Source: Variovorax paradoxus (lineage in GTDB: Bacteria; Pseudomonadota; Gammaproteobacteria; Burkholderiales; Burkholderiaceae_C). Taken from it: a stretch of DNA of 64,000 nucleotides. Positions 1 to 64,000 of the stretch are shown piece after piece. The number at the start of each line of letters is the position of its first letter. Positions within the stretch are counted from its first letter, which is position 1. The notes beneath the pieces were generated by a model. It did no database searches. It was not told the DNA's origin and saw only the letters and a list, made by a program, of their open reading frames with translations. Both the position numbers and the translations under genes were made by a program. Location: assembly GCF_029919115.1 (NCBI RefSeq), contig NZ_CP123990.1, positions 3,684,501 to 3,748,500 of the forward strand, read 5' to 3'.

Positions 1-398
1 AGCGGTGCGGGATAGATGTAGTTGCTGTTGAACTTCTGGCGGTTCAGGTCGAGCTCACCGTTCACCTTGGGCTTCAGCGCCGACTCGGCAATGTCCGCGG
101 AGGCTTGCGCCCGCGCCAGGCGCGCACGTGCCACCTGGAGGTTCGGATTGCCGGCCACAGCCTGGTCGACCAGCGTGTTGAGTTGCGCGTCGCCGAATGC
201 TCGCCACCATTGGCTGTCGACACTGGGCACAACTGCGGCGCTGGTGTCGGCGGCAATGCCGAGCGAAAACGCATCGCGCAGCTTGGCATGCGAGCCAATG
301 CCGGCCATGTCGGCACAGCCGGCCAGTGCAACCACCAGCACTGCGGCGGCCATGACGGGGGTGCGCCGCAGGACGCGGGCGGCGAAAGAATCAGTCAT
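1..398 (-). CDS. RND efflux outer membrane lipoprotein, NodT family (3' part cut by window edge)
   Basis: The reverse strand encodes the first ~130 residues of a TolC-like outer membrane factor; the rest lies left of the window. The start at 398 gives a signal peptide ending in a lipobox (LAGC), so the protein should be lipid-anchored and carry substrates across the outer membrane as part of a tripartite pump. The QWWRAFGDAQLNTLVDQA stretch followed by NPNLQVARARLARA is typical of the NodT family start of the helical barrel. The start codon overlaps the marR stop by 8 bp, so the two are probably one operon. Family assignment is firm; the substrate is unknown. Confidence 0.85.
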   Translation of the reverse strand, partial: MTDSFAARVLRRTPVMAAAVLVVALAGCADMAGIGSHAKLRDAFSLGIAADTSAAVVPSVDSQWWRAFGDAQLNTLVDQAVAGNPNLQVARARLARAQASADIAESALKPKVNGELDLNRQKFNSNYIYPAP

Positions 399-927
399 TT
401 TTTTCTCCACGGGCTGCAAGGGCCTGCGCGTTGTCGAGGATGCGGCGCAGATAGCCCTTGAGCTGCTCCCATTCCTCTTTGGTGAAACCCGCCAGGTGTT
501 CGTTCTGCACGCGGCTGAGCACGTATGGCACTTCCTTGGCGGCGGCGCGGCCTTCTTCGGTGAGTTCGATGTTGACCACGCGGCGGTCTTCGAGCGATCG
601 GACACGGCGGCACAGGCCCTTGGCTTCCAGGCGGTCGAGCAGGCGCGTCATGGCACCGGCGTCGAGCTCGCAAGCCCGGGCCAGTTCGGCCACCGTGGTG
701 GCGGCACCGACGTGCAACTTGTACAGAGGCAACCATTGGGGAAAGGTCGGGCTTCCGGGCTCGCACATGCGGGTTTCCACGGCCTGGGCCACCGCACTCA
801 ATATGCGCCGCATCAAATACCCGATGCTTTCCTCGGCCTTGTAGGTCTCGGCTCGGTAGAAGTCGGCCGGCCGCCGTTCGGGATCACCGGAGGCGGAGGG
901 GACTTGCGGGGTGTCTGCATCGCTCAT
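391..927 (-). CDS. MarR-family transcriptional regulator
   Basis: A 178-residue winged-helix regulator. The core shows the MarR fold: a helical N-terminus (SIGYLMRRILSAVAQAVE), recognition region TTVAELARACELDAGAMTRLLDRLEAKGL and wing RRVRSLEDRRVVNIELTEEG. An upstream ATG at 1035 would run through the promoter and operator, so the start at 927 is preferred. It is followed with overlap by the outer membrane efflux lipoprotein and diverges from an ABC exporter. The usual role for such a gene is a ligand-released repressor of efflux. A palindrome in its own promoter supports autorepression; the ligand cannot be told. Confidence 0.9.
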   Translation of the reverse strand: MSDADTPQVPSASGDPERRPADFYRAETYKAEESIGYLMRRILSAVAQAVETRMCEPGSPTFPQWLPLYKLHVGAATTVAELARACELDAGAMTRLLDRLEAKGLCRRVRSLEDRRVVNIELTEEGRAAAKEVPYVLSRVQNEHLAGFTKEEWEQLKGYLRRILDNAQALAARGEKND

Positions 928-934
928 GGCCAGA

Positions 935-963
935 ATATTAATTGCCCAAGCAATTATTGTCAA
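935..963 (-). promoter_or_regulatory. sigma-70 promoter of marR
   Basis: On the reverse strand a perfect -35 TTGACA (958-963) is separated by 17 bp from a -10 TAATAT (935-940), eight bases before the marR start codon. The spacer is almost entirely the palindromic operator described separately. Confidence 0.75.
939..956. promoter_or_regulatory. MarR-type operator palindrome
   Basis: TAATTGCCCAAGCAATTA is a perfect inverted repeat with 7-bp arms and a 4-bp centre. Size, A/T-flanked TTGC...GCAA arms and its place between the -35 and -10 of marR match known MarR operators. Binding here would block marR transcription and probably affect the divergent ABC exporter gene. Confidence 0.75.
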
Positions 964-990
964 GGCCGCCTTTGCGGCGGCAAGGGTCGC

Positions 991-996
991 TAGAAT
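991..996 (+). promoter_or_regulatory. candidate -10 box of the ABC exporter gene
   Basis: TAGAAT lies seven bases before the ATG at 1004 and no Shine-Dalgarno sequence is visible. If used, transcription would begin at or next to the start codon. No good -35 is found at 16-18 bp, so this is tentative. Confidence 0.35.
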
Positions 997-1003
997 CCGC
1001 GTC

Positions 1004-2788
1004 ATGGCTTCTTCTCCCCTGTCCTCACCGGCCAAGGGCTCGCCCCGATCGCTGTCGGGCCTGAGCCCTTTTCTTCGGCCCTACCGCGTCCAGATCGTGC
1101 TGGCCGGAATTTTTCTGGTGATGGCTGCCGTCACTACGCTGGTGTTTCCGCTGGCGCTGCGCAGCCTCATCGACGGCGGATTGATCAGCGCCGACAAGGG
1201 CGCTCAGACCATGGCGCTGCGGGAGCATTTCGGCGCCCTCTTCGCCGTGGCTGTCGCGTTGGGCCTGTTCTCGGCAGCACGCTTCTATACGGTGAGCTGG
1301 CTCGGCGAACGCGTCACGGCCGACCTGCGCAACGGGGTCTACGGACATGTGCTGCGCCAGAGCCCGGCGTTCTTCGAGACAACGCAAACCGGCGAAGTGC
1401 TGTCGCGCCTCACTGCCGACACCACGCTGGTGCAGACGGTGGTCGGCTCGTCGCTCAGCATGGGACTGCGCAACGCCGTCATGGGCGTGGGCGCGCTGGC
1501 GGTGCTGATCTGGACCAATCCCTATGTGATGGTGCAGGTGCTGGGGATCCTGGTGCTGGTGGTGCTGCCGAGCATGTGGTTCGGCCGCCGCGTGCGCAAA
1601 CTCTCGCGCGCCAGCCAGGACCGCGTGGCCGATTCGAGCGCCATTGCGGCCGAGGTGCTCAATGCGATTCCGGTGGTGCAAAGCTACACAGCGGAAGCGC
1701 GCGAAGCCGGCCGCTTCAATGCGTCGACAGAGAACGCATTCAGAACCGCCGTGCGGCGCACCAAGGCACGCTCGGTGCTGGTGGCATTCATCATCATCGC
1801 GACCTCGGCGGCGCTGCTCTGGGGCCTGTATCAGGGCACGCAAGCCGTGCTGCGCGGGGACATCACCGCGGGCCACCTGGGCCAGACGGTGGTCTACGTT
1901 GCGATTCTTGCAAGTGCAACCGCCGTGCTCGGCGAGGTCTATGGCGACCTGCTGCGCGCCGCCGGAGCAACCGAGCGCCTGATGGAACTGCTGCACGCAC
2001 CAGCGGCCATCGTTTCGCCGGCGAATCCGGCGGCTGCGCCTGTTCCCGTCGCGGGCAGTGCCGTCAAGTTCGAGACCGTCACTTTTCACTATCCTTCCAG
2101 GCCCGGCACTCCGGCGCTCAAAGACTTCAGCCTGGACGTCGCACCCGGCGAAACCGTGGCGCTGGTGGGTTCCAGCGGCGCCGGCAAGAGCACGGTGTTC
2201 CAGCTGCTGCTGCGCTACTACGATCCGCAGTCCGGCCGGCTGCTGCTCGACGGCGCGCCGCTGGCTTCATTGGCGTTGCCAGACCTGCGCACGCGCATCG
2301 GGCTGGTGCCGCAAGACGCGGTAATTTTCTCGGCCAGCGCGTTCGAGAACATTCGCTATGGACGCCCCGAGGCGACGGCCGACGAAGTGCACGCCGCCGC
2401 CCGCGCGGCCTTTGCACACGACTTTCTGCAGGCGCTGCCCGCGGGCTACGACACTTTCCTGGGCGAACGCGGGGTGCGCCTTTCGGGCGGACAGCGCCAG
2501 CGCATTGCAATTGCGCGCGCCATTCTCAAGAACCCGCCGCTGCTGCTGCTCGACGAAGCCACGAGTGCGCTCGATGCGGAGAGCGAGCGCATGGTGCAGG
2601 CCGCGCTCGAATCGGCCATGGAAGGCCGCACCACGCTGGTCATTGCGCACCGGCTTGCCACGGTGCAGAAGGCCGACCGCATCATCGTGCTGGACCATGG
2701 CGGCATCGTCGAACAGGGAACGCACGCCACGCTGGTGGCGCAAGGCGGGGTGTATGCCCGCCTTGCCGCCCTTCAGTTCACGGCCTGA
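1004..2788 (+). CDS. ABC exporter, fused permease-ATPase (MsbA/BmrA type half-transporter)
   Basis: A 594-residue half-transporter, presumably acting as a homodimer in the inner membrane. The first ~310 residues hold a six-helix transmembrane domain. The ATPase domain follows with Walker A GSSGAGKS (near residue 388), signature LSGGQRQRIAIARA (near 495) and Walker B LLLLDEATSALD (near 515), then the H-loop VIAHRLAT. The start at 1004 is chosen over an upstream codon at 911 because the extra segment would span the marR operator. Divergence from marR and the neighbouring outer membrane factor suggest drug or lipid-like substrate export; the actual substrate is not determinable. Confidence 0.9.
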   Translation: MASSPLSSPAKGSPRSLSGLSPFLRPYRVQIVLAGIFLVMAAVTTLVFPLALRSLIDGGLISADKGAQTMALREHFGALFAVAVALGLFSAARFYTVSWLGERVTADLRNGVYGHVLRQSPAFFETTQTGEVLSRLTADTTLVQTVVGSSLSMGLRNAVMGVGALAVLIWTNPYVMVQVLGILVLVVLPSMWFGRRVRKLSRASQDRVADSSAIAAEVLNAIPVVQSYTAEAREAGRFNASTENAFRTAVRRTKARSVLVAFIIIATSAALLWGLYQGTQAVLRGDITAGHLGQTVVYVAILASATAVLGEVYGDLLRAAGATERLMELLHAPAAIVSPANPAAAPVPVAGSAVKFETVTFHYPSRPGTPALKDFSLDVAPGETVALVGSSGAGKSTVFQLLLRYYDPQSGRLLLDGAPLASLALPDLRTRIGLVPQDAVIFSASAFENIRYGRPEATADEVHAAARAAFAHDFLQALPAGYDTFLGERGVRLSGGQRQRIAIARAILKNPPLLLLDEATSALDAESERMVQAALESAMEGRTTLVIAHRLATVQKADRIIVLDHGGIVEQGTHATLVAQGGVYARLAALQFTA

Positions 2789-2824
2789 AGCGCAAGAGCC
2801 TCGACGGGAGGCAGCGGATTGCTG

Positions 2825-3283
2825 CTACTGCAGCGTTTCCTTCAGCGCTGCGGGAATCGGCAGCGGCATGACCGGAATGCCCTCATCGAGCAACGCTTCG
2901 GTCTGCTCACGGGTTGCCTGGCCGCGAATGCCGCGCTCTTCGGTTTCGCCGTAATGCATCTTGCGCGCCTCGTCGGCAAAGCGGTCGCCGACATCTTCGG
3001 TCTTTGCAAGGACTTCGCGCACGGCGCGCATCCAGCGTGCCTCCGGAGACTGTTCGGCGGGCACTTGGGCCGCGGCGGGGGCCGGTGACGCAGCGGCTTC
3101 CGCAGGTGCCTTGGCGTTGCCCAGGTTGAGGCGCGGTGCGCTCAACAGCTTGACGATGCGCGTGTCGGCACAGACCGGGCATTCGACCAGGCCGCCGGCG
3201 AGTTGATTTTCAAAAGCTTCGTTGGACGCAAACCAGCCTTCGAAGCCGTGGCCGTGCGAGCAGCGGAGATCGAGAACCTTCAT
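2825..3283 (-). CDS. DUF1178 family protein
   Basis: A 152-residue protein of unknown function. The N-terminus MKVLDLRCSHGHGFEGWF and the later CPVC pair resemble a small zinc-ribbon; a low-complexity Ala/Pro linker follows (about residues 60-80). The C-terminal half (ARWMRAVREVLAKTEDVG...EARKMHYGE) is the conserved DUF1178 helix region ending in GIPVMPLPIP. It is the last gene of the minus-strand series behind the NUDIX gene and faces the ABC exporter gene convergently. No reaction is known for the family. Confidence 0.85.
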   Translation of the reverse strand: MKVLDLRCSHGHGFEGWFASNEAFENQLAGGLVECPVCADTRIVKLLSAPRLNLGNAKAPAEAAASPAPAAAQVPAEQSPEARWMRAVREVLAKTEDVGDRFADEARKMHYGETEERGIRGQATREQTEALLDEGIPVMPLPIPAALKETLQ

Positions 3284-3290
3284 GCGCGGA

Positions 3291-3896
3291 TTATCCCGCG
3301 CCGCCTTGCGAAGCGGTGCCCTGCCAATCGAGTGCCCATGCGCCCGAAAGGACGTTCTGCAGCCACAGCGTGCAGGTGAGCGACTTGGCGTCGGTGATCT
3401 TTCCTTCGCGGCACCAGCCGGCCACTTCCTGCGGGGTGGCGGTGAACACGTCGAGAAACTCGCCGTGGTCGAGCTGGCGCGTGCCGAGCGAGAGGCCGCG
3501 CGCAAAGTAGATGTGGATGATTTCGGTGGAATACGCAACCGCCAGGTGCATGGCGCCTGCGTAGGCCCACTCGCGCGCGGTGTAGCCGGTTTCCTCGAGC
3601 AGTTCGCGCTGGCCGCAAACGAGCGGATCTTCACCGGCGTCGAGCTTGCCGGCCGGAAACTCGATCATCACGTGCCCCACGGGGTAGCGGTATTGCCGCT
3701 CGAGCACCACCCGGCCGTCGTCCAGCAACGGAACCACCACCACCGCGCCCGGATGGATCACGTATTCGCGCGTAGCGGTGTGGCCGTCAGGCAGGCGCAC
3801 GGTGTCGCGGCATACCTGCAGAAAGTTGCCCTTGAGCAGCACCTCGCTGGCCGTACGTTCTTCCTTCAGGTGCGAGTCGATGGCCGGATCAGTCAT
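3291..3896 (-). CDS. NUDIX hydrolase, ADP-ribose/ADP-sugar pyrophosphatase type
   Basis: A 201-residue hydrolase likely to cleave ADP-ribose or a similar nucleoside diphosphate sugar. The NUDIX box GKLDAGEDPLVCGQRELLEE-TGY carries the G(x5)E(x7)REUxEExGU pattern with all catalytic glutamates. The LERQYRYPVGHVMIEFPAGK segment before the box is typical of NudF/ADPRase enzymes. Its start overlaps the DUF2818 stop by 8 bp, so it is translationally linked to the end of the complex I operon, an arrangement common in Burkholderiales. The substrate is inferred from family only. Confidence 0.88.
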   Translation of the reverse strand: MTDPAIDSHLKEERTASEVLLKGNFLQVCRDTVRLPDGHTATREYVIHPGAVVVVPLLDDGRVVLERQYRYPVGHVMIEFPAGKLDAGEDPLVCGQRELLEETGYTAREWAYAGAMHLAVAYSTEIIHIYFARGLSLGTRQLDHGEFLDVFTATPQEVAGWCREGKITDAKSLTCTLWLQNVLSGAWALDWQGTASQGGAG

Positions 3897-4203
3897 GTGA
3901 GTGCCTATGCTTCATCAGGTAGCGCCAGGTGAACCCGGGAAAAGCCAGCACGATGAAGAGCGCGCCGGTCACTGCATAGAACTCCCAGCCTTGGGGAGCA
4001 ATCTGCCCTGCCCGGCTCTCGAACAGAAAGCCGATGCCGCCGGCAACAAAATACAGCACCACCAATTCGGCGAGCCGCACCGCGAGCGGCTTGGGCTTGG
4101 CGGCCAGCGGCACGACGCCGAACAACCGCTCATTGAAGAACGGCAGGTTGGCCGCCACCAGCGCTACCAGCAGAACGACCCAGACCGATGCGGTTTGCGA
4201 CAC
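3889..4203 (-). CDS. DUF2818 family membrane protein
   Basis: A 104-residue inner membrane protein with three hydrophobic helices: residues ~5-25 (VWVVLLVALVAANLPF), ~43-62 (LAELVVLYFVAGGIGFLF) and ~73-95. It sits 16 bp after nuoN and is the customary passenger gene after nuo operons in betaproteobacteria, which suggests but does not prove a link with complex I. No catalytic motif is visible. Confidence 0.85.
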   Translation of the reverse strand: MSQTASVWVVLLVALVAANLPFFNERLFGVVPLAAKPKPLAVRLAELVVLYFVAGGIGFLFESRAGQIAPQGWEFYAVTGALFIVLAFPGFTWRYLMKHRHSHD

Positions 4204-4219
4204 CGTGAGCGAACCGGGA

Positions 4220-5707
4220 TCAGTTGGCCAGCGTGGCCACGATCGCCTTGGCGCACAGCGTCATGAGGCCGCCGGGAACAATGCCCAGCACGAGAATGAG
4301 CAAGCCATTGACCGAGAGCACGGCACGCACGTCGCGCGGCGCCGAGACGGTGCTGGCGGTAACGGGCGCATCGAAGTACATGACCTTGACCACACGCAGG
4401 TAGTAGAAGGCGCCGATCAGCGACATGATCACTGCGAACACCGCCAGGCCGATGTAGATTGCCTGGCCCGACGCGATCAGCGCCTGGAGCACCGCCAGCT
4501 TGGCGTAGAAGCCGACCAGCGGCGGCAGGCCGGCAAGCGAGAACATCGCAATGGCCATCACGCCGGCATACAGCGGGCTGCGCTGGTTGAGGCCGGCAAG
4601 GTCGGTGATCTCTTCGCTTTCGAAGCCTTCGCGAGCCAGCAGCAGGATGATGCCGAAGCTTGCCAGCGTGGTCAGCACGTAGGTGACGATGTAGAACATC
4701 GACGCGCTGTATGCGAACTGCGCGTTGTAGGTATTGCCGTTGACCACGCCCGCCACCAGGCCGAGCAGCATGAAGCCCATTTGCGCGATGGTCGAGTAGG
4801 CCAGCATGCGCTTGAGGTTGGTCTGCGCAATGGCGGCCAGGTTGCCCACCAGCAGCGAGGCGACGGCCAGCAGGGCCAGCATCTGCTGCCAGTCGATGGC
4901 CAGCGGCAGCAGCCCTTCCACCAGCAGGCGGATGATGATGGCAAAGGCGGCCAGTTCAGGCGCCGCGCCGATCAGCAGCGTGACCGCCGTCGGTGCGCCC
5001 TGGTACACGTCGGGCACCCACATGTGGAAAGGCGCAGCCCCCACCTTGAAGGCCAGGCCCGCAACGATGAAGACCAGGCCGAACACCAGCACCTGGTGGT
5101 TCACCTTGCCGCTGGCGATGATCTTGAACACCTCGTTCACGTCGAGCGAACCGGTTGCGCCGTAGAGCATCGACAGGCCGTAGAGCAAAAAGCCGCTGGC
5201 CATGGCGCCGAGCACAAAGTACTTCATGGCCGCCTCGCTGGCCACCGCGTTGTCGCGGCGCAGCGCCACCAGGGCGTAGCTGGACAAGGTGAGCAGTTCG
5301 AGACCCAGGTAGATCAGGAGGAAGTTACTGCCCGAGATCATCACGAACATGCCCAGCAGCGCAAACATGCTGATGGTGAACAGCTCGCCGCCGCGCAGCA
5401 TGTCGCGGTCCGCCGCATAGGGGCGGCCATAGACCAGCGTGACCATCAATGCCACCGTGGCAAAGCACTTGAGCCAGTTGCCCATGGGGTCGCTCACGAC
5501 CATGCCGCCAAAGCCATAGATCGTCTTGCCGTCGTTGGCGGCCATGCCGGTGAGCACAGCCACCACGGCCAGCGTGAGCAGCGTCAGGATGTAGGTGCGC
5601 GTGCGGCGGGCGCTGGTGGTCGACAGGTCGACCAGCGCAATGACGCAGGCCATGACCAGCAGCACGATTTCGGGGTAGATCGCGACCCAGCTGAGTTTGT
5701 CAATCAT
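4220..5707 (-). CDS. nuoN: NADH-quinone oxidoreductase subunit N
   Basis: A 495-residue, ~14-helix antiporter-like proton channel of the complex I membrane arm, last of the 14 nuo genes. Recognisable conserved blocks are [15 protein letters not shown], the lysine-bearing [36 protein letters not shown] and the [19 protein letters not shown] segment. Length and order (NuoM-NuoN) are normal. It starts 24 bp after nuoM. Confidence 0.97.
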
Positions 5708-5731
5708 CTCGTTCTCTTCTTCAGCGTGGAA

Positions 5732-7207
5732 TCAGGGCAGTTTGGAAGTTGCCACGTGGCGCAGGAGCTCCGTCACGGAAACGTCCATCACATCGGTGAA
5801 TGGCTTCGGATAGATGCCCATCCACAGCACGGCAATGGCCAGCAGCGACAGCATCAGGAACTCGCGGGCGTTGATGTCGGTGAGCTCCTTGACGTGATCG
5901 TTGCCGACCGGGCCAAGGTACACGCGCTTGTACATCCAGAGGGTGTACGCCGCGCCGAAGATCAGTGCCGTTGCAGCGCCGAGGCCGATCCAGAAGTTGG
6001 ACTTGACCGCACCCAGGATGACCATCCACTCGCCCACGAAACCGGCGGTGCCCGGCAGGCCGCAATTGGCCATGGCGAACAGCAGCGCGAAGGCGGCGAA
6101 CTTGGGCATGGTGTTGACCACGCCGCCGTAGTCGGCAATCTGGCGCGAATGCACGCGGTCGTACAGCACGCCGATGCCCAGGAACATGGCACCCGAGACA
6201 AAGCCGTGCGCAATCATCTGCACGATGCCGCCGGAAACGCCCAACTCGTTGAAGATGAAGAAGCCGAGCGTCACGAAGCCCATGTGCGCAACGGACGAAT
6301 AAGCCACGAGCTTCTTCATGTCTTCCTGCACCAGCGCCACCAGGCCGACGTAGATCACCGCGATGAGCGACAGCGCAATCATGAGCCAGGCCCATTCGTG
6401 CGAGGCGTCAGGGGCAATCGGCATCGAGAAGCGCAGGAAGCCGTAGGCACCCAGCTTCAGCATGATGGCGGCCAGCACCGCCGAGCCGCCGGTCGGCGCC
6501 TCGACGTGCACGTCGGGCAGCCAGGTGTGAACCGGCCACATCGGCACCTTGACGGCAAAGGCGGCAAAGAACGCGAAGAACAGGAAGGTCTGCGCCGTCG
6601 AGCCGAGCGGCAGCTTGTGCCAGCTCAGGATGTCGAAGCTGCCGCCCGACTTGTTGTACAGGTAGATCAGCGCCACCAGCATCAGCAGCGAGCCGAGCAA
6701 GGTGTAGATGAAAAACTTGAACGCCGCGTAGATCTTGTTCGGGCCGCCCCAGATACCGATGATCAGGTACATCGGGATCAGCGTGGCTTCGAAGAACACG
6801 TAGAACAGAATGCCGTCGAGCGCGGCAAACACGCCGATCATGAAGCCCGAAAGAATCAGGAACGCACCCATGTACTGGTTGACGCGCTCCGTGATCACTT
6901 CCCAGGCCGAGATCACGACCACCACGGTAATGAACGAGGTCAGCAGCACCAGCCAGAGCGACAGCCCGTCGACACCGAGATGGTAGTTGACGTTGAAGCG
7001 CGCAATCCAGCTGGCCTTCTCGACGAACTGCATTGCCGCAGTGCCGTTCTGGAAGCCCGTGTAAAGCGGCACGGTGACCAGGAAGCTGACGATCGCACCG
7101 ACCAGCGCGACCCATCGCACGCCCCTGGCGTTCTCGTCACGCCCAAACGCCAGCAGCGCGGTACCGAATGCGATCGGCACCCAGATGGCAAGGCTCAACA
7201 AACCCAT
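5732..7207 (-). CDS. nuoM: NADH-quinone oxidoreductase subunit M
   Basis: A 491-residue antiporter-like subunit pumping protons in the membrane arm. Diagnostic segments include GVDGLSLWLVLLTSFI, the FFEATLIPMYLIIGIWGG block with the essential membrane glutamate, KVPMWPVHTWLPDVHVEAPT, and the DMKKLVAYSSVAHMGF stretch. The start at 7207 lies 25 bp after nuoL. Length is as expected. Confidence 0.97.
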   Translation of the reverse strand: MGLLSLAIWVPIAFGTALLAFGRDENARGVRWVALVGAIVSFLVTVPLYTGFQNGTAAMQFVEKASWIARFNVNYHLGVDGLSLWLVLLTSFITVVVVISAWEVITERVNQYMGAFLILSGFMIGVFAALDGILFYVFFEATLIPMYLIIGIWGGPNKIYAAFKFFIYTLLGSLLMLVALIYLYNKSGGSFDILSWHKLPLGSTAQTFLFFAFFAAFAVKVPMWPVHTWLPDVHVEAPTGGSAVLAAIMLKLGAYGFLRFSMPIAPDASHEWAWLMIALSLIAVIYVGLVALVQEDMKKLVAYSSVAHMGFVTLGFFIFNELGVSGGIVQMIAHGFVSGAMFLGIGVLYDRVHSRQIADYGGVVNTMPKFAAFALLFAMANCGLPGTAGFVGEWMVILGAVKSNFWIGLGAATALIFGAAYTLWMYKRVYLGPVGNDHVKELTDINAREFLMLSLLAIAVLWMGIYPKPFTDVMDVSVTELLRHVATSKLP

Positions 7208-7232
7208 TTTTCTTTTTCTCCAGCGTTCGGGC

Positions 7233-9269
<2,037 letters not shown>

Positions 9270-9276
9270 ACTGCTT

Positions 9277-9585
9277 TCAACCCTTGAGCGAGTTGAGTTC
9301 GTCTACGTTGATGTTGGATTTGTTGCGGAACAACAAGACCAGCAGCGCGAGACCGATTGCCGACTCGGCCGCAGCCACCGTCAGGATGAAGAACACGAAG
9401 ATCTGGCCGTGCATGTCGCCCAGGTAGTACGAGAACGCCACGAAGTTCATGTTCACCGCAAGCAGCATCAACTCGATCGCCATCAGCAGCACGATGAGGT
9501 TCTTGCGGTTCAGGAAAATGCCGATCACCGATAGCGCAAAGAGCATTGCGCCAAGCGAAAGAAAGTGTCCGAGCGTGAGCGTCAT
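9277..9585 (-). CDS. nuoK: NADH-quinone oxidoreductase subunit K
   Basis: A 102-residue, three-helix membrane subunit. The conserved membrane glutamates appear in [13 protein letters not shown] and in the helix [16 protein letters not shown]. It overlaps nuoJ by 4 bp (ATGA), indicating translational coupling. Confidence 0.97.
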
Positions 9586-10250
9586 GCCTTGTTTTCCTTT
9601 GCCGCCGCTGCTGCGCCTGCATCTACGGGTGCTTCGACCACGGGCTCGGCGGCGCGCGTGACCTGCATCTGCACGATGCGCACGCGGTCGCGCGCCTTCA
9701 CGCGCACCTGGTCCGACGGGTTGACGTACTTGCTGTCCTTGCGGGTACGCAGCGTGAGGGCAATGGCGGCCACAATGGCCACGAGCAGGATGACGGCTGC
9801 AATCTCGAGCGGGTACAGGTACTCGGAGTACAGCAGCTTGCCGAGCTCGAGCGTGTTGGAGCTGTTGGCCGCAACGGCAGCCCCGGCGCGCGGCGGCTCC
9901 GCCAGGCGGAAGCCGCCCATCAGCACGGCAGCCATCTCAAGCGCAATGAGTGCGCCCACGCCGGCGGCCAGCGGAAAGTGCTTCCAGAAGCCCTGCCGCA
10001 GCCCGTCGACGTTGATGTCCAGCATCATCACCACGAAGAGGAACAGCACCATCACCGCGCCCACGTAGACGAGCACGAGCGAGATCGCCAGGAACTCGGC
10101 GCGCAGCAGCAGCCAGATGGCGGACGCCTGGAAGAAGGCGAGCACAAGGTACAGCGCCGCGTACACGGGATTGCGGGCGGTGATGACGCGGAAGGCCGCG
10201 AACAGCAGCACCGCGGCAAACAGATAGAACAGACCGGTCTTGACGTCCAT
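9582..10250 (-). CDS. nuoJ: NADH-quinone oxidoreductase subunit J
   Basis: A 222-residue membrane subunit with five predicted helices; [19 protein letters not shown] and [18 protein letters not shown] are the conserved segments, the latter including the pi-bulge helix. After helix five the protein has an alanine- and charge-rich cytoplasmic tail (about residues 170-222), longer than in E. coli. Confidence 0.96.
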
Positions 10251-10288
10251 TGGAATTCGAATTGGTACGGGGTTCGGGCTGGCCGGGA

Positions 10289-10810
10289 TCAGCGGTACTT
10301 GGCGTCAGCCGCCTTGTTCGCTGCAATTTCTTTTTCGTAGCGGTCGCCCACGGCCAGGAGCATGTCCTTGGTGAAGTACAGGTCGCCGCGCTTTTCGCCG
10401 TGGTATTCGAAGATGTGGGTCTCGACGATCGAATCGACCGGGCAGCTTTCTTCGCAGAAGCCGCAGAAGATGCACTTGGTCAGGTCGATGTCGTAGCGCG
10501 TGGTGCGGCGCGAGCCGTCGTCGCGCACATCGGATTCGATGGTGATGGCAAGTGCGGGGCACACGGCCTCGCAGAGCTTGCAGGCAATGCAGCGTTCTTC
10601 GCCGTTTTCATAGCGGCGCAGCGCATGCAGGCCCCGAAAACGCGGCGACAGCGGCGTCTTCTCTTCCGGGAACTGCACCGTGATCTTGCGGGCGAAAGCG
10701 TACTTGCCGGTGATGGCCAGGCCCTTGAACAGTTCGAACAGCATGAAGCTGCCCAGGAAGTCCTTGAGCGAGAACGGAGCCGACGTTGTTGCGGTATGCG
10801 CAGCAGACAT
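10289..10810 (-). CDS. nuoI: NADH-quinone oxidoreductase subunit I (two 4Fe-4S clusters)
   Basis: A 173-residue peripheral subunit carrying electrons through clusters N6a and N6b. Two ferredoxin motifs are intact: [12 protein letters not shown] and [12 protein letters not shown]. The start at 10810 is preferred over an in-frame ATG at 10882, which would overlap nuoH. It begins 17 bp after nuoH. Confidence 0.97.
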
Positions 10811-10827
10811 GATGTTGGCGCTTCCAG

Positions 10828-11904
10828 TTATTTCCAGATATTGAACGGGGTCTGCATCCAGGCGCCGACCACGACCAGCCACACGAGCGTGACCGGAATG
10901 AAGATCTTCCAGCCCAGACGCATGATCTGGTCATAGCGGAAGCGCGGGAACGTCGAGCGAACCCACAGGAACATGGTGACCACGCAAAAGGTCTTGGCGC
11001 CGAGCCAGATCCAGCCGGGAATGAAGCTCAGGAACTCGAACGGCGGCAGCCATCCACCGAGGAACAGCACCACGCACAGGATCGAGACCAGCCACATGTT
11101 GGCGTACTCGGCCAGGAAGAACATGGCAAAGCTCATGCCCGAGTACTCGATCATGTGGCCCGCAACGATTTCGGACTCGCCTTCGACCACGTCGAAGGGG
11201 TGGCGGTTGGTTTCAGCCAGGCCCGAGATGAAGTAGACGACGAAGATCGGCAACAGCGGCAGCCAGTTCCACGACAGGAACCCAACCCCCATTTCGGCAA
11301 AGGTACCCTTGCCCTGGACATTCACGATTTCGCTCATGTTCAGGCTGCCCGAAACCATCAGCACCACGACGAAGCAGAAGCCCATCGCGATTTCGTAGCT
11401 CACCATTTGCGCCGAGGCGCGCAGCGCGCCAAGGAACGCGTACTTCGAGTTCGATGCCCAGCCCGCGATGATCACGCCGTAGACCTCGAGCGAGGTGATG
11501 GCCATCACGAACAGCAGGCCGGCATTGATGTTGGCCAGCGCCATTTCGGGGCCGAACGGAATCACGGCCCATGCGACGAGCGCCGGCATGATGGTCATGA
11601 TCGGGCCCAGCAGGAACAGGCCCTTGTTGGCGACCGTCGGAAGAATGATTTCCTTGGTCATCAGCTTGAGCGCGTCGGCAATGGGCTGCAGCAGGCCCAG
11701 CGGTCCGATCCGGTTCGGGCCCACGCGGATCTGCGTGAAGCCGATGGCCTTGCGTTCCCACAGCGTGAGGTAGGCCACGGCGCCCATCAGCGGAAGCACG
11801 ACCACGATGATCTTGATCAATGTCCAGATCACGGGCCAACCCGCCGAGGTCCACCAGCCGGCGTTGATCAGCCCCTGGCCGAAAGCATGCACTGCGTCGA
11901 TCAT
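10828..11904 (-). CDS. nuoH: NADH-quinone oxidoreductase subunit H
   Basis: A 358-residue membrane subunit forming part of the quinone-binding cavity between the two arms. Conserved blocks are [20 protein letters not shown], the charged loop [18 protein letters not shown] and the [16 protein letters not shown] helix. Its start overlaps the nuoG stop by 4 bp. Confidence 0.97.
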
Positions 11905-14066
11905 GCCAATGCCTCCTCGGCACGGACCGGTGCGGCCGTCATTGCGTTGCGCGCGTCGGCGGTGAGTTGCAGCGACGGTGCGCGGCGCACGATGGAGTCG
12001 AGCTGATAGATGCTCGCCACCACGGGTGCGGAAACCGCGCCGCTGGCAGCCACTGCCTTGGCGGCGGTGGCGTTGCCGAGCGCATCCGCGGGCACGGCGC
12101 CGTTGTCGCCGATGGTGCGCAGCACTTCAGCGGTCGATTCGAACGCAAAGCCGGGCAGGCCGAGCAGGTTGGCCAGCACGCGCAGCACCTTCCAGGCCGG
12201 GCGCGTTTCGCCTTGCGGCTTGACGACGGCATGGAAGCTTTGCACACGGCCTTCGGCATTGACGAAGGTACCGGGCGTTTCGGTAAACGGCGCGATGGGC
12301 AGCAGAACGTCGCTGAACTCGAGGTTGGCCTTGAAGGGACTCAAGGTGACGACCATCTGCGCATTGCCGATGACATCGGCGGCTGCAGCACCCGCGGCGG
12401 AGTCGAACACCGGTTCGGTGTTGAGCAGCATCACGGCCTTGAGGCCAGAACCGGCTGCAAGCATGCGGCCGGCATCGAGGCCGCCGTTCTTGGGGAATGC
12501 GCCGACGAGTTGCGCGCCCACGGTGTTGGCGGCTTCGGTCAGGTAGCCGACGGTGGCGCCGGTCTGCGCGCCGATCCAGTTTGCAAGCGCCAGCAGGCTG
12601 CTGGCTTGCGCGTGGTGGGCGGCGGCGTTGCCGAGCAGGATGGCCTTGCGCTCACCGCTCAGCAGCGAAGCCGCAATGGCTTGCGCCGCGGCGTCGGGTG
12701 CGTTTGCCGGTGCGAGCGGCGCGGCCTGGCCGGTGCTCTGGCCCACGGCGGCGGCAATGCCGGCGAGCACTTCGACCCACTGGCCGGCGTCGACGATCGA
12801 CGCTTGCGCGACGCTCATGGCCCACGCTTCGCGGTCGGCCATCAGGTTGGACGAGGTCAGCACCGACAGCGCGGCGCCCTTGCGCACGGCCTGGCGGATG
12901 CGCTGCGCGAACAGCGGATGGTCCTTGCGCAGGTTCGAGCCGATCACGAATGCGCGCTGCAGCTGCGTAAGCGATGCAATCGAGGTGCCGAGCCAGCGCA
13001 CGCCTTCGAACGCCGTGAATTCGGCATTGCGGAGGCGATAGTCGATGTTGTCGCTGCCGAGCTCACGCGTGAGCATGGCGGCAAGCTGCAGCTCTTCGAG
13101 CGTGCTGTGCGGGCTGACCAGCGTGCCGATGCTCTGCGCGCCGTGGTCTGCCTTGATTTGCTTCAGGCCGTTGGCCACGTATTCGAGCGCGGTCTGCCAG
13201 TCGACCTGCTGCCATTGGCCGCCCTGCTTGAGCATGGGCTGCGTGAGGCGTTCGGGGCCGTTGAGCCCTTCGTACGAAAAGCGGTCGCGGTCGGCAATCC
13301 AGCATTCGTTGACGTCTTCGTTCTCGAGCGGCACCACGCGCATCACGCGGTTGTTCTTGACCTGGACGATCAGGTTGGCACCGGTGGAGTCGTGCGGGCT
13401 CACCGACTTGCGGCGCGACAGCTCCCAGGTGCGGGCGCTGTAGCGGAAGGGCTTGCTCGTGAGCGCGCCGACCGGGCAGATGTCGATCATGTTGCCCGAG
13501 AGTTCGGAGTCGACCGAGTCGCCGAGGAAGGTTTCGATTTCGGAATGCTCGCCGCGCTGGGTCATGCCGAGCTCCATCACGCCGGCCACTTCCTGGCCGA
13601 AGCGGACGCAGCGCGTGCAATGGATGCAGCGGCTCATCTCTTCCATGCTGATCAGCGGGCCGACGTCCTTGTGGAACACGACGCGCTTTTCTTCTTCGTA
13701 GCGCGAAGAAGAACCGCCGTAGCCCACGGCCAGGTCTTGCAGCTGGCATTCGCCGCCCTGGTCGCAGATGGGGCAATCGAGCGGGTGGTTGATCAGGAGG
13801 AACTCCATGACCGACTGCTGCGCCTTGATGGCCTTTTCGCTCTTGGTGCGAACGATCATGCCTTGCGTGACGGGCGTGGCGCAGGCCGGCATCGGCTTGG
13901 GCGCCTTCTCCACGTCGACCAGGCACATGCGGCAGTTGGCCGCAATGCTGAGCTTCTTGTGATAGCAGAAGTGCGGGATGTACGTGCCCGCCTTGTCGGC
14001 CGCATGCATCACCATGCTGCCTTCGGTCACTTCGACCTTCTTGCCGTCGAGTTCGATTTCAACCAT
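11901..14066 (-). CDS. nuoG: NADH-quinone oxidoreductase subunit G
   Basis: A 721-residue iron-sulfur subunit of the peripheral arm. The N-terminus has a 2Fe-2S ferredoxin domain ([20 protein letters not shown], then the ATPVTQG loop), a His/Cys 4Fe-4S site ([16 protein letters not shown]) and the [11 protein letters not shown] motif. The rest is a molybdopterin-oxidoreductase-like domain that no longer binds molybdenum in this family. The start at 14066 ([13 protein letters not shown]) is preferred over a longer in-frame extension that runs into nuoF. Confidence 0.96.
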
Positions 14067-14083
14067 ATATGTGTTTCTCGCGC

Positions 14084-15427
14084 TCAGGCCTTGACGGGCG
14101 CTTTCGGGACGTAACCCGGAATCAGGGCCTCGAACTCGTGACGGTAGTGCTTGATCATGGCGCGCACTGGCATGGCCGCCGCGTCGCCGAGGGCGCAAAT
14201 CGTGCGGCCCTGGATGTTGTCTGCCACGGAGTTGAGCAGGTCCATGTCGGACGCCCTGCCCTGCCCGTTGTGGATGCGGTCCACCACGCGGTACAGCCAG
14301 CCCGTGCCTTCGCGGCAAGGCGTGCACTGGCCGCAGGATTCGTGCATGTAGAAATACGAGAGGCGCCGCAGCGACTCGACCATGGAGCGGCTGTCGTCCA
14401 TGACGATGACCGCGCCCGAGCCCAGCATGGAGCCGGCCTTGGCGATGGAGTCGTAGTCCATCGTGCATTCCATCATGATCGATGCAGGCAGCACGGGCGA
14501 CGACGATCCACCGGGAATCACGGCCTTGAGCGTGCGGCCCTTGCGAACGCCGCCGGCCAGTTCAAGCAGCTTGGAGAACGGCGTGCCCATGGGCACTTCG
14601 TAGTTGCCGGGCAGCTCGACGTCGCCGCTCACCGAATAGATCTTGGTGCCGCCGTTGTTCGGCTTGCCGCACTCCAGGTAGGCCTGGCCGCCGTTGCGGA
14701 TGATCCAGGGCACCGCCGCGAAGGTCTCGGTGTTGTTGATGGTGGTCGGCTTGCCGTAGAGGCCAAAGCTGGCCGGGAACGGCGGCTTGAAGCGCGGTTG
14801 GCCCTTCTTGCCTTCGAGCGATTCGAGCAGCGCGGTTTCTTCGCCGCAGATGTAGGCGCCGAAGCCGTGGGCCGCGTGCAACTGGAAGTTGTACGTGCTG
14901 CCCATGATGCCGTCGCCAAGGTAGCCGGCGGCGCGCGCTTCCTCGAGGGCTTCCTCGAAGCGGTCGTAGCTCTGGAAGATCTCGCCGTGGATGTAGTTGT
15001 AGCCCACGCTGATGCCCATTGCATACGCGGCAATGGCCATGCCTTCGATCACGATGTGCGGGTTGAACTGAAGGATGTCGCGGTCCTTGCACGTGCCCGG
15101 CTCGCCTTCGTCCGAGTTGCAGACGAGGTACTTCTGGCCCGGGAACTGGCGGGGCATGAAGCTCCACTTGAGGCCGGTGGGAAAACCCGCACCGCCGCGG
15201 CCGCGCAGGCCCGAGGCCTTCACTTCGGCAATCACCTGGTCGGGCGTGAGGCCTTCGGTGAGGATCTTGCGCAGCGCCTGGTAGCCGCCGCGCGCTTCGT
15301 AGTCGGCCAGGCGCCAGTTGGTGCCGTCGAGGCCTGCATAGATCTGCGGCTCGATGTGGCGGTCATGGAAGCAGGTCTGGACGCCCGTGGCCTGGAACTG
15401 CTGGAGCACTTGTTCGGGCGACATCAT
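14084..15427 (-). CDS. nuoF: NADH-quinone oxidoreductase subunit F (NADH/FMN-binding)
   Basis: A 447-residue subunit where NADH is oxidised. It shows the NADH-binding [16 protein letters not shown] loop, the FMN region [17 protein letters not shown], and the 4Fe-4S motif [12 protein letters not shown]. Two adjacent ATGs (15427 and 15424) both overlap the nuoE stop; the first is given, the difference is one residue. Confidence 0.97.
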
Positions 15428-15981
15428 GCGGCCTCCCCCTTGGTGGTTCCAGTGGACGAGCGCAGCCCGTCGATGAGCTGGTCGAGCTTCTCGTTGCTCA
15501 TGAAGCTGCACATGGTGCGGTCGTTGACCAGCATCACGGGCGAATCGGCGCAGGCGCCCAGGCATTCGCTCTGCTGCAGCGTGAACAGGCCGTCGGCCGT
15601 GGTTTCGCCCATCTTGATGCCGAGCTTTTTCTCGAGGTGAACGAGCGCCGTAACGCCGTCACGCAGCTGGCATGGCAGGTTGGTGCACACGTTGAGCTTG
15701 AACTTGCCCACCGGGTGCTGGTTGTACATGTTGTAGAAGGTCGTGACCTCGTGCACGGCGATGGGCGCCATGCCGAGGTATTCGGCGATCTCGCGCTCGC
15801 GCTGCATGCTCACATAGCCTTCGTCCTGCTGCACGATGGCCAGGCAGGCCATCACGGCCGATTGCTTGCCTGCTTCAGGGTACTTGGCAACCTCGCGCGC
15901 AAAGCGCTCGAGAATCGCGGGCCTCAGAGGAGCAGAAGGCGCCGTAGGCGCCGTGTCATGGTGGGTCGAGGAAGTCGTCAT
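15424..15981 (-). CDS. nuoE: NADH-quinone oxidoreductase subunit E (2Fe-2S)
   Basis: A 185-residue thioredoxin-fold subunit holding cluster N1a with ligands in CTNLPC and CLGAC. About 20 extra Ser/Thr/Pro/Ala residues precede the conserved [17 protein letters not shown] start. It lies 10 bp after nuoD. Confidence 0.96.
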
Positions 15982-15991
15982 TCGCTCTTTC

Positions 15992-17245
15992 TCACCTGTC
16001 GATTTCGCCGAACACGATGTCCATCGTGCCGATCACCGCGACAGCGTCGGCGATCATGTGGCCGCGCGACATTTCGTCGAGGGCGGCGAGGTGCGGGAAA
16101 CCGGGCGCACGGATCTTCAGGCGGTACGGCTTGTTGGCGCCGTCGCTTACCAGGTAGATGCCGAACTCGCCCTTCGGGTGCTCGACGGCGGCATACGCTT
16201 CGCCTTCGGGCACGTGGAAGCCTTCGGTGAAGAGCTTGAAATGGTGGATCAGCTCCTCCATGTTCGCCTTCATCGATTCGCGCGCGGGCGCGGCGACCTT
16301 GTGGTTGTCGGTGATGACCGGGCCGGGGTTGGCGCGCAGCCATGCCGAGCACTGCTGGATGATCTTGTTGGCTTGGCGCATTTCTTCCACGCGCACCAGG
16401 TAACGGTCGTAGCAGTCACCCGTCTTGCCGACCGGCACGTCGAACTGCATCTGGTCGTAGACGTCGTAGGGCTGCTTCTTGCGCAGGTCCCACTCCACGC
16501 CCGAGCCACGCAGCATGGGGCCGGTGAAGCCGAGGTTCAGCGCGCGCTCAGGCGTGACCACGCCGATGCCCACGGTGCGCTGCTTCCAGATGCGGTTGTC
16601 GGTGAGCAGCGTTTCGTACTCGTCGACCATCTTCGGGAAGCGCTTGCAGAAGTCGTCGATGAAGTCCAGCAGCGAGCCCTGGCGGTTCTCGTTGAGCTTC
16701 TCGATGGCCTTCGCATTCTTGATCTTGCTGACCTTGTACTGCGGCATTGCGTCCGGCAGGTCGCGGTACACGCCGCCCGGACGGAAGTACGCCGCATGCA
16801 TGCGCGCGCCCGACACGGCTTCGTACATGTCGAACAGGTCTTCACGCTCGCGGAAGCAATAGATGAGCATGTTCATCGCGCCGCAGTCGAGACCGTGCGC
16901 ACCGAGCCACAAGAGGTGGTTCAGCAGGCGGGTGATCTCGGCGAACATCACGCGGATGTACTGCGCGCGAATCGGCACTTCGAGGCCCATCATCCGCTCG
17001 ATGGCCAGGCAGTAGGCATGCTCGTTGGACATCATCGACACGTAGTCGAGGCGGTCCATGTAGGGCAGCGACTGGATGAAGGTGCGCGATTCGGCGAGCT
17101 TTTCGGTCGCACGGTGCAACAGGCCGATGTGCGGATCGGCGCGCTGGATCACTTCGCCGTCGAGCTCGAGCACCAGGCGCAGCACGCCGTGCGCTGCAGG
17201 GTGCTGGGGACCGAAGTTGAGTGTGTAGTTCTTGATTTCGGCCAT
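15992..17245 (-). CDS. nuoD: NADH-quinone oxidoreductase subunit D
   Basis: A 417-residue 49-kDa-type subunit lining the quinone site, related to NiFe hydrogenase large subunits but without metal ligands. It shows [14 protein letters not shown], the [13 protein letters not shown] block, [18 protein letters not shown], and ends in the typical GEIDR. It starts 1 bp after the nuoC stop. Confidence 0.97.
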
Positions 17246-17246
17246 A

Positions 17247-17858
17247 TCAGTGCAAACCGCTGCCGTAGTTGTCTTCGCGAATCACGCGCGGCGTGATTTC
17301 CCGCGGCTCGATGGAGACCGGCTGGTAGATGACGCGCTTCTGCTCTTCGTCGTAGCGCATTTCGACGTGCCCCGACACCGGGAAGTCCTTGCGGAACGGA
17401 TGGCCGATGAAGCCGTAGTCGGTAAGGATGCGGCGCAGGTCGTCATGCCCCTCGAAAACGATGCCATAGAGATCGAAGGCTTCGCGCTCGAACCACGTGG
17501 CGGCATTCCACACAGGCTGGAGCGAATCGACCACGGGCAGGTCTTCGTTCGGCGCAAACACCTTGAGGCGTACGCGCTGGTTGAGGCTCACCGAAAGCAG
17601 GTGCGTGACGACGCAATAGCGCTCGCCCTGCCACTCGCCTTCGCGGTAGTCGGAATAGTCCATGCCGCAAAGGTCGATCAGCTGCTCGAAGCGGCAGCCG
17701 GGCGCATCGCGCAGCAGCGTGGCGGCTTCGATGTAGTCGGCAGCGCCGACAACCACCGTCACCTCGCCCAGCGCGATCGTCACGCTCTTGGCCTTGGCGC
17801 CGAGGGTCTCGGCGATGGTGGCGCGCAGCACCTCCGGCGATATTGCAAAGTCGGTCAT
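17247..17858 (-). CDS. nuoC: NADH-quinone oxidoreductase subunit C
   Basis: A 203-residue 30-kDa-type subunit. Family signatures are the [19 protein letters not shown] segment and the following HPFRKDFP. The start at 17858 ([10 protein letters not shown]) clears nuoB by 13 bp; a longer start at 17885 would overlap nuoB. Confidence 0.96.
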
Positions 17859-17871
17859 CGTCGGCAGTCTC

Positions 17872-18351
17872 TCAGGCGCGGGCAATGGTGTTGGTGCGGC
17901 GAATCTTCTGCTGCAGCTGGATCACACCGTAGAGCAAGGCTTCGGCGGTGGGCGGGCAACCCGGCACATAGACGTCGACCGGCACGATGCGGTCGCAGCC
18001 GCGCACCACCGAATAGCTGTAGTGGTAGTAGCCACCGCCGTTGGCGCAGGAGCCCATGGAAAGAACCCAGCGCGGCTCGGGCATCTGGTCGTAGACCTTG
18101 CGCAGAGCGGGCGCCATCTTGTTGCACAGCGTGCCGGCCACGATCATCAGATCGGACTGGCGGGGGCTGGGCCGAAACAGCATGCCGAAACGGTCGATGT
18201 CGTAGCGGGCTGCGCCTGCGTGCATCATTTCGACGGCACAGCAAGCCAGACCGAAAGTCATCGGCCAGAGTGATCCGGTCTTCGCCCAGTTCACCACCGA
18301 GTCGTAGGTGGTGGTGACGAAGCCTTCCTTCATGACGCCTTCAATGGCCAT
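17872..18351 (-). CDS. nuoB: NADH-quinone oxidoreductase subunit B (cluster N2)
   Basis: A 159-residue subunit carrying the terminal 4Fe-4S cluster N2 that reduces quinone. The adjacent cysteines of LACCAVEMM, the [14 protein letters not shown] motif and [13 protein letters not shown] supply the ligands. Confidence 0.97.
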
Positions 18352-18366
18352 TTTGATGATTCCTTG

Positions 18367-18726
18367 TCATTCCCAGTCGAGCGCGCCTTTTTTCCACTCG
18401 TAGGCAAAGCCCACGACGAGGATGGCGAGAAAGATCATCATGGCCCAGAAGCCGACGGCGCCGATTTCCTTGAGCGCAATGGCCCACGGAAAGAGAAAGG
18501 CAATCTCGAGATCGAACAGGATGAAGAGAATGGCGACGAGGTAATAGCGCACGTCGAATTTCATGCGCGCATCCTCGAAGGCCTCGAAGCCACACTCGTA
18601 GGGAGCGTTCTTCGCTGCGTCGGGCCGATTGGGACCCAGGATGTAGCCGATGACTTGCGGTGCGACGCCTACACCGACACCGACCAAAATAAACAAAAGG
18701 ACGGGGAGATAGGAATCGAGGTTCAT
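18367..18726 (-). CDS. nuoA: NADH-quinone oxidoreductase subunit A
   Basis: A 119-residue three-helix membrane subunit and first gene of the complex I operon. The loop [20 protein letters not shown] is the family hallmark, followed by the acidic helix [21 protein letters not shown]. The start at 18726 follows a GGGAG-like ribosome site; the in-frame ATG at 18762 would extend into the upstream stem-loop. Confidence 0.97.
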
Positions 18727-18747
18727 CGGGAGATTTTCACCGCTTGC

Positions 18748-18786
18748 CACCGGCAGAAACACTCTGGATGAGGTTTTCTGCCGGTG
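18748..18786 (-). other. stem-loop between tRNA-Leu and nuoA
   Basis: Perfect 12-bp arms CACCGGCAGAAA (18748-18759) and TTTCTGCCGGTG (18775-18786) enclose a 15-nt loop, five bases after the tRNA 3' end. No T-run follows, so it is more likely a processing or attenuation structure in a tRNA-nuo transcript than a full terminator. Confidence 0.5.
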
Positions 18787-18791
18787 AGATT

Positions 18792-18876
18792 TGGTGCGGT
18801 CGGCGAGACTCGAACTCGCACAGCTTTCGCCACTACCCCCTCAAGATAGCGTGTCTACCAATTTCACCACGACCGC
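18792..18876 (-). tRNA. tRNA-Leu (anticodon GAG)
   Basis: The 85-nt reverse-strand sequence folds as a class II tRNA. The acceptor GCGGTCG pairs with CGACCGC, the anticodon stem CTATC/GGTAG holds the loop TTGAGGG with anticodon GAG, there is a long variable arm, and the T-loop reads TTCGAGTC. CCA is encoded at 18792-18794. It lies between secG and nuoA on the same strand. Confidence 0.97.
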
Positions 18877-18993
18877 GGTTTTTTGTTCGGATGGCATGAG
18901 GTACCTGTGAAGGTGTTTGGCTTTCCGAACAGCTTTAGAGTTTACCCTGAAATGGAGCCTTTTCTCACTGGCGACTCCATGAAAACAACTTGA

Positions 18994-19419
18994 TTATTTG
19001 CTCGGGATCTGGCCCGGGCCCGAAACAGGTGCCGCAGGAGCCGAAGCAGGCGCATTGGCCGGCACCGCACCCGACGTACCTGCGGGAATCTGGCCGGGGA
19101 TTTGCCCTGCTGCACCGGAAGCGGGCGCAGCAGGCGCACCCACAGCAGCGCGCTCCAGCAGGCTGCCACCGCCCACAGGCCGTGCGTGGCTGAAATAGGC
19201 CAGCAGCAGCGTGCATGCAAAGAATACCGCTGCCAGGACAGCCGTGGTGCGCGAAAGGAAATTCGCGCTGCCGCTGGCGCCGAACAGGCTGCCTGCGCTG
19301 CCGCTGCCGAAGGCCGCACCCATGTCGGCGCCCTTGCCGTGCTGGATCAGGATCAGCCCGATCATTGCAAGGGCCGACAGCATCTGCACGCCGACCAAGA
19401 GATTGAGGACCACATTCAT
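18994..19419 (-). CDS. secG: preprotein translocase subunit SecG
   Basis: A 141-residue membrane component of the SecYEG channel. Two helices flank the family motif: residues ~3-22 (NLLVGVQMLSALAMIGLILIQ), then HGKGADMGAAFGSGSAGSLFG, and ~52-70 (TTAVLAAVFFACTLLLAYF). The tail is a long Ala/Pro/Gly-rich segment, making the protein longer than the ~110 residues of E. coli SecG. It follows tpiA by 39 bp, a common pairing. Confidence 0.95.
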   Translation of the reverse strand: MNVVLNLLVGVQMLSALAMIGLILIQHGKGADMGAAFGSGSAGSLFGASGSANFLSRTTAVLAAVFFACTLLLAYFSHARPVGGGSLLERAAVGAPAAPASGAAGQIPGQIPAGTSGAVPANAPASAPAAPVSGPGQIPSK

Positions 19420-19458
19420 TCGTTCTTACTCCTAATTGATGTCAGCCGCCCCTCGCGT

Positions 19459-20223
19459 TCAGCGAGCGGCAGCGGAAATGATCTGCAAAAAGTCTGCTGC
19501 CTTGAGCGAAGCGCCGCCGATGAGGCCGCCGTCGATGTCGGGCTGCGCCAGCAGTTGGGCGGCATTTGCCGCATTCATGCTGCCGCCGTAAAGAATGCAG
19601 ATGCCGGCCGCATGTTCGCTGGCCGCATGGTGAAGCTGAGTACGCAGCACGGCGTGCACGGCCTGCGCCTGCTCGGGAGTGGCCGTCTTGCCGGTGCCGA
19701 TGGCCCAGACGGGTTCATAGGCCACGACGATCTCGCTGATGCAGTGGCCATTGACGTGGATCACCGCGGCCAGCTGGCGCTTGACGACTTCTTCGGTGTG
19801 CCCGGCTTCGCGCTCGGCCAGCGTTTCGCCCACGCAGACGATGGGCGTGATGCCGTTCGCCAGCGCAGCCGCCGTCTTGGCTGCCACCGCCTCGTCGGTT
19901 TCGCCGTGGTACTGGCGACGCTCCGAATGGCCGACGATGGCATAGCGCACGCCGAATTCCTTCAGCATGGCCGCCGATTGCTCGCCGGTGAACGCACCTT
20001 GCGGGTGCGCCGAAATGTCCTGCGCACCAAGTGCAATGGCCTTGGAACCTGCCAGCAGCGATTGCAGCTGCGCGAAATACGGAGCCGGCGCGCAAAGTGC
20101 GACGTCGCAAGCGGCCGGTGCCGCGGCCAGGCCCTGCAGCAAGGCCTTCACCAGCGCCTCGTTGGCAGCCAGGCTGCCGTTCATCTTCCAGTTGCCGGCG
20201 ATCAGCTTCTTCTTGGTTGTCAT
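19459..20223 (-). CDS. tpiA: triosephosphate isomerase
   Basis: A 254-residue TIM-barrel enzyme interconverting dihydroxyacetone phosphate and glyceraldehyde 3-phosphate. Catalytic residues are seen in GNWKMN (Lys), IVGHSERR (His) and [11 protein letters not shown] (Glu); the phosphate loop ILYGGSMN and GGLIGGASL are intact. The start at 20223 lies just after the quinone reductase gene (14 bp). Confidence 0.97.
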
Positions 20224-20237
20224 CGTGTTGTTGCCCG

Positions 20238-21236
20238 TCACCATGTCAGCACGATCTTGCCGATGTGCTGGTTGGATTCCATGAGTGCATGTGCCTGCGC
20301 CGCGCCACTGGGTTCGCCGCCCGCTGCAAAGGTGCTGTGGATCACGGGCTTGACCGCGCCGCTTTCGAGCAGCGGCCAGACCTTCTCGCGCAGCGCCTTG
20401 GCAATGGCGCCCTTGAACGCCACAGGCCGCGGACGCAGCGTCGAGCCGGTGATCACCAGCCGCTTGCGCAGCACCAGGCCCGCATTGAAGTCGCTCTTGA
20501 CGCCGCCCTGCACCGCAATGATCACCAGCCGGCCGTCTTCGGCCATGCATTCGATCTCGCGCGCCACGTAGTCGCCCGCAACCATGTCGAGGATCACGTC
20601 CACGCCCTTGCCGCCGGTGAGCCTCTTCGCCTCTTCGGCGAAGTCGCTCGTGCGGTAGTTGATGGCGTGGTCCGCGCCCAGCCTCTTGCAGGCCTCGCAC
20701 TTGTCGTCGCTGCCGGCCGTGACGATCACCGTCGCGCCCAACGCCTTGGCAATCTGGATTGCCGTCACGCCGATGCCGCTCGAGCCGCCCTGGATCAGCA
20801 GGGTTTCGCCCTTTTGCAGGCGGCCCCGGTCGAACACGTTGCTCCAGACGGTGAAGAAGGTCTCGGGCAGCGAAGCCGCCTCGATGTCGCTCCAGCCCTT
20901 GGGCACCGCAAGGCATTGCGCCACAGGCGCCACGCACAGCTCGGCATAGCCGCCGCCAGCGATCAGCGCGCAGACGCGGTCGCCAATCTTGAAGCCCGCC
21001 TCGGCCAGGGCAGCGGCATCGCCCGACACGATCTCGCCGGCCACTTCGAGGCCCGGCAGGTCGGAAGCACCCGGCGGCACCGGGTAGTGGCCCTTGCGCT
21101 GCAACACGTCCGGACGGTTCACGCCGCTCGCGGCAACACGGATCAGCAATTCGCCCACGCCGGCCACCGGATCGGGACGCTCCACGGCGCGCAGCACCTC
21201 AGGGGCGCCGTACGAAGTGATTTCAATGGCTTTCAT
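20238..21236 (-). CDS. NAD(P)H:quinone oxidoreductase, zinc-independent MDR family (PIG3/QOR-like)
   Basis: A 332-residue medium-chain reductase, probably reducing quinones with NADPH. The N-terminal GroES-like half begins [15 protein letters not shown] and contains [21 protein letters not shown] cut across the family motif; the Rossmann half has [20 protein letters not shown]. Zinc ligands are absent, as expected for this branch. It sits between pnp and tpiA. The natural substrate is uncertain. Confidence 0.88.
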
Positions 21237-21278
21237 GGTCTTTGGCCTGCAACGCCCGTGTCCGGGCGTGGTTAGCAA

Positions 21279-21311
21279 TTAAAAAGTCGGCAACGGCAAA
21301 GCTGCCGTTGC
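21279..21311 (-). terminator. intrinsic terminator after pnp
   Basis: On the reverse strand a 9-bp stem GCAACGGCA/TGCCGTTGC with loop GCTT (21290-21311) is followed by CGACTTTTTAATTG. It begins 8 bp after the pnp stop and separates pnp from the quinone reductase gene. Confidence 0.85.
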
Positions 21312-21318
21312 GCCCTTC

Positions 21319-23634
21319 TTACTCTTGCGATTCGCGCGGTGCGTACGGCTGCTCGCCGGCGGGGGCCTGCGGCTGCTCGTTGCGCGGCTGCTGCTGCTCG
21401 TTGTTGAAACGAGGCGCACGTTCGCCGCCGCGGTCACCGCCACGGTCGCCACGGTCCGAACGCTCGCGACGCTCGCCGCCGCGATCACCGCGGTCGCCAC
21501 GGTCTTCACGCGGTGCGCGTTCCTGGAATTCCATGCCTGCCGGGCGCTCGCTCAGGGCCTTCATGGACAGCTTGACGCGGCCCTTTTCGTCCGTCTCGAG
21601 AACCTTGACCTTCACGATCTGGCCTTCGCTCAGATAGTCGGTCACCTTCTCGACGCGCTCGTGCGCGATCTGGCTGATGTGCAGCAGGCCGTCCTTGCCG
21701 GGCAGCAGGTTGATGAGTGCGCCGAAGTCCAGGATCTTGGTGACCGGGCCTTCGTAGACCTTGCCGATTTCGACTTCGGCGGTGATCTGCTCGATGCGCT
21801 TCTTGGCCAACTCGGCCTTTTCCGGATCGGTCGAGGCGATGGTGATGGTGCCGTCTTCGTCGATGTTGATCGTCGTGCCGGTTTCTTCCTGCAGGCCGCG
21901 AATGACTGCGCCGCCCTTGCCGATCACGTCGCGGATCTTCTCGGGGTTGATCTTGAGCGTGGTCAGGCGCGGTGCGAACTGCGACACCTCGGTCTTGGCT
22001 TCGCCCATGGCTTCCTGCATTTTGCCCAGGATGTGCATGCGCGCCTCCTTGGCCTGGGCCAGTGCGACCTGCATGATTTCCTTGGTGATGCCCTGGATCT
22101 TGATGTCCATCTGCAGCGCGGTGATGCCGTTGGTCGTGCCGGCCACCTTGAAGTCCATGTCGCCCAGGTGATCTTCGTCGCCCAGGATGTCGGTCAGCAC
22201 CGCAAAGCGGTTGTCTTCCTTGATCAGGCCCATGGCAATGCCGGCCACGTGCGCCTTCATCGGCACGCCGGCGTCCATCATCGAAAGGCAGCCGCCGCAG
22301 ACCGAAGCCATCGACGAGGAGCCGTTCGATTCGGTGATTTCCGACACCACGCGAATGGTGTACGGGAACTCTTCCTTGGTCGGCAGCACCGCGACGAGCG
22401 CGCGCTTGGCCAGGCGGCCGTGGCCGATTTCGCGGCGCTTGGTCGAGCCCATGCGGCCCACTTCACCGGTGGCAAAGGGAGGCATGTTGTAGTGGAACAG
22501 GAAGCGGTCTTCGTACTCGCCGGCCAGCGCGTCGATGCGCTGTGCGTCGCGTTCCGTGCCGAGCGTGGTCACAACCAGGCCCTGCGTCTCGCCACGCGTG
22601 AACAGCGCCGAGCCGTGGGTGCGCGGCAGCACGGAGTTGCGGATTTCGATGGGGCGCACGGTGCGCGTGTCGCGGCCGTCGATGCGGGGTTCGCCCGAGA
22701 GAATCTGGCTGCGGACGATCTTCGATTCGATCGAGAACAGCAGGTCGTTGACCTTGCCGGCGTCGAAGGGTTCGCCGCTTTCCTTCAGCGTGTTCATCAC
22801 GCTGGCGTTGGCTTCGCGCAGGGCTTGCGTGCGGGCTTGCTTGCTGCGGATTTGATAGACGGCGCGCAGCTTTTCTTCAGCCAGGCTCTTGACCTTGGCG
22901 ACGAAGGCTTCGTCTTCGGCCGGCGGCTGCCAGTCCCACACCGGCTTGCCGGCGTCGCGCACGAGTTCATGGATCGCGTTGATCGCGATGTTGGCTTGTT
23001 CATGGCCGAACACCACGCCGCCCAGCATGATTTCTTCGCTGAGTTGCTGTGCTTCGGATTCGACCATCAGCACGGCGGCTTCGGTACCTGCCACGACGAG
23101 GTCCATCTGCGAATCCTTGCGGGCGGTCTGGCCCGGATTCAGCACGTACTGGCCGTTGATGTAGCCCACGCGCGCAGCGCCGATCGGGCCGCTGAACGGA
23201 ATGCCGGAAATCGACAGCGCGGCGCTCACGCCGATCATGGCGGCGATGTCGGCGTCGACTTCGGGGTTGAGCGACAGCGTGTGGATGACCACGTGCACTT
23301 CGTTCAGGAAGCCTTCGGGGAACAGCGGGCGAATCGGACGGTCGATCAGGCGGCTGGTCAGCGTTTCGTGTTCGCTCGGCTTGGCTTCGCGCTTGAAGAA
23401 GCTGCCGGGGATCTTGCCCGCGGCGTAGGTCTTCTCGATGTAGTCGACGGTCAGCGGGAAGAAGTCCTGGCCGGGCTTTGCCGACTTGGAGGCCACCACG
23501 GTCGCCAGGACCACGGTTCCGTCGATGTCGACCACCACGGCGCCACTGGCCTGGCGAGCGATTTCACCCGTTTCCATGACGACGGTCTTGTCGCCCCATT
23601 GGAAGGACTTGGTGACTTTGTTGAAGAGGCTCAT
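21319..23634 (-). CDS. pnp: polyribonucleotide nucleotidyltransferase (PNPase)
   Basis: A 771-residue 3'-5' phosphorolytic exoribonuclease, normally trimeric and part of RNA decay complexes. Two RNase PH domains (residues ~1-230 and ~310-540) are joined by an alpha-helical domain; a KH domain ([22 protein letters not shown]) and an S1 domain ([22 protein letters not shown]) follow. The last ~70 residues are a disordered Arg/Gly/Asp-rich tail with repeated DRGDRGG units. It follows rpsO, as in most bacteria, but a strong terminator lies between them. Confidence 0.97.
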
Positions 23635-23660
23635 GTTTGCTCCTGTTTTGATAGCGATTG

Positions 23661-23679
23661 ACCTGTATTCATCACAGGT
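23661..23679 (-). other. small hairpin upstream of the pnp ribosome site
   Basis: ACCTGT (23661-23666) and ACAGGT (23674-23679) form a 6-bp stem with a 7-nt loop about 15 nt upstream of the AGGAG ribosome site. It may contribute to pnp translational control; no direct evidence. Confidence 0.35.
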
Positions 23680-23713
23680 TCCGCAGGGACGGAGGCTTCT
23701 CAGAACACGATGC

Positions 23714-23763
23714 CATTCCAGCGAAGCTCAGCGGGAACTTCATTGGAATGACACAGCTTCGCT
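23714..23763 (-). promoter_or_regulatory. structured pnp leader with two interleaved stems
   Basis: CATTCCA (23714-23720) pairs with TGGAATG (23744-23750), and AGCGAAGCT (23720-23728) pairs with AGCTTCGCT (23755-23763). The two stems interleave, so they form either alternative folds or a pseudoknot. In E. coli the pnp leader is a double-stranded RNA cleaved by RNase III for autoregulation; a similar role is an inference here. Confidence 0.5.
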
Positions 23764-23796
23764 CTGTTTTGGCACTCCGAAAGTGGATCGCGAAGT

Positions 23797-23836
23797 AAAA
23801 AACGCCTGAGCTAGCGGACTAACCCAGGCGTTTTTT
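23797..23836 (-). terminator. intrinsic terminator after rpsO (bidirectional form)
   Basis: AAAAAACGCCTG (23797-23808) and CAGGCGTTTTTT (23825-23836) form a 12-bp stem whose A/T ends act as a U-tract in either direction. It lies 13 bp past the rpsO stop and should limit rpsO-pnp read-through. Confidence 0.88.
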
Positions 23837-23849
23837 CATGCGATTCGGT

Positions 23850-24116
23850 TTACTTGCGCAGACCCAGCTTGGCGATCAGCGCGGTGTAACGGTCGGCATC
23901 CTTGGACTTGAGGTAGTCCAGGAGCTTGCGGCGGCGGCTCACCATGCGCAGCAGGCCGCGACGGCCATGGTGGTCCTTGGCGTGCGTCTTGAAGTGGGGG
24001 GTGAGCTCGTTGATACGGGCGGTCAGCAGTGCGACTTGCACTTCGGGGCTGCCGGTATCGTTGGCGGCGCGGGCGTTGTCTTTGACGACTTCGGCCTTGA
24101 TGGAGGCTGCGATCAT
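23850..24116 (-). CDS. rpsO: 30S ribosomal protein S15
   Basis: An 88-residue primary 16S rRNA-binding protein. The family sequence is clear: [21 protein letters not shown], then [24 protein letters not shown]. Two residues longer pieces are not needed; length is normal. A perfect TATAAT lies 89 bp upstream of the start. Confidence 0.97.
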
Positions 24117-24204
24117 GTTGAATTTCCTTGTTCCGGGATGTTTGACTTGCGGTAGGCGCTGGAACTGCCCCTACCGTGCGCCTTGCGGCATGCAAAGCCT
24201 CGGG

Positions 24205-24210
24205 ATTATA
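24205..24210 (-). promoter_or_regulatory. -10 box of the rpsO promoter
   Basis: A consensus TATAAT on the reverse strand, in the context GCTATAATCCCG, between the aminotransferase stop and rpsO. The -35 is poor. The box sits in the loop of a hairpin (GCAAGCC-CCGGG pairing with CCCGAGG-CTTTGC, 24192-24226) that may also end the aminotransferase transcript. Confidence 0.5.
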
Positions 24211-24231
24211 GCTCGCCCGGGGCTTGCGCGT

Positions 24232-25389
24232 TTACTGTCTGGATAGCCAGGTTTTCAGGCGCTCCACGCCTTGCACAAGGCGCTGCGGGTCCTTGGAGGC
24301 GAAGCACCAGCGCAGCCAGCCTTGGGCTTCCGGGGCGAAGGCGTTGCCGGGGGCCAGGCCAAGGCCAGCCTCGACGACCAGGCGCTTGGCAAGCTCGAGG
24401 GAGTCGCCGAAGCCTTCGAGCCGGAAAAAGGCGTACATGCCGCCCTTGGCCGGGGTCACCTGCACACCGGGCAAGGCCGCCAGCAGCGGCACCAGAGTGT
24501 CCCGGCACTGCTTCAGGTGGGCAACCACGCGAGGCGTGATCTCCGCGGTGTGCTCGATGGCGGCAACGGCGGCGCGCTGGGTGAACACGCTCGCGCACGA
24601 GGTGTTGAACTCGATCAGCTTGCCGATGCCTTCGACCAGCGCGGGCGGCAGCACCAGCCAGCCAAGGCGCCAACCGGTCATGAGAAAGCTCTTCGAAAAG
24701 CTGTGCGTCACCACCAGCCGGTCGTCGGGCCTCGAAATGTCCAGAAAGCTCGGAGCGCAACCGTTAGACGTGGGCTCGAAGTAGAGCCGCTCGTAAACCT
24801 CGTCGGCCAGGATCCAGGTGCCGGTTTCGCGGCAGTGGTCGAGCACGGCCTGCTGCTCTTCGCGCGTCATGGTCCAGCCTGTCGGGTTGTTGGGCGCGTT
24901 GACGATCAGGAGCTTGGTTTTTGGCGTGACGGCCTTTCGCAACGCTGCAAGGTCGAGCGTCCATTGCCCATCGGCGGGTACCAGCGACACCGTGCGCACC
25001 ACAGCGCCAAGAATCGCAGGCTGCGCCGTCAGGTTGGGCCACACCGGCGTGACCGCAACCACTTCGTCGCCCGCATCGACCAGCGCCTGCACCGCAAGCA
25101 TCAGCGCGCTCACACCGCCGGAGGTCACGGCAATGCGCGAAGCATCGACCTTGGGATGCAGCTTGCTGGTGTAGCCGGCGATTGCCTCGCGCAGTTCGGG
25201 CAGGCCGAGGTTGTGCGCGTAGAAGGTTTCGCCGCGCTGAAGCGAATCGATGGCCGCCTGGCGGATCACCTCGGGCGTGACTTCGTCGCTTTCGCCGAAC
25301 CAGAAGGCGAGCACGTCGTCGCGGCCGAGACCGGCATTGGCAACCTCGCGGATCTTGGAGGCTTCGAGGTTGTGGATGGCTTCACGCAT
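24232..25389 (-). CDS. pyridoxal phosphate-dependent aminotransferase, class I/II
   Basis: A 385-residue fold-type I enzyme. The PLP lysine lies in SFSKSFLMTGWRLGW and the phosphate/pyridine contacts in NAPNNPTGWTM and LADEVYERLYF. The substrate-binding arginine region near the end (GWLRWCFA) is typical of the aspartate/aromatic aminotransferase superfamily. The substrate is not determinable from sequence alone. It is 12 bp downstream of a binding-protein gene on the same strand, which hints at amino acid metabolism. Confidence 0.88.
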   Translation of the reverse strand: MREAIHNLEASKIREVANAGLGRDDVLAFWFGESDEVTPEVIRQAAIDSLQRGETFYAHNLGLPELREAIAGYTSKLHPKVDASRIAVTSGGVSALMLAVQALVDAGDEVVAVTPVWPNLTAQPAILGAVVRTVSLVPADGQWTLDLAALRKAVTPKTKLLIVNAPNNPTGWTMTREEQQAVLDHCRETGTWILADEVYERLYFEPTSNGCAPSFLDISRPDDRLVVTHSFSKSFLMTGWRLGWLVLPPALVEGIGKLIEFNTSCASVFTQRAAVAAIEHTAEITPRVVAHLKQCRDTLVPLLAALPGVQVTPAKGGMYAFFRLEGFGDSLELAKRLVVEAGLGLAPGNAFAPEAQGWLRWCFASKDPQRLVQGVERLKTWLSRQ

Positions 25390-25401
25390 GAGTTGGTTTT
25401 C

Positions 25402-26691
25402 CTAGCTTCTCTTCATCTTGCAGGTCGTCGGCAGTTCGGCGCGTTCGGGTGCGATGGTCTTGATCACGCGAAAGCCGTAGCCGGAACCTTCGACATCGAA
25501 CTGCACGCCCGGCCTGCCCTGCCTGTCCATCACGCCGACCACGAGTTGCTGCTGGAACTGATGGTCCGAAGCGCGCATGCGTCCGCGCTGGCCGTAAAGG
25601 CTCACGTCGGCCTGTTCGAGGGCACGCGCCACGGCGGCGGCCTCGGCGCTGCCTGCGCGCTCGATGGCTTGCGCCAGCGATTCCACCAGCAGTTGCATGC
25701 GCATGTGCACGTAGTCGTCGGCAGGCTTGGGAAAGCGCGCGCGAAATGCGCGATAGAACGCTTCGGACTGGGCCGTTTGCACGTTAGGCAGCCAGTCGGC
25801 CACGGCGATCACGCGGCCGATGCCGGCATCGCCGATGGCCGCCGGCGCACCGAGCGCATTGCCGTAGAAGGTATAGAAGGTGCCGTTGAAGCCGCCCTCG
25901 CGCGCCGCCTTCACCAGCAGCGTGAGGTCGTTGCCCCAGTTGCCGGTAAACACCGCCTGCGCGCCGCTCGCGATGATCTTGCTGGCGTAAGGCGCAAAGT
26001 CCTTCACCCTGCCCATCGGATGCAGTTCGTCCCCGACGATTTCCACATCGGGCCGCTGAACGCCCAGCTGGCGCTTCGATTCACGCAGCACCGCCTGGCC
26101 AAAGCTGTAGTCCTGGCCGATGAGGTATGCGCGCTTGAGCGTTGCATCGTCCTTCACCACGTCCATCAGCGCGACCACGCGCATGTCGGCATGGGCATCG
26201 AAGCGAAAGTGCCAGAAGCTGCAGCGCTCGTTGGTGAGCACCGGATCGACCGCCGCGTAGTTGAGAAAGATCACGCGCCGCGACGGATCGCGTTCGTTGT
26301 TCTTTTCAATGGCATCGACCAGCGCCGCGGCGGTCGCCGACGAGTTGCCCTGCAGCACGATGCGCGCACCGTCGTCCATGGCCGCGCGCAGCGCCGAGAG
26401 CGCTTCTTCGTTCTGCCCCTTGCTGTCGTAGCGGTCGAGCTGCAGCGGCCGCGCACCGCCGGGCACGCCCGGCAGCTTGATGCCGCCGCGCGCATTCACG
26501 CGCTCCACGGCCCACAGCAGATTGCGAAACACTGCTTCGCCCGTGTTGGCGAAGGGACCGCTCATGCTCTCGATAAGCGCCAGGCGGATGGGCGCCGGCG
26601 GCGTTTGCGCTGCTGCGGCAAAGGGGGCCGCGCATAGCGCCAGCGCCGCAAATTTCAAGGCCTTGCGACGCCAAATAAAGGGGGGATTCAT
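25402..26691 (-). CDS. periplasmic ABC-type substrate-binding protein, branched-chain amino acid (LivK) type
   Basis: A 429-residue exported protein. Residues ~1-29 are a signal peptide (RRKALKFAALALCAAPFAAAAQ); the mature part has the type I periplasmic binding fold with IRLALIESMSGPFANTGEA and GQDYSFGQAVLRESKRQLG. Start 26691 is chosen over 26739 because only it begins directly before the signal sequence. No permease or ATPase genes adjoin it, so it is an orphan binding protein; the ligand is unknown. Confidence 0.83.
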   Translation of the reverse strand: MNPPFIWRRKALKFAALALCAAPFAAAAQTPPAPIRLALIESMSGPFANTGEAVFRNLLWAVERVNARGGIKLPGVPGGARPLQLDRYDSKGQNEEALSALRAAMDDGARIVLQGNSSATAAALVDAIEKNNERDPSRRVIFLNYAAVDPVLTNERCSFWHFRFDAHADMRVVALMDVVKDDATLKRAYLIGQDYSFGQAVLRESKRQLGVQRPDVEIVGDELHPMGRVKDFAPYASKIIASGAQAVFTGNWGNDLTLLVKAAREGGFNGTFYTFYGNALGAPAAIGDAGIGRVIAVADWLPNVQTAQSEAFYRAFRARFPKPADDYVHMRMQLLVESLAQAIERAGSAEAAAVARALEQADVSLYGQRGRMRASDHQFQQQLVVGVMDRQGRPGVQFDVEGSGYGFRVIKTIAPERAELPTTCKMKRS

Positions 26692-26812
26692 TGTCTTGAA
26701 ACGGTTGCGGCCGCGCCTAGATGTGGTGGCAAGCGGCACTCAGCTTTGAATGGCCGCGCAGTGTAAGGGACACACATTCTTGTCCCCATTGTGTTCATTC
26801 AGGAGTTCTTTC

Positions 26813-27184
26813 ATGTTTTTCGCACCCGCCCTTCATACCGCCCGCTTTGCTCCGCGTTCGTACGACCGCGCCTTCGAGCGTTTCGTCAACGAAGCCTTCA
26901 CCGATGCCCGCAAGTCCCCGCTCGTCGAACAGGACGAAAAGAGCTGGACGCTCTCCGTCGATGTGCCCGGCCTTTCGCGTGAAGACCTCACCATCGGCAT
27001 CGAAGGTGCCGTGGTCCGCATCGGCAGCAAGGCCGAAGCCAAGCGCCAGTTCAAGGCTGCCTACGAGCTGCCGCAAGACATCGACGCGGGCGCCAGCGAG
27101 GCCAAGCTCGAGAACGGCGTGCTCACGCTGAAGCTGGGCAAGCAAGTGCCAGTGAGCCGCGTTTCGGAGCTGCAGATCAACTGA
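26813..27184 (+). CDS. small heat shock protein, Hsp20/alpha-crystallin family
   Basis: A 123-residue ATP-independent holdase. The alpha-crystallin domain spans about residues 38-118: WTLSVDVPGLSREDLTIGIEG, then LPQDIDAGASEAKLENGVLTLKLGK cut by family insertions. The N-terminal arm is short and aromatic. The C-terminal I-x-I/V assembly motif is not obvious. The start has a strong AGGAG site 12 bp upstream. No convincing sigma-32 promoter was found. Confidence 0.9.
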   Translation: MFFAPALHTARFAPRSYDRAFERFVNEAFTDARKSPLVEQDEKSWTLSVDVPGLSREDLTIGIEGAVVRIGSKAEAKRQFKAAYELPQDIDAGASEAKLENGVLTLKLGKQVPVSRVSELQIN

Positions 27185-27263
27185 TCTTGCAATGCCCACG
27201 AGAGGAAAGTGTCGTTAACTATTGTTTTTGACTTTGAAGACGCTCCTTAATCACAATAGGACA

Positions 27264-27305
27264 GTGAATAACGTCACATCATGTGACGTATTCACATTTT
27301 TCTTC
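27264..27305 (+). terminator. intrinsic terminator after the hsp20 gene
   Basis: A 14-bp stem (GTGAATA+CGTCACA with TGTGACG+TATTCAC, one bulged A at 27271, loop TCA) is followed by a T-rich tract. It is 80 bp after the hsp20 stop. The near-perfect symmetry would also allow it to be a protein-binding operator. Confidence 0.7.
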
Positions 27306-27332
27306 TTTCTTCTTCGTGGGCGTCTCGCGGAC

Positions 27333-27377
27333 GCACCGAATCGCTAACGGTGCGGATTCGGGTGCCCAATAAGGCAC
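27333..27377 (+). promoter_or_regulatory. leader with competing hairpins before the hydrolase gene
   Basis: GCACCG (27333-27338) can pair with CGGTGC (27348-27353), or the longer GCACCGAATC (27333-27342) can pair with GATTCGGGTGC (27355-27365, one bulged G). A third stem GTGCC/GGCAC (27362-27377) ends three bases before the start codon and excludes the full second stem. This leaves alternative folds next to the ribosome site. Confidence 0.4.
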
Positions 27378-27380
27378 GCC

Positions 27381-28139
27381 ATGATCACGCACCTCAAGTC
27401 AGCCAATGACAACGAACGGTCCGATACGCTCCTGGTTTTCCTGCCAGGCGCCTATCTCAAACCCGACGAATTCGAGCGCGAAGGCTTCATCAGCGCAGTC
27501 CAGGAGCGCCACCTGGCCGCCGATTCACTGCTGGTGGACGCCGACGTTTCCTACTACTACGACCAGACGCTCAGCGAGCGCCTGCATGCGGACGTCATCG
27601 AGCCGCAGCGCGCCAAGGGCTACAAGTCGATCTGGCTCGTGGGCATTTCCATCGGCGGCTTCGGCGCGCTGATCCACGAACTGTCCAGGCCGGGCTCGGT
27701 CGACGGCATCGTCGCGCTGGCGCCTTACCTGGGGCGGCGCGTTCTGGGCGCCGAAATCCACAAGGCAGGCGGCCTGCGCACCTGGCAGGCTCCCACCGGC
27801 CCTCAGCCCGACGAGGAAGTCGATCGCAAGCTGTGGCCCTGGTTCCAGCAATACCTGGAACCCCAAAGATCCAAGGACCTGCCGCAGCTGTACCTGGGCT
27901 TCGGCCTCAGCGACCGCTTTGCCAGCAACCACAAGCTGCTGGCGGATGCGCTGCCCGAAGGCCGGGTGTTCACCACCGAAGGCGGCCACGATTGGCCGCA
28001 GTGGCGCCAGCTGTGGCGCAACATGCTCGACGTGCTGCCGGTGCCTTCGCTCGGCCGCGCGCAGCGCCCCGCTGCTACGCGGGCACCTGCGCCGGCGCCG
28101 CGGATGCCATCAGCGAAGCCATGGGCCATCGCGGCTTGA
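27381..28139 (+). CDS. alpha/beta hydrolase fold protein
   Basis: A 252-residue soluble hydrolase. [15 protein letters not shown] is the oxyanion-side strand, GISIGG supplies the nucleophile serine (residue 90), FGLSDRF is the likely acid position and EGGHDW the histidine. The substrate is unknown. The last 65 bp overlap the 3' end of tsaD on the opposite strand, with a Pro/Ala-rich tail encoded there, so the tail may be dispensable. The ribosome site is weak and occluded by leader hairpins. Confidence 0.75.
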
Positions 28140-29136
28140 CGTCGAAGGCATAGCGCGCGCTGGCCTGCGCCAGGCCCGACTGCAGCCGCATCGCGGCCGC
28201 CATCGCGATCATCGCGCCGTTGTCGGTGCACAGGTGCAGCTCGGGGTAGTGCACGCGCACGCCGCGCCTGGCGCAGGCGGCGTTCAGTTGCTCCCGCAGG
28301 CTTCGATTGGCGCCCACGCCGCCCGCAACCACCAGCCGCTTGAGGCCGGTCTGCCCGAGCGCAGCCAGCGACTTTTTCAGCAGCACCTCGACGATGGCGG
28401 CTTGTGTGGAAGCGGCCAGGTCGGCCTTGCTCGCCTCCAGCCCGTCGCCGAGCTTCTTGGCCTGGGTCAGCACCGCGGTCTTCAGCCCGGCGAATGAAAA
28501 ATCCAGGTCGCCGCTGTGCAGGAGCGGCCGCGGCAGCTTGAACGCCTCCGCATTGCCCTCTTCCGCCAGTTTGGCCAGCCACGGGCCACCCGGATACGGC
28601 AGGCCCATGAGCTTGGCACTCTTGTCGAAAGCCTCGCCCGCCGCGTCGTCGATGGTTTCGCCCAGCAGTTCGTAGCGCCCCACACCGTCCACCCGCATCA
28701 GCTGGGTGTGCCCGCCAGAAACGAGCAGCGCCACGAACGGAAACTCCGGCGGATCCGCGCTCAGGAAGGGCGACAGCAAGTGCCCTTCGAGGTGATGCAC
28801 CCCGAGCACCGGTTTGCCTAGCGCCGCTCCCAGGGCGCACGCCACACCCGCCCCCACCAGCAAGGCCCCGGCAAGGCCCGGCCCGCGTGTATAGGCGACC
28901 ACGTCGATTTCGGCCAGCGAACGTCCGGCCTCCGCCATGACCGCTTCGGTCAGCGGCAGCACGCGGCGGATGTGGTCTCGGCTGGCGAGTTCGGGCACCA
29001 CGCCGCCGTAGGCCTGGTGCATGGCGATCTGGCTGTGCAGCGCATGCGAGCGCAAGAGCGGCAGCGCGTCGCCGTGCGACTCAACCAGCGCCACGCCGGT
29101 TTCGTCGCAGGAGGATTCGATTCCCAGAAGAAGCAT
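28075..29136 (-). CDS. tsaD: tRNA N6-adenosine threonylcarbamoyltransferase
   Basis: A 353-residue Kae1/YgjD enzyme transferring threonylcarbamoyl to A37 of ANN-decoding tRNAs with TsaB and TsaE. Seen are the N-terminal [15 protein letters not shown], the metal-binding HxxxH of [27 protein letters not shown], the ATP loop SGGHTQL and [14 protein letters not shown]. Start 29136 is the first residue of the family consensus. It stands alone between convergent and divergent neighbours. Confidence 0.96.
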
Positions 29137-29212
29137 TCGCAGGAGTGTAGGCGGCGCGGAATGCCCATGCGGCACGGATGTTGCAGCACGCCTTTTGCCT
29201 CCCCCTCCCACC

Positions 29213-30493
29213 ATGAAATCCGGACTGAATTTCCTGATCGCCGCCAGAAAGTGCGAAATCGACGAGCTCGACCAGCTCGCGCGCACCAGCGACCTGGTCG
29301 GGCTGATCGCGCGGCTCGTCCATGCGCTGCAGCGGGAGCGTGGCATGTCCAACGTGTTTCTCGCCTCGCGCGGCGTTCGCTTTGCCGACCAGCGCGACCC
29401 GCAGATCGCCGAATGCCTGGCACTCGAACAAGAGGTGCGCGCCGGATTCGACCAGCTCGAAACCGAAGGCCGCCCGGGCGCCACCGCAGGCAACAGCGCC
29501 CGCCTCTTCAGCCGCATTGCCTGGGTGCTTCCCGGCCTGGACGGCTTGCCCGCGCTGCGGCGCCGCGTGGCAGCGCTGGAGCTGACGCCCGCGCAGGCGA
29601 CCGCCGCTTTCGCCAAGCTCGTTGCCGGTCTGCTGGCCGTGGTGTTCGAGGCCGCCGACGGCGCCACCGACCCAGAGATTTCGCGCCTGCTCGTCGCGAT
29701 GTTCAACTTCATGCAGGGCAAGGAGTTTGCCGGCCAGGAGCGCGCCTTCGGAGCCGCGTCGCTGGCGGTGGGGCGTACCGACGAAGCGCAGCGCCAGCAA
29801 TGGCTGCACCTCATCGAGCTGCAGGAGCGCTGTTTCCAGGTCTTCATCGACTTTTCGAGCAGCGGCGTGCTAGCGCTGTGGCACCAGGGCCAGTCCGACG
29901 CCTTCATGGCCGAGATCGAGCGCCTGCGCCGCATGAGCGTGACCTCGGCCCAGGCGGCTTCGGGGGCCGCGCCCGACGCCCGGCTGAGCCAGAACTGGTT
30001 CGACTGCTGCACCCGCCGCATCGACGCCATGAAGACCGTCGAACACCGGTTGGCCGAAGAACTGCGCGAACTCTGCGCCCGCAAGATCGCGCAGGCACGC
30101 GGCGAGCTGCAGGAATACCAGCAAGTGCTCGGCACCCTCGCGCCGCAAGCCGAAGGCGCGATCTTCTTCGACGAGACCGGCACCGAGGCCACGGCACCGG
30201 CCCAATACGGCCGGCACCTCGAACGCTCGGTGCTCGACATGGTGCAGGAGCAATCGCACCGGCTGCAGGCCATGAGCGAAGAACTCGAGACCGTTCGCGC
30301 CTCCCTCAACGAGCGCAAGCTGGTCGAACGCGCCAAGGGCCTCCTGATGGCGCATCGGCGCATGAGCGAGAACGAGGCGCACAAGATGCTGCTGCAAACC
30401 GCCATGAACCAGAAGCGCCGCCTGGTGGACGTGGCCGAGTCGATGCTCGCCATGGCCGACTACCTGCCCCTGGACACGACATCGCGGCGCTGA
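29213..30493 (+). CDS. NIT-domain ANTAR antiterminator, nitrate-responsive (NasR-like)
   Basis: A 426-residue cytoplasmic regulator. Residues ~30-310 form a helical nitrate/nitrite-sensing NIT domain ([18 protein letters not shown] is its typical opening). The ANTAR RNA-binding domain covers ~365-420 ([20 protein letters not shown], then [14 protein letters not shown]). In Klebsiella NasR, the same architecture binds a leader hairpin and prevents termination when nitrate is present. The gene lies immediately before a leader with exactly such hairpins and the nrtABD genes. The start at 29213 has only a weak ribosome site. Confidence 0.92.
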
Positions 30494-30526
30494 ACAGCCG
30501 GCCGCATGCGTTCGAAATGGTGCGGC

Positions 30527-30541
30527 GCACAACAAGCGTGC
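30527..30541 (+). promoter_or_regulatory. possible NtrC binding site
   Basis: GCACAACAAGCGTGC fits the GCAC-N7-GTGC core of NtrC sites, although the flanking pyrimidine/purine pair is not conserved. It lies about 105-120 bp upstream of the sigma-54 promoter, a normal enhancer distance. Confidence 0.35.
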
Positions 30542-30644
30542 ATCGCACCCACTTTCCGTCTCAGGGCCCCTGCGCACCCACCGGCAATCGTTCTTTTGCT
30601 GCCTATTCGATAGCACGGCGATAGCAAAAAACGGCCGACAAAGC

Positions 30645-30660
30645 TGGCACGCAGTTTGCT
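30645..30660 (+). promoter_or_regulatory. sigma-54 promoter of the nrtABD operon
   Basis: TGGCACGCAGTTTGCT matches the consensus TGGCACG-N4-TTGCW at every fixed base, with GG and GC separated by exactly 10 bp. Transcription should start near 30671, just upstream of the ANTAR hairpins. This implies nitrogen-limitation control through RpoN and an activator such as NtrC. Confidence 0.88.
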
Positions 30661-30692
30661 GAAGTAGTACATGGACCCCTGGGTCCGAGGCA

Positions 30693-30742
30693 GGCAGCAC
30701 CCAACGGCGGGTGTTGCCCACCGAAGTTGGACAAAGGCGTCC
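30693..30742 (+). promoter_or_regulatory. ANTAR tandem-hairpin antiterminator RNA element
   Basis: Hairpin P1 (30693-30718) has 10-bp arms GGCAGCACCC/GGGTGTTGCC, one G-U pair, and hexaloop AACGGC. After a 10-nt linker, hairpin P2 (30729-30742) has a GGAC/GTCC stem and hexaloop AAAGGC. Both loops have A at position 1 and G at position 4, the signature contacted by ANTAR domains. P2 uses AAAGGCGTCC, which is the 5' arm of the terminator, so P2 and terminator are mutually exclusive. The upstream NIT-ANTAR protein is the obvious ligand. Confidence 0.85.
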
Positions 30743-30807
30743 CCCATCCCGCAAGGGCTCGTTTTCGAGCAGCCCCTGCGCGGTGCGGGACGCCTTTTTC
30801 GTTTTTG
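30733..30807 (+). terminator. regulated intrinsic terminator in the nrtA leader
   Basis: AAAGGCGTCCC (30733-30743) pairs with GGGACGCCTTT (30787-30797). Inside, TCCCGCA/TGCGGGA and a GCTCG-TTTT-CGAGC hairpin add further stacking. TTTTTCGTTTTTG follows. It lies before nrtA, so default transcription would stop here unless P2 forms. Confidence 0.88.
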
Positions 30808-30852
30808 TTCTCTCTTTTGTTTGTTGTTGTTCTTCAACCGGAGCCCCGCCAC

Positions 30853-32097
30853 ATGACCGACCTGCTGAAAACCCGCCTCAGCCGCCGCCGCGTACTGCAA
30901 GCCGCCGCCATTGGCGCGGTGGGAATCGATCCCGCCCTGCGCGCTGCCGTCTGGGCCCAGGGCTCCGACAAGCCGGAAAAGGAAGAAGTGAAGATCGGCT
31001 TCATTCCCCTGACCGACTGCGCCAGCGTGGTGATGGCCTCGGTGCTCGGCATCGACAAGAAGTACGGCGTGAAGATCGTGCCCAGCAAGGAAGCCAGCTG
31101 GGCCGGCGTGCGCGACAAGCTCTCCAACGGCGACCTGGACATGGCGCACGTGCTCTACGGCCTGGTCTACGGCATGCACCTGGGCCTGAGCGGCCCCAAG
31201 AAGGACATGGCCGTGCTCATGACCCTCAACAACAACGGCCAGGCCATCACGCTGTCGAAGAAGCTCGCCGACAAGGGCGCGGTCGATGCCGCCTCGCTCG
31301 CCAAGCTCATCGCCACCGAAAAGCGCGAATACACCTTCGCCCAGACCTTTCCCACGGGCACCCACGCGATGTGGCTCTACTACTGGCTGGCCTCCGCCGG
31401 CATCGACCCTTTCAAGGACGTGAAGAACATCACCGTGCCGCCCCCGCAGATGGTGGCCAACATGCGCGTGGGCAACATGGACGGCTACTGCGTGGGCGAG
31501 CCGTGGGGCCAGCGCGCGATCATGGACGGCATCGGCGTGACGGCCATCACCACGCAGGACATCTGGAAGGACCATCCGGAGAAAGTGCTCGGCACCACGG
31601 GCGACTTCGTCAAGAAGTACCCCAACACCGCACGCGCCGTGACCGCGGCCATCATCGAAGCGGGCAAGTGGATCGACACCGGCCTGCAGAACAAGAACAA
31701 GATGGCCGAGACCATTGCCGACAAGAGCTACGTCAACACCAGCGTGGACGCCATCAACCAGCGCATCCTGGGCCGCTATGTCAACGGCATGGGCAAGAGC
31801 TGGGACGACCCCAACCACATGAAGTTCTACAACGGCGGTGCGGTGAGCTTTCCGTACCTGTCGGACGGCATGTGGTTCCTCACGCAGCACAAGCGCTGGG
31901 GCTTGCTGAAGGAGCACCCGGACTACCTGAAGGTGGCCACCGAGATCAACCGCATCGACATCTACAAACAGGCCGCCACTGCCACGCAGACGCCGGTTCC
32001 CAAGGACGTGATGCGTACCAGCAAGCTGTTCGACGGCACGGTGTGGGACGGCAAGGATCCGAAGAAGTACGCCGATTCTTTCAAGCTGCATGTCTGA
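30853..32097 (+). CDS. nrtA: nitrate ABC transporter, substrate-binding protein
   Basis: A 414-residue NrtA/CmpA-family binding protein. The N-terminus SRRRVLQAAAIGAVG looks like a Tat signal, consistent with export of a folded lipoprotein-less binding protein. Family motifs are KIGFIPLTDCASVVMAS, the FPTGTHAMWLYYWLASAGIDP block and NMDGYCVGEPWGQRA. It is first in an operon with the permease and ATPase. Nitrate is favoured over bicarbonate or cyanate by its setting among nitrate assimilation genes. Confidence 0.93.
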   Translation: MTDLLKTRLSRRRVLQAAAIGAVGIDPALRAAVWAQGSDKPEKEEVKIGFIPLTDCASVVMASVLGIDKKYGVKIVPSKEASWAGVRDKLSNGDLDMAHVLYGLVYGMHLGLSGPKKDMAVLMTLNNNGQAITLSKKLADKGAVDAASLAKLIATEKREYTFAQTFPTGTHAMWLYYWLASAGIDPFKDVKNITVPPPQMVANMRVGNMDGYCVGEPWGQRAIMDGIGVTAITTQDIWKDHPEKVLGTTGDFVKKYPNTARAVTAAIIEAGKWIDTGLQNKNKMAETIADKSYVNTSVDAINQRILGRYVNGMGKSWDDPNHMKFYNGGAVSFPYLSDGMWFLTQHKRWGLLKEHPDYLKVATEINRIDIYKQAATATQTPVPKDVMRTSKLFDGTVWDGKDPKKYADSFKLHV

Positions 32098-32110
32098 GGA
32101 GAAGCACATC

Positions 32111-33049
32111 ATGGTCAGCGCTGTATTTCATTCGCCGATGGACGCATCTCTCCCTCTCCCGCGTGCGGGCGAGGGCCGCAGTGAGGGCGTACCCCGTGCC
32201 GAGGCTGCCCCCCTCCCCACCCCACTCCTCAAAGTGGAGAAGGAGCAAAAGCAACGCACATCCGTCGACCTGCGTGCCTTCTGGATGCGCGTGCTGCCGC
32301 CGCTCGCGGGCTTCGGCTTGCTGGTGCTGATCTGGGAGCTGGTCGCCATGAAGAGCACCACCGGCTTTCCGTCGCCGCTTGCCACCTGGCAGCAGGCGCT
32401 CACGGTGTTCAGCGATCCGTTCTACAGCAAGGGCCCGAACGACCAGGGCGTGGGCTGGAACGTGCTCTCGTCGCTGCAGCGCGTGGCATTGGGCTTCGGG
32501 CTCGCGGCTGCAGTCGGCATTCCGGCTGGCTTTGCCATTGGGCGCTTCGAGTTTCTTTCGCGCATGTTCAATCCGCTGATCAGCCTGCTGCGCCCCGTGT
32601 CGCCGCTGGCCTGGCTGCCGATCGGCCTGCTGGTGTTCAAGGGCGCCAACCCGGCCGCCATCTGGACCATCTTCATCTGCTCGATCTGGCCGATGGTGAT
32701 CAACACCGCCGTGGGCGTGCAGCGCGTGCCGAGCGACTACATGAACGTGGCCAAGGTGCTCAACCTGAGCGAATGGAAGATCTTCACCAAGATCCTCTTC
32801 CCCGCCGTGCTGCCCTACATGCTGACCGGTGTTCGCCTGGCGGTGGGCACCGCCTGGCTGGTGATCGTCGCGGCCGAAATGCTCACCGGCGGCGTCGGTA
32901 TCGGCTTCTGGGTGTGGGACGAGTGGAACAACCTCAACGTCGCCAACATCATCATCGCGATCTTCGTCATCGGCATCGTCGGCCTGGTGCTGGAGTTTGC
33001 GCTCATCAAGCTTGCAACCGCGTTCACGTTCGAAGAGGTGAAGTCATGA
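32111..33049 (+). CDS. nrtB: nitrate ABC transporter, permease
   Basis: An inner membrane permease with five to six helices and the EAA-like loop ALGVQRV-type segment before LNLSEWKIFTKILFPAVLPY. The start at 32111 has a good GAGGAG site and gives 312 residues; 32090 is also possible, and an ATG at 32285 would begin just before the first helix. The N-terminal ~55 residues are low in similarity to permeases because they are encoded by an inserted palindromic repeat. It overlaps or abuts nrtA by a few bases. Confidence 0.9.
   Translation: MVSAVFHSPMDASLPLPRAGEGRSEGVPRAEAAPLPTPLLKVEKEQKQRTSVDLRAFWMRVLPPLAGFGLLVLIWELVAMKSTTGFPSPLATWQQALTVFSDPFYSKGPNDQGVGWNVLSSLQRVALGFGLAAAVGIPAGFAIGRFEFLSRMFNPLISLLRPVSPLAWLPIGLLVFKGANPAAIWTIFICSIWPMVINTAVGVQRVPSDYMNVAKVLNLSEWKIFTKILFPAVLPYMLTGVRLAVGTAWLVIVAAEMLTGGVGIGFWVWDEWNNLNVANIIIAIFVIGIVGLVLEFALIKLATAFTFEEVKS
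32145..32240 (+). repeat. dispersed palindromic (REP-like) repeat inside the nrtB 5' end
   Basis: Starts with CTCTCCCTCTCCCGC and a near-perfect hairpin at 32152-32175 (CCCTC-T-CCCGC, loop GT, GCGGG-C-GAGGG), continues GGCCGCAGTGAGGGCG and ends with a second small hairpin CCACT/AGTGG (32222-32237). It resembles intergenic repeats common in proteobacteria whose translation reads LPLPLAGEGRGEG. Here it reads in frame as LPLPRAGEGRSEG. Confidence 0.7.
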
Positions 33050-33108
33050 GCCGCATGGCCGTTCCGAAGGCGAATACCGCAGCGCTGCTGCGCGGAGGTT
33101 TCCAATGA
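33046..33108 (+). CDS. possible 20-codon minicistron between nrtB and nrtD
   Basis: An ATG overlapping the nrtB stop (ATGA) opens a 20-residue frame, MSRMAVPKANTAALLRGGFQ, whose stop overlaps the ATG of nrtD (ATGA again). It carries the GGAGG ribosome site of nrtD inside it. It may serve only for translational coupling, or be chance; no similarity is recognised. Confidence 0.3.
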   Translation: MSRMAVPKANTAALLRGGFQ

Positions 33109-33914
33109 ATGACGATTCCAAGTACATCGAGATCCACGACGTCGAGCAGCGCTTCAAGACGGCCAAGGGCAGCTTCCTCGCGCTTCGGGGCATCAACCTG
33201 AACGTAGCCAAGGGCGAGTTCATCACGCTCATCGGCCACTCGGGCTGCGGCAAGTCGACGCTGCTGAACCTGATTGCCGGACTGACGACGCCCACGCAAG
33301 GCGTGCTTCTGTGCGCCAACCGCGAAATCAAGGGCCCCGGCCCCGAGCGCGCGGTGGTCTTCCAGAACCACTCGCTGCTGCCTTGGCTCACCTGCTTCGA
33401 GAACGTGTACCTTGCAGTCGAGCGCGTCTTTGCCGCCACCGAGAACAAGGCGCAGTTGCGCGCACGCACCGATGCGGCGCTCGCGATGGTCGGCCTTGCA
33501 CCGGCCGCGCAAAAGCGCCCCGGCGAAATCTCGGGCGGCATGAAGCAGCGCGTGGGCATTGCACGCGCGCTCTCCATGGAACCCAAGGTCCTGCTGATGG
33601 ACGAACCCTTTGGCGCCCTCGATGCGCTCACGCGCGCCAAGCTGCAGGACGAACTGCTCGGCATCGTGCAGAAGACGCAGAGCACCGTCGTCATGGTCAC
33701 GCACGACGTCGACGAAGCGGTGCTGCTGAGCGACCGCATCGTGATGCTCACCAACGGTCCGGCCGCCACCATCGGCGAGGTGCTGAAGGTCGATATCGCA
33801 CGTCCGCGCAACCGCGTCGAACTGGCCGAAGACCCGGCCTATGTGCACGCCCGCAAGGCCGTGATCGATTTTCTCTACACGCGCCAGGCGCACGTGGAGA
33901 AGGTTGCGGCCTGA
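33105..33914 (+). CDS. nrtD: nitrate ABC transporter, ATP-binding protein
   Basis: A 269-residue ATPase energising NrtAB. Walker A GHSGCGKS, signature SGGMKQRVGIARAL, Walker B LLMDEPFGALD and switch VTHDVDEAVLL are all present. The LLPWLTCFENV segment is typical of the nitrate/sulfonate/taurine ATPases. No second, NrtC-type ATPase with a regulatory domain is present here. Convergent with the receiver-ANTAR-PilJ gene. Confidence 0.93.
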   Translation: MNDDSKYIEIHDVEQRFKTAKGSFLALRGINLNVAKGEFITLIGHSGCGKSTLLNLIAGLTTPTQGVLLCANREIKGPGPERAVVFQNHSLLPWLTCFENVYLAVERVFAATENKAQLRARTDAALAMVGLAPAAQKRPGEISGGMKQRVGIARALSMEPKVLLMDEPFGALDALTRAKLQDELLGIVQKTQSTVVMVTHDVDEAVLLSDRIVMLTNGPAATIGEVLKVDIARPRNRVELAEDPAYVHARKAVIDFLYTRQAHVEKVAA

Positions 33915-33939
33915 CACCGCCGGCACGGCACAACCGGAG

Positions 33940-35232
33940 TCAGGACATGATGACTTGCAGGCTGTGTTCGTACCAGGCGGTGAGGCGCTCGAAAGTATCC
34001 ACCAGCGCTTCGCTGGACCGCACCAGCGTGGCGCGGCCCTCGGGGCTCTCGAGTGCCTGCACCCCTCCGACAAGGCGCAGCCATTCGTCTCTCGCGGCCG
34101 CCAGTGCCGCGCGGATATCCGGTGAACTGAGGGGCGCACGCTCCAGCTCCAGGAGCGCCGCCTCGAACTCGTTCATCGTCGGCAACAGGCGCTCGCGCGA
34201 AGCCCCCGCGGCAAGCGCCGAAGCAAGCAATGCGTCCTTGGCCAGGCGCTGCGCGCGCATGCGCTGCCGCCCGCAGATGTTGACGATGCGCAGCGCACGC
34301 CGCGCGCCGGAGGCTTCGAGCGCATCGGTCAGCGCCTCGGCAGCGGCCAGCAGCTCGTCGCCGAGCTTGTCGATGTCGGCCAGTGCCTGCGGCACCGCGC
34401 GCGCCGCCAGTGCGGCGGAAAGCCCGCTCCACGCGGCCTGCACATCGCCCAGCGCGCCCGCGCCCGGAGCGCCAAGCTCGAGGGTGGCCAGATGATCCAG
34501 GTTCTGCTGCACCCGCTCGACCGATTGCGTGCGCAGTACGCGCGCGCGCTGCACGTCGATGCCTGCCAGCATCTGAGCGGCAATCCGCACCAGCCGCTGC
34601 GACAGCATGCGCAATTGCCCGGCGCGGTTGATCGCGTCGGCCCACTGCGCAGCCTCGATCACCGAGCGCGACACCTCGCCCAGCCGCAGGTTGGCATGCA
34701 TGGCCGCGCCGCGCAGCAAGCCGAAGGCCTCGTCCTCGCCGATGCCGCGAGACGACATCAAGAGGCCCTTGGCGCGGTCGACCCATTTGCGTTCGTCCAT
34801 GCGCGTGCGCAGGCCGTCGAGTTCGGTGCGCAGAGCGGCCTCGCGTTCCCGCCGGGCCTGCGCCAGCGCCATCACCGCACGAAGCGACGCGCCGCCGAAA
34901 GCTTCAATCGGCAGCCACGCATGCACACCCAGAGCAACCAGCGCTTCGTGCTGGGCACTGTCCAGCGACGCACTGACGAGGCCCAGAGCGCAAGGAGGCG
35001 CGCCCTTCCATCCGCCGAGCGCATCGAGCAGCGCCTGCAGCTGTTGCGCCGGTGCGGGCAGCCAGGCGATCACCTGTTGCGGTGCAAGCGCACCCACCTT
35101 CTGCACCAGCGTGTGGCAGGTGCCCCGCTCGACGGCAGCGACGCCGGCGCTCGCCAGCGCCTGCTGGAGCGGCTCCGGCAGCGGCTCGGACTCGGCGAAA
35201 TCATTGGGCAGAACGACAAGAAGGGACATCAT
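33940..35232 (-). CDS. receiver-like/ANTAR/PilJ-domain regulator (nitrate-sensor-like)
   Basis: A 430-residue soluble protein with three parts. Residues ~1-125 resemble a degenerate response-regulator receiver (SLLVVLPNDF at the start). The ANTAR domain spans ~146-200 (MDERKWVDRAKGLLMSSRGI). The last ~230 residues are PilJ-like with two copies of a P-box-type motif, AGQLRMLSQRLVRI (~204-217) and GRQRMRAQRLAKD (~325-340). P-box motifs bind nitrate in NarX-type sensors. It is probably a second antiterminator sensing nitrate or nitrite in the cytoplasm; this is inference. Double ATG at 35232/35229. Confidence 0.85.
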   Translation of the reverse strand: MMSLLVVLPNDFAESEPLPEPLQQALASAGVAAVERGTCHTLVQKVGALAPQQVIAWLPAPAQQLQALLDALGGWKGAPPCALGLVSASLDSAQHEALVALGVHAWLPIEAFGGASLRAVMALAQARREREAALRTELDGLRTRMDERKWVDRAKGLLMSSRGIGEDEAFGLLRGAAMHANLRLGEVSRSVIEAAQWADAINRAGQLRMLSQRLVRIAAQMLAGIDVQRARVLRTQSVERVQQNLDHLATLELGAPGAGALGDVQAAWSGLSAALAARAVPQALADIDKLGDELLAAAEALTDALEASGARRALRIVNICGRQRMRAQRLAKDALLASALAAGASRERLLPTMNEFEAALLELERAPLSSPDIRAALAAARDEWLRLVGGVQALESPEGRATLVRSSEALVDTFERLTAWYEHSLQVIMS

Positions 35233-35284
35233 GGAAAAGCGGTTGAAGGCACGGCAAGCATAGGCCACGCGCGCTCGTTTTCGC

Positions 35285-35300
35285 AGGCACGTCTCTTGCA
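35285..35300 (+). promoter_or_regulatory. sigma-54-like promoter of narK
   Basis: AGGCACGTCTCTTGCA matches the -24/-12 consensus at every fixed base but the first T, with GG-N10-GC spacing. Expected transcription start is near 35311, 179 nt before narK. Confidence 0.7.
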
Positions 35301-35311
35301 TCGACACGGGT

Positions 35312-35331
35312 GCGGTGTAACGAAGCACCGC
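35312..35331 (+). promoter_or_regulatory. single ANTAR-type hexaloop hairpin in the narK leader
   Basis: GCGGTGT (35312-35318) and GCACCGC (35325-35331) form a 7-bp stem closed by a U-G pair, with loop AACGAA: A at position 1 and G at position 4. It begins right at the predicted transcript start. No clear second hexaloop hairpin and no U-tract terminator follow before narK, so an antitermination role is unproven. Confidence 0.55.
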
Positions 35332-35489
35332 TTTGGTGAGGCTGCAGGCTCCTGCATCCATCCTGGCTGCGCAATGGCCGGGAAGCACCCCCACGCCGAC
35401 AGCGTCCGCCGCCGGCATTCCGCCCCAACCCCGTCCGTCGACTCGGCCCATCAAAGGCTGCGCCGCGGCATTTCGCACGATTGAACGCC

Positions 35490-36755
35490 ATGTCCAGTTT
35501 CAGGACCTTCTTGCACTCAGGCCACGGCCCGACGCTGTTCGCGGCCTTTCTGTACTTCTCGTTCTCCTGCTGCATCTGGGTGCTCAACGGCGCCATGGCG
35601 CCGTTCATCGGCGAAACCTTCGATCTTTCGCCCGCGCAAAAGGGCCTGATGCTGTCGGTGCCCATCATTGCGGGCGCGCTCATGCGCTTTCCACTGGGCA
35701 TCCTCTCGCAATACATCGGCCGCAAGAACGCCACGCTGGTCGAGATGGGCATGATCGCCGTGGCCATGCTGTTCGGCTTCTTCTTCGTGAAGAGCTTCAA
35801 CGACCTGCTGGCCATGGGCGTGCTGCTGGGCATTGCGGGCGCCAGCTTCGGCGTGGCGCTGTCGCTGGGTTCGGGCTGGTTTCCGCCGCAGCACAAGGGC
35901 CTGGCCATGGGCCTGGTGGGTGCCGGCAACGTGGGCACGGCGGTGTCGGTGCTGGTGGCGCCGCCGCTCGCGCAATGGCTCGGCTGGCAGGCGGTGTATG
36001 CCGTGGCGGCCGCCGCCATCCTGGTGCCGATGGTGGTGATGGTGGTGTTCGCCAAGGAGCCGCCCGACGTCGACAGCCACGCGAGCTTTCGCGAGCACAT
36101 TGCCTGCCTGTTCGAAAAAGACGGCTGGGTGTTCAGCCTGATCTACGGCGTGACCTTCGGCGGCTTCATCGGCCTCATCACCTTTTTGCCCTCTTACTAC
36201 TACGACCAGTTCGGCGTGAGCAAGGTGCAGGCGGGGCAACTCACGATGCTGGCGGCCTTCATGGGCGCCGCGGTGCGCATCGTCGGCGGCTGGATCTCCG
36301 ACCGCTGGGGCGGCGTGAACACGCTCACGGTGGTGCTGCTGGTGGTGGCTGTCGGGCTGGTGCTTGTGGGCATCTCGTCGTCTTCTCTTGCACTCACCAC
36401 GCTGCTCTTGATCTTGTGCTTTGCTGCGCTGGGCGCAGGCAACGGCGCGCTGTTTCAGCTGGTGCCGCTGCGCTGGCCCACCAGCACCGCAGTGGCCGGT
36501 TCGATGATCGGCGAAATCGGCGCACTGGGCGGCGGCCTTGTGCCCAACGCCATGGGCCTGTCGAAGCAATACCTGGGCAGCTACGTGTGGGGCTTTGTTT
36601 TCTTCGGCGTGCTGTCGCTCATCATGCTGGGCGTGATGCGCGTGATGCAGATCCGCTGGACCCGCACCTGGGCCGAAAAAGGTGGCCGTGCCCGCACTGC
36701 GCCGTCACCCGCCCCGGCCAAGTACACCGCTCCACCGAAGGCGGCGCGGCCATGA
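35490..36755 (+). CDS. narK: MFS nitrate/nitrite transporter, NarK family
   Basis: A 421-residue, 12-helix transporter. Nitrate signature-like segments occur: FGVALSLGSGWFPPQHKGLAMG and, in the second half, GGFIGLITFLPSYYYDQFG and AAVRIVGGWISDRWGG. An arginine in helix 2 (ALMRFPLGIL) matches the substrate-binding Arg of NarK proteins. The ATG at 35490 is preferred to the TTG at 35481. The last ~25 residues are a charged Pro/Ala tail. It is convergent with the PP2C-kinase gene. Confidence 0.92.
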   Translation: MSSFRTFLHSGHGPTLFAAFLYFSFSCCIWVLNGAMAPFIGETFDLSPAQKGLMLSVPIIAGALMRFPLGILSQYIGRKNATLVEMGMIAVAMLFGFFFVKSFNDLLAMGVLLGIAGASFGVALSLGSGWFPPQHKGLAMGLVGAGNVGTAVSVLVAPPLAQWLGWQAVYAVAAAAILVPMVVMVVFAKEPPDVDSHASFREHIACLFEKDGWVFSLIYGVTFGGFIGLITFLPSYYYDQFGVSKVQAGQLTMLAAFMGAAVRIVGGWISDRWGGVNTLTVVLLVVAVGLVLVGISSSSLALTTLLLILCFAALGAGNGALFQLVPLRWPTSTAVAGSMIGEIGALGGGLVPNAMGLSKQYLGSYVWGFVFFGVLSLIMLGVMRVMQIRWTRTWAEKGGRARTAPSPAPAKYTAPPKAARP

Positions 36756-36772
36756 CCCTTTTGCGTTCGCCG

Positions 36773-38473
36773 TCAACGTGGCAAGAACAGCAGCCACACC
36801 ACGAGCAGTGCGTTGAACAGCAGCGACACGGCGAGCGCGATCTTGTAGAGCGCGGCCGGGTCGCGGCGGATCAGCGGCGTGGCGGGCGGCGCACCCACCG
36901 GGCGGGACGCGCCCCGCTCCAGGGCGAGCAGCATTTCCTCGGCGGTTTCGAAGCGCTCCTTCGGATCGCGCGCAACAGCCTTGCGCACGAGATGGTCGAG
37001 CCACACGGGTACATCGGGCCGCAGGCGCGAGAGCGCGGCCGGGTCGCGCCGATAGCGCGCCACCTGGTAGGGCTCGATTTCGCCATAAGGCAAGTGCCCG
37101 CCGAGCCACTGATAGAGCGTAACGCCGAGCGCGAACAGGTCGCTGCCGGTGTCGGCATGCGCGCCTTCCCATTGCTCGGGGTTGATGTAGCTCGGCGTGC
37201 CCGCATGCAGTTCGCGCTGGGCCGCGCCTTCGCGGCCCGACAGCGCCACGCCCAGGTCGAGAATGCGCCATCGGCCGTCGTCGCCCAGGTGCAGGTTGCC
37301 CGGCTTGATGTCTCGGTGCACCACGCCGTGGCGGTGCAGCCGGCCCAGGGCCTTGGTCACCTGGATGGCCGCAGCAACCACTTCGGCGACGGCACCGCGG
37401 CTATCGGATTTGCGCATCTGCTCCAGCGTTCGGCCCCCATGCCAATCGAACACGATGTAGAGCGCGCTGGCGTTTTCTGCACGCTCGTGCACGCGCACGA
37501 ACCCGCCGCTCCCCACGCGCTGGCCCAGCCAGGCTTCGTGCGCGAGCATCGCGCGCTCCTGCGGATCGCTGGCGCGCGAGGGATGCAGCGTCTTGAGCGC
37601 CACCAGTTCACGCGTGGCAGCGCTGCGCGCCTGGTAGAGCAGGTGCACGCCGGTATCGGCCACCAAGGCAGTGACCACGTAGCCGTCGAGCACCTCGCCC
37701 ACCTTCAGCAAGGGCGGCGGCGCCAAGCGGCGGCCGTCTCCCAGCTCGTCGTCCAGCTGCCGCGAATCGAGGCCGACGACGCGAATGACCAAGGCGGTCG
37801 CGTTGTCGCGCGTTGCGGCATCGAGCGCCGCGTTCACCAGCGCCTCGCTCGCCTGCTCGGCGCTCCCCTGCAAGGCCAGCGCGGCCAGGCGCTGCGGCTT
37901 GAGCACGCCGTGCACGCCGTCGGACGTGAGCACGAAGCAGTCGCCCACGCGCACATCGCCCTGCGCATAGTCGACGCGCACCTGGTCGTCCAGGCCGATG
38001 GCGCGCGTCAAGCGGCTGCGCATGTCCGGATGCTCGAAGGCATGGTCCTGCGTCAGCGGCATGGCCGGCTCGCCGTCGGCGCGCACGCGCCAGGCGCGCG
38101 TGTCGCCCACATGCGCGAGCGTGTAGCTCTGGCCGTGCAGCACCAGCGCCGTGAGCGTGGTGAGCGCGGTCGCGCTGCCCTGGCGCCGGCGGTTGTGATC
38201 GGCAAGCCAGGCGTTCTGCGCCGCCACCAGGCGGTCGAGCGCGGCGGTCGGCTCCCATGTGGCGGGCGTTGCGAAGTAGTCGGCCAGCAAGCCCATTACG
38301 GTGGTCTGCGCCGCTTCCAGGCCGCGTCCGCCGGTGGACACGCCGTCCGCAATGGCGGCAATGAGCCCGCGCGACTCGTCCCCCGGAGGTGCGTTGACGG
38401 CACCGGCAAAGTCTTCGTTCACTTCGCGCGGTCCGCGCTGGCTGCTGTAGCCGATGTCCACTTCAAAGCTCAT
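36773..38473 (-). CDS. PP2C phosphatase-Ser/Thr kinase fusion with C-terminal membrane helix
   Basis: A 566-residue bifunctional signalling protein. Residues ~1-235 are a PP2C domain (VNEDF, IADGVSTGGRG, HVGDTRAWRV, TSDGVHG and RDNATAL carry the metal aspartates). Residues ~262-530 are a Hanks-type kinase with VALKTLHP (Lys294), HRDIKPGNLHL (386-396), DLG in place of DFG (406-408) and GTPSYINPEQ. A single helix at ~545-563 anchors the tail. Such fusions sit in many nitrate assimilation loci, with unknown targets. Start 38473 has a GGAG site. Confidence 0.92.
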   Translation of the reverse strand: MSFEVDIGYSSQRGPREVNEDFAGAVNAPPGDESRGLIAAIADGVSTGGRGLEAAQTTVMGLLADYFATPATWEPTAALDRLVAAQNAWLADHNRRRQGSATALTTLTALVLHGQSYTLAHVGDTRAWRVRADGEPAMPLTQDHAFEHPDMRSRLTRAIGLDDQVRVDYAQGDVRVGDCFVLTSDGVHGVLKPQRLAALALQGSAEQASEALVNAALDAATRDNATALVIRVVGLDSRQLDDELGDGRRLAPPPLLKVGEVLDGYVVTALVADTGVHLLYQARSAATRELVALKTLHPSRASDPQERAMLAHEAWLGQRVGSGGFVRVHERAENASALYIVFDWHGGRTLEQMRKSDSRGAVAEVVAAAIQVTKALGRLHRHGVVHRDIKPGNLHLGDDGRWRILDLGVALSGREGAAQRELHAGTPSYINPEQWEGAHADTGSDLFALGVTLYQWLGGHLPYGEIEPYQVARYRRDPAALSRLRPDVPVWLDHLVRKAVARDPKERFETAEEMLLALERGASRPVGAPPATPLIRRDPAALYKIALAVSLLFNALLVVWLLFLPR

Positions 38474-38596
38474 GGCGCCATTCTCCATGTGCTTTCCACG
38501 CACTTCGCACGCGCACCGCGTGCTTCCTTTGCTTGATTCGTTGAAAGGCCCCACCCCATGCACAAACTCAAGCTCGTGATGGTCGGCAACGGCATG

Positions 38597-38618
38597 GCCG
38601 GCGTGCGCCGGCGTGCGC
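38597..38618 (+). repeat. 10-bp tandem duplication in nirB
   Basis: CCGGCGTGCG occurs twice in direct succession (38598-38607 and 38608-38617). Removing one copy restores the frame GMAGVRTLEEL expected for NirB. Confidence 0.9.
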
Positions 38619-39111
38619 ACCCTGGAAGAGCTCCTGAAGCTCGCCCCGGACATGTACGACATCACCGTCTTCGGCGCCGAGCCGCACCCCAACTACAACC
38701 GCATCCTGCTGTCGCCCGTGCTGGCCGGCGAGCAGACCGTGGACGAGATCGTGCTCAACAGCTGGGAGTGGTACACGGACAACCACATCACCCTGCATGC
38801 CGGCAAGAAGGTGGTCGAAGTCGACCGCGTCAAGCGCATCGTGCGCGCCGTCGACTCGCAAGGCGCCGTCACCGAGGCCGCCTACGACCGCCTCCTGATG
38901 TGCACCGGCTCCAATCCCTTCATGCTCCCCGTGCCCGGCAAGGACTTGAAGGGCGTGATCGCCTACCGCGACATTGCCGACACCGACTACATGATCGAGA
39001 CCGCCCGCACCCACAAGCACGCGGTCGTCATCGGCGGGGGCCTGTTCACCGCCGGCGGCGACTATTCGGCCACGCCCAAGAAGAAGGCGGTGTGCGGCTG
39101 CACCGACGCGA

Positions 39112-39245
39112 GCCACCAGGAGGTGCGCGAAGCGATCAAGAAGGAACACTACCTCACGCACGACGAGGTCTACCGCAAGCCACCAGGAGGTGCGCGAAGC
39201 GATCAAGAAGGAACACTACCTCACGCACGACGAGGTCTACCGCAA
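39112..39245 (+). repeat. 67-bp exact tandem duplication in nirB (first)
   Basis: Positions 39112-39178 are repeated without change at 39179-39245, each beginning GCCACCAGGAGG and ending GTCTACCGCAA. Because 67 is not a multiple of three, the frame is broken; removing one copy rejoins the HQEVREAIKKEH region to NLGWRTPNGCATC. Confidence 0.95.
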
Positions 39246-39994
39246 CCTGGGCTGGCGCACGCCCAACGGCTGCGCGACCTGCCGCCCGGCCATCAACTAC
39301 TACCTGATCTCCACCTGGCCCAAGGAAGCCAAGGACGATCCGCAGAGCCGCTTCATCAACGAGCGCAGCCACGCCAACATCCAGAAGGACGGCACCTATT
39401 CGGTGATTCCGCGCATGTGGGGCGGCCACACCACCCCGGACGAGCTGCGGCGCATCGCGGATGCGGCGGACAAGTACAAGATTCCGACGGTCAAGGTCAC
39501 GGGCGGCCAGCGCATCGACCTCCTGGGGGTGAAGAAGGAAGACCTGGAGGGGGTGTGGAAGGACATCGGCATGCCGTCGGGCTTTGCCTATGCCAAGAGC
39601 CTGCGCACGGTGAAGACCTGCGTGGGCAGCGAGTGGTGCCGCTTCGGCACGCAGGATTCGACCCAGATGGGCAAGGACCTGGAGCGGGCGCTGTGGGCGA
39701 TGTATTCGCCGCACAAGGTCAAGCTGGCGGTCTCGGGCTGCCCGCGCAACTGCGCCGAGGCGGGGATCAAGGACGTGGGGGTGATCGGGGTGGATTCGGG
39801 CTGGGAGCTGTATGTGGGCGGCAACGGCGGCATCAAGACGGAGGTGGCGCAGTTCCTGGTGAAGGTGAAGACGGCCGCCGAGGTGATGGAGTACTCGGGC
39901 GCCTTCCTGCAGCTGTACCGCGAGGAAGGCTGGTACCTGGAGCGCACGGTGCACTACATCGGTCGCGTGGGGCTGGACTATGTGAAGAAGAAGA

Positions 39995-40128
39995 TCCTGG
40001 AAGACGAGGCCGGCCGCAAGGCGCTGTGGGAGCGGCTGCAGTTCGCGCTGGACGGGGAGCCTCCTGGAAGACGAGGCCGGCCGCAAGGCGCTGTGGGAGC
40101 GGCTGCAGTTCGCGCTGGACGGGGAGCC
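39995..40128 (+). repeat. 67-bp exact tandem duplication in nirB (second)
   Basis: Positions 39995-40061 are repeated without change at 40062-40128, each beginning TCCTGGAAGACGAGG and ending GACGGGGAGCC. Removing one copy joins ALDGEP to DPWFESSQASVD and the natural stop at 40193-40195. Confidence 0.95.
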
Positions 40129-40208
40129 CGATCCCTGGTTCGAGTCCAGCCAGGCTTCTGTGGATGTGCGGCAGTTCACGCCGCTCACGGTGTAGGCGGG
40201 GAAGCTAC

Positions 40209-40988
40209 TTGAAAAGACGACTCTTCATCGCTTCTTCCGCGCTTGCCGCGGTGGGTGCCCGCGCGCAGGTGGCCGACCTCAACGACGCCATCAACAAGGC
40301 GGGCCGCCAGCGCATGCTCTCGCAGCGTGCGAGCAAGGCGTATCTCGCGCTGGCGCAAAAGGTAGAAACGCGCAATGCGCAGCAAGTGCTCGACAAATCG
40401 ATTGCACTGTTCGAAAGGCAACTGACCGAGCTCAAGGCCTTTGCACCGAGCCCGGCCATCCGCGGCACCTACGACGCACTCGACGGCGCCTGGGGCGAAT
40501 TCAAGCGCGAACTCACCGCCCCTGCATTCGACAAGGACGGCGCCACCAGGATCGTCAAGCTCGATGCCGCCGTGCTCACGCTTGCGAACCAGGGCACCAC
40601 ACAGTACGAAACCGCCTCGGGCAAGCCGGTGGGCCGGCTGGTGAACATCGCCGGCCGGCAGCGCATGCTGTCCCAGCGCATGGCCAAGTTCTACCTGGCC
40701 GGCGCAATGCAGATCGACACGGCTGGCAGCACGGCCGAAATCACAAAGGCGCGCGGCGAATTCCTTGCCGCGCTCGAAACCCTGCGCAACGCGCCGGAAG
40801 CTACGGCGCAAATCCGCCAGGAACTGGTTCTGGCCGATGCGCAGTGGATGTTCTTCAACCGCGGCCTCCAGCGCCTCGAAGGCGCCGCCACCTCACCCGC
40901 CCTGATGTCCGACGTGTTCGTGGCCAGCGAGAACCTGCTGGCCATCATGGACCGCGTGACCGGCCTGTATTCAGACCTCAAAACCTAG
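40209..40988 (+). CDS. exported PilJ-domain protein, nitrate-sensor-like (TTG start)
   Basis: A 259-residue protein beginning with TTG; the first ~20 residues (KRRLFIASSALAAVGARAQ) are a signal peptide, so no later start is plausible. The mature protein has two P-box-like repeats, AINKAGRQRMLSQRASKAY and VNIAGRQRMLSQRMAKFY, of the type IV pili chemotaxis-transducer (PilJ) N-terminal domain also found in NarX-type sensors. It has no membrane helix or output domain, so it would act in the periplasm, perhaps binding nitrate. It lies between nirB and nirD. Function is not established. Confidence 0.82.
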   Translation: MKRRLFIASSALAAVGARAQVADLNDAINKAGRQRMLSQRASKAYLALAQKVETRNAQQVLDKSIALFERQLTELKAFAPSPAIRGTYDALDGAWGEFKRELTAPAFDKDGATRIVKLDAAVLTLANQGTTQYETASGKPVGRLVNIAGRQRMLSQRMAKFYLAGAMQIDTAGSTAEITKARGEFLAALETLRNAPEATAQIRQELVLADAQWMFFNRGLQRLEGAATSPALMSDVFVASENLLAIMDRVTGLYSDLKT

Positions 40989-40998
40989 AGACCCCACC

Positions 40999-41424
40999 AT
41001 GAGCGAATGGAAAGCCATCTGCCGCATCGACGACATCCCCGTGCTGGGCGCCCGCCGCGTGGCGCGCCCCGTGGGTGTGGCCGTCGCCGTGTTCCGCAAT
41101 TCAGAAGACCAGGTGTTTGCGCTGCTCGACCGCTGCCCGCACAAAGGCGGCCCATTGAGCCAGGGCATCGTGTTCGGTACCAGCGTGGCCTGCCCGCTGC
41201 ACAACTGGGCCATCGGGCTGGACGACGGCTGCGCCAAGTCGCCTGACGAAGGATGCACGCCGAAGTTCGCGGTGAAGCTCGCCGAGGGCGTGGTGCACCT
41301 GGATGCGGAAGAACTCAAGACACATGCCATCGACCTGGCGCCTCCCCGCGCCGGCCCCGGCGCCGCAACGGCCGGCAAGCTGGGCGACGAGACCTTCGAC
41401 GTGCAGGCGCCGCACGGCAGCTGA
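40999..41424 (+). CDS. nirD: nitrite reductase small subunit, Rieske type
   Basis: A 141-residue partner of NirB. Unlike the E. coli form, which lost them, all four Rieske 2Fe-2S ligands are present: CPHKGGPLSQG and CPLHNW. The last ~25 residues are an Ala/Pro/Gly-rich extension. It lies between the PilJ protein and nasA in one operon. Confidence 0.92.
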   Translation: MSEWKAICRIDDIPVLGARRVARPVGVAVAVFRNSEDQVFALLDRCPHKGGPLSQGIVFGTSVACPLHNWAIGLDDGCAKSPDEGCTPKFAVKLAEGVVHLDAEELKTHAIDLAPPRAGPGAATAGKLGDETFDVQAPHGS

Positions 41425-41446
41425 ACGCCAAACCAAGGCACGACCC

Positions 41447-44242
41447 ATGGAAGAAACTCGCTCCACCTGCCCCTACTGCGGCGTGGGCTGCGGTGTGATC
41501 ATCGAGTCCGAAGGCGCGCAGATCACCGGCGTGCGCGGAGACCCCGACCACCCGGCCAACTTCGGGCGCCTTTGCACCAAGGGCTCCACGCTGCACCTCA
41601 CGGCCACGGCCACGGTCACGCGCCAGACGCGGCTGCTGCAGCCGATGCGGCGCGCCGTGCGCCGCGCCGAACCAACACCCATCTCGTGGGACACCGCGCT
41701 CGACGGCGCGGTCGACAAGTTCGCGCAGGTGATCCGCGACCACGGGCCCGACGCCGTGGGCTTCTATGTGTCGGGCCAGCTGCTTACCGAGGACTACTAC
41801 GTCTTCAACAAGCTCGCCAAGGGTTTGATCGGCACCAACAACATCGACACCAACTCGCGCCTGTGCATGAGCAGCGCGGTGGCCGGCTACAAGCAGACGC
41901 TGGGCGCCGATGCCCCGCCCGCCTGCTACGACGACCTGAAGCACGCCGAGTGCCTTTTCATCGTGGGCAGCAATGCCGCGTGGGCGCATCCGATCCTCTT
42001 TCGGCGGATCGAGGACGCGAAGGCCGCCAACCCGGGCATGAAGATCGTCGTGGCCGATCCGCGCCGCACCGACACGGTGGAAATTGCCGACCTGTTCCTG
42101 CCCATCCAGCCGGGCACTGATGTCATGCTGTTCAACGGCATGCTGCACCTCATGCTGTGGGAAGGCTGGACCGACAACCGCTACATCGCGGCCCACACCA
42201 CGGGCTTCGATGCATTGAAGGCCACGGTGCGCGAATGCACGCCCGACAAGGTGGCGCAGATCTGCGGCATCTCGAAGGACGACCTGCTTTCCGCGGCGCG
42301 CATGTTCGCAACCTCGCCCGCCACGCTGAGCCTGTATTGCCAAGGCCTCAACCAGTCGTCGAGCGGCACGGCCAAGAACGCGGCGCTGATCAACCTGCAC
42401 CTGGCGACCGGGCAGATCGGCAAGCCCGGCGCGGGCCCGTTCTCGCTCACCGGCCAACCCAACGCCATGGGCGGGCGCGAAGTGGGCGGCTTGGCCAACC
42501 TGCTGAGCGCGCACCGCGACCTGGCCAACCCTGCGCACCGCGCGGAAGTGGCAGCGCTGTGGAACCTGCCCTCCGTGCCCGAGAAGCCCGGCAAGACCGC
42601 GGTCGAGATGTTCCAGGCCGCGGCCGACGGAGAGATCCGCGCGCTGTGGATTGCCTGCACCAACCCCGCCCAGTCGATGCCCAACCAGGCCACGGTGCGC
42701 CGCGCCCTCGAGCGCGCCGAATTCGTCGTGGTGCAAGAGGCTTTTTCGACCACATCGACCTGCGCCTTCGCAGACCTGCTGCTGCCCGCCACCACATGGG
42801 GCGAGAAGGAAGGCACCGTGACCAACAGCGAACGCCGCATCTCGCGCGTGCGCCCCGCGGTGGCGGCGCCCGGCGAGGCACGCCACGACTGGTCGATTGC
42901 CGTCGACTTTGCGCGCCGGCTCGAACAGCGGCTCGGCCGCACGGCCACGCTGTTTCCCTACGAAAACGCCGAACGCGTGTGGAACGAGCACCGCGAATCC
43001 ACCCGCGGGCGCGACCTCGACATTACGGGCCTGAGCTACGCAATGCTCGACACGGCCGGCCCGCAGCAATGGCCATTGAAGGAAGGCGAGACCACCGGCC
43101 GCGCCCGCCTCTACGAAGACGGCATTTTTCCTACGCCGGACGGCCGCGCGCGCTTCGTCGACACCGTCTACAAGCCGGTGGCTGAGGCGCGCGAGGCGCG
43201 CTATCCGTTCTCGCTGAACACCGGCCGCCTGCGCGACCAGTGGCACGGCATGAGCCGCACCGGCACGGTCGGCCGACTGTTCGGCCATGTGGCCGAGCCG
43301 GTGGTCCAGATGAACGCGCAGGACATGGCGCGCCGCCTGCTGAAAGACGGCGACCTGGTGCACCTCACCTCCAAGCGCGGCTCCATCCTGCTGCCCGCGC
43401 GCGCCAGCGCCGAGATCGGCCTGAGCCAGGCTTTCGTCGCGATGCATTGGGGCGAGGAATACCTGAGCGGCTGCTCTTCGACCGGCACGCCGCTGGCCGG
43501 CATCAATGCGCTGACCACGCCGGCCTACTGCCCCACCTCGAAGCAGCCCGAGCTCAAGCACACGCCGGTCAAGATCCTCAAGGCCGAGCTGCCGTGGTCG
43601 CTGCTCGCCATGGCCTGGCTGCCGCCCGACGCCGCCTTTGCCGCGCAGCAGGCGCTCAAGCCGCTGATGGCGATGTTTCCGTTTGCCACCTGCGTGCCGT
43701 TCTCGGGCAACACGCCGGGCGAAGAGCGCAGCGGCATCCTGTTTCGCGCGGCTGCGCACGACACGCCGGACGACAGCCTCATCGACCGCATCGAAGGCGT
43801 GCTTGGCCTGGGTGCAAGCGATGCCCTGCGCTACGCCGACCGCCGACGCGGCCAGCGCCGCGTGGCCCGGCTGGTGCGCCGCGCCGACGGTAATGCAGGG
43901 CTCGAAGCCTTCCTGCTGGGCGGCGACACCAGCGCCGAGGCCTGGATCGGCACCTTGCTGCGCGAGGAAATTCCGGCCCAAACCTACGGCCGGCTGCTGC
44001 TGTCGCCGGGCGCCCGCGCGCCGGTGGCGGTGCAGTCCCGCGGACAAACGGTCTGCACCTGCTTCAACGTGACCGACCTGGCCATCCTGGGTGAACTGGG
44101 CCGCTGCAGCGGCACGCCCGGGGAGCGGCTGGCCTCGCTGCAGGGCGCGCTCAAATGCGGCACCAACTGCGGCTCCTGCCTGCCCGAACTCAAGCGAATG
44201 GTGCGGGCAACGCCGGCGGAGGTCATTGCAGAGGGTGCATAG
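41447..44242 (+). CDS. nasA: assimilatory nitrate reductase catalytic subunit with BFD-like 2Fe-2S domain
   Basis: A 931-residue cytoplasmic molybdenum bis-MGD enzyme reducing nitrate to nitrite. The N-terminal 4Fe-4S site is CPYCGVGCGV...RLCTKG (Cys 8, 11, 15, 43); molybdopterin oxidoreductase and dinucleotide-binding domains follow (GQLLTEDYYVFNKLAKG, SNAAWAHPILFRRIEDAK, LYCQGLNQSSSGTAKNAA). The C-terminal ~60 residues (TVCTCFNVTD ... CGTNCGSCLPEL) form a BFD-like 2Fe-2S domain as in NasA/NarB of other proteobacteria. The ATG at 41447 begins the family consensus. No separate NasC-type electron donor gene is adjacent. Confidence 0.95.
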   Translation: MEETRSTCPYCGVGCGVIIESEGAQITGVRGDPDHPANFGRLCTKGSTLHLTATATVTRQTRLLQPMRRAVRRAEPTPISWDTALDGAVDKFAQVIRDHGPDAVGFYVSGQLLTEDYYVFNKLAKGLIGTNNIDTNSRLCMSSAVAGYKQTLGADAPPACYDDLKHAECLFIVGSNAAWAHPILFRRIEDAKAANPGMKIVVADPRRTDTVEIADLFLPIQPGTDVMLFNGMLHLMLWEGWTDNRYIAAHTTGFDALKATVRECTPDKVAQICGISKDDLLSAARMFATSPATLSLYCQGLNQSSSGTAKNAALINLHLATGQIGKPGAGPFSLTGQPNAMGGREVGGLANLLSAHRDLANPAHRAEVAALWNLPSVPEKPGKTAVEMFQAAADGEIRALWIACTNPAQSMPNQATVRRALERAEFVVVQEAFSTTSTCAFADLLLPATTWGEKEGTVTNSERRISRVRPAVAAPGEARHDWSIAVDFARRLEQRLGRTATLFPYENAERVWNEHRESTRGRDLDITGLSYAMLDTAGPQQWPLKEGETTGRARLYEDGIFPTPDGRARFVDTVYKPVAEAREARYPFSLNTGRLRDQWHGMSRTGTVGRLFGHVAEPVVQMNAQDMARRLLKDGDLVHLTSKRGSILLPARASAEIGLSQAFVAMHWGEEYLSGCSSTGTPLAGINALTTPAYCPTSKQPELKHTPVKILKAELPWSLLAMAWLPPDAAFAAQQALKPLMAMFPFATCVPFSGNTPGEERSGILFRAAAHDTPDDSLIDRIEGVLGLGASDALRYADRRRGQRRVARLVRRADGNAGLEAFLLGGDTSAEAWIGTLLREEIPAQTYGRLLLSPGARAPVAVQSRGQTVCTCFNVTDLAILGELGRCSGTPGERLASLQGALKCGTNCGSCLPELKRMVRATPAEVIAEGA

Positions 44243-44309
44243 GGGCGCATGGAGGGGCATAAGCCGCCTTGCTTTCCGGCATAAGCATTGCGGGACAATC
44301 GGGGCACCC

Positions 44310-45215
44310 ATGGGAATCAGCCAATACATCAAGGAAATCGGGCGCGGCGCGCGAGGCGCCAAGCCGCTCACGCGCGAACAGGCCTCGGACCTGTTCGGCC
44401 AGGTGCTGGACGGCACCGTGACAGACCTCGAAATCGGCGGCTTCTGCCTGGCCATGCGCATCAAGGGCGAAACGCCTGAAGAGATGGCCGGTTTTCTCGA
44501 TGCGACGCATGCTCGGCTCAACCACGTTCCGGCCGCCGACCGTCCGCTCATCGTGCTGCCGAGCTACAACGGCGCGCGCAAGCTGCCGGTTCTCACGCCG
44601 TTGCTCGCGCTGCTGCTCGCCCGCGAAGGCCTGCCGGTGCTGGTGCACGGCAGCGCCACTGAAACATCGCGCGTGCTGGCTTCAAACGTGCTGGAGGCAT
44701 TGGACATTCCCATGCTCACCGCCATCCGAAAGATTGCGCCCGGCGAAATCGGCTTTGCACCGACCGAGCTGCTCAACCCCGCGCTCAAGCGGCTGCTCGA
44801 CGTGCGCCGCGTGGTGGGCCTGCGCAACCCTGGCCACAGCGTGGTCAAGCTGATGCAGCCGACCACCGGCCCCTGCGTGGTCGTGGCAAGCTATACGCAT
44901 CCGGAATACGCGCGCACGATGGGCGAGACCTTCGAGCTCATGGGCATGACCGCCCTGCTTTCGCGCGGCCTCGAGGGCGAAGTGGTGTCCGACCCGCGCC
45001 GCACTGCGCAGATCGACGGCTTTGTGCGCGGCGTGCGCAGCGAGCTGCAGGCGCAGGCCGCCGGCACGTCGAACGAGGTGCCGGGGCTGCCGAAAGAGAT
45101 CGACGTCGCGACCACGGCCGACTACACGCGGCGCGTGCTGAATGGCGAGCTTCCCGTGCCGGAGGCCATTGCCACCCAGGTCAGGCACATCACGCAACTG
45201 GCAGCCCACGCATGA
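44310..45215 (+). CDS. ybiB: YbiB/TrpD2-like DNA-binding protein (glycosyltransferase family 3 fold)
   Basis: A 301-residue protein with the anthranilate phosphoribosyltransferase fold: N-terminal helices (LTREQASDLFGQVLDGTVTD) and a central domain with PSYNGARKLPVLTPL and VLVHGSATETSRV. The phosphoribosyl-binding GTGGD-type loop of TrpD is missing, as in E. coli YbiB, which binds nucleic acid rather than acting as a transferase. It starts after a 67-bp gap behind nasA and overlaps cobA by 4 bp. Its role in this operon is unknown. Confidence 0.85.
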   Translation: MGISQYIKEIGRGARGAKPLTREQASDLFGQVLDGTVTDLEIGGFCLAMRIKGETPEEMAGFLDATHARLNHVPAADRPLIVLPSYNGARKLPVLTPLLALLLAREGLPVLVHGSATETSRVLASNVLEALDIPMLTAIRKIAPGEIGFAPTELLNPALKRLLDVRRVVGLRNPGHSVVKLMQPTTGPCVVVASYTHPEYARTMGETFELMGMTALLSRGLEGEVVSDPRRTAQIDGFVRGVRSELQAQAAGTSNEVPGLPKEIDVATTADYTRRVLNGELPVPEAIATQVRHITQLAAHA

Positions 45216-46024
45216 ACGCACCCGCATCCCCATTCACCGCCGGAAGCTGCACGCTGGTGGGCGCCGGCCCAGGGGACCCCGAACTGCTGACGATCAAGGC
45301 CGTGAAGGCAATACAGGCCGCGACCGTGCTGCTGGTGGACGACCTCGTGAGCGAGAGCATCCTGGCTTCTTATGCGCGGCCCGGCGCACGCATCGTGCAC
45401 GTGGGCAAGCGCGGCGGCTGCAAGAGCACGCCGCAGGCGTTCATCGAACGGCTCATGATCACCGCGGTGCGCGAAGGCGAAACCGTAGTGCGCCTCAAGG
45501 GTGGCGATCCCTTCATCTTTGGCCGTGGCGGCGAAGAAGTCGAGCACCTGCGCGAAGCCGGCATCGAATGCACGGTGATCAACGGGATCACCGCCGGCTT
45601 GGCCGCCGTGACCTCGCTGGGCGTGCCGCTCACGCACCGCGACCACGCGCAGGGCGTGGTGTTCGTCACCGGCCACGCCAAGACCGGCGCCAGCGCGCAC
45701 GAAGACGCCACTGATTGGCGTGCGCTGGCTGCCACCGCGCACAGCGCGCGGCTCACGCTCGTGATCTACATGGGGGTGGCAGGCGCGGGCCACATCGAAC
45801 GCGAACTGCTGCAGGGACTGCCCGGCGACACGCCGGTGGCGGTCATCCAGCACGCAAGCCTGCCGCAGCAGCGTCACGTCACGGCCACGCTCGAACGGCT
45901 GCAGTCCTGCATTGCCGAAGCCGGGCTCGCGAGCCCGGCCATCATCATTGTGGGCGACGTGCTGCGCGGCCTGGCCGCTGCGGCGCTGCCGATGGGATCG
46001 GACGCCGGCCGGTTCGGCACCTGA
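45212..46024 (+). CDS. cobA: uroporphyrinogen-III C-methyltransferase
   Basis: A 270-residue SUMT making precorrin-2, the precursor of the siroheme needed by NirB. Motifs are LVGAGPGDPELLTIKAVKA, the VVRLKGGDPFIFGRGGEE loop and a GITAGLAAVTSLGVPLTHRD segment that binds S-adenosylmethionine. No oxidase/ferrochelatase domain is fused, so CysG-type steps must be encoded elsewhere. ATGA overlap with ybiB shows operon membership. Confidence 0.95.
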   Translation: MNAPASPFTAGSCTLVGAGPGDPELLTIKAVKAIQAATVLLVDDLVSESILASYARPGARIVHVGKRGGCKSTPQAFIERLMITAVREGETVVRLKGGDPFIFGRGGEEVEHLREAGIECTVINGITAGLAAVTSLGVPLTHRDHAQGVVFVTGHAKTGASAHEDATDWRALAATAHSARLTLVIYMGVAGAGHIERELLQGLPGDTPVAVIQHASLPQQRHVTATLERLQSCIAEAGLASPAIIIVGDVLRGLAAAALPMGSDAGRFGT

Positions 46025-46125
46025 GCCGACGGAAAGAGAAGGCTCGGCTAACTCGGGCTGTTCTATAAGGCCTGCTGAGCCCCCGGTCGTTGCACTCGCC
46101 CGCGCAGGGCGCTTTAGCACCCATG

Positions 46126-46141
46126 TGGCATGGAGCGTGCT
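46126..46141 (+). promoter_or_regulatory. sigma-54-like promoter of the polyamine-type ABC operon
   Basis: TGGCATGGAGCGTGCT keeps the GG-N10-GC core and TGGCA.G....TGCT of the -24/-12 consensus, differing at two positions. It lies 51 bp before the ATPase start codon, within the 168-bp gap after cobA. Confidence 0.55.
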
Positions 46142-46192
46142 TAACGCCAGCATGCTCGTTTTTCGACCGTCTTTCGTTCGCGGCGCCAGCCA

Positions 46193-47218
46193 ATGACCGC
46201 CGTCGCCACGCCTCCGCCCGCAGCCGTTGAAATCGTCGCGCTGAGCAAGCGCTACGCCGTGGGCACGCCGCCCGCAGTGGATCAGATCGACCTGCGCATT
46301 GCGAGCGGCAGCTACTGCTGCCTGCTCGGCCCCTCGGGCTGCGGCAAGAGCACCACGCTGCGGATGATTGCGGGGCACGAGTCGGTCACCAGCGGCGACA
46401 TACTTCTGGACAACCGCAACATCACCAACCTACCCGCCGCGGCGCGCGGCACGGCGATGATGTTCCAGAGCTTTGCGCTGTTCCCGCACCTCTCGGCGGT
46501 GGACAACGTGGCCTTCAGCCTCAAGATGAAAGGCACGGGCAAGGCCGAGCGCCAGAAGCGCGCTCGCGACCTGCTGGAACGGGTGGCAATGGGCCACCTG
46601 GCCGACCGCAAGCCCGGCGAACTCTCTGGCGGCCAGCAGCAGCGCGTGGCGCTGGCGCGCGCACTCATTACCGAGCCGCGGGTGCTGCTGCTCGACGAGC
46701 CGCTGTCGGCGCTCGACCCCTTCTTGCGCATCCAGATGCGCGCCGAACTGCGGCGCTGGCAGAAGGAGCTGGGGCTGACTTTCGTTCACGTGACTCACTC
46801 GCAGGAAGAAGCGATGGCGCTGGCGGACACCATGGTGGTGATGAACCACGGCGTGATCGAACAGGTCGGCTCGCCGCACCAGATCTACAACCATCCCGCG
46901 AACGAATTCGTCGCGCGATTCATGGGCGGCCACAACGTGTTCGACACGCCCGCCGGCCCGATTGCCGTGCGCAACGACCACATGCGGATCGCGCCGGCGT
47001 CCGGCGATGGGGGCATTGCCGCGGCAATCACCGACGTCGAGTACCAGGGCACCTACGTGCTGCTCGGCCTCGCGCTCGAAGCTGCTGCGCCCGGGCGCCA
47101 GAACGTGTCGGTGCTGCTGGGCGAAGCCGCCTTTCTGGCAAGCCCCTATGCGCCGGGCGATGCGGTGCGCCTTGCATGGGCCGAGGCCGATGCGCGCGCA
47201 CTCGCCGTCGCAGCGTAG
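46193..47218 (+). CDS. ABC transporter ATP-binding protein, PotA/spermidine-putrescine type
   Basis: A 341-residue importer ATPase. Walker A GPSGCGKS, signature LSGGQQQRVALARAL, Walker B LLLDEPLSALD and a C-terminal TOBE-like regulatory domain (from ~residue 255) are present. It is first in a four-gene operon with a binding protein and two permeases. Polyamine, iron or opine-type substrates are all possible for this subfamily. Confidence 0.9.
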   Translation: MTAVATPPPAAVEIVALSKRYAVGTPPAVDQIDLRIASGSYCCLLGPSGCGKSTTLRMIAGHESVTSGDILLDNRNITNLPAAARGTAMMFQSFALFPHLSAVDNVAFSLKMKGTGKAERQKRARDLLERVAMGHLADRKPGELSGGQQQRVALARALITEPRVLLLDEPLSALDPFLRIQMRAELRRWQKELGLTFVHVTHSQEEAMALADTMVVMNHGVIEQVGSPHQIYNHPANEFVARFMGGHNVFDTPAGPIAVRNDHMRIAPASGDGGIAAAITDVEYQGTYVLLGLALEAAAPGRQNVSVLLGEAAFLASPYAPGDAVRLAWAEADARALAVAA

Positions 47219-47276
47219 TCCTCCCTTTCCGTTCCGTTCCGTTCATCCGCCACCTTTTTTCCACGGAGACTCTTCC

Positions 47277-48545
47277 ATGACCGACCCCATCGACTCTTCC
47301 GCCGGACTCCAGCGCCGCACCCTGCTGCAAGGCACCGCCGGCATCCTGGCGACGGGCATTGCGCCCTTCGTGCATGCACAGGAAAAAATCGTGCTGCGCT
47401 ACCTGGGCACCGCGGTGAACCAGGACAAGGCGATTGCCGAGAAGTTCAAGGCCGACACGGGCATCGAGATCCAGTACGTGGCCGTGACCACCGACGACGT
47501 GACCAAGCGCGCAGTGACTGCACCCAACAGCTTCGACCTGATCGACACCGAGTTCTTCTCGCTCAAGAAGATCGTGCCCACCGGCAACCTGAAGGGCATC
47601 GACACCAAGAAGATCAAGAACGCCGACAAGATCACCACGCTCTTCACCAAGGGCGAAGTCGCCGGCAAGGCCGTGGGCGACCAGGGCACCGCGCCCAAGA
47701 AGGTGATTTATCTCGAAGGCGAAAAGTCGAAGAAGTTCGCCGCCGCGCCCACGCAGTTCATGTCGCTCATCCCCACGGTCTACAACGCCGACACGCTGGG
47801 TATTCGCCCCGACCTGATCAAGCGGCCCATTGGTTCGTGGGCCGAGCTGCTGAACCCCGAGTTCAAGGGCAAGGCCGCGATCCTGAACATTCCATCGATC
47901 GGCATCATGGACGCGGCGATGGTGGTGGAGGCCAAGGGCATCCACAAGTACAAGGACAAGGGCAACATGACCAAGGCCGAGATCGACCTGACGATCAAGA
48001 CCCTGATCGAAGCCAAGAAGGCCGGCCAGTTCCGCGCGCTGTGGAAGGACTTCAACGAATCGGTCAACCTGATGGCCTCGGGCGAGGTGGTGATCCAGTC
48101 GATGTGGTCGCCGGCCGTGACTGCGGTGCGCACCAAGGGCATTGCCTGCAGCTTCCAGCCGCTGAAGGAAGGCTACCGCGCCTGGGCCGCCGGCTTCGGC
48201 CTGCCCGCCACGCTCTCGGGCAAGAAGCTCGACGGCGCCTATGAATTCATCAACTGGTTCCTCGACGGCTGGGCCGGCGCGTACCTCAACCGCCAGGGCT
48301 ACTACAGCGCCGTGCTCGACACGGCCAAGGCCAAGATGGAAGCCTACGAGTGGGCCTACTGGATGGAAGGCAAGGCCGCCTCGCAAGACATCAAGGGCCC
48401 GAACGGCGACCTGCTGGCCAAGGCCGGTGCGGTGCGCGACGGCGGCAGCTACGAGCAGCGAATGGGCGGCATCGCGTGCTGGAACGCGGTGATGGACGAG
48501 AACGAGTACATGGTCAGAAAGTGGAACGAGTTCGTTGCCGCCTGA
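47277..48545 (+). CDS. ABC transporter substrate-binding protein, PotD-like
   Basis: A 422-residue exported protein of the spermidine/putrescine-binding (SBP family 1) type. The signal QRRTLLQGTAGILATGIAPF resembles a Tat leader. The mature sequence shows VLRYLGTAVNQDKAIAEKF and LIPTVYNADTLGIRPDLI, with MASGEVVIQSMWSPAV near the ligand cleft. The acidic residues that define polyamine binding cannot be confirmed by eye, so the ligand remains open. Confidence 0.88.
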   Translation: MTDPIDSSAGLQRRTLLQGTAGILATGIAPFVHAQEKIVLRYLGTAVNQDKAIAEKFKADTGIEIQYVAVTTDDVTKRAVTAPNSFDLIDTEFFSLKKIVPTGNLKGIDTKKIKNADKITTLFTKGEVAGKAVGDQGTAPKKVIYLEGEKSKKFAAAPTQFMSLIPTVYNADTLGIRPDLIKRPIGSWAELLNPEFKGKAAILNIPSIGIMDAAMVVEAKGIHKYKDKGNMTKAEIDLTIKTLIEAKKAGQFRALWKDFNESVNLMASGEVVIQSMWSPAVTAVRTKGIACSFQPLKEGYRAWAAGFGLPATLSGKKLDGAYEFINWFLDGWAGAYLNRQGYYSAVLDTAKAKMEAYEWAYWMEGKAASQDIKGPNGDLLAKAGAVRDGGSYEQRMGGIACWNAVMDENEYMVRKWNEFVAA

Positions 48546-48549
48546 TCCT

Positions 48550-49467
48550 GTGAGCGCTCCCAATTCCAGCGCGCACGCGCCCAGCCCGTCCGTCCATGCC
48601 GTAAAGGCATGGTGGCAGGCGGCGCCGTTCGCGCTGGTGTTCTTGCTGTTCTTCTTGATTCCGCTGGCGCTGATCGCGATGGTCAGCCTGTGGAACTTCA
48701 ACGAGTACGAGTTGATCCCGGCGGTGACGCTGCGCAACTATGCAAGCCTCTTCGAAGGCTGCTCGCAGCTCACGGACAACGGCGATCTGTGCGTCACGCT
48801 CAACACCTACCTGAGCACTTTCAAGTTCTGCCTGCTGGTGTGGAGCATCACGCTGCTCATCGGTTTTTCGGTCGCATATTTCCTGGCTTTCCATGTGCGC
48901 TCGTCGACGATGCAGACGGTGCTGTTCGTGCTGTGCACCATGCCGTTCTGGACATCAAACGTGATCCGCATGATCTCGTGGGTGCCGCTCCTGGGGCGCA
49001 ACGGCCTGGTCAACCAGATGCTGATGGGGATGGGCCTGGTCGAGCAACCGGTCGAGTGGCTGCTGTTCTCCGATTTTTCAGTGGTGCTCGCCTTCGTGCA
49101 CCTCTACACGATGTTCATGATCGTGCCGATCTTCAACAGCATGATGCGCATCGACCGCTCGCTGCTCGAAGCAGCCAGCGACGCGGGCGCCTCGGGCTGG
49201 CAGACGCTGTGGAATGTGGTGGTGCCGCTGTCGCGCACCGGCATCCTCATCGGCTCGATCTTCGTCATCACCATCGTGATGGGCGACTTCGTGACCATCG
49301 GCGTGATGGGCGGCCAGCAGATCGCATCGATCGGCAAGATCATCCAGGTGCAGACCTCGTACCTGCAGTTTCCGCTGGCTGCGGCCAACGCGATGATTCT
49401 GCTGGCGGTGGTGCTGATGATCATCTGGGGGCTGACGCGGCTTGTCGATATTCGTAAGGAACTCTGA
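48550..49467 (+). CDS. ABC transporter permease, PotB type
   Basis: A ~305-residue inner membrane permease with six helices. The cytoplasmic EAA loop reads LLEAASDAGASGWQTLWNVVVPLSRTG, which contacts the ATPase. A GTG at 48550 is taken as start; a TTG at 48535 inside the previous gene is the alternative. Directly follows the binding protein. Confidence 0.88.
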   Translation: MSAPNSSAHAPSPSVHAVKAWWQAAPFALVFLLFFLIPLALIAMVSLWNFNEYELIPAVTLRNYASLFEGCSQLTDNGDLCVTLNTYLSTFKFCLLVWSITLLIGFSVAYFLAFHVRSSTMQTVLFVLCTMPFWTSNVIRMISWVPLLGRNGLVNQMLMGMGLVEQPVEWLLFSDFSVVLAFVHLYTMFMIVPIFNSMMRIDRSLLEAASDAGASGWQTLWNVVVPLSRTGILIGSIFVITIVMGDFVTIGVMGGQQIASIGKIIQVQTSYLQFPLAAANAMILLAVVLMIIWGLTRLVDIRKEL

Positions 49468-49468
49468 G

Positions 49469-50341
49469 ATGGAACGCCGTCCCGGCTTCTGGCCCCTTGC
49501 GATCGTGTTCGGACTTTTCGTGCTGTTCCTCTACGGCCCGATGATCACGATCTTCATCCTGAGCTTCCAGGGCCCCGAAGGCGGCCTCACCTTTCCGCTG
49601 CGCGGCGTCTCGCTGCACTGGTTCTACAAACTGGCCGAAGGCCTGGGCACTGTCGACATCGGCGCGGCGTTCAGGCGCTCGCTGGCGCTGGGCGCGGTGG
49701 TCATGGGCTTCACCGTGGTGCTGTCGGTGCTGGCCGGACTCGCGTTCCGCAAGAAGCTGGCGGGCAGCAACGCGCTGTTCTTCGTGACGGTGGCGAGCCT
49801 CATCATGCCGTCGATCATCATTTCGCTCGGCATCGGCCTGCAGTTCCGGCTCATCGACACCGGCGTCAAGAGCCTGCTCGAGGCCATGGACGCCACCACC
49901 CTGCTCGAAGGCTACGGCACCGCGCTCGGCCTCTTCAGCTCCGCCCTCGGCGCGCACCTGACGTGGACCCTGCCCTTCGGCCTGCTCATCATGTTCGCGG
50001 TGTTCAACCGCTTCAACCCCGCCTTCGAGGAAGCCGCGCGCGACCTCGGCGCCACGCCGTGGCAGACCTTCCGGTACGTGGTGCTGCCGCTGATCGGCCC
50101 GTCGATCGTCGGCATCGGCATGTTCGGCTTCACGCTGTCGTGGGACGAGATTGCCCGCACCTCGCAGGCCATCGGCGATGTCAACACGCTGCCGCTCGAG
50201 CTGCAGGGCCTGACATCGACCGTCACGACGCCGTCGATCTATGCGCTGGGGACGGTGACCACTGTTGTTTCGCTGTTCGTGATGGCTGTGGCATTAGGCA
50301 CGGCGGCGCTGCTGCGCCGGCGTGCAGTTCGGCCGCGCTGA
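49469..50341 (+). CDS. ABC transporter permease, PotC type
   Basis: A 290-residue permease with six helices and EAA loop FEEAARDLGATPWQTFRYVVLP. The start overlaps the preceding stop region by one base (TGAGATG). It is the last gene of the importer operon and meets the M48 peptidase gene tail-to-tail. Confidence 0.9.
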   Translation: MERRPGFWPLAIVFGLFVLFLYGPMITIFILSFQGPEGGLTFPLRGVSLHWFYKLAEGLGTVDIGAAFRRSLALGAVVMGFTVVLSVLAGLAFRKKLAGSNALFFVTVASLIMPSIIISLGIGLQFRLIDTGVKSLLEAMDATTLLEGYGTALGLFSSALGAHLTWTLPFGLLIMFAVFNRFNPAFEEAARDLGATPWQTFRYVVLPLIGPSIVGIGMFGFTLSWDEIARTSQAIGDVNTLPLELQGLTSTVTTPSIYALGTVTTVVSLFVMAVALGTAALLRRRAVRPR

Positions 50342-50369
50342 GCCTGAAGCCGCGGCCTGGCTGCTCGCG

Positions 50370-53300
50370 TCAACCAAAGTAGGGATGCTCCGGTGGAAAG
50401 AGTGCCCGCTTGACGAAAGTACGCCATTGCGCCGGCGCGCGCTGACCGAGCACGACCAAGCCCGCGCTATAGGCTTGCGCCCGATATAGCGGCGTCAAAC
50501 CCGCGAGTGCTTCTTCGGCTTGGCGCGGATCCTTGCTGGTCTTCAGCACAGCCACGAATGCACGAATTTTCTGCGCGTCTTCAGGCGAGATGTACTTGAG
50601 CAATGCCATCTGCTTGTCCGTCGGTCTTCCATGCTTGATGGAAAGGCCGATACCGGGAAGCAGCGATTCGAAATCGCCGACCGTCATCGTGGTGCTTGCA
50701 TCAAGCGCCTTCGCCACCTGCTTCTCGTTCGCCCCATCCGAAGCACCGATGAGCACCAGCAGGCGCACTGGCGGCTGCGCGCCAGATGTCGCAATGCCAA
50801 ACGCCTTGTCCAGGTTGCCGCGGCTCATCTCGAGGTAGCCGAACGCGGAGCTGTCCGGAGGAATGTCCTTGCCGGTGCGAAGAATCTGCTGCATCTGAAG
50901 GAAGCTCGATTTGGCACTGAGGTCGTCGAGCGACACGCTCTCGCCCTGCTCGATGCGCCTGATGCGCGCCAAATCATCGGTCGTGATCTGAGCGAGATAC
51001 GGAGCCTTGGCGCCAGCTCTTTCGTAAGCGCGGCGCGCTTCGGGCCAAGCCTGATCGCCCGCCCAGGCGTGCCCCGCGGCATAGGCGAACCAGGCGCTGT
51101 CGGGATGCTCTGCCGCCCCCTTCTTGAAAGCAGCGTCCTTGGCGGGGCCTTCGGCCATGCATCGCACCGCCAGATAGCCCAGATCACTCGCCGCTGGATG
51201 CGCTTGCGCCAGCGCGCGATGCTGCCCGCAAATACTCTCGCGCTTTTCGGGCGTATCAGCTTGGTTCTGCTGTTCGCGCAACGAGAGAACCTCCAGAGGC
51301 GCCCGTACCAGCCGCGCGGCAACAATCCGCGCGTGGCTTTCAGGGGCGTACTGGTCGGCCGCCGCCAACCACTCGAGCAGGTAGGCCGATTGACCCGAAT
51401 CCCACTTGCCGTGCACTTCGATGAGTGCCTTGCGGTCGGTCTCGGTGTCGATCATGCTCAGCATGTTGCTGGCGGACCGGGGCTCCGGGCCGCTGATGAC
51501 CGAACGCGTGCCGCCGTTGCTCCCCTTGCTTGTGCTGATCTGCCGCGGCGGGGTTTCGAATAGCACGTCCGCGGACTGCATCGACCAGCGCGGTGCCCCT
51601 AGCTTTTTCTCGGGCCTTGCAGATGCCTGCCCGTACACCGCCGTCCACGCAACCATGGGAGCGGCACCGGCAACGTTGTAGACATAACGCACGCCGATCA
51701 GCTCCGGATTGGCGGAGAACGATTCGATCTCCTCTCCTTCGGCCGTATGCGCGGCGAGTTCGAGGAGCTTGTCGGCCTCGACTTCGAAGGTCTGCTTCCC
51801 GCCGGGCGGGAGTATTGCGCTGCTGCCGCCCACGCGAACCTTCACCTGGCGTTCGAGCCCGTTGTAGGCGATGACGCGGGCGCTGCCCAGCGAGGTGCTG
51901 ATTCCCATGAGGCTGGCGATGATCCCGCCGGCCACGGCCAACCGCGCCGCCCCTGCCCACCATCCGTCCGCCGTGTGAAACCTTGACCAGGCATCGAGCT
52001 TTTTCTGCCGCGGCCTTTCCTGGCCGCTCGTCAGCGTGGCGTAGGCCGATGGCACCACGGGTGCAGCCGGCGCCTCCGCTTCCGGCGACGACGCACCGCC
52101 GGAGATCCGTGCCTCGGTATGCAGCAGCTGGTCGAGTGCGGCGCGCCGCAGGCGATTCAATGCGCGGAGCATCGGATTCAGCCAGCTGTCGACGTGCTTG
52201 ATCCATTCGCCGAGGTTTTCGCGCGTGGGGTATCCAAATTCGAACTTGCCCACTGCCGACAGCCAGCTGTCGCGGCCCAGCAGGGCCAACGCATAAGAGC
52301 CGGTCTGGATGCCGGAGGCGGCCTGGCCGATTTCGGCCATGGCGCTGAAAACCGCACCGGCGTCGGCAAGAATGCGCACGGCCCCTTCTTCGCTGACCTT
52401 GCGCTTTGCAGTGGTCATTGCCAGGGTGTTGGCGAGCGTGGCCTGCAGATCGGCAAGATTGGCTTCAGCGTGTTCCGCATAGTGCAGGAGCCGCAACTGT
52501 TCGAGCCAGGCGGTTTCCCAGTCGGCGCCCTTGACGGCCGCCAACGCATGCAGCGCAGAGCGGCAGCGACGGTCATGCGCCGCAAGCGAGCGCTCGACTT
52601 CCGCAATATCCCGCGAGACTTCCTCGACAGCACCGGGCAGATCACGCTTCTTGATGGCCTTGCCCCGATGCTCCAGGCGCGGGCCCTCGCTTCGGGCCAC
52701 GCCGTCCTGAACAGCCACAAGCGCGGCACGCTCGTGCAGCAACGCATCAAGGCGCTCGAGCATGTTCGACAGCGACTCCGGATAGAGCTCCGGGAACGAA
52801 GCCACGGCATCCGATGCACTCATGCGGTCGAACAGCTGCTCGGCAGTGTGCTGCGTGCGAGTGACACCTCGTGCCAGGTACACGCCGCGGTATCGCCGCT
52901 TGTAGGACTCCCGGTCGTATTCGGCGTCCAGTGCCTGCGCTGCGGCTTCTCGCGTGCCGGTGGCCGGCGGTGGAACCATGTGGCTGATCAGTCCCGCGCA
53001 AATGCGCTCGCGAAAGGATTGGGCGTCTTGGAACAGGTCCCAGGCGGGGCTTTGCCGCATTTCCGCCGTGAGATAGATCTTCTTTGCGTTCTCTTCGCGC
53101 TCATGGCTGGCAGGGTGGGTGGACCACATGCGCGAGACCGAAACCTTGTCGCGCTTGAAGATCCGATGTGCCTGCGGGCCAACCGCCGGAGCGGCCGGCG
53201 GAATGCCATAGCCGGGATCGTCAAAGATCACGCGCAGCTTCTGTAGGATCTGCGACTGGATGTCGTACAGGTCGGGAACTGCGGTGCCATTGTGCAATTG

Positions 53301-54200
53301 CCGGTTGGCGAAATCGAGGGTGCGGTCCCAGGCTGAATCGGCGGCCTGCATTTTGTAAAGCGCATCGATCAGCGCGTCGCTGCCTGTCAGGCTCACCGAA
53401 ACCCGGTCGGCCTGGAACTCCATTTCCCTGGACAACGCACGGTCGGCCAGGACGACGACGCGAAACAGGCTGTCCATGATCGAACGGATGGACCAGATCA
53501 GCAGCGAGAGCGCCCATCCAACCCACGCGATGCGTATGTCGGAACGCGAGAGACCTTCAAGAAAACGGTCGAGCCGGTCTCGCTTGGCAACGATATGCGC
53601 GGCGATCTGCTGGGCCAGGTAAACCCAACGTCCGACAGCCATGCTGCGCTGCGCGAAGTGCCCGAACTCGTGCGCCAGAACGGCCTTGAATTCGGAGATG
53701 GTCAGTACGTTGACCAGGGGAAGGCCGATCTCCAGGTTCTTCTTGGAGGGCAGAAAGAAGTTGAGCAGCGAGAGATCGTAGAAAACCGCCGCGTTGACGC
53801 GGGACGACACATACACCCTCGCAGGCCGGGGGGCCCGGGCTTCGTCTGCGAGCCGATGAAGAAACGCGAAAAGAGCGGGATGCTCGGCCGCTTTGATTTC
53901 GACCAGCCCCCCCATCTCCCCGCGCCGAACGAACACCAGGGCTTTCAACATGAACACGGCGAGGAAGGCCGCGCTCAGGCCTACGGCCATCAGCCAGAGT
54001 CCGTCGCCGCCCGAACCATAGACCGAAGCCCGGACGGACTGATAGGCTTTCCATGCAAGCCATCCCGAAAACAGCAGGTAGCTCGCGACAAAAGCCATGA
54101 GCGCAAACATCGCGAGCCACGCGTGCCTTCGATAGGCCGGCGAAGCTTTTGCGATTTCACTGCCGGTGCCAGCGGGACCCGCCGGATAAAGTTGTTCCAT
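50370..54200 (-). CDS. very large membrane M48 family metallopeptidase
   Basis: A 1276-residue protein. Two helices (~28-50 and ~67-91) precede an M48 domain with zinc motif HEFGH (177-181) and a downstream glutamate in REMEFQADRVS (near 270). A helix near 245-265 splits the peptidase domain. A long helical cytoplasmic-type region follows, then another helix near 760 (ARLAVAGGIIASLMGI), a beta-rich stretch (VRVGGSSAILPPGGKQTFEV) and a C-terminal TPR-like helical domain (~900-1276). Only the peptidase part is recognisable; function may be membrane protein quality control. Start 54200 follows a GAGGGAG site. Confidence 0.82.
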   Translation of the reverse strand: MEQLYPAGPAGTGSEIAKASPAYRRHAWLAMFALMAFVASYLLFSGWLAWKAYQSVRASVYGSGGDGLWLMAVGLSAAFLAVFMLKALVFVRRGEMGGLVEIKAAEHPALFAFLHRLADEARAPRPARVYVSSRVNAAVFYDLSLLNFFLPSKKNLEIGLPLVNVLTISEFKAVLAHEFGHFAQRSMAVGRWVYLAQQIAAHIVAKRDRLDRFLEGLSRSDIRIAWVGWALSLLIWSIRSIMDSLFRVVVLADRALSREMEFQADRVSVSLTGSDALIDALYKMQAADSAWDRTLDFANRQLHNGTAVPDLYDIQSQILQKLRVIFDDPGYGIPPAAPAVGPQAHRIFKRDKVSVSRMWSTHPASHEREENAKKIYLTAEMRQSPAWDLFQDAQSFRERICAGLISHMVPPPATGTREAAAQALDAEYDRESYKRRYRGVYLARGVTRTQHTAEQLFDRMSASDAVASFPELYPESLSNMLERLDALLHERAALVAVQDGVARSEGPRLEHRGKAIKKRDLPGAVEEVSRDIAEVERSLAAHDRRCRSALHALAAVKGADWETAWLEQLRLLHYAEHAEANLADLQATLANTLAMTTAKRKVSEEGAVRILADAGAVFSAMAEIGQAASGIQTGSYALALLGRDSWLSAVGKFEFGYPTRENLGEWIKHVDSWLNPMLRALNRLRRAALDQLLHTEARISGGASSPEAEAPAAPVVPSAYATLTSGQERPRQKKLDAWSRFHTADGWWAGAARLAVAGGIIASLMGISTSLGSARVIAYNGLERQVKVRVGGSSAILPPGGKQTFEVEADKLLELAAHTAEGEEIESFSANPELIGVRYVYNVAGAAPMVAWTAVYGQASARPEKKLGAPRWSMQSADVLFETPPRQISTSKGSNGGTRSVISGPEPRSASNMLSMIDTETDRKALIEVHGKWDSGQSAYLLEWLAAADQYAPESHARIVAARLVRAPLEVLSLREQQNQADTPEKRESICGQHRALAQAHPAASDLGYLAVRCMAEGPAKDAAFKKGAAEHPDSAWFAYAAGHAWAGDQAWPEARRAYERAGAKAPYLAQITTDDLARIRRIEQGESVSLDDLSAKSSFLQMQQILRTGKDIPPDSSAFGYLEMSRGNLDKAFGIATSGAQPPVRLLVLIGASDGANEKQVAKALDASTTMTVGDFESLLPGIGLSIKHGRPTDKQMALLKYISPEDAQKIRAFVAVLKTSKDPRQAEEALAGLTPLYRAQAYSAGLVVLGQRAPAQWRTFVKRALFPPEHPYFG

Positions 54201-54341
54201 GTTGCTCCCTCTTCCTCGCACAATCCGTCGTTCTTGATTCGGCTTCTCCAGCCTTCAGCGGCACGCGTTCGCATATGCCGCCGATAATTCCATGCGTTAT
54301 TTACAGATTCTTGCATCTGCAAAAGAAAATGAGAGGGAAAA

Positions 54342-55466
54342 ATGCTCGAAAAACTGAGTGAGTTCACAGAAAGTCACGGAGAACTTCGCCGTGGCCGCGG
54401 CCTGGTGACCGGAACCATCGCCCTGAGCCTGGGCATCCTTTGCTTCCTGGGAGTGCTGGCGTTCCACTTTCCGCAGTACCTCACCACGCCGGAGTTGCGC
54501 AGGAGCTACAACGTCGACGTGATGCGCTTCATCCTGCTGGCGGCCATGGTGGTTTCGGGCGGAATGGCGCTGGTGAACATCATCTTCAACCGCTCTCGCT
54601 GGCTCTCTTCGGCCGCGTTTTTGCTGGTGGCCGCGGCGGCGCTGCTGGGCGGGCACAAGGTGCCGGTGAACGACTTTGCCGACAACACGCCGTACATCGG
54701 CCTCGATTGGTTCATTCTCGACCTGCTGGGCTCGTCGCTGATCTTCATCTTCATCGAGAAGCTGTTCGCGCTGCGCAAGGACCAGCCGGTGTTCCGTGCC
54801 GAGTGGCAAACCGACTTCCACCACTTTGTGGTCAACCACATGATCGTGGGCTTCGTGCTGCTGGCCACCAACCTGATGGTGCACAAGTTCTTCGGCTGGG
54901 CGGCCAACGACGGCATTCGCGGCTGGGTGGGCAACCTGCCGTTCTGGGCCGGGCTGCTGCTGATCATCCTGGTGGCCGACCTGGTGCAGTACTGGACCCA
55001 CCGCGCCTATCACGAGGTGCCGGTGCTGTGGCGCCTGCATGCGGTGCACCACAGCGTGAAAAGCATGGACTGGATGGCGGGCTCGCGCCAGCACATTCTC
55101 GAGCTGCTGATCACGCGCACGCTGGTGCTCGCGCCGATCTACGTGTTCGGCTTTTCGAAGGAAGTGATCGACGCGTACATCGTGGTGGTGGGCTTCCAGG
55201 CGGTGTTCAACCACTGTAACGTGAGCGTTCGGCTCGGCCCCCTGCGCTACATCATCGTGACGCCCAACTTCCATCACTGGCACCACAGCCAGGACGTGGA
55301 GGCGCTCGACAAGAACTATTCGGCGCACTACGCCTTTCTTGACTACATCTTCGGCACCGCGGTGAAGAGCACCAAGCTCTGGCCCGAAAAGTACGGCGTG
55401 CTCGGCGACTACGTGCCCAACGGCTTCTTCAAGCAGCTGAAGTTCCCGTTCGTGTGGAAGGGATGA
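54342..55466 (+). CDS. sterol desaturase/fatty acid hydroxylase family membrane di-iron enzyme
   Basis: A 374-residue membrane protein with about six helices. The di-iron histidine clusters are complete: HRAYH (220-224), HAVHH (233-237), His291 and HHWHH (311-315). Such enzymes hydroxylate or desaturate lipids using oxygen. It diverges from the M48 gene across 141 bp and overlaps the next gene by 4 bp, so the two are translated together. The lipid substrate is unknown. Confidence 0.88.
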   Translation: MLEKLSEFTESHGELRRGRGLVTGTIALSLGILCFLGVLAFHFPQYLTTPELRRSYNVDVMRFILLAAMVVSGGMALVNIIFNRSRWLSSAAFLLVAAAALLGGHKVPVNDFADNTPYIGLDWFILDLLGSSLIFIFIEKLFALRKDQPVFRAEWQTDFHHFVVNHMIVGFVLLATNLMVHKFFGWAANDGIRGWVGNLPFWAGLLLIILVADLVQYWTHRAYHEVPVLWRLHAVHHSVKSMDWMAGSRQHILELLITRTLVLAPIYVFGFSKEVIDAYIVVVGFQAVFNHCNVSVRLGPLRYIIVTPNFHHWHHSQDVEALDKNYSAHYAFLDYIFGTAVKSTKLWPEKYGVLGDYVPNGFFKQLKFPFVWKG

Positions 55467-56242
55467 TGCGTACCGCCCTTCTCATGGCCGCGGCCACCGC
55501 CGCGCTGCTGCTCACGGCCTGCGCCACGCGGGTCGAGCTCCCCTCCAAGGACTCCAGCTTGCGCCTGCGCGTGCAAAGCTCGGTCATAGCGCCCGGCAAC
55601 GGGGGCAAGCTCATCGCCGCCGATGCGCTGCAGCCGGGCGACATCCTGCTGACCTCGATCGCCACGGTCAACTCCTTCGGCATTCGCCTGGGCACCTTCT
55701 CGCCGGTGAGCCACGCGGTGCTGTACCTGGGCGACGGCCTGATCGCCGAAGCCGTGGGCACCGGTGTGCGTGCACGGCCGGTGGCCGACGTGGTGGACGA
55801 GGAACAGATGGTCGTCGCCTTTCGCGTGCCCGGGCTCGACGCCGCAGGCGTGGCAAAGCTCCGCGCCTGGGCCAACTCGCAGGTCGGCACCCGCTACAAC
55901 ACCACCGGCGTGCTGCTGAACGCGCCGTTCGTGCTGAACCGGCGCCTGTGCGAACTGCCGCTGATTCCTTCGGCCGTGAGCCACTACTGCATCAGCGGCA
56001 TGGCCATGGTGCAGCTGGGTGCAAGCCGGGACGACCAGTTCTTCTGCTCTCAGTTCGTGCTCGAGGCCTACCGGCAGGCCGGCATGCCGATTACCGACGC
56101 CGACCCGCGCTGGGTGAGCCCGGCCGACCTGCTGCACATGCGCGAAGGCGATGTGCCCTCGATTGCCGCGACGCAGCCGCTGCGCTACGTCGGGCACCTG
56201 AAGTACAACGCGCCGCCGCTTCTTGCGGCCGATGGCCCCTGA
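55463..56242 (+). CDS. lipoprotein with permuted NlpC/P60-type (YiiX/YaeF-like) cysteine peptidase domain
   Basis: A 259-residue lipoprotein: signal peptide with lipobox LLTAC (Cys20). The domain begins ALQPGDILLTS and carries the expected catalytic pair in permuted order, His in SPVSHAVLYLGDG and Cys in FFCSQFVLEAYRQAG. Homologues act as amidases or lipid-modifying hydrolases. Coupled to the hydroxylase gene by ATGA overlap, which suggests a shared envelope role. Confidence 0.8.
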   Translation: MMRTALLMAAATAALLLTACATRVELPSKDSSLRLRVQSSVIAPGNGGKLIAADALQPGDILLTSIATVNSFGIRLGTFSPVSHAVLYLGDGLIAEAVGTGVRARPVADVVDEEQMVVAFRVPGLDAAGVAKLRAWANSQVGTRYNTTGVLLNAPFVLNRRLCELPLIPSAVSHYCISGMAMVQLGASRDDQFFCSQFVLEAYRQAGMPITDADPRWVSPADLLHMREGDVPSIAATQPLRYVGHLKYNAPPLLAADGP

Positions 56243-56259
56243 ATTTCCTCGTTACCGGT

Positions 56260-57492
56260 TTGAGCGCTCCTTTCCAGTTCGATGTCGTCGTGGTCGGCGC
56301 CGGTGCGGCCGGGCTGTTCTGCGCCGGGCTGGCGGGCCAGCGCGGGCTCAAGGTGCTGCTGGTCGACCACAGCGAGAAGGTCGGCGAGAAGATCCGCATC
56401 TCGGGCGGCGGCCGCGCCAACTTCACCAACCGCGACCTCGACGTGCGCGCGCCGCAGCGCCACTTCATTGGCGACAACCCCAATTTCTGCCGCTCGGCGC
56501 TCTCGCGCTATGCCCCGCAACAGTTCATCGAGCTGGTGCAGAAGCACGGCATTGCCTTTCACGAGAAGCACAAGGGGCAGCTGTTCTGCGACGGCTCTTC
56601 GCAGCAGATCGTCGACATGCTGCTGGCCGAGTGCGAGGCGGGCGACGTCACTCGCTGGCAGCCTTGCAAGCTTGGGAAGATCGCGTTTTCGGCGGCTGAA
56701 GACGGCACGGCGGGGTCGGGCAGCTACCAAATAGATAGCAGCAAGGGTCTGATCGAAACGCCCAAGCTGGTGGTCGCCACCGGCGGCCTCTCGATTCCGC
56801 AGATCGGCGCCAGCGATTTCGGCTATCGACTGGCTGAGCAGTTCGGTCTGCGCGTGGTCACGCCCCGCCCGGCACTGGTGCCGCTGACCTTTGGCGGCGA
56901 AGCGTGGGCGCCGTATGCCGAACTGGCCGGCCTGGCGTTGCCGGTACGCATCGAGACCGGCGCCAAGAAAGAAAAGATGGCGTTCCTCGAAGACCTGCTG
57001 TTCACGCACCGCGGCCTCTCGGGCCCGGCCGTGCTGCAGATTTCGAGCTACTGGAAGCCCGGAACCCCGCTGACGCTCGACTTTGCGCCGGGTGTGAACG
57101 TGGCCGAAGCCCTGGGCGAAGCCAAGCTCCGCTCGAAGAAGCGCATTGCCAACGAACTGGCCACGCTCGTGCCCTCCCGGCTGGCCGACGCCTGGGTGGG
57201 GCAAGACCCGGCCCTGCAGCGCCCGGTCAACGAGGCCGCCGACAAGGCGCTGGCGGCCCTGGCCGAGCGCATTGCCCGCTGGCAGATCACCCCCAGCGGC
57301 ACCGAGGGCTACAAGAAGGCCGAGGTCACGGCGGGCGGGGTCGACACCCGCGATTTGTCTTCCCAGACGATGGAATCCAAGCAGCCAGGCCTTTATTTCA
57401 TCGGCGAAGTGGTCGATGTGACCGGATGGTTGGGCGGATACAACTTTCAATGGGCCTGGGCGAGCGCACATGCGTGCGCAACCGCGCTATAA
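56260..57492 (+). CDS. NAD(P)/FAD-dependent oxidoreductase, HI0933/YhiN family
   Basis: A ~410-residue flavoprotein. [21 protein letters not shown] is the FAD-binding start, [10 protein letters not shown] and the late [18 protein letters not shown] are family signatures. There is no ATG before the domain; TTG at 56260 is the likely start, 17 bp after the previous gene. The biochemical role of YhiN-type proteins is not established. Confidence 0.87.
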
Positions 57493-57493
57493 T
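57488..57493 (+). promoter_or_regulatory. -10 box of the rpsU promoter
   Basis: A perfect TATAAT in context GCTATAATCGCGGG overlaps the YhiN stop codon (57490-57492). The -35 region is weak. Transcription would start near 57500, about 100 bp before rpsU. Confidence 0.5.
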
Positions 57494-57551
57494 CGCGGGC
57501 TAACTTTGGCCTTCCCTCAACGGCCGCAAAAATTTTCAGTTGAGGAACCCC

Positions 57552-57578
57552 GGCTTGGGGCCTCGATCTCCCCGAGCC
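57552..57578 (+). other. stem-loop in the rpsU leader
   Basis: GGCTTGGGG (57552-57560) pairs with CCCCGAGCC (57570-57578), one G-U pair, 9-nt loop, ending 23 bp before the rpsU start. Possible translational control; no T-run. Confidence 0.4.
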
Positions 57579-57601
57579 AAATTCAGTTCAACGATTCATC
57601 A

Positions 57602-57814
57602 ATGACCACCATCCGCGTTAAAGAAAACGAGCCTTTCGACGTCGCCCTGCGCCGCTTCAAGCGCACCATCGAAAAGCTCGGCCTGCTGACCGACCTGCGT
57701 GCCCGCGAGTTCTACGAAAAGCCGACCGCCGAGCGCAAGCGCAAGAAGGCAGCTGCCGTCAAGCGCCACTACAAGCGCGTGCGCAGCATGCAGCTCCCCA
57801 AGAAGCTGTATTGA
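57602..57814 (+). CDS. rpsU: 30S ribosomal protein S21
   Basis: A 70-residue basic protein of the small subunit platform. [21 protein letters not shown] cut at the family core, then the Lys/Arg-rich [15 protein letters not shown] tail. It precedes yqeY, a common neighbour, but with a terminator between. Confidence 0.97.
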
Positions 57815-57879
57815 TGCCCGTTGGCAACAGGGTCGCCGGCCTTTGACGCAAGTCGGCCCAGCGACCCGATTGCTGCCTC

Positions 57880-57918
57880 AGCCGCGCCAGGGAAACCTGC
57901 CGCGGCTTTTGTTTTTTC
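57880..57918 (+). terminator. intrinsic terminator after rpsU
   Basis: AGCCGCG (57880-57886) and CGCGGCT (57901-57907) plus inner CAGG/CCTG capped by a GAAA tetraloop, followed by TTTTGTTTTTT. It lies 65 bp past rpsU and 20 bp before the yqeY start. Confidence 0.88.
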
Positions 57919-57937
57919 CGAACCAGGAGCCCCGAGC

Positions 57938-58387
57938 ATGAGCCTCAAGGAACAGATCACCGAAGACATGAAGACCGCGATGCGCGCCAAGGACTCGGAG
58001 CGCCTTGGCACCATCCGCCTGCTGATGGCCGCCCTGAAGCAAAAGGAAGTGGACGAGCGCGTGGAGCTCGACGACGCCATGATCGTTGCCATCGTCGACA
58101 AGATGGTCAAGCAGCGCAAGGACTCGATCGCCGCCTTCACCACCGGCGGCCGCGCCGACCTGGCCGACAAGGAATCGGCCGAGATCAAGGTGCTCGAGGT
58201 GTACCTGCCGCAGCGCATGAGCGCCGACGAAGTGACTGCCGAAGTGAGGGCCATCGTCGCTGAACTGGGCGCCAAGGGCCCCGGCGACATGGGCAAGGTG
58301 ATGGGCGCGGTCAAGACCCGTCTCGCCGGCAAGGCCGACATGGGCCAGGTGAGCGCCGCGGTCAAGGCGGCCCTCGCGAGCGCCTGA
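57938..58387 (+). CDS. yqeY: GatB/YqeY domain-containing protein
   Basis: A 149-residue helical protein related to the tail domain of the amidotransferase GatB. Family features: SLKEQITEDMKTAMRAKD, then IKVLEVYLPQRMS and GDMGKVMGAVKTRLAGKADMG cut near the C-terminus. It may act in tRNA-related amidation, unproven. AGGAG site upstream; its stop overlaps the next start (TGATG). Confidence 0.92.
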   Translation: MSLKEQITEDMKTAMRAKDSERLGTIRLLMAALKQKEVDERVELDDAMIVAIVDKMVKQRKDSIAAFTTGGRADLADKESAEIKVLEVYLPQRMSADEVTAEVRAIVAELGAKGPGDMGKVMGAVKTRLAGKADMGQVSAAVKAALASA

Positions 58388-58854
58388 TGAGCGACGGCGG
58401 CTGCGCCACCACCATACTGAAAGCCTGCGCCTGCCTCGTCGATGCACGGGGCAGGCTGCTGGTGTTCCGCCATCCCGGCGACGGGAACATGCAGTTGCCC
58501 AAGGGCACCATCGAGCCGGGCGAGTCGCCCGAGGTGGCGGTGCGCCGCGAACTGCTCGAAGAATCGGGCATCGACCACGTGGGCGAGCTGCAGCCGCTCG
58601 GCACCCTGACCCGCGATTGCGAGGCCGGCATCGAAGGCAACACCCTGCGCCACCCGCAGTTGTGGCACCTGTTCCTGATGCACGCCGAAAAGCCGCTGCC
58701 CGAAACCTTCGACCACGTGGCCATGGGCAGCCCCGAAGAAGACGGCCTGGTGTTCTCGTTCAGCTGGCTGGCACGAGGCGACAGCATCGAGAACTTCACG
58801 CTGCCCTACCGCCAAGCCATCGCGCGCGTCCGCGAAGCCCTGCTCGCGGCCTGA
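58387..58854 (+). CDS. NUDIX hydrolase
   Basis: A 155-residue hydrolase with box GTIEPGESPEVAVRRELLEE-SGI, all catalytic residues present. PGDGNMQLPKG before the box is common in broad-specificity NUDIX enzymes. Translationally coupled to yqeY. Substrate unknown. Confidence 0.88.
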   Translation: MSDGGCATTILKACACLVDARGRLLVFRHPGDGNMQLPKGTIEPGESPEVAVRRELLEESGIDHVGELQPLGTLTRDCEAGIEGNTLRHPQLWHLFLMHAEKPLPETFDHVAMGSPEEDGLVFSFSWLARGDSIENFTLPYRQAIARVREALLAA

Positions 58855-58858
58855 AACC

Positions 58859-58884
58859 CCGCTGCCGCAGCGCCGCGGCAGCGG
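58859..58884. terminator. stem-loop between convergent genes
   Basis: CCGCTGCCGC (58859-58868) and GCGGCAGCGG (58875-58884) form a perfect 10-bp stem with a 6-nt loop between the NUDIX and TauE stops. No T-run on either side, so it may be a barrier or RNA-stabilising structure instead of a classic terminator. Confidence 0.4.
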
Positions 58885-58886
58885 CG

Positions 58887-59642
58887 TCACCCCAGCGCGC
58901 GCACCACCATATAAAGCCCCAGCAGCGCCAGCCCGGCCAGGAAGCAGCGCCGGAACACCGCCACCGGCAGCCGCTTGCGCAGCCACGTGCCCAGCACCAT
59001 GCCACCGATGGCCGGCAGCAGCATCGCAATGGAGCCGCCGAGCGCCGACACCGGATATTCCCCGTTGCACGCCAGCCCGATGGCGAGCACCACGGTCGAC
59101 GTGGTGAATGAAATGCCCATCGCCTGGATGAGCGCATCGCGCTGGAAACCCAGGGCCTGCATATAAGGCACGGCCGGCATCGCGAACACGCCGGTCACCG
59201 CGGTGACCAGCCCTGTCGCAGCGCCCACGGCAGGGCCGAGCCAGCGCTCACGCCCCGGCGGCACATGCAGCTGCCGACCCGTGAGCCCCCAGAGCGCATA
59301 GGCCACCAGCGCCACCCCGAGCGCTACCGACGCCCACGCGCCCCCGGGCACGCCCAGCCACAGCGCGCCGCCGAGGGTGCCCGCCACGATGCCGGCCTGC
59401 ATGCCGGCGATGCGGCGCAGCACCGGCTTGAAAGTCGCGCGAGGCCCGGTCTGCCAAATATTGGTAACCAGCGACGGCACGATCAGCAACGCGGCCGCCT
59501 GGGCCGGTGGCATCCAGAGCGCGAGCAGCGCCATCGCCACCGTCGGCAGGCCGAGCCCGATCACCCCCTTGACCGTGCCGGCCAGCAAAAACACGGCGGC
59601 GGCAGCGAGCCAGTGGCCGGCCAGTTGATTCGATATGTCCAT
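58887..59642 (-). CDS. sulfite exporter TauE/SafE family membrane protein
   Basis: A 251-residue protein with about eight helices and the family duplication: GTVKGVIGLGLPTVAMALLA in the first half and GAATGLVTAVTGVFAMPAVPYMQALG in the second. It may export small organic or sulfur anions. Start 59642 is chosen because the codon at 59678 adds only a hydrophilic stretch. Divergent from the LysR gene, which probably controls it. Confidence 0.87.
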   Translation of the reverse strand: MDISNQLAGHWLAAAAVFLLAGTVKGVIGLGLPTVAMALLALWMPPAQAAALLIVPSLVTNIWQTGPRATFKPVLRRIAGMQAGIVAGTLGGALWLGVPGGAWASVALGVALVAYALWGLTGRQLHVPPGRERWLGPAVGAATGLVTAVTGVFAMPAVPYMQALGFQRDALIQAMGISFTTSTVVLAIGLACNGEYPVSALGGSIAMLLPAIGGMVLGTWLRKRLPVAVFRRCFLAGLALLGLYMVVRALG

Positions 59643-59699
59643 CGATGCCCAGTCTGCCGGCCCGGCCTCTGCCTGCAAATGCGGCTTTGGCGCAGCCGG

Positions 59700-59718
59700 C
59701 CTCAGGCACAGACTGAGG
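59700..59718. promoter_or_regulatory. candidate LysR operator
   Basis: CCTCA-N9-TGAGG dyad in the 102-bp gap between the TauE and LysR genes, 27 bp before the LysR start. Spacing differs from the strict T-N11-A pattern, so this is tentative. Confidence 0.3.
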
Positions 59719-59744
59719 CTTCCGTGCTACCTTGCGGGCTCACC

Positions 59745-60650
59745 ATGCGATTCGACCTCACAGACCTTCGGCTCTTCCTCCACGTTGTGGAGGCCGGCAG
59801 CCTCACCGCCGGCGCACAGCGTTCGCACATGACGCTGGCCTCGGCGAGCCAACGCGTGCGCGGCATGGAAGACGCGCTCGGCAGCCCGCTGCTCACACGG
59901 CACGCGCAGGGCGTGCGCCCCACCGAGGCGGGCCGCACGCTGCTGCACCATGCGCGCGTCGTGCTGCAGCAGATGGAGCGCATGCGCGGCGAGCTCGGCG
60001 AATACGGCCAGGGCCTCAAGGGCCACGTGCGGTTCATGTGCGGCACCTCGGCGCTGAACGAACACCTGCCCGAGGTGTTGAGCCGCTTTCTCGCGCAGCA
60101 TCCGCGCATCTCGGTCGACCTGGAAGAGCGGCCGAGCCCCGATTCTGTGGAGGCGCTGCGCGCGGGCCTCTGCGACATCGGCATCGTGTCGGACGCGGTC
60201 AGCACCGAAGGCCTCGAGTGCCATCCCTTCCGCCGCGACGACCTCGTGCTCGTGATGCCACGCGGGCATGCGCTGGCCGGACGGCGCCGCGTGCACCTGG
60301 CCGAGGTGGCCGATAGCGAATTCGTCGGCCTGACCGAGGACAGCGCGCTGCAGCGGCTTGTCACGCAGCATGCCCGCGCCATGGGCAAGCAACTGGCCTA
60401 TCGCGTGCGCGTGCGCAACTTCGAGGCGGTGTGCGGCATGGTCGAGCACGGCATCGGCGTGGGCATCGTGCCGCAGACGGCGGCCGTGCGCTGCGCCCGG
60501 TCGATGAAGATCGCGCGCGCCGGCCTGAGCGATGCATGGGCCGAGCGCACGCTGATGGCCTGCGTGCGCTCGTCGGAAGACCTGCCGCTCAACGCGCGTC
60601 GCATGCTGGAGCATCTGCTGGCGCCGCCGGAGAAGGTTGCGGCGAAGTAG
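59745..60650 (+). CDS. LysR family transcriptional regulator
   Basis: A 301-residue regulator. The winged helix is at the start (TDLRLFLHVVEAGSLTAGAQ, SASQRVRGMEDALGSPLLTRH) followed by the LysR substrate-binding domain (VRFMCGTSALNEHLPEVL and LVLVMPRGHALAG). Divergence from the TauE gene suggests local control; the effector is unknown. It converges on the polyol dehydrogenase gene. Confidence 0.93.
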   Translation: MRFDLTDLRLFLHVVEAGSLTAGAQRSHMTLASASQRVRGMEDALGSPLLTRHAQGVRPTEAGRTLLHHARVVLQQMERMRGELGEYGQGLKGHVRFMCGTSALNEHLPEVLSRFLAQHPRISVDLEERPSPDSVEALRAGLCDIGIVSDAVSTEGLECHPFRRDDLVLVMPRGHALAGRRRVHLAEVADSEFVGLTEDSALQRLVTQHARAMGKQLAYRVRVRNFEAVCGMVEHGIGVGIVPQTAAVRCARSMKIARAGLSDAWAERTLMACVRSSEDLPLNARRMLEHLLAPPEKVAAK

Positions 60651-60695
60651 CCGGGCCGCCACCGCATTGGCGCCTTCCTTGCGGCCGCCGCAGGC

Positions 60696-61745
60696 TCAGG
60701 CCGCTGCCGGCTCGGGAAACTCGATCTGGATCTTCACGTCGGTCGCCTTGCCAGCCGCGGCCTCTTCGAAGGCCTTGATGCCGTCTTCGAAAGCGAAGGT
60801 GCGCGAGATGAACGGCTTCACGTTCACCTGCCCCGAGGCGATCAGCGCGAGCGCGCGCGGAAAGATGTTGGCGTAGCGAAAAACGGATTCGATGCGCACT
60901 TCCTTCGCCTGAATAGCGACGATGTCGAAGGCCACCTTGGCGGGCGGAATGCCCACCAGCACCAGGCACCCGCCGGGGCACAGCAGGTCGAAGATGCCGT
61001 CGAAGGCGCGCGTGCTGCCGCTGGCCTCGAACACCACGTTGGCGCCCCAGCCGTCGGTGAGTGTCTTCACGGTTTCCGCAAGGTTGGTGTCACGCACGTT
61101 GACCGTGGTCACCGCGGGATTGCCAGCAAACAGCGCCAGCTTTTCAGCAACCAGGTCGGCAAGGATCACGCGCGCCGCACCGCCCGCGAGCGCGGCCAGC
61201 GCCGTCATGGCGCCGATCGTGCCGGCACCCACGACAACCGCCACGTCGCCAGGCTTGAGCGCTGCCTTCTTAGCAGCCTGCAGGCCGATGGCCAGCGGCT
61301 CGACGATGGCGCCTTCGCCAAAGCTCACGTTGTCCGGCAGGCGAAAGGTGAATGCAGCCGGATGCACGACGAACGGCGTGAGGCAACCGTGGATGGGCGG
61401 CGTGGCCCAGAAGCGCACGGCCGGATCGAGGTTGTAGATGCCTTCGCGCGTTGCGCGCGAATCCATCTGCGGAATGCCGGGCTCCATGCACACCCGGTCG
61501 CCGGGCTTCAGGTGCGTGACCTCGGCCCCCACTTCGGCCACCACGCCGGAAGCTTCGTGGCCGAGGATCATCGGCTCGTCGACGGTATAGGGGCCGATGC
61601 CGCCATGCTGGTAGTAGTGAACATCGCTGCCGCAAACGCCCACCGTGTGCATGCGGATCTTCACGTCGCGGGGCCCCACGTGCAGGGGAACCTCGACGTC
61701 GCGCAGCGTGAGTTCGTGCGCCTTTTCCAGAACAAGTGCTCTCAT
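60696..61745 (-). CDS. zinc-type polyol (xylitol/sorbitol-like) dehydrogenase
   Basis: A 349-residue medium-chain dehydrogenase. Catalytic zinc ligands are present ([24 protein letters not shown]) and the coenzyme loop is [17 protein letters not shown]. The structural zinc lobe is lost: where most relatives have four cysteines after EPG, this has [19 protein letters not shown]. Placement after a sugar ABC importer ATPase suggests oxidation of the imported polyol to a ketose. Exact substrate unknown. Confidence 0.85.
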
Positions 61746-61781
61746 GTCGATCTTTCGCTAAGGGTGTGCTTGAGGGGGTTT

Positions 61782-62885
<1,104 letters not shown>

Positions 62886-62917
62886 GGTCTGCCTTCCGGA
62901 AAGTTGATCGGCCCGGC

Positions 62918-63769
62918 TCATGCGCCGTCCCTTTTGCGCTTGAACGCGGCGTTGAGAAAGCCGCTGAGCACCCCGACCATCAACAGCGGCGGCAGCGACA
63001 GCAGGATGACGGAGGCATTCAGAATGCCCCACGGCACGTCTCGCCCCAGCTGGCTGAGCTCAGAGGCGACGATGGGCAGCGTCTTCGCGTCCGAGGTGGT
63101 GAGCATCAGCGCGATGAGAAACTCGTTCCACACCAGCACAAAGCCGAAGGCGATGGCGCCGATCAGCGAGCGAGCGGCAATCGGCAGCGACACGCGAAAG
63201 AAGATGGCGTAAGGCCCGTAGCCGTCGACCCGGCCGGCCTCCTCCACCTCCTTGGGCACCGCCTTGAAAGCGGGAATCGCCAGCCAGATCACGGTGGAGA
63301 GCGTGAGCAGCGTGTAGGTCACGATGAGCGCAATGCGGGTGTCGTAGAGCTCCAGCTGCAGCCAGATCACCATCAGCGGAATGGCGACAGCCACCGGCGG
63401 CAGGAACCGCATCGACAAGACGAAGAACTGGATGTCGTTGGCCCAGCGCAGCGGATAGCGCGCCAGCGCATAGGCGGCAGGCAGCCCCAGCACCGCGCCA
63501 ATGACCACAGCCGAGCCGACCACCACCAGCGAGTTGACCAACCCGCTGGCCACGGAATCGCGGCCGAGCACGTAGAGGTAGTTTTCGAGTGTCGGCGTGA
63601 AGACGAACTTGGGCACCGCCGAGACGATGTCCACCCGGTTCTTGAACGAGTTGATGAACGTCCACAGCACCGGCACCAGCGCGGAGAGCCCCGCGCCCAC
63701 CAGCACCAGGCGCGCGAGCAGCGTGCCAAGGGAGAACGGCTTTTTCTTGCTCACGAGGGTCGCGTCCAT
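62918..63769 (-). CDS. sugar/polyol ABC transporter permease (MalG type)
   Basis: A 283-residue permease with six helices. The EAA loop reads VPKEVEEAGRVDGYGPYAIFFRVSLP. FVLSMRFLPPVAVAIPLMVI is the typical MalG periplasmic-side helix. It overlaps the upstream permease by 19 bp. Confidence 0.92.
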   Translation of the reverse strand: MDATLVSKKKPFSLGTLLARLVLVGAGLSALVPVLWTFINSFKNRVDIVSAVPKFVFTPTLENYLYVLGRDSVASGLVNSLVVVGSAVVIGAVLGLPAAYALARYPLRWANDIQFFVLSMRFLPPVAVAIPLMVIWLQLELYDTRIALIVTYTLLTLSTVIWLAIPAFKAVPKEVEEAGRVDGYGPYAIFFRVSLPIAARSLIGAIAFGFVLVWNEFLIALMLTTSDAKTLPIVASELSQLGRDVPWGILNASVILLSLPPLLMVGVLSGFLNAAFKRKRDGA

Positions 63770-64000
63770 TTCCAGATGTAGGTGAATGCCACGGTCGAGG
63801 CGACCATCATCAGCACCGCCATGCTCGACGCGTACGAAATGCGGCCCGACTCGATGAAGCCCTGCGAAAAGGCGTACATGTCCAGCGTTTCTGTGGAAAT
63901 GCCGGGCCCGCCGCGCGTCATCACGTAGATCAGGTCGAACGCGCGCAGCGACTCGACCATCTTCACGAAGGTCAGGCTGATGAGCGGCGCCTTCAGCATC
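63751..64000 (-). CDS. sugar/polyol ABC transporter permease (MalF type), 5' part outside window
   Basis: The C-terminal ~82 residues of a permease: SLRAFDLIYVMTRGGPGIST is the hallmark helix-loop of MalF-type sugar permeases, and the tail AVLMMVASTVAFTYIWKW is the last helix. The gene continues right of the window, where the binding protein is expected. Confidence 0.88.
   Translation of the reverse strand, partial: MLKAPLISLTFVKMVESLRAFDLIYVMTRGGPGISTETLDMYAFSQGFIESGRISYASSMAVLMMVASTVAFTYIWKWTRPS

Follow-up and report, generated by a model that had tools for sequence, protein, structure and literature searches.

A NasR/nasF-type attenuator before nrtA and a candidate single-hexaloop ANTAR target before narK in the nitrate cluster of Variovorax paradoxus

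The nitrate cluster of Variovorax paradoxus raises the question of which RNA leaders its ANTAR proteins would read, and with what output. We analyzed a stretch of 64,000 nucleotides (the window, whose first letter is position 1) from a single-contig genome of 5.81 Mb, in which two ANTAR domains were found, both in this cluster. One belongs to a regulator with a NIT domain, encoded upstream of nrtA, and the other to a protein with PilJ-type stretches, here called ANTAR-PilJ, encoded divergently from narK. A preliminary description of this DNA had proposed an ANTAR antitermination leader behind a consensus sigma-54 promoter at nrtA, downstream of a gene for a NIT-ANTAR protein; the promoter is an exact site, the upstream gene carries both domains, and all parts of the leader were found, as follows.

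29213-30493, forward strand: NIT-ANTAR one-component regulator, NasR-like (Pfam NIT, 7.4e-53, and ANTAR, 8.6e-17; phmmer to the NasR structure 4akk, 5.1e-46)
30527-30541, no strand assigned: NtrC-like palindrome GCAC-N7-GTGC (GCACAACAAGCGTGC), from congeneric nrtA promoters against controls
30645-30660, forward strand: sigma-54 promoter TGGCACG-N4-TTGCT (TGGCACGCAGTTTGCT), the lone zero-mismatch site in the 64 kb; predicted +1 at 30671
30673-30686, forward strand: 5'-end hairpin of the nrtA leader, GGACC-CCTG-GGTCC, no hexaloop (fold)
30693-30718, forward strand: P1 hairpin, GGCAGCACCC-AACGGC-GGGTGTTGCC, loop 30703-30708 (fold, hairpin scan and covariation among relatives)
30729-30742, forward strand: P2 antiterminator hairpin, GGAC-AAAGGC-GTCC, loop 30733-30738 (hairpin scan and congeneric leaders)
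30733-30799, forward strand: intrinsic terminator using P2 bases, U-run 30795-30799 (fold and a paired C-G to A-U change)
30853-32097, forward strand: nrtA-like nitrate-binding protein (Pfam NMT1_2, 8.6e-103)
32090-33049, forward strand: nrtB-like permease, start codon uncertain (domain search)
33105-33914, forward strand: nrtC/D-like ABC ATPase (domain search)

The nrtA leader carries all the parts of an attenuator, with P2 and the terminator mutually exclusive by sequence and fold, and these parts are conserved among relatives and marked by compensating changes. A scan of both strands of the window for two AANG hexaloop hairpins, with stems of at least 4 pairs and loops 20 to 55 nt apart, returned P1 and P2 as the sole tandem pair, their A1/G4 loops (AACGGC and AAAGGC) lying 30 nt apart at the positions first described. 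The segment from 30671 to 30807 folds at -76.9 kcal/mol, compared with -53.0 ± 4.0 for shuffled sequences (z of -5.95; 0 of 200 shuffles equally good), and the minimum-energy structure contains P1 and the terminator and lacks P2, a hairpin of only 4 pairs. The 5' arm of the terminator consists of the P2 loop and the P2 3' arm, in agreement with the overlap that had been proposed. No Rfam family reached its gathering score in the window. Sub-threshold matches to P11 (RF00625; 27.5 bits, gathering score 70) and to narK RNA (RF03032; 25.2 bits, gathering score 43.2) fall on the leader (30633-30794), and the hexaloop hairpins are visible by eye in both. The P11 consensus, again by eye, includes a sigma-54-like promoter and GGACAAAGGCGUCC, which suggests that P11 and narK RNA are themselves leaders of the attenuator kind. 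A literature search that left most subscription papers outside its reach found no account of either family as an ANTAR leader.

The NIT-ANTAR protein is present in 38 of 150 family genomes. We fetched 30 family loci, that of the window among them, and in 27 the P2 motif lies 3' of the NIT-ANTAR gene (L024, L028 and L032 do not show it); 26 of these 27 have a sigma-54 site by pattern, and the remaining one, L014, has a variant -12 element by eye. A covariance model was built from 24 family leaders, with the window and its two nearest relatives excluded and no leader from the window's genus used; the nrtA leader scored 45.0 bits against it (E = 1e-9). Genome-wide, the same model gave the nrtA leader an E value of 9.4e-8 and the next match 22.4 bits (E of 0.04); six weaker matches (14 to 22 bits) lacked promoter and terminator on inspection and were rejected as further attenuators. 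The model also matched 87 of 101 Variovorax genomes at E ≤ 0.001, the other 14 giving no match under strict filters, and 67 of 300 genomes in a sample of the order.

Compensating changes are seen in the terminator helix and in P1. In the helix between the P2 loop and 3' arm and the terminator 3' arm, 98.1% of cells are paired across 27 leaders (slid controls, 29 to 67%). P2 loop position 3 and its terminator partner are C-G in 23 leaders, A-U in 3 (the window and its two nearest relatives) and another combination in 1; this swap is the lone double change in a helix whose remaining pairs are nearly invariant. The P1 stem has both-sided changes in 7 of 8 pairs over 24 leaders, with 84.1% of cells paired; in the family leader L007, P1 is reduced to 2 pairs. 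Within the genus, 30 leaders retrieved with the pattern GACAANGGCGTC all have the loop AAAGGC with an A-T terminator partner, and their P1 loops, 28 to 31 nt 5' of P2, read AACGGC in 27 and AATGGC in 3. Family member L029 has a second leader with GGACAAAGGCGTCC and a terminator (1248-1347, reverse strand) on the far side of the NIT-ANTAR gene, and two loci from other Burkholderiales (L261 and L264) have narK-like leaders with, by eye, what seem to be three consecutive A1/G4 hexaloops ahead of a terminator.

The promoter has a likely input of its own. Of 30 congeneric nrtA loci, 25 have a GCAC-N7/8-GTGC palindrome 5' of the sigma-54 promoter, compared with 27 of 555 control stretches; of 30 congeneric narK promoters, 1 has such a palindrome within 200 nt. 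From its fit to the NtrC consensus, we take the copy at 30527-30541 to be a probable NtrC site. On the protein side, EutV RNA-contact residues were transferred through sequence alignments (numbering offset of 2), and the NIT-ANTAR protein keeps R142, K143, K149, E160, M172, N173 and R177, with Arg for K147, His for Y164 and Lys for R175; of the residues that contact G4 in EutV, R142, K149 and E160 are therefore kept and Y164 is replaced by His.

The stretch from 30645 to 30799 is thus very probably a transcription attenuator of the NasR/nasF type for the nrtABD nitrate-uptake operon, with nitrate and the NIT-ANTAR protein letting polymerase through. Nitrogen limitation, acting through RpoN and probably NtrC at 30527-30541, would start transcription near 30671. 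When nitrate is absent, the nascent RNA would form P1 and the terminator and transcription would stop near 30799. When nitrate or nitrite is present, the NIT-ANTAR protein would bind both A1/G4 hexaloops, in P1 and in P2, and stabilize P2, and the 5' arm of the terminator would then be taken up, so that polymerase would enter nrtA. Binding, nitrate response and read-through are expected here by analogy with NasR and EutV.

A rather unlikely alternative is that ANTAR-PilJ reads the nrtA leader, alone or with the NIT-ANTAR protein, so that two sensors would serve one attenuator. The genome offers some ground for it: its only two ANTAR genes share one cluster, one attenuator was found, and the nrtA and narK hexaloops are of the same kind. 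However, the attenuator and ANTAR-PilJ do not track each other, since unmatched genomes occur both ways: the attenuator model matches 87 and ANTAR-PilJ 72 of the 101 Variovorax genomes, G448 and G496 have the leader without ANTAR-PilJ, and 9 genomes have ANTAR-PilJ without an attenuator match. The position of the NIT-ANTAR gene 5' of the P2 motif in 27 of the 30 family loci also speaks against it.

The nasFED genes of Klebsiella encode an ABC nitrate transporter. The preliminary description had likened the locus to Klebsiella nas and had taken the placement on an ABC uptake system as the difference; the likeness stands (a NasR-type attenuator, a sigma-54 promoter and a NIT-ANTAR neighbor), and the supposed difference falls away, as nasF itself heads such a transporter. 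The available text of the reports on NasR names the nasF leader as its target, nasF being the promoter-proximal gene of nasFEDCBA, and the two systems have in common a NIT-ANTAR regulator, tandem A1/G4 hairpins and a leader terminator (PMC7496416, PMC3369931, PMC3795266); ANTAR hits before nitrate and nitrite transporters were also already known from the accessible part of one of them (PMC3369931). In contrast to Klebsiella, the host is a beta-proteobacterium, and its cluster also contains narK and another ANTAR protein. We found no difference in the attenuator itself, a comparison made without alignment to the Klebsiella leader, and the nrtA leader is an ordinary attenuator of this type, not distinct from Klebsiella in the way claimed.

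The second ANTAR gene and the transcript divergent from it comprise the following features.

33940-35232, reverse strand: ANTAR-PilJ, with a receiver-like domain, ANTAR and two PilJ-type stretches (Pfam ANTAR, 4e-18; PilJ, 5.9e-18); divergent from narK
35285-35300, forward strand: sigma-54-like promoter of the narK leader (AGGCACGTCTCTTGCA), 1 mismatch, GG and GC kept; found by pattern in 29 of 30 congeneric loci, own locus counted; predicted +1 at 35311
35312-35331 (+2 to +21), forward strand: narK 5'-end hairpin GCGGTGT-AACGAA-GCACCGC, loop 35319-35324 (invariant letters, compensating stems)
35490-36755, ATG at 35490, forward strand: narK-like MFS nitrate/nitrite transporter (Pfam MFS_1, 1e-40; narK by context)

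In the AlphaFold model of ANTAR-PilJ (pLDDT of 91.1 and pTM of 0.70 from 25 sequences), the N-terminus resembles a receiver, the ANTAR helices are present, and a long C-terminal part is entirely helical. Its best Foldseek match in the PDB is the EutV-RNA complex 6ww6 (4.5e-07), with AmiR 1qo0 at 4.5e-05; the matches span about 200 of the 430 residues and place this part of the protein in the receiver-ANTAR fold. This half resembles NasT and EutV. Unlike NasT, ANTAR-PilJ has PilJ-type bundles in the same chain and, by eye, no acidic residue at its third strand, QVIAWL (residues 53 to 58), with no Asp in or just after this expected place of phosphorylation. Of the EutV RNA contacts, R142, K143, K149, E160, M172 and R177 are kept, with Arg for K147, Phe for Y164, His for N173 and Asn for R175. 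Among 7,996 candidates scored, 1,537 homologues were found at E ≤ 1e-20, and both Pfam domains were present in all 120 homologues among the matches listed. The NarX-like P-box of PilJ proteins serves nitrate sensing in this family, by which the PilJ part of ANTAR-PilJ would sense nitrate as well. One more PilJ-type protein (2.8e-23), in which Pfam recognizes nothing else, is encoded at 40185-40985, 3' of nirB, and is possibly a second nitrate sensor.

The narK leader of the window has an A1/G4 loop like that of the first hexaloop in dual-hexaloop ANTAR attenuators, and the tandem scan found no second hexaloop hairpin in it (35311-35489). All 30 congeneric loci, own locus counted, share the hairpin letters CGGTGTAACGAAGCACCG without a change, and four more helices, partly with double changes, are predicted 3' of it in congeneric leaders. 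Neither the attenuator model nor Rfam picks up this leader, and 35311-35486 folds no more stably than shuffled sequences do (z of 0.28), so the case for the hairpin rests on conservation and not on stability.

A model of promoter and hairpin together (R2) matched 72 of the 101 Variovorax genomes, identical to the 72 with ANTAR-PilJ; this co-occurrence partly reflects linkage, because the hairpin, ANTAR-PilJ and narK form one linked block in the genus, and four genomes without ANTAR-PilJ that were opened had no narK in the 15 kb fetched. In 19 Variovorax genomes, R2 matches a second time, at a distance of 0.7 Mb or more or on a different contig, and these 19 sites are related by descent. The second site of the window genome is 1.48 Mb away, 5' of a nirB-like gene, and has CGGTGTAACGAAGCACCGCTTTGGTGAGG and CCCCAACCCCGTCCGTCGA in common with the narK leader. 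AACGAA recurs at 15 of the 16 second sites inspected (own site counted), while G488 (L303) has no such hairpin; the nirB start falls in the aligned stretch for 9 of these 15. The R2 training loci include a near relative of the window; neither the nirB site of this genome nor that of G091 was among them. Hairpin and ANTAR-PilJ are not exclusively paired: the nirB leader of G091 has the hairpin (40.3 bits), and only a receiver-ANTAR part was matched there. A second promoter and hairpin site also occurs in G362 (C1:2039775-2039825, L287; 39.5 bits), a genome with ANTAR-PilJ and without a full NIT-ANTAR match.

Several neighboring genes deserve mention. A fused PP2C phosphatase and Ser/Thr protein kinase lies between narK and nirB (36773-38620, reverse strand), and several related loci also encode such a fusion close to narK or to ANTAR-PilJ. 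The nirB of the window (38559-40200) is partial and rearranged, matching residues 2 to 158 and 474 to 810 of an 813-residue relative in several frames; a second partial, rearranged copy (G000:C1, about 2237073-2239073; L286, 4074-6074) matches residues 2 to 502 and 769 to 813 of the same relative. The two copies reflect either a real rearrangement or an assembly fault.

Beyond the genus, a profile search of genome contigs with an ANTAR-PilJ alignment yielded 79 loci from the best 80 of 185 stretches, 44 of them from Variovorax and the rest from Xenophilus, Aquabacterium, Ideonella, Hydrogenophaga, Rhodoferax, Methylibium and more; with L101 and L102, 81 loci were compared. A hairpin was counted when at least 6 of 7 pairs enclosed a hexamer 32 to 38 nt past the start of a divergent sigma-54-like site, loop letters being ignored. 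Such a hairpin opens the divergent transcript in 76 of the 81 loci and was not scored in L215, L222, L228 (5 of 7 pairs), L232 (too little upstream DNA) and L242. The loops are AACGAA (53), AACGAC (8), GACGAA (5), GACGAT (3), AACGGC (3) and, once each, AACGAG, ACCGCT, AAAGAC and GCAGCC, so that all 76 have G4 and a purine first (A1 in 67, G1 in 9). Among the 42 distinct hairpins, 97.3% of cells are paired (a value raised by the selection; slid controls, 25 to 55%), and both-sided changes occur in 50 cells, compared with a shuffled mean of 13.8 (0 of 500 shuffles as high). Because the arms vary while the loop hardly does, we read this element as an RNA hairpin and not as a DNA operator. The divergent gene, where recognized in the 40 loci checked, is narK, nirB or nrtA.

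Loci of the Hydrogenophaga/Rhodoferax type (L235, L236, L238-L241, L243 and L248) have a second AACGAC-like hexaloop about 45 nt on. In the sample of 300 genomes of the order, R2 gave matches at E ≤ 0.05 in 60, most of them weak. Where ANTAR-PilJ is missing, the matches include, by eye, full attenuators with the first hairpin at the same place (L260, L262 and L265) and narK leaders that carry three hexaloops each (L261 and L264). The narK hairpin is linked to P1 by the fact that the first hairpin of these attenuators has the same distance from the promoter.

The same terminator scoring, a hairpin of -20 kcal/mol or lower ahead of a U-run, was applied to attenuators and to the narK class. It passes 24 of 27 attenuator leaders (2 to 6 among shuffles, six rounds) and 5 of 76 narK-class leaders (2 to 8 among shuffles, ten rounds), so that the narK class shows no excess. 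Looser cut-offs likewise gave 26 of 76 at -8 (shuffles, 18 to 27), 25 at -10 (16 to 26) and 15 at -15 (9 to 16), and 33 of the 76 loci picked for diversity gave 3 at -20 (3 to 6). No terminator was scored in the narK leader of the window or in the nirB leader of the genome. An early rule had seemed to support terminators (12 of 33 at -8 kcal/mol; shuffles, 1 to 10); it was discarded as faulty, having recovered only 7 of 28 known attenuators because its hairpins were restricted to 42 nt or less. The attenuator model, run on 35 of the loci, had no match at a divergent leader, its weak match in L245 lying inside narK. The hairpin scan, the attenuator model and the terminator test together lead us to reject a hidden P2 or terminator in the narK leader; a terminator is not a feature of the class, and single leaders of the class may carry one.

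The EutV system is the closest guide to what a lone hexaloop could do. In the available text of the EutV-RNA structure report (PMC8934654), hexaloops are recognized by ANTAR with G4 as a base-specific contact, the minimal ANTAR target is redefined as one hexaloop, EutV binds single hexaloops and single-hexaloop targets are allowed for; antitermination requires two closely spaced hexaloops and a terminator, and was abolished when the spacing was lengthened by 20 nt. The narK leader, in contrast, has one hexaloop and, by our scoring, no terminator-like hairpin, and a lone 5' hexaloop of this kind should not act as an EutV-type attenuator, given that spacing result. NasT hairpins have been predicted in a Bradyrhizobium narK leader, as far as the accessible text goes (PMC6759348), and apart from PMC8934654 our search, which left most subscription papers outside its reach, found nothing on a single-hexaloop, PilJ or Variovorax ANTAR system.

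From their sequences, narK-type leaders are candidate single-hexaloop ANTAR targets with a mechanism other than intrinsic termination, and the lone narK hexaloop is most likely a binding site for ANTAR-PilJ with another output. We advance more tentatively, as a possibility somewhat short of probable, that ANTAR-PilJ and the 5' single-hexaloop leader of narK (nirB or nrtA elsewhere) form a private regulator-target pair that diverged from attenuators and exerts terminator-independent control. In this reading the hexaloop, at about +8, would bring an ANTAR dimer that senses nitrate to the beginning of the emerging RNA, and control might then act, for example, via Rho-dependent termination, translation or mRNA stability.

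It is quite improbable that the hairpin is instead a functionless remnant, the P1 of an attenuator since lost to decay. Full attenuators do occur in genomes without ANTAR-PilJ, before narK and nirB in G020 and before nirB in G448, G280 has a second full attenuator, and the Variovorax narK leader shows neither P2 nor terminator, which speaks for decay. However, a decayed hairpin would hardly keep its letters in 30 of 30 congeneric loci, be maintained in other genera through double changes at several times the shuffled rate, or recur 1.48 Mb away with AACGAA in nearly all second sites inspected. That the hairpin is a DNA operator or a 5'-end protection against decay, unrelated to ANTAR, is quite doubtful too, for although its letters from +2 to +21 form an inverted repeat, the nrtA leader likewise opens with a hairpin and arms and loop are equally invariant in Variovorax, across genera the arms compensate while the hexamer keeps its first purine and G4 throughout under a loop-blind selection, and an equally placed hairpin opens, by eye, full attenuators of other Burkholderiales (L260, L262 and L265).

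The pair of ANTAR-PilJ and narK leader matters more than the nrtA leader, as it is a conserved candidate class with a likely cognate protein. If our reading is true, the narK leader would exemplify an ANTAR target with a single hexaloop occurring in nature, and the cell would possess, side by side, two ANTAR circuits that respond to nitrate through different outputs. Some related genomes without ANTAR-PilJ carry full attenuators at the same genes and offer an internal comparison, and the pair makes ANTAR regulation without an intrinsic terminator directly testable.
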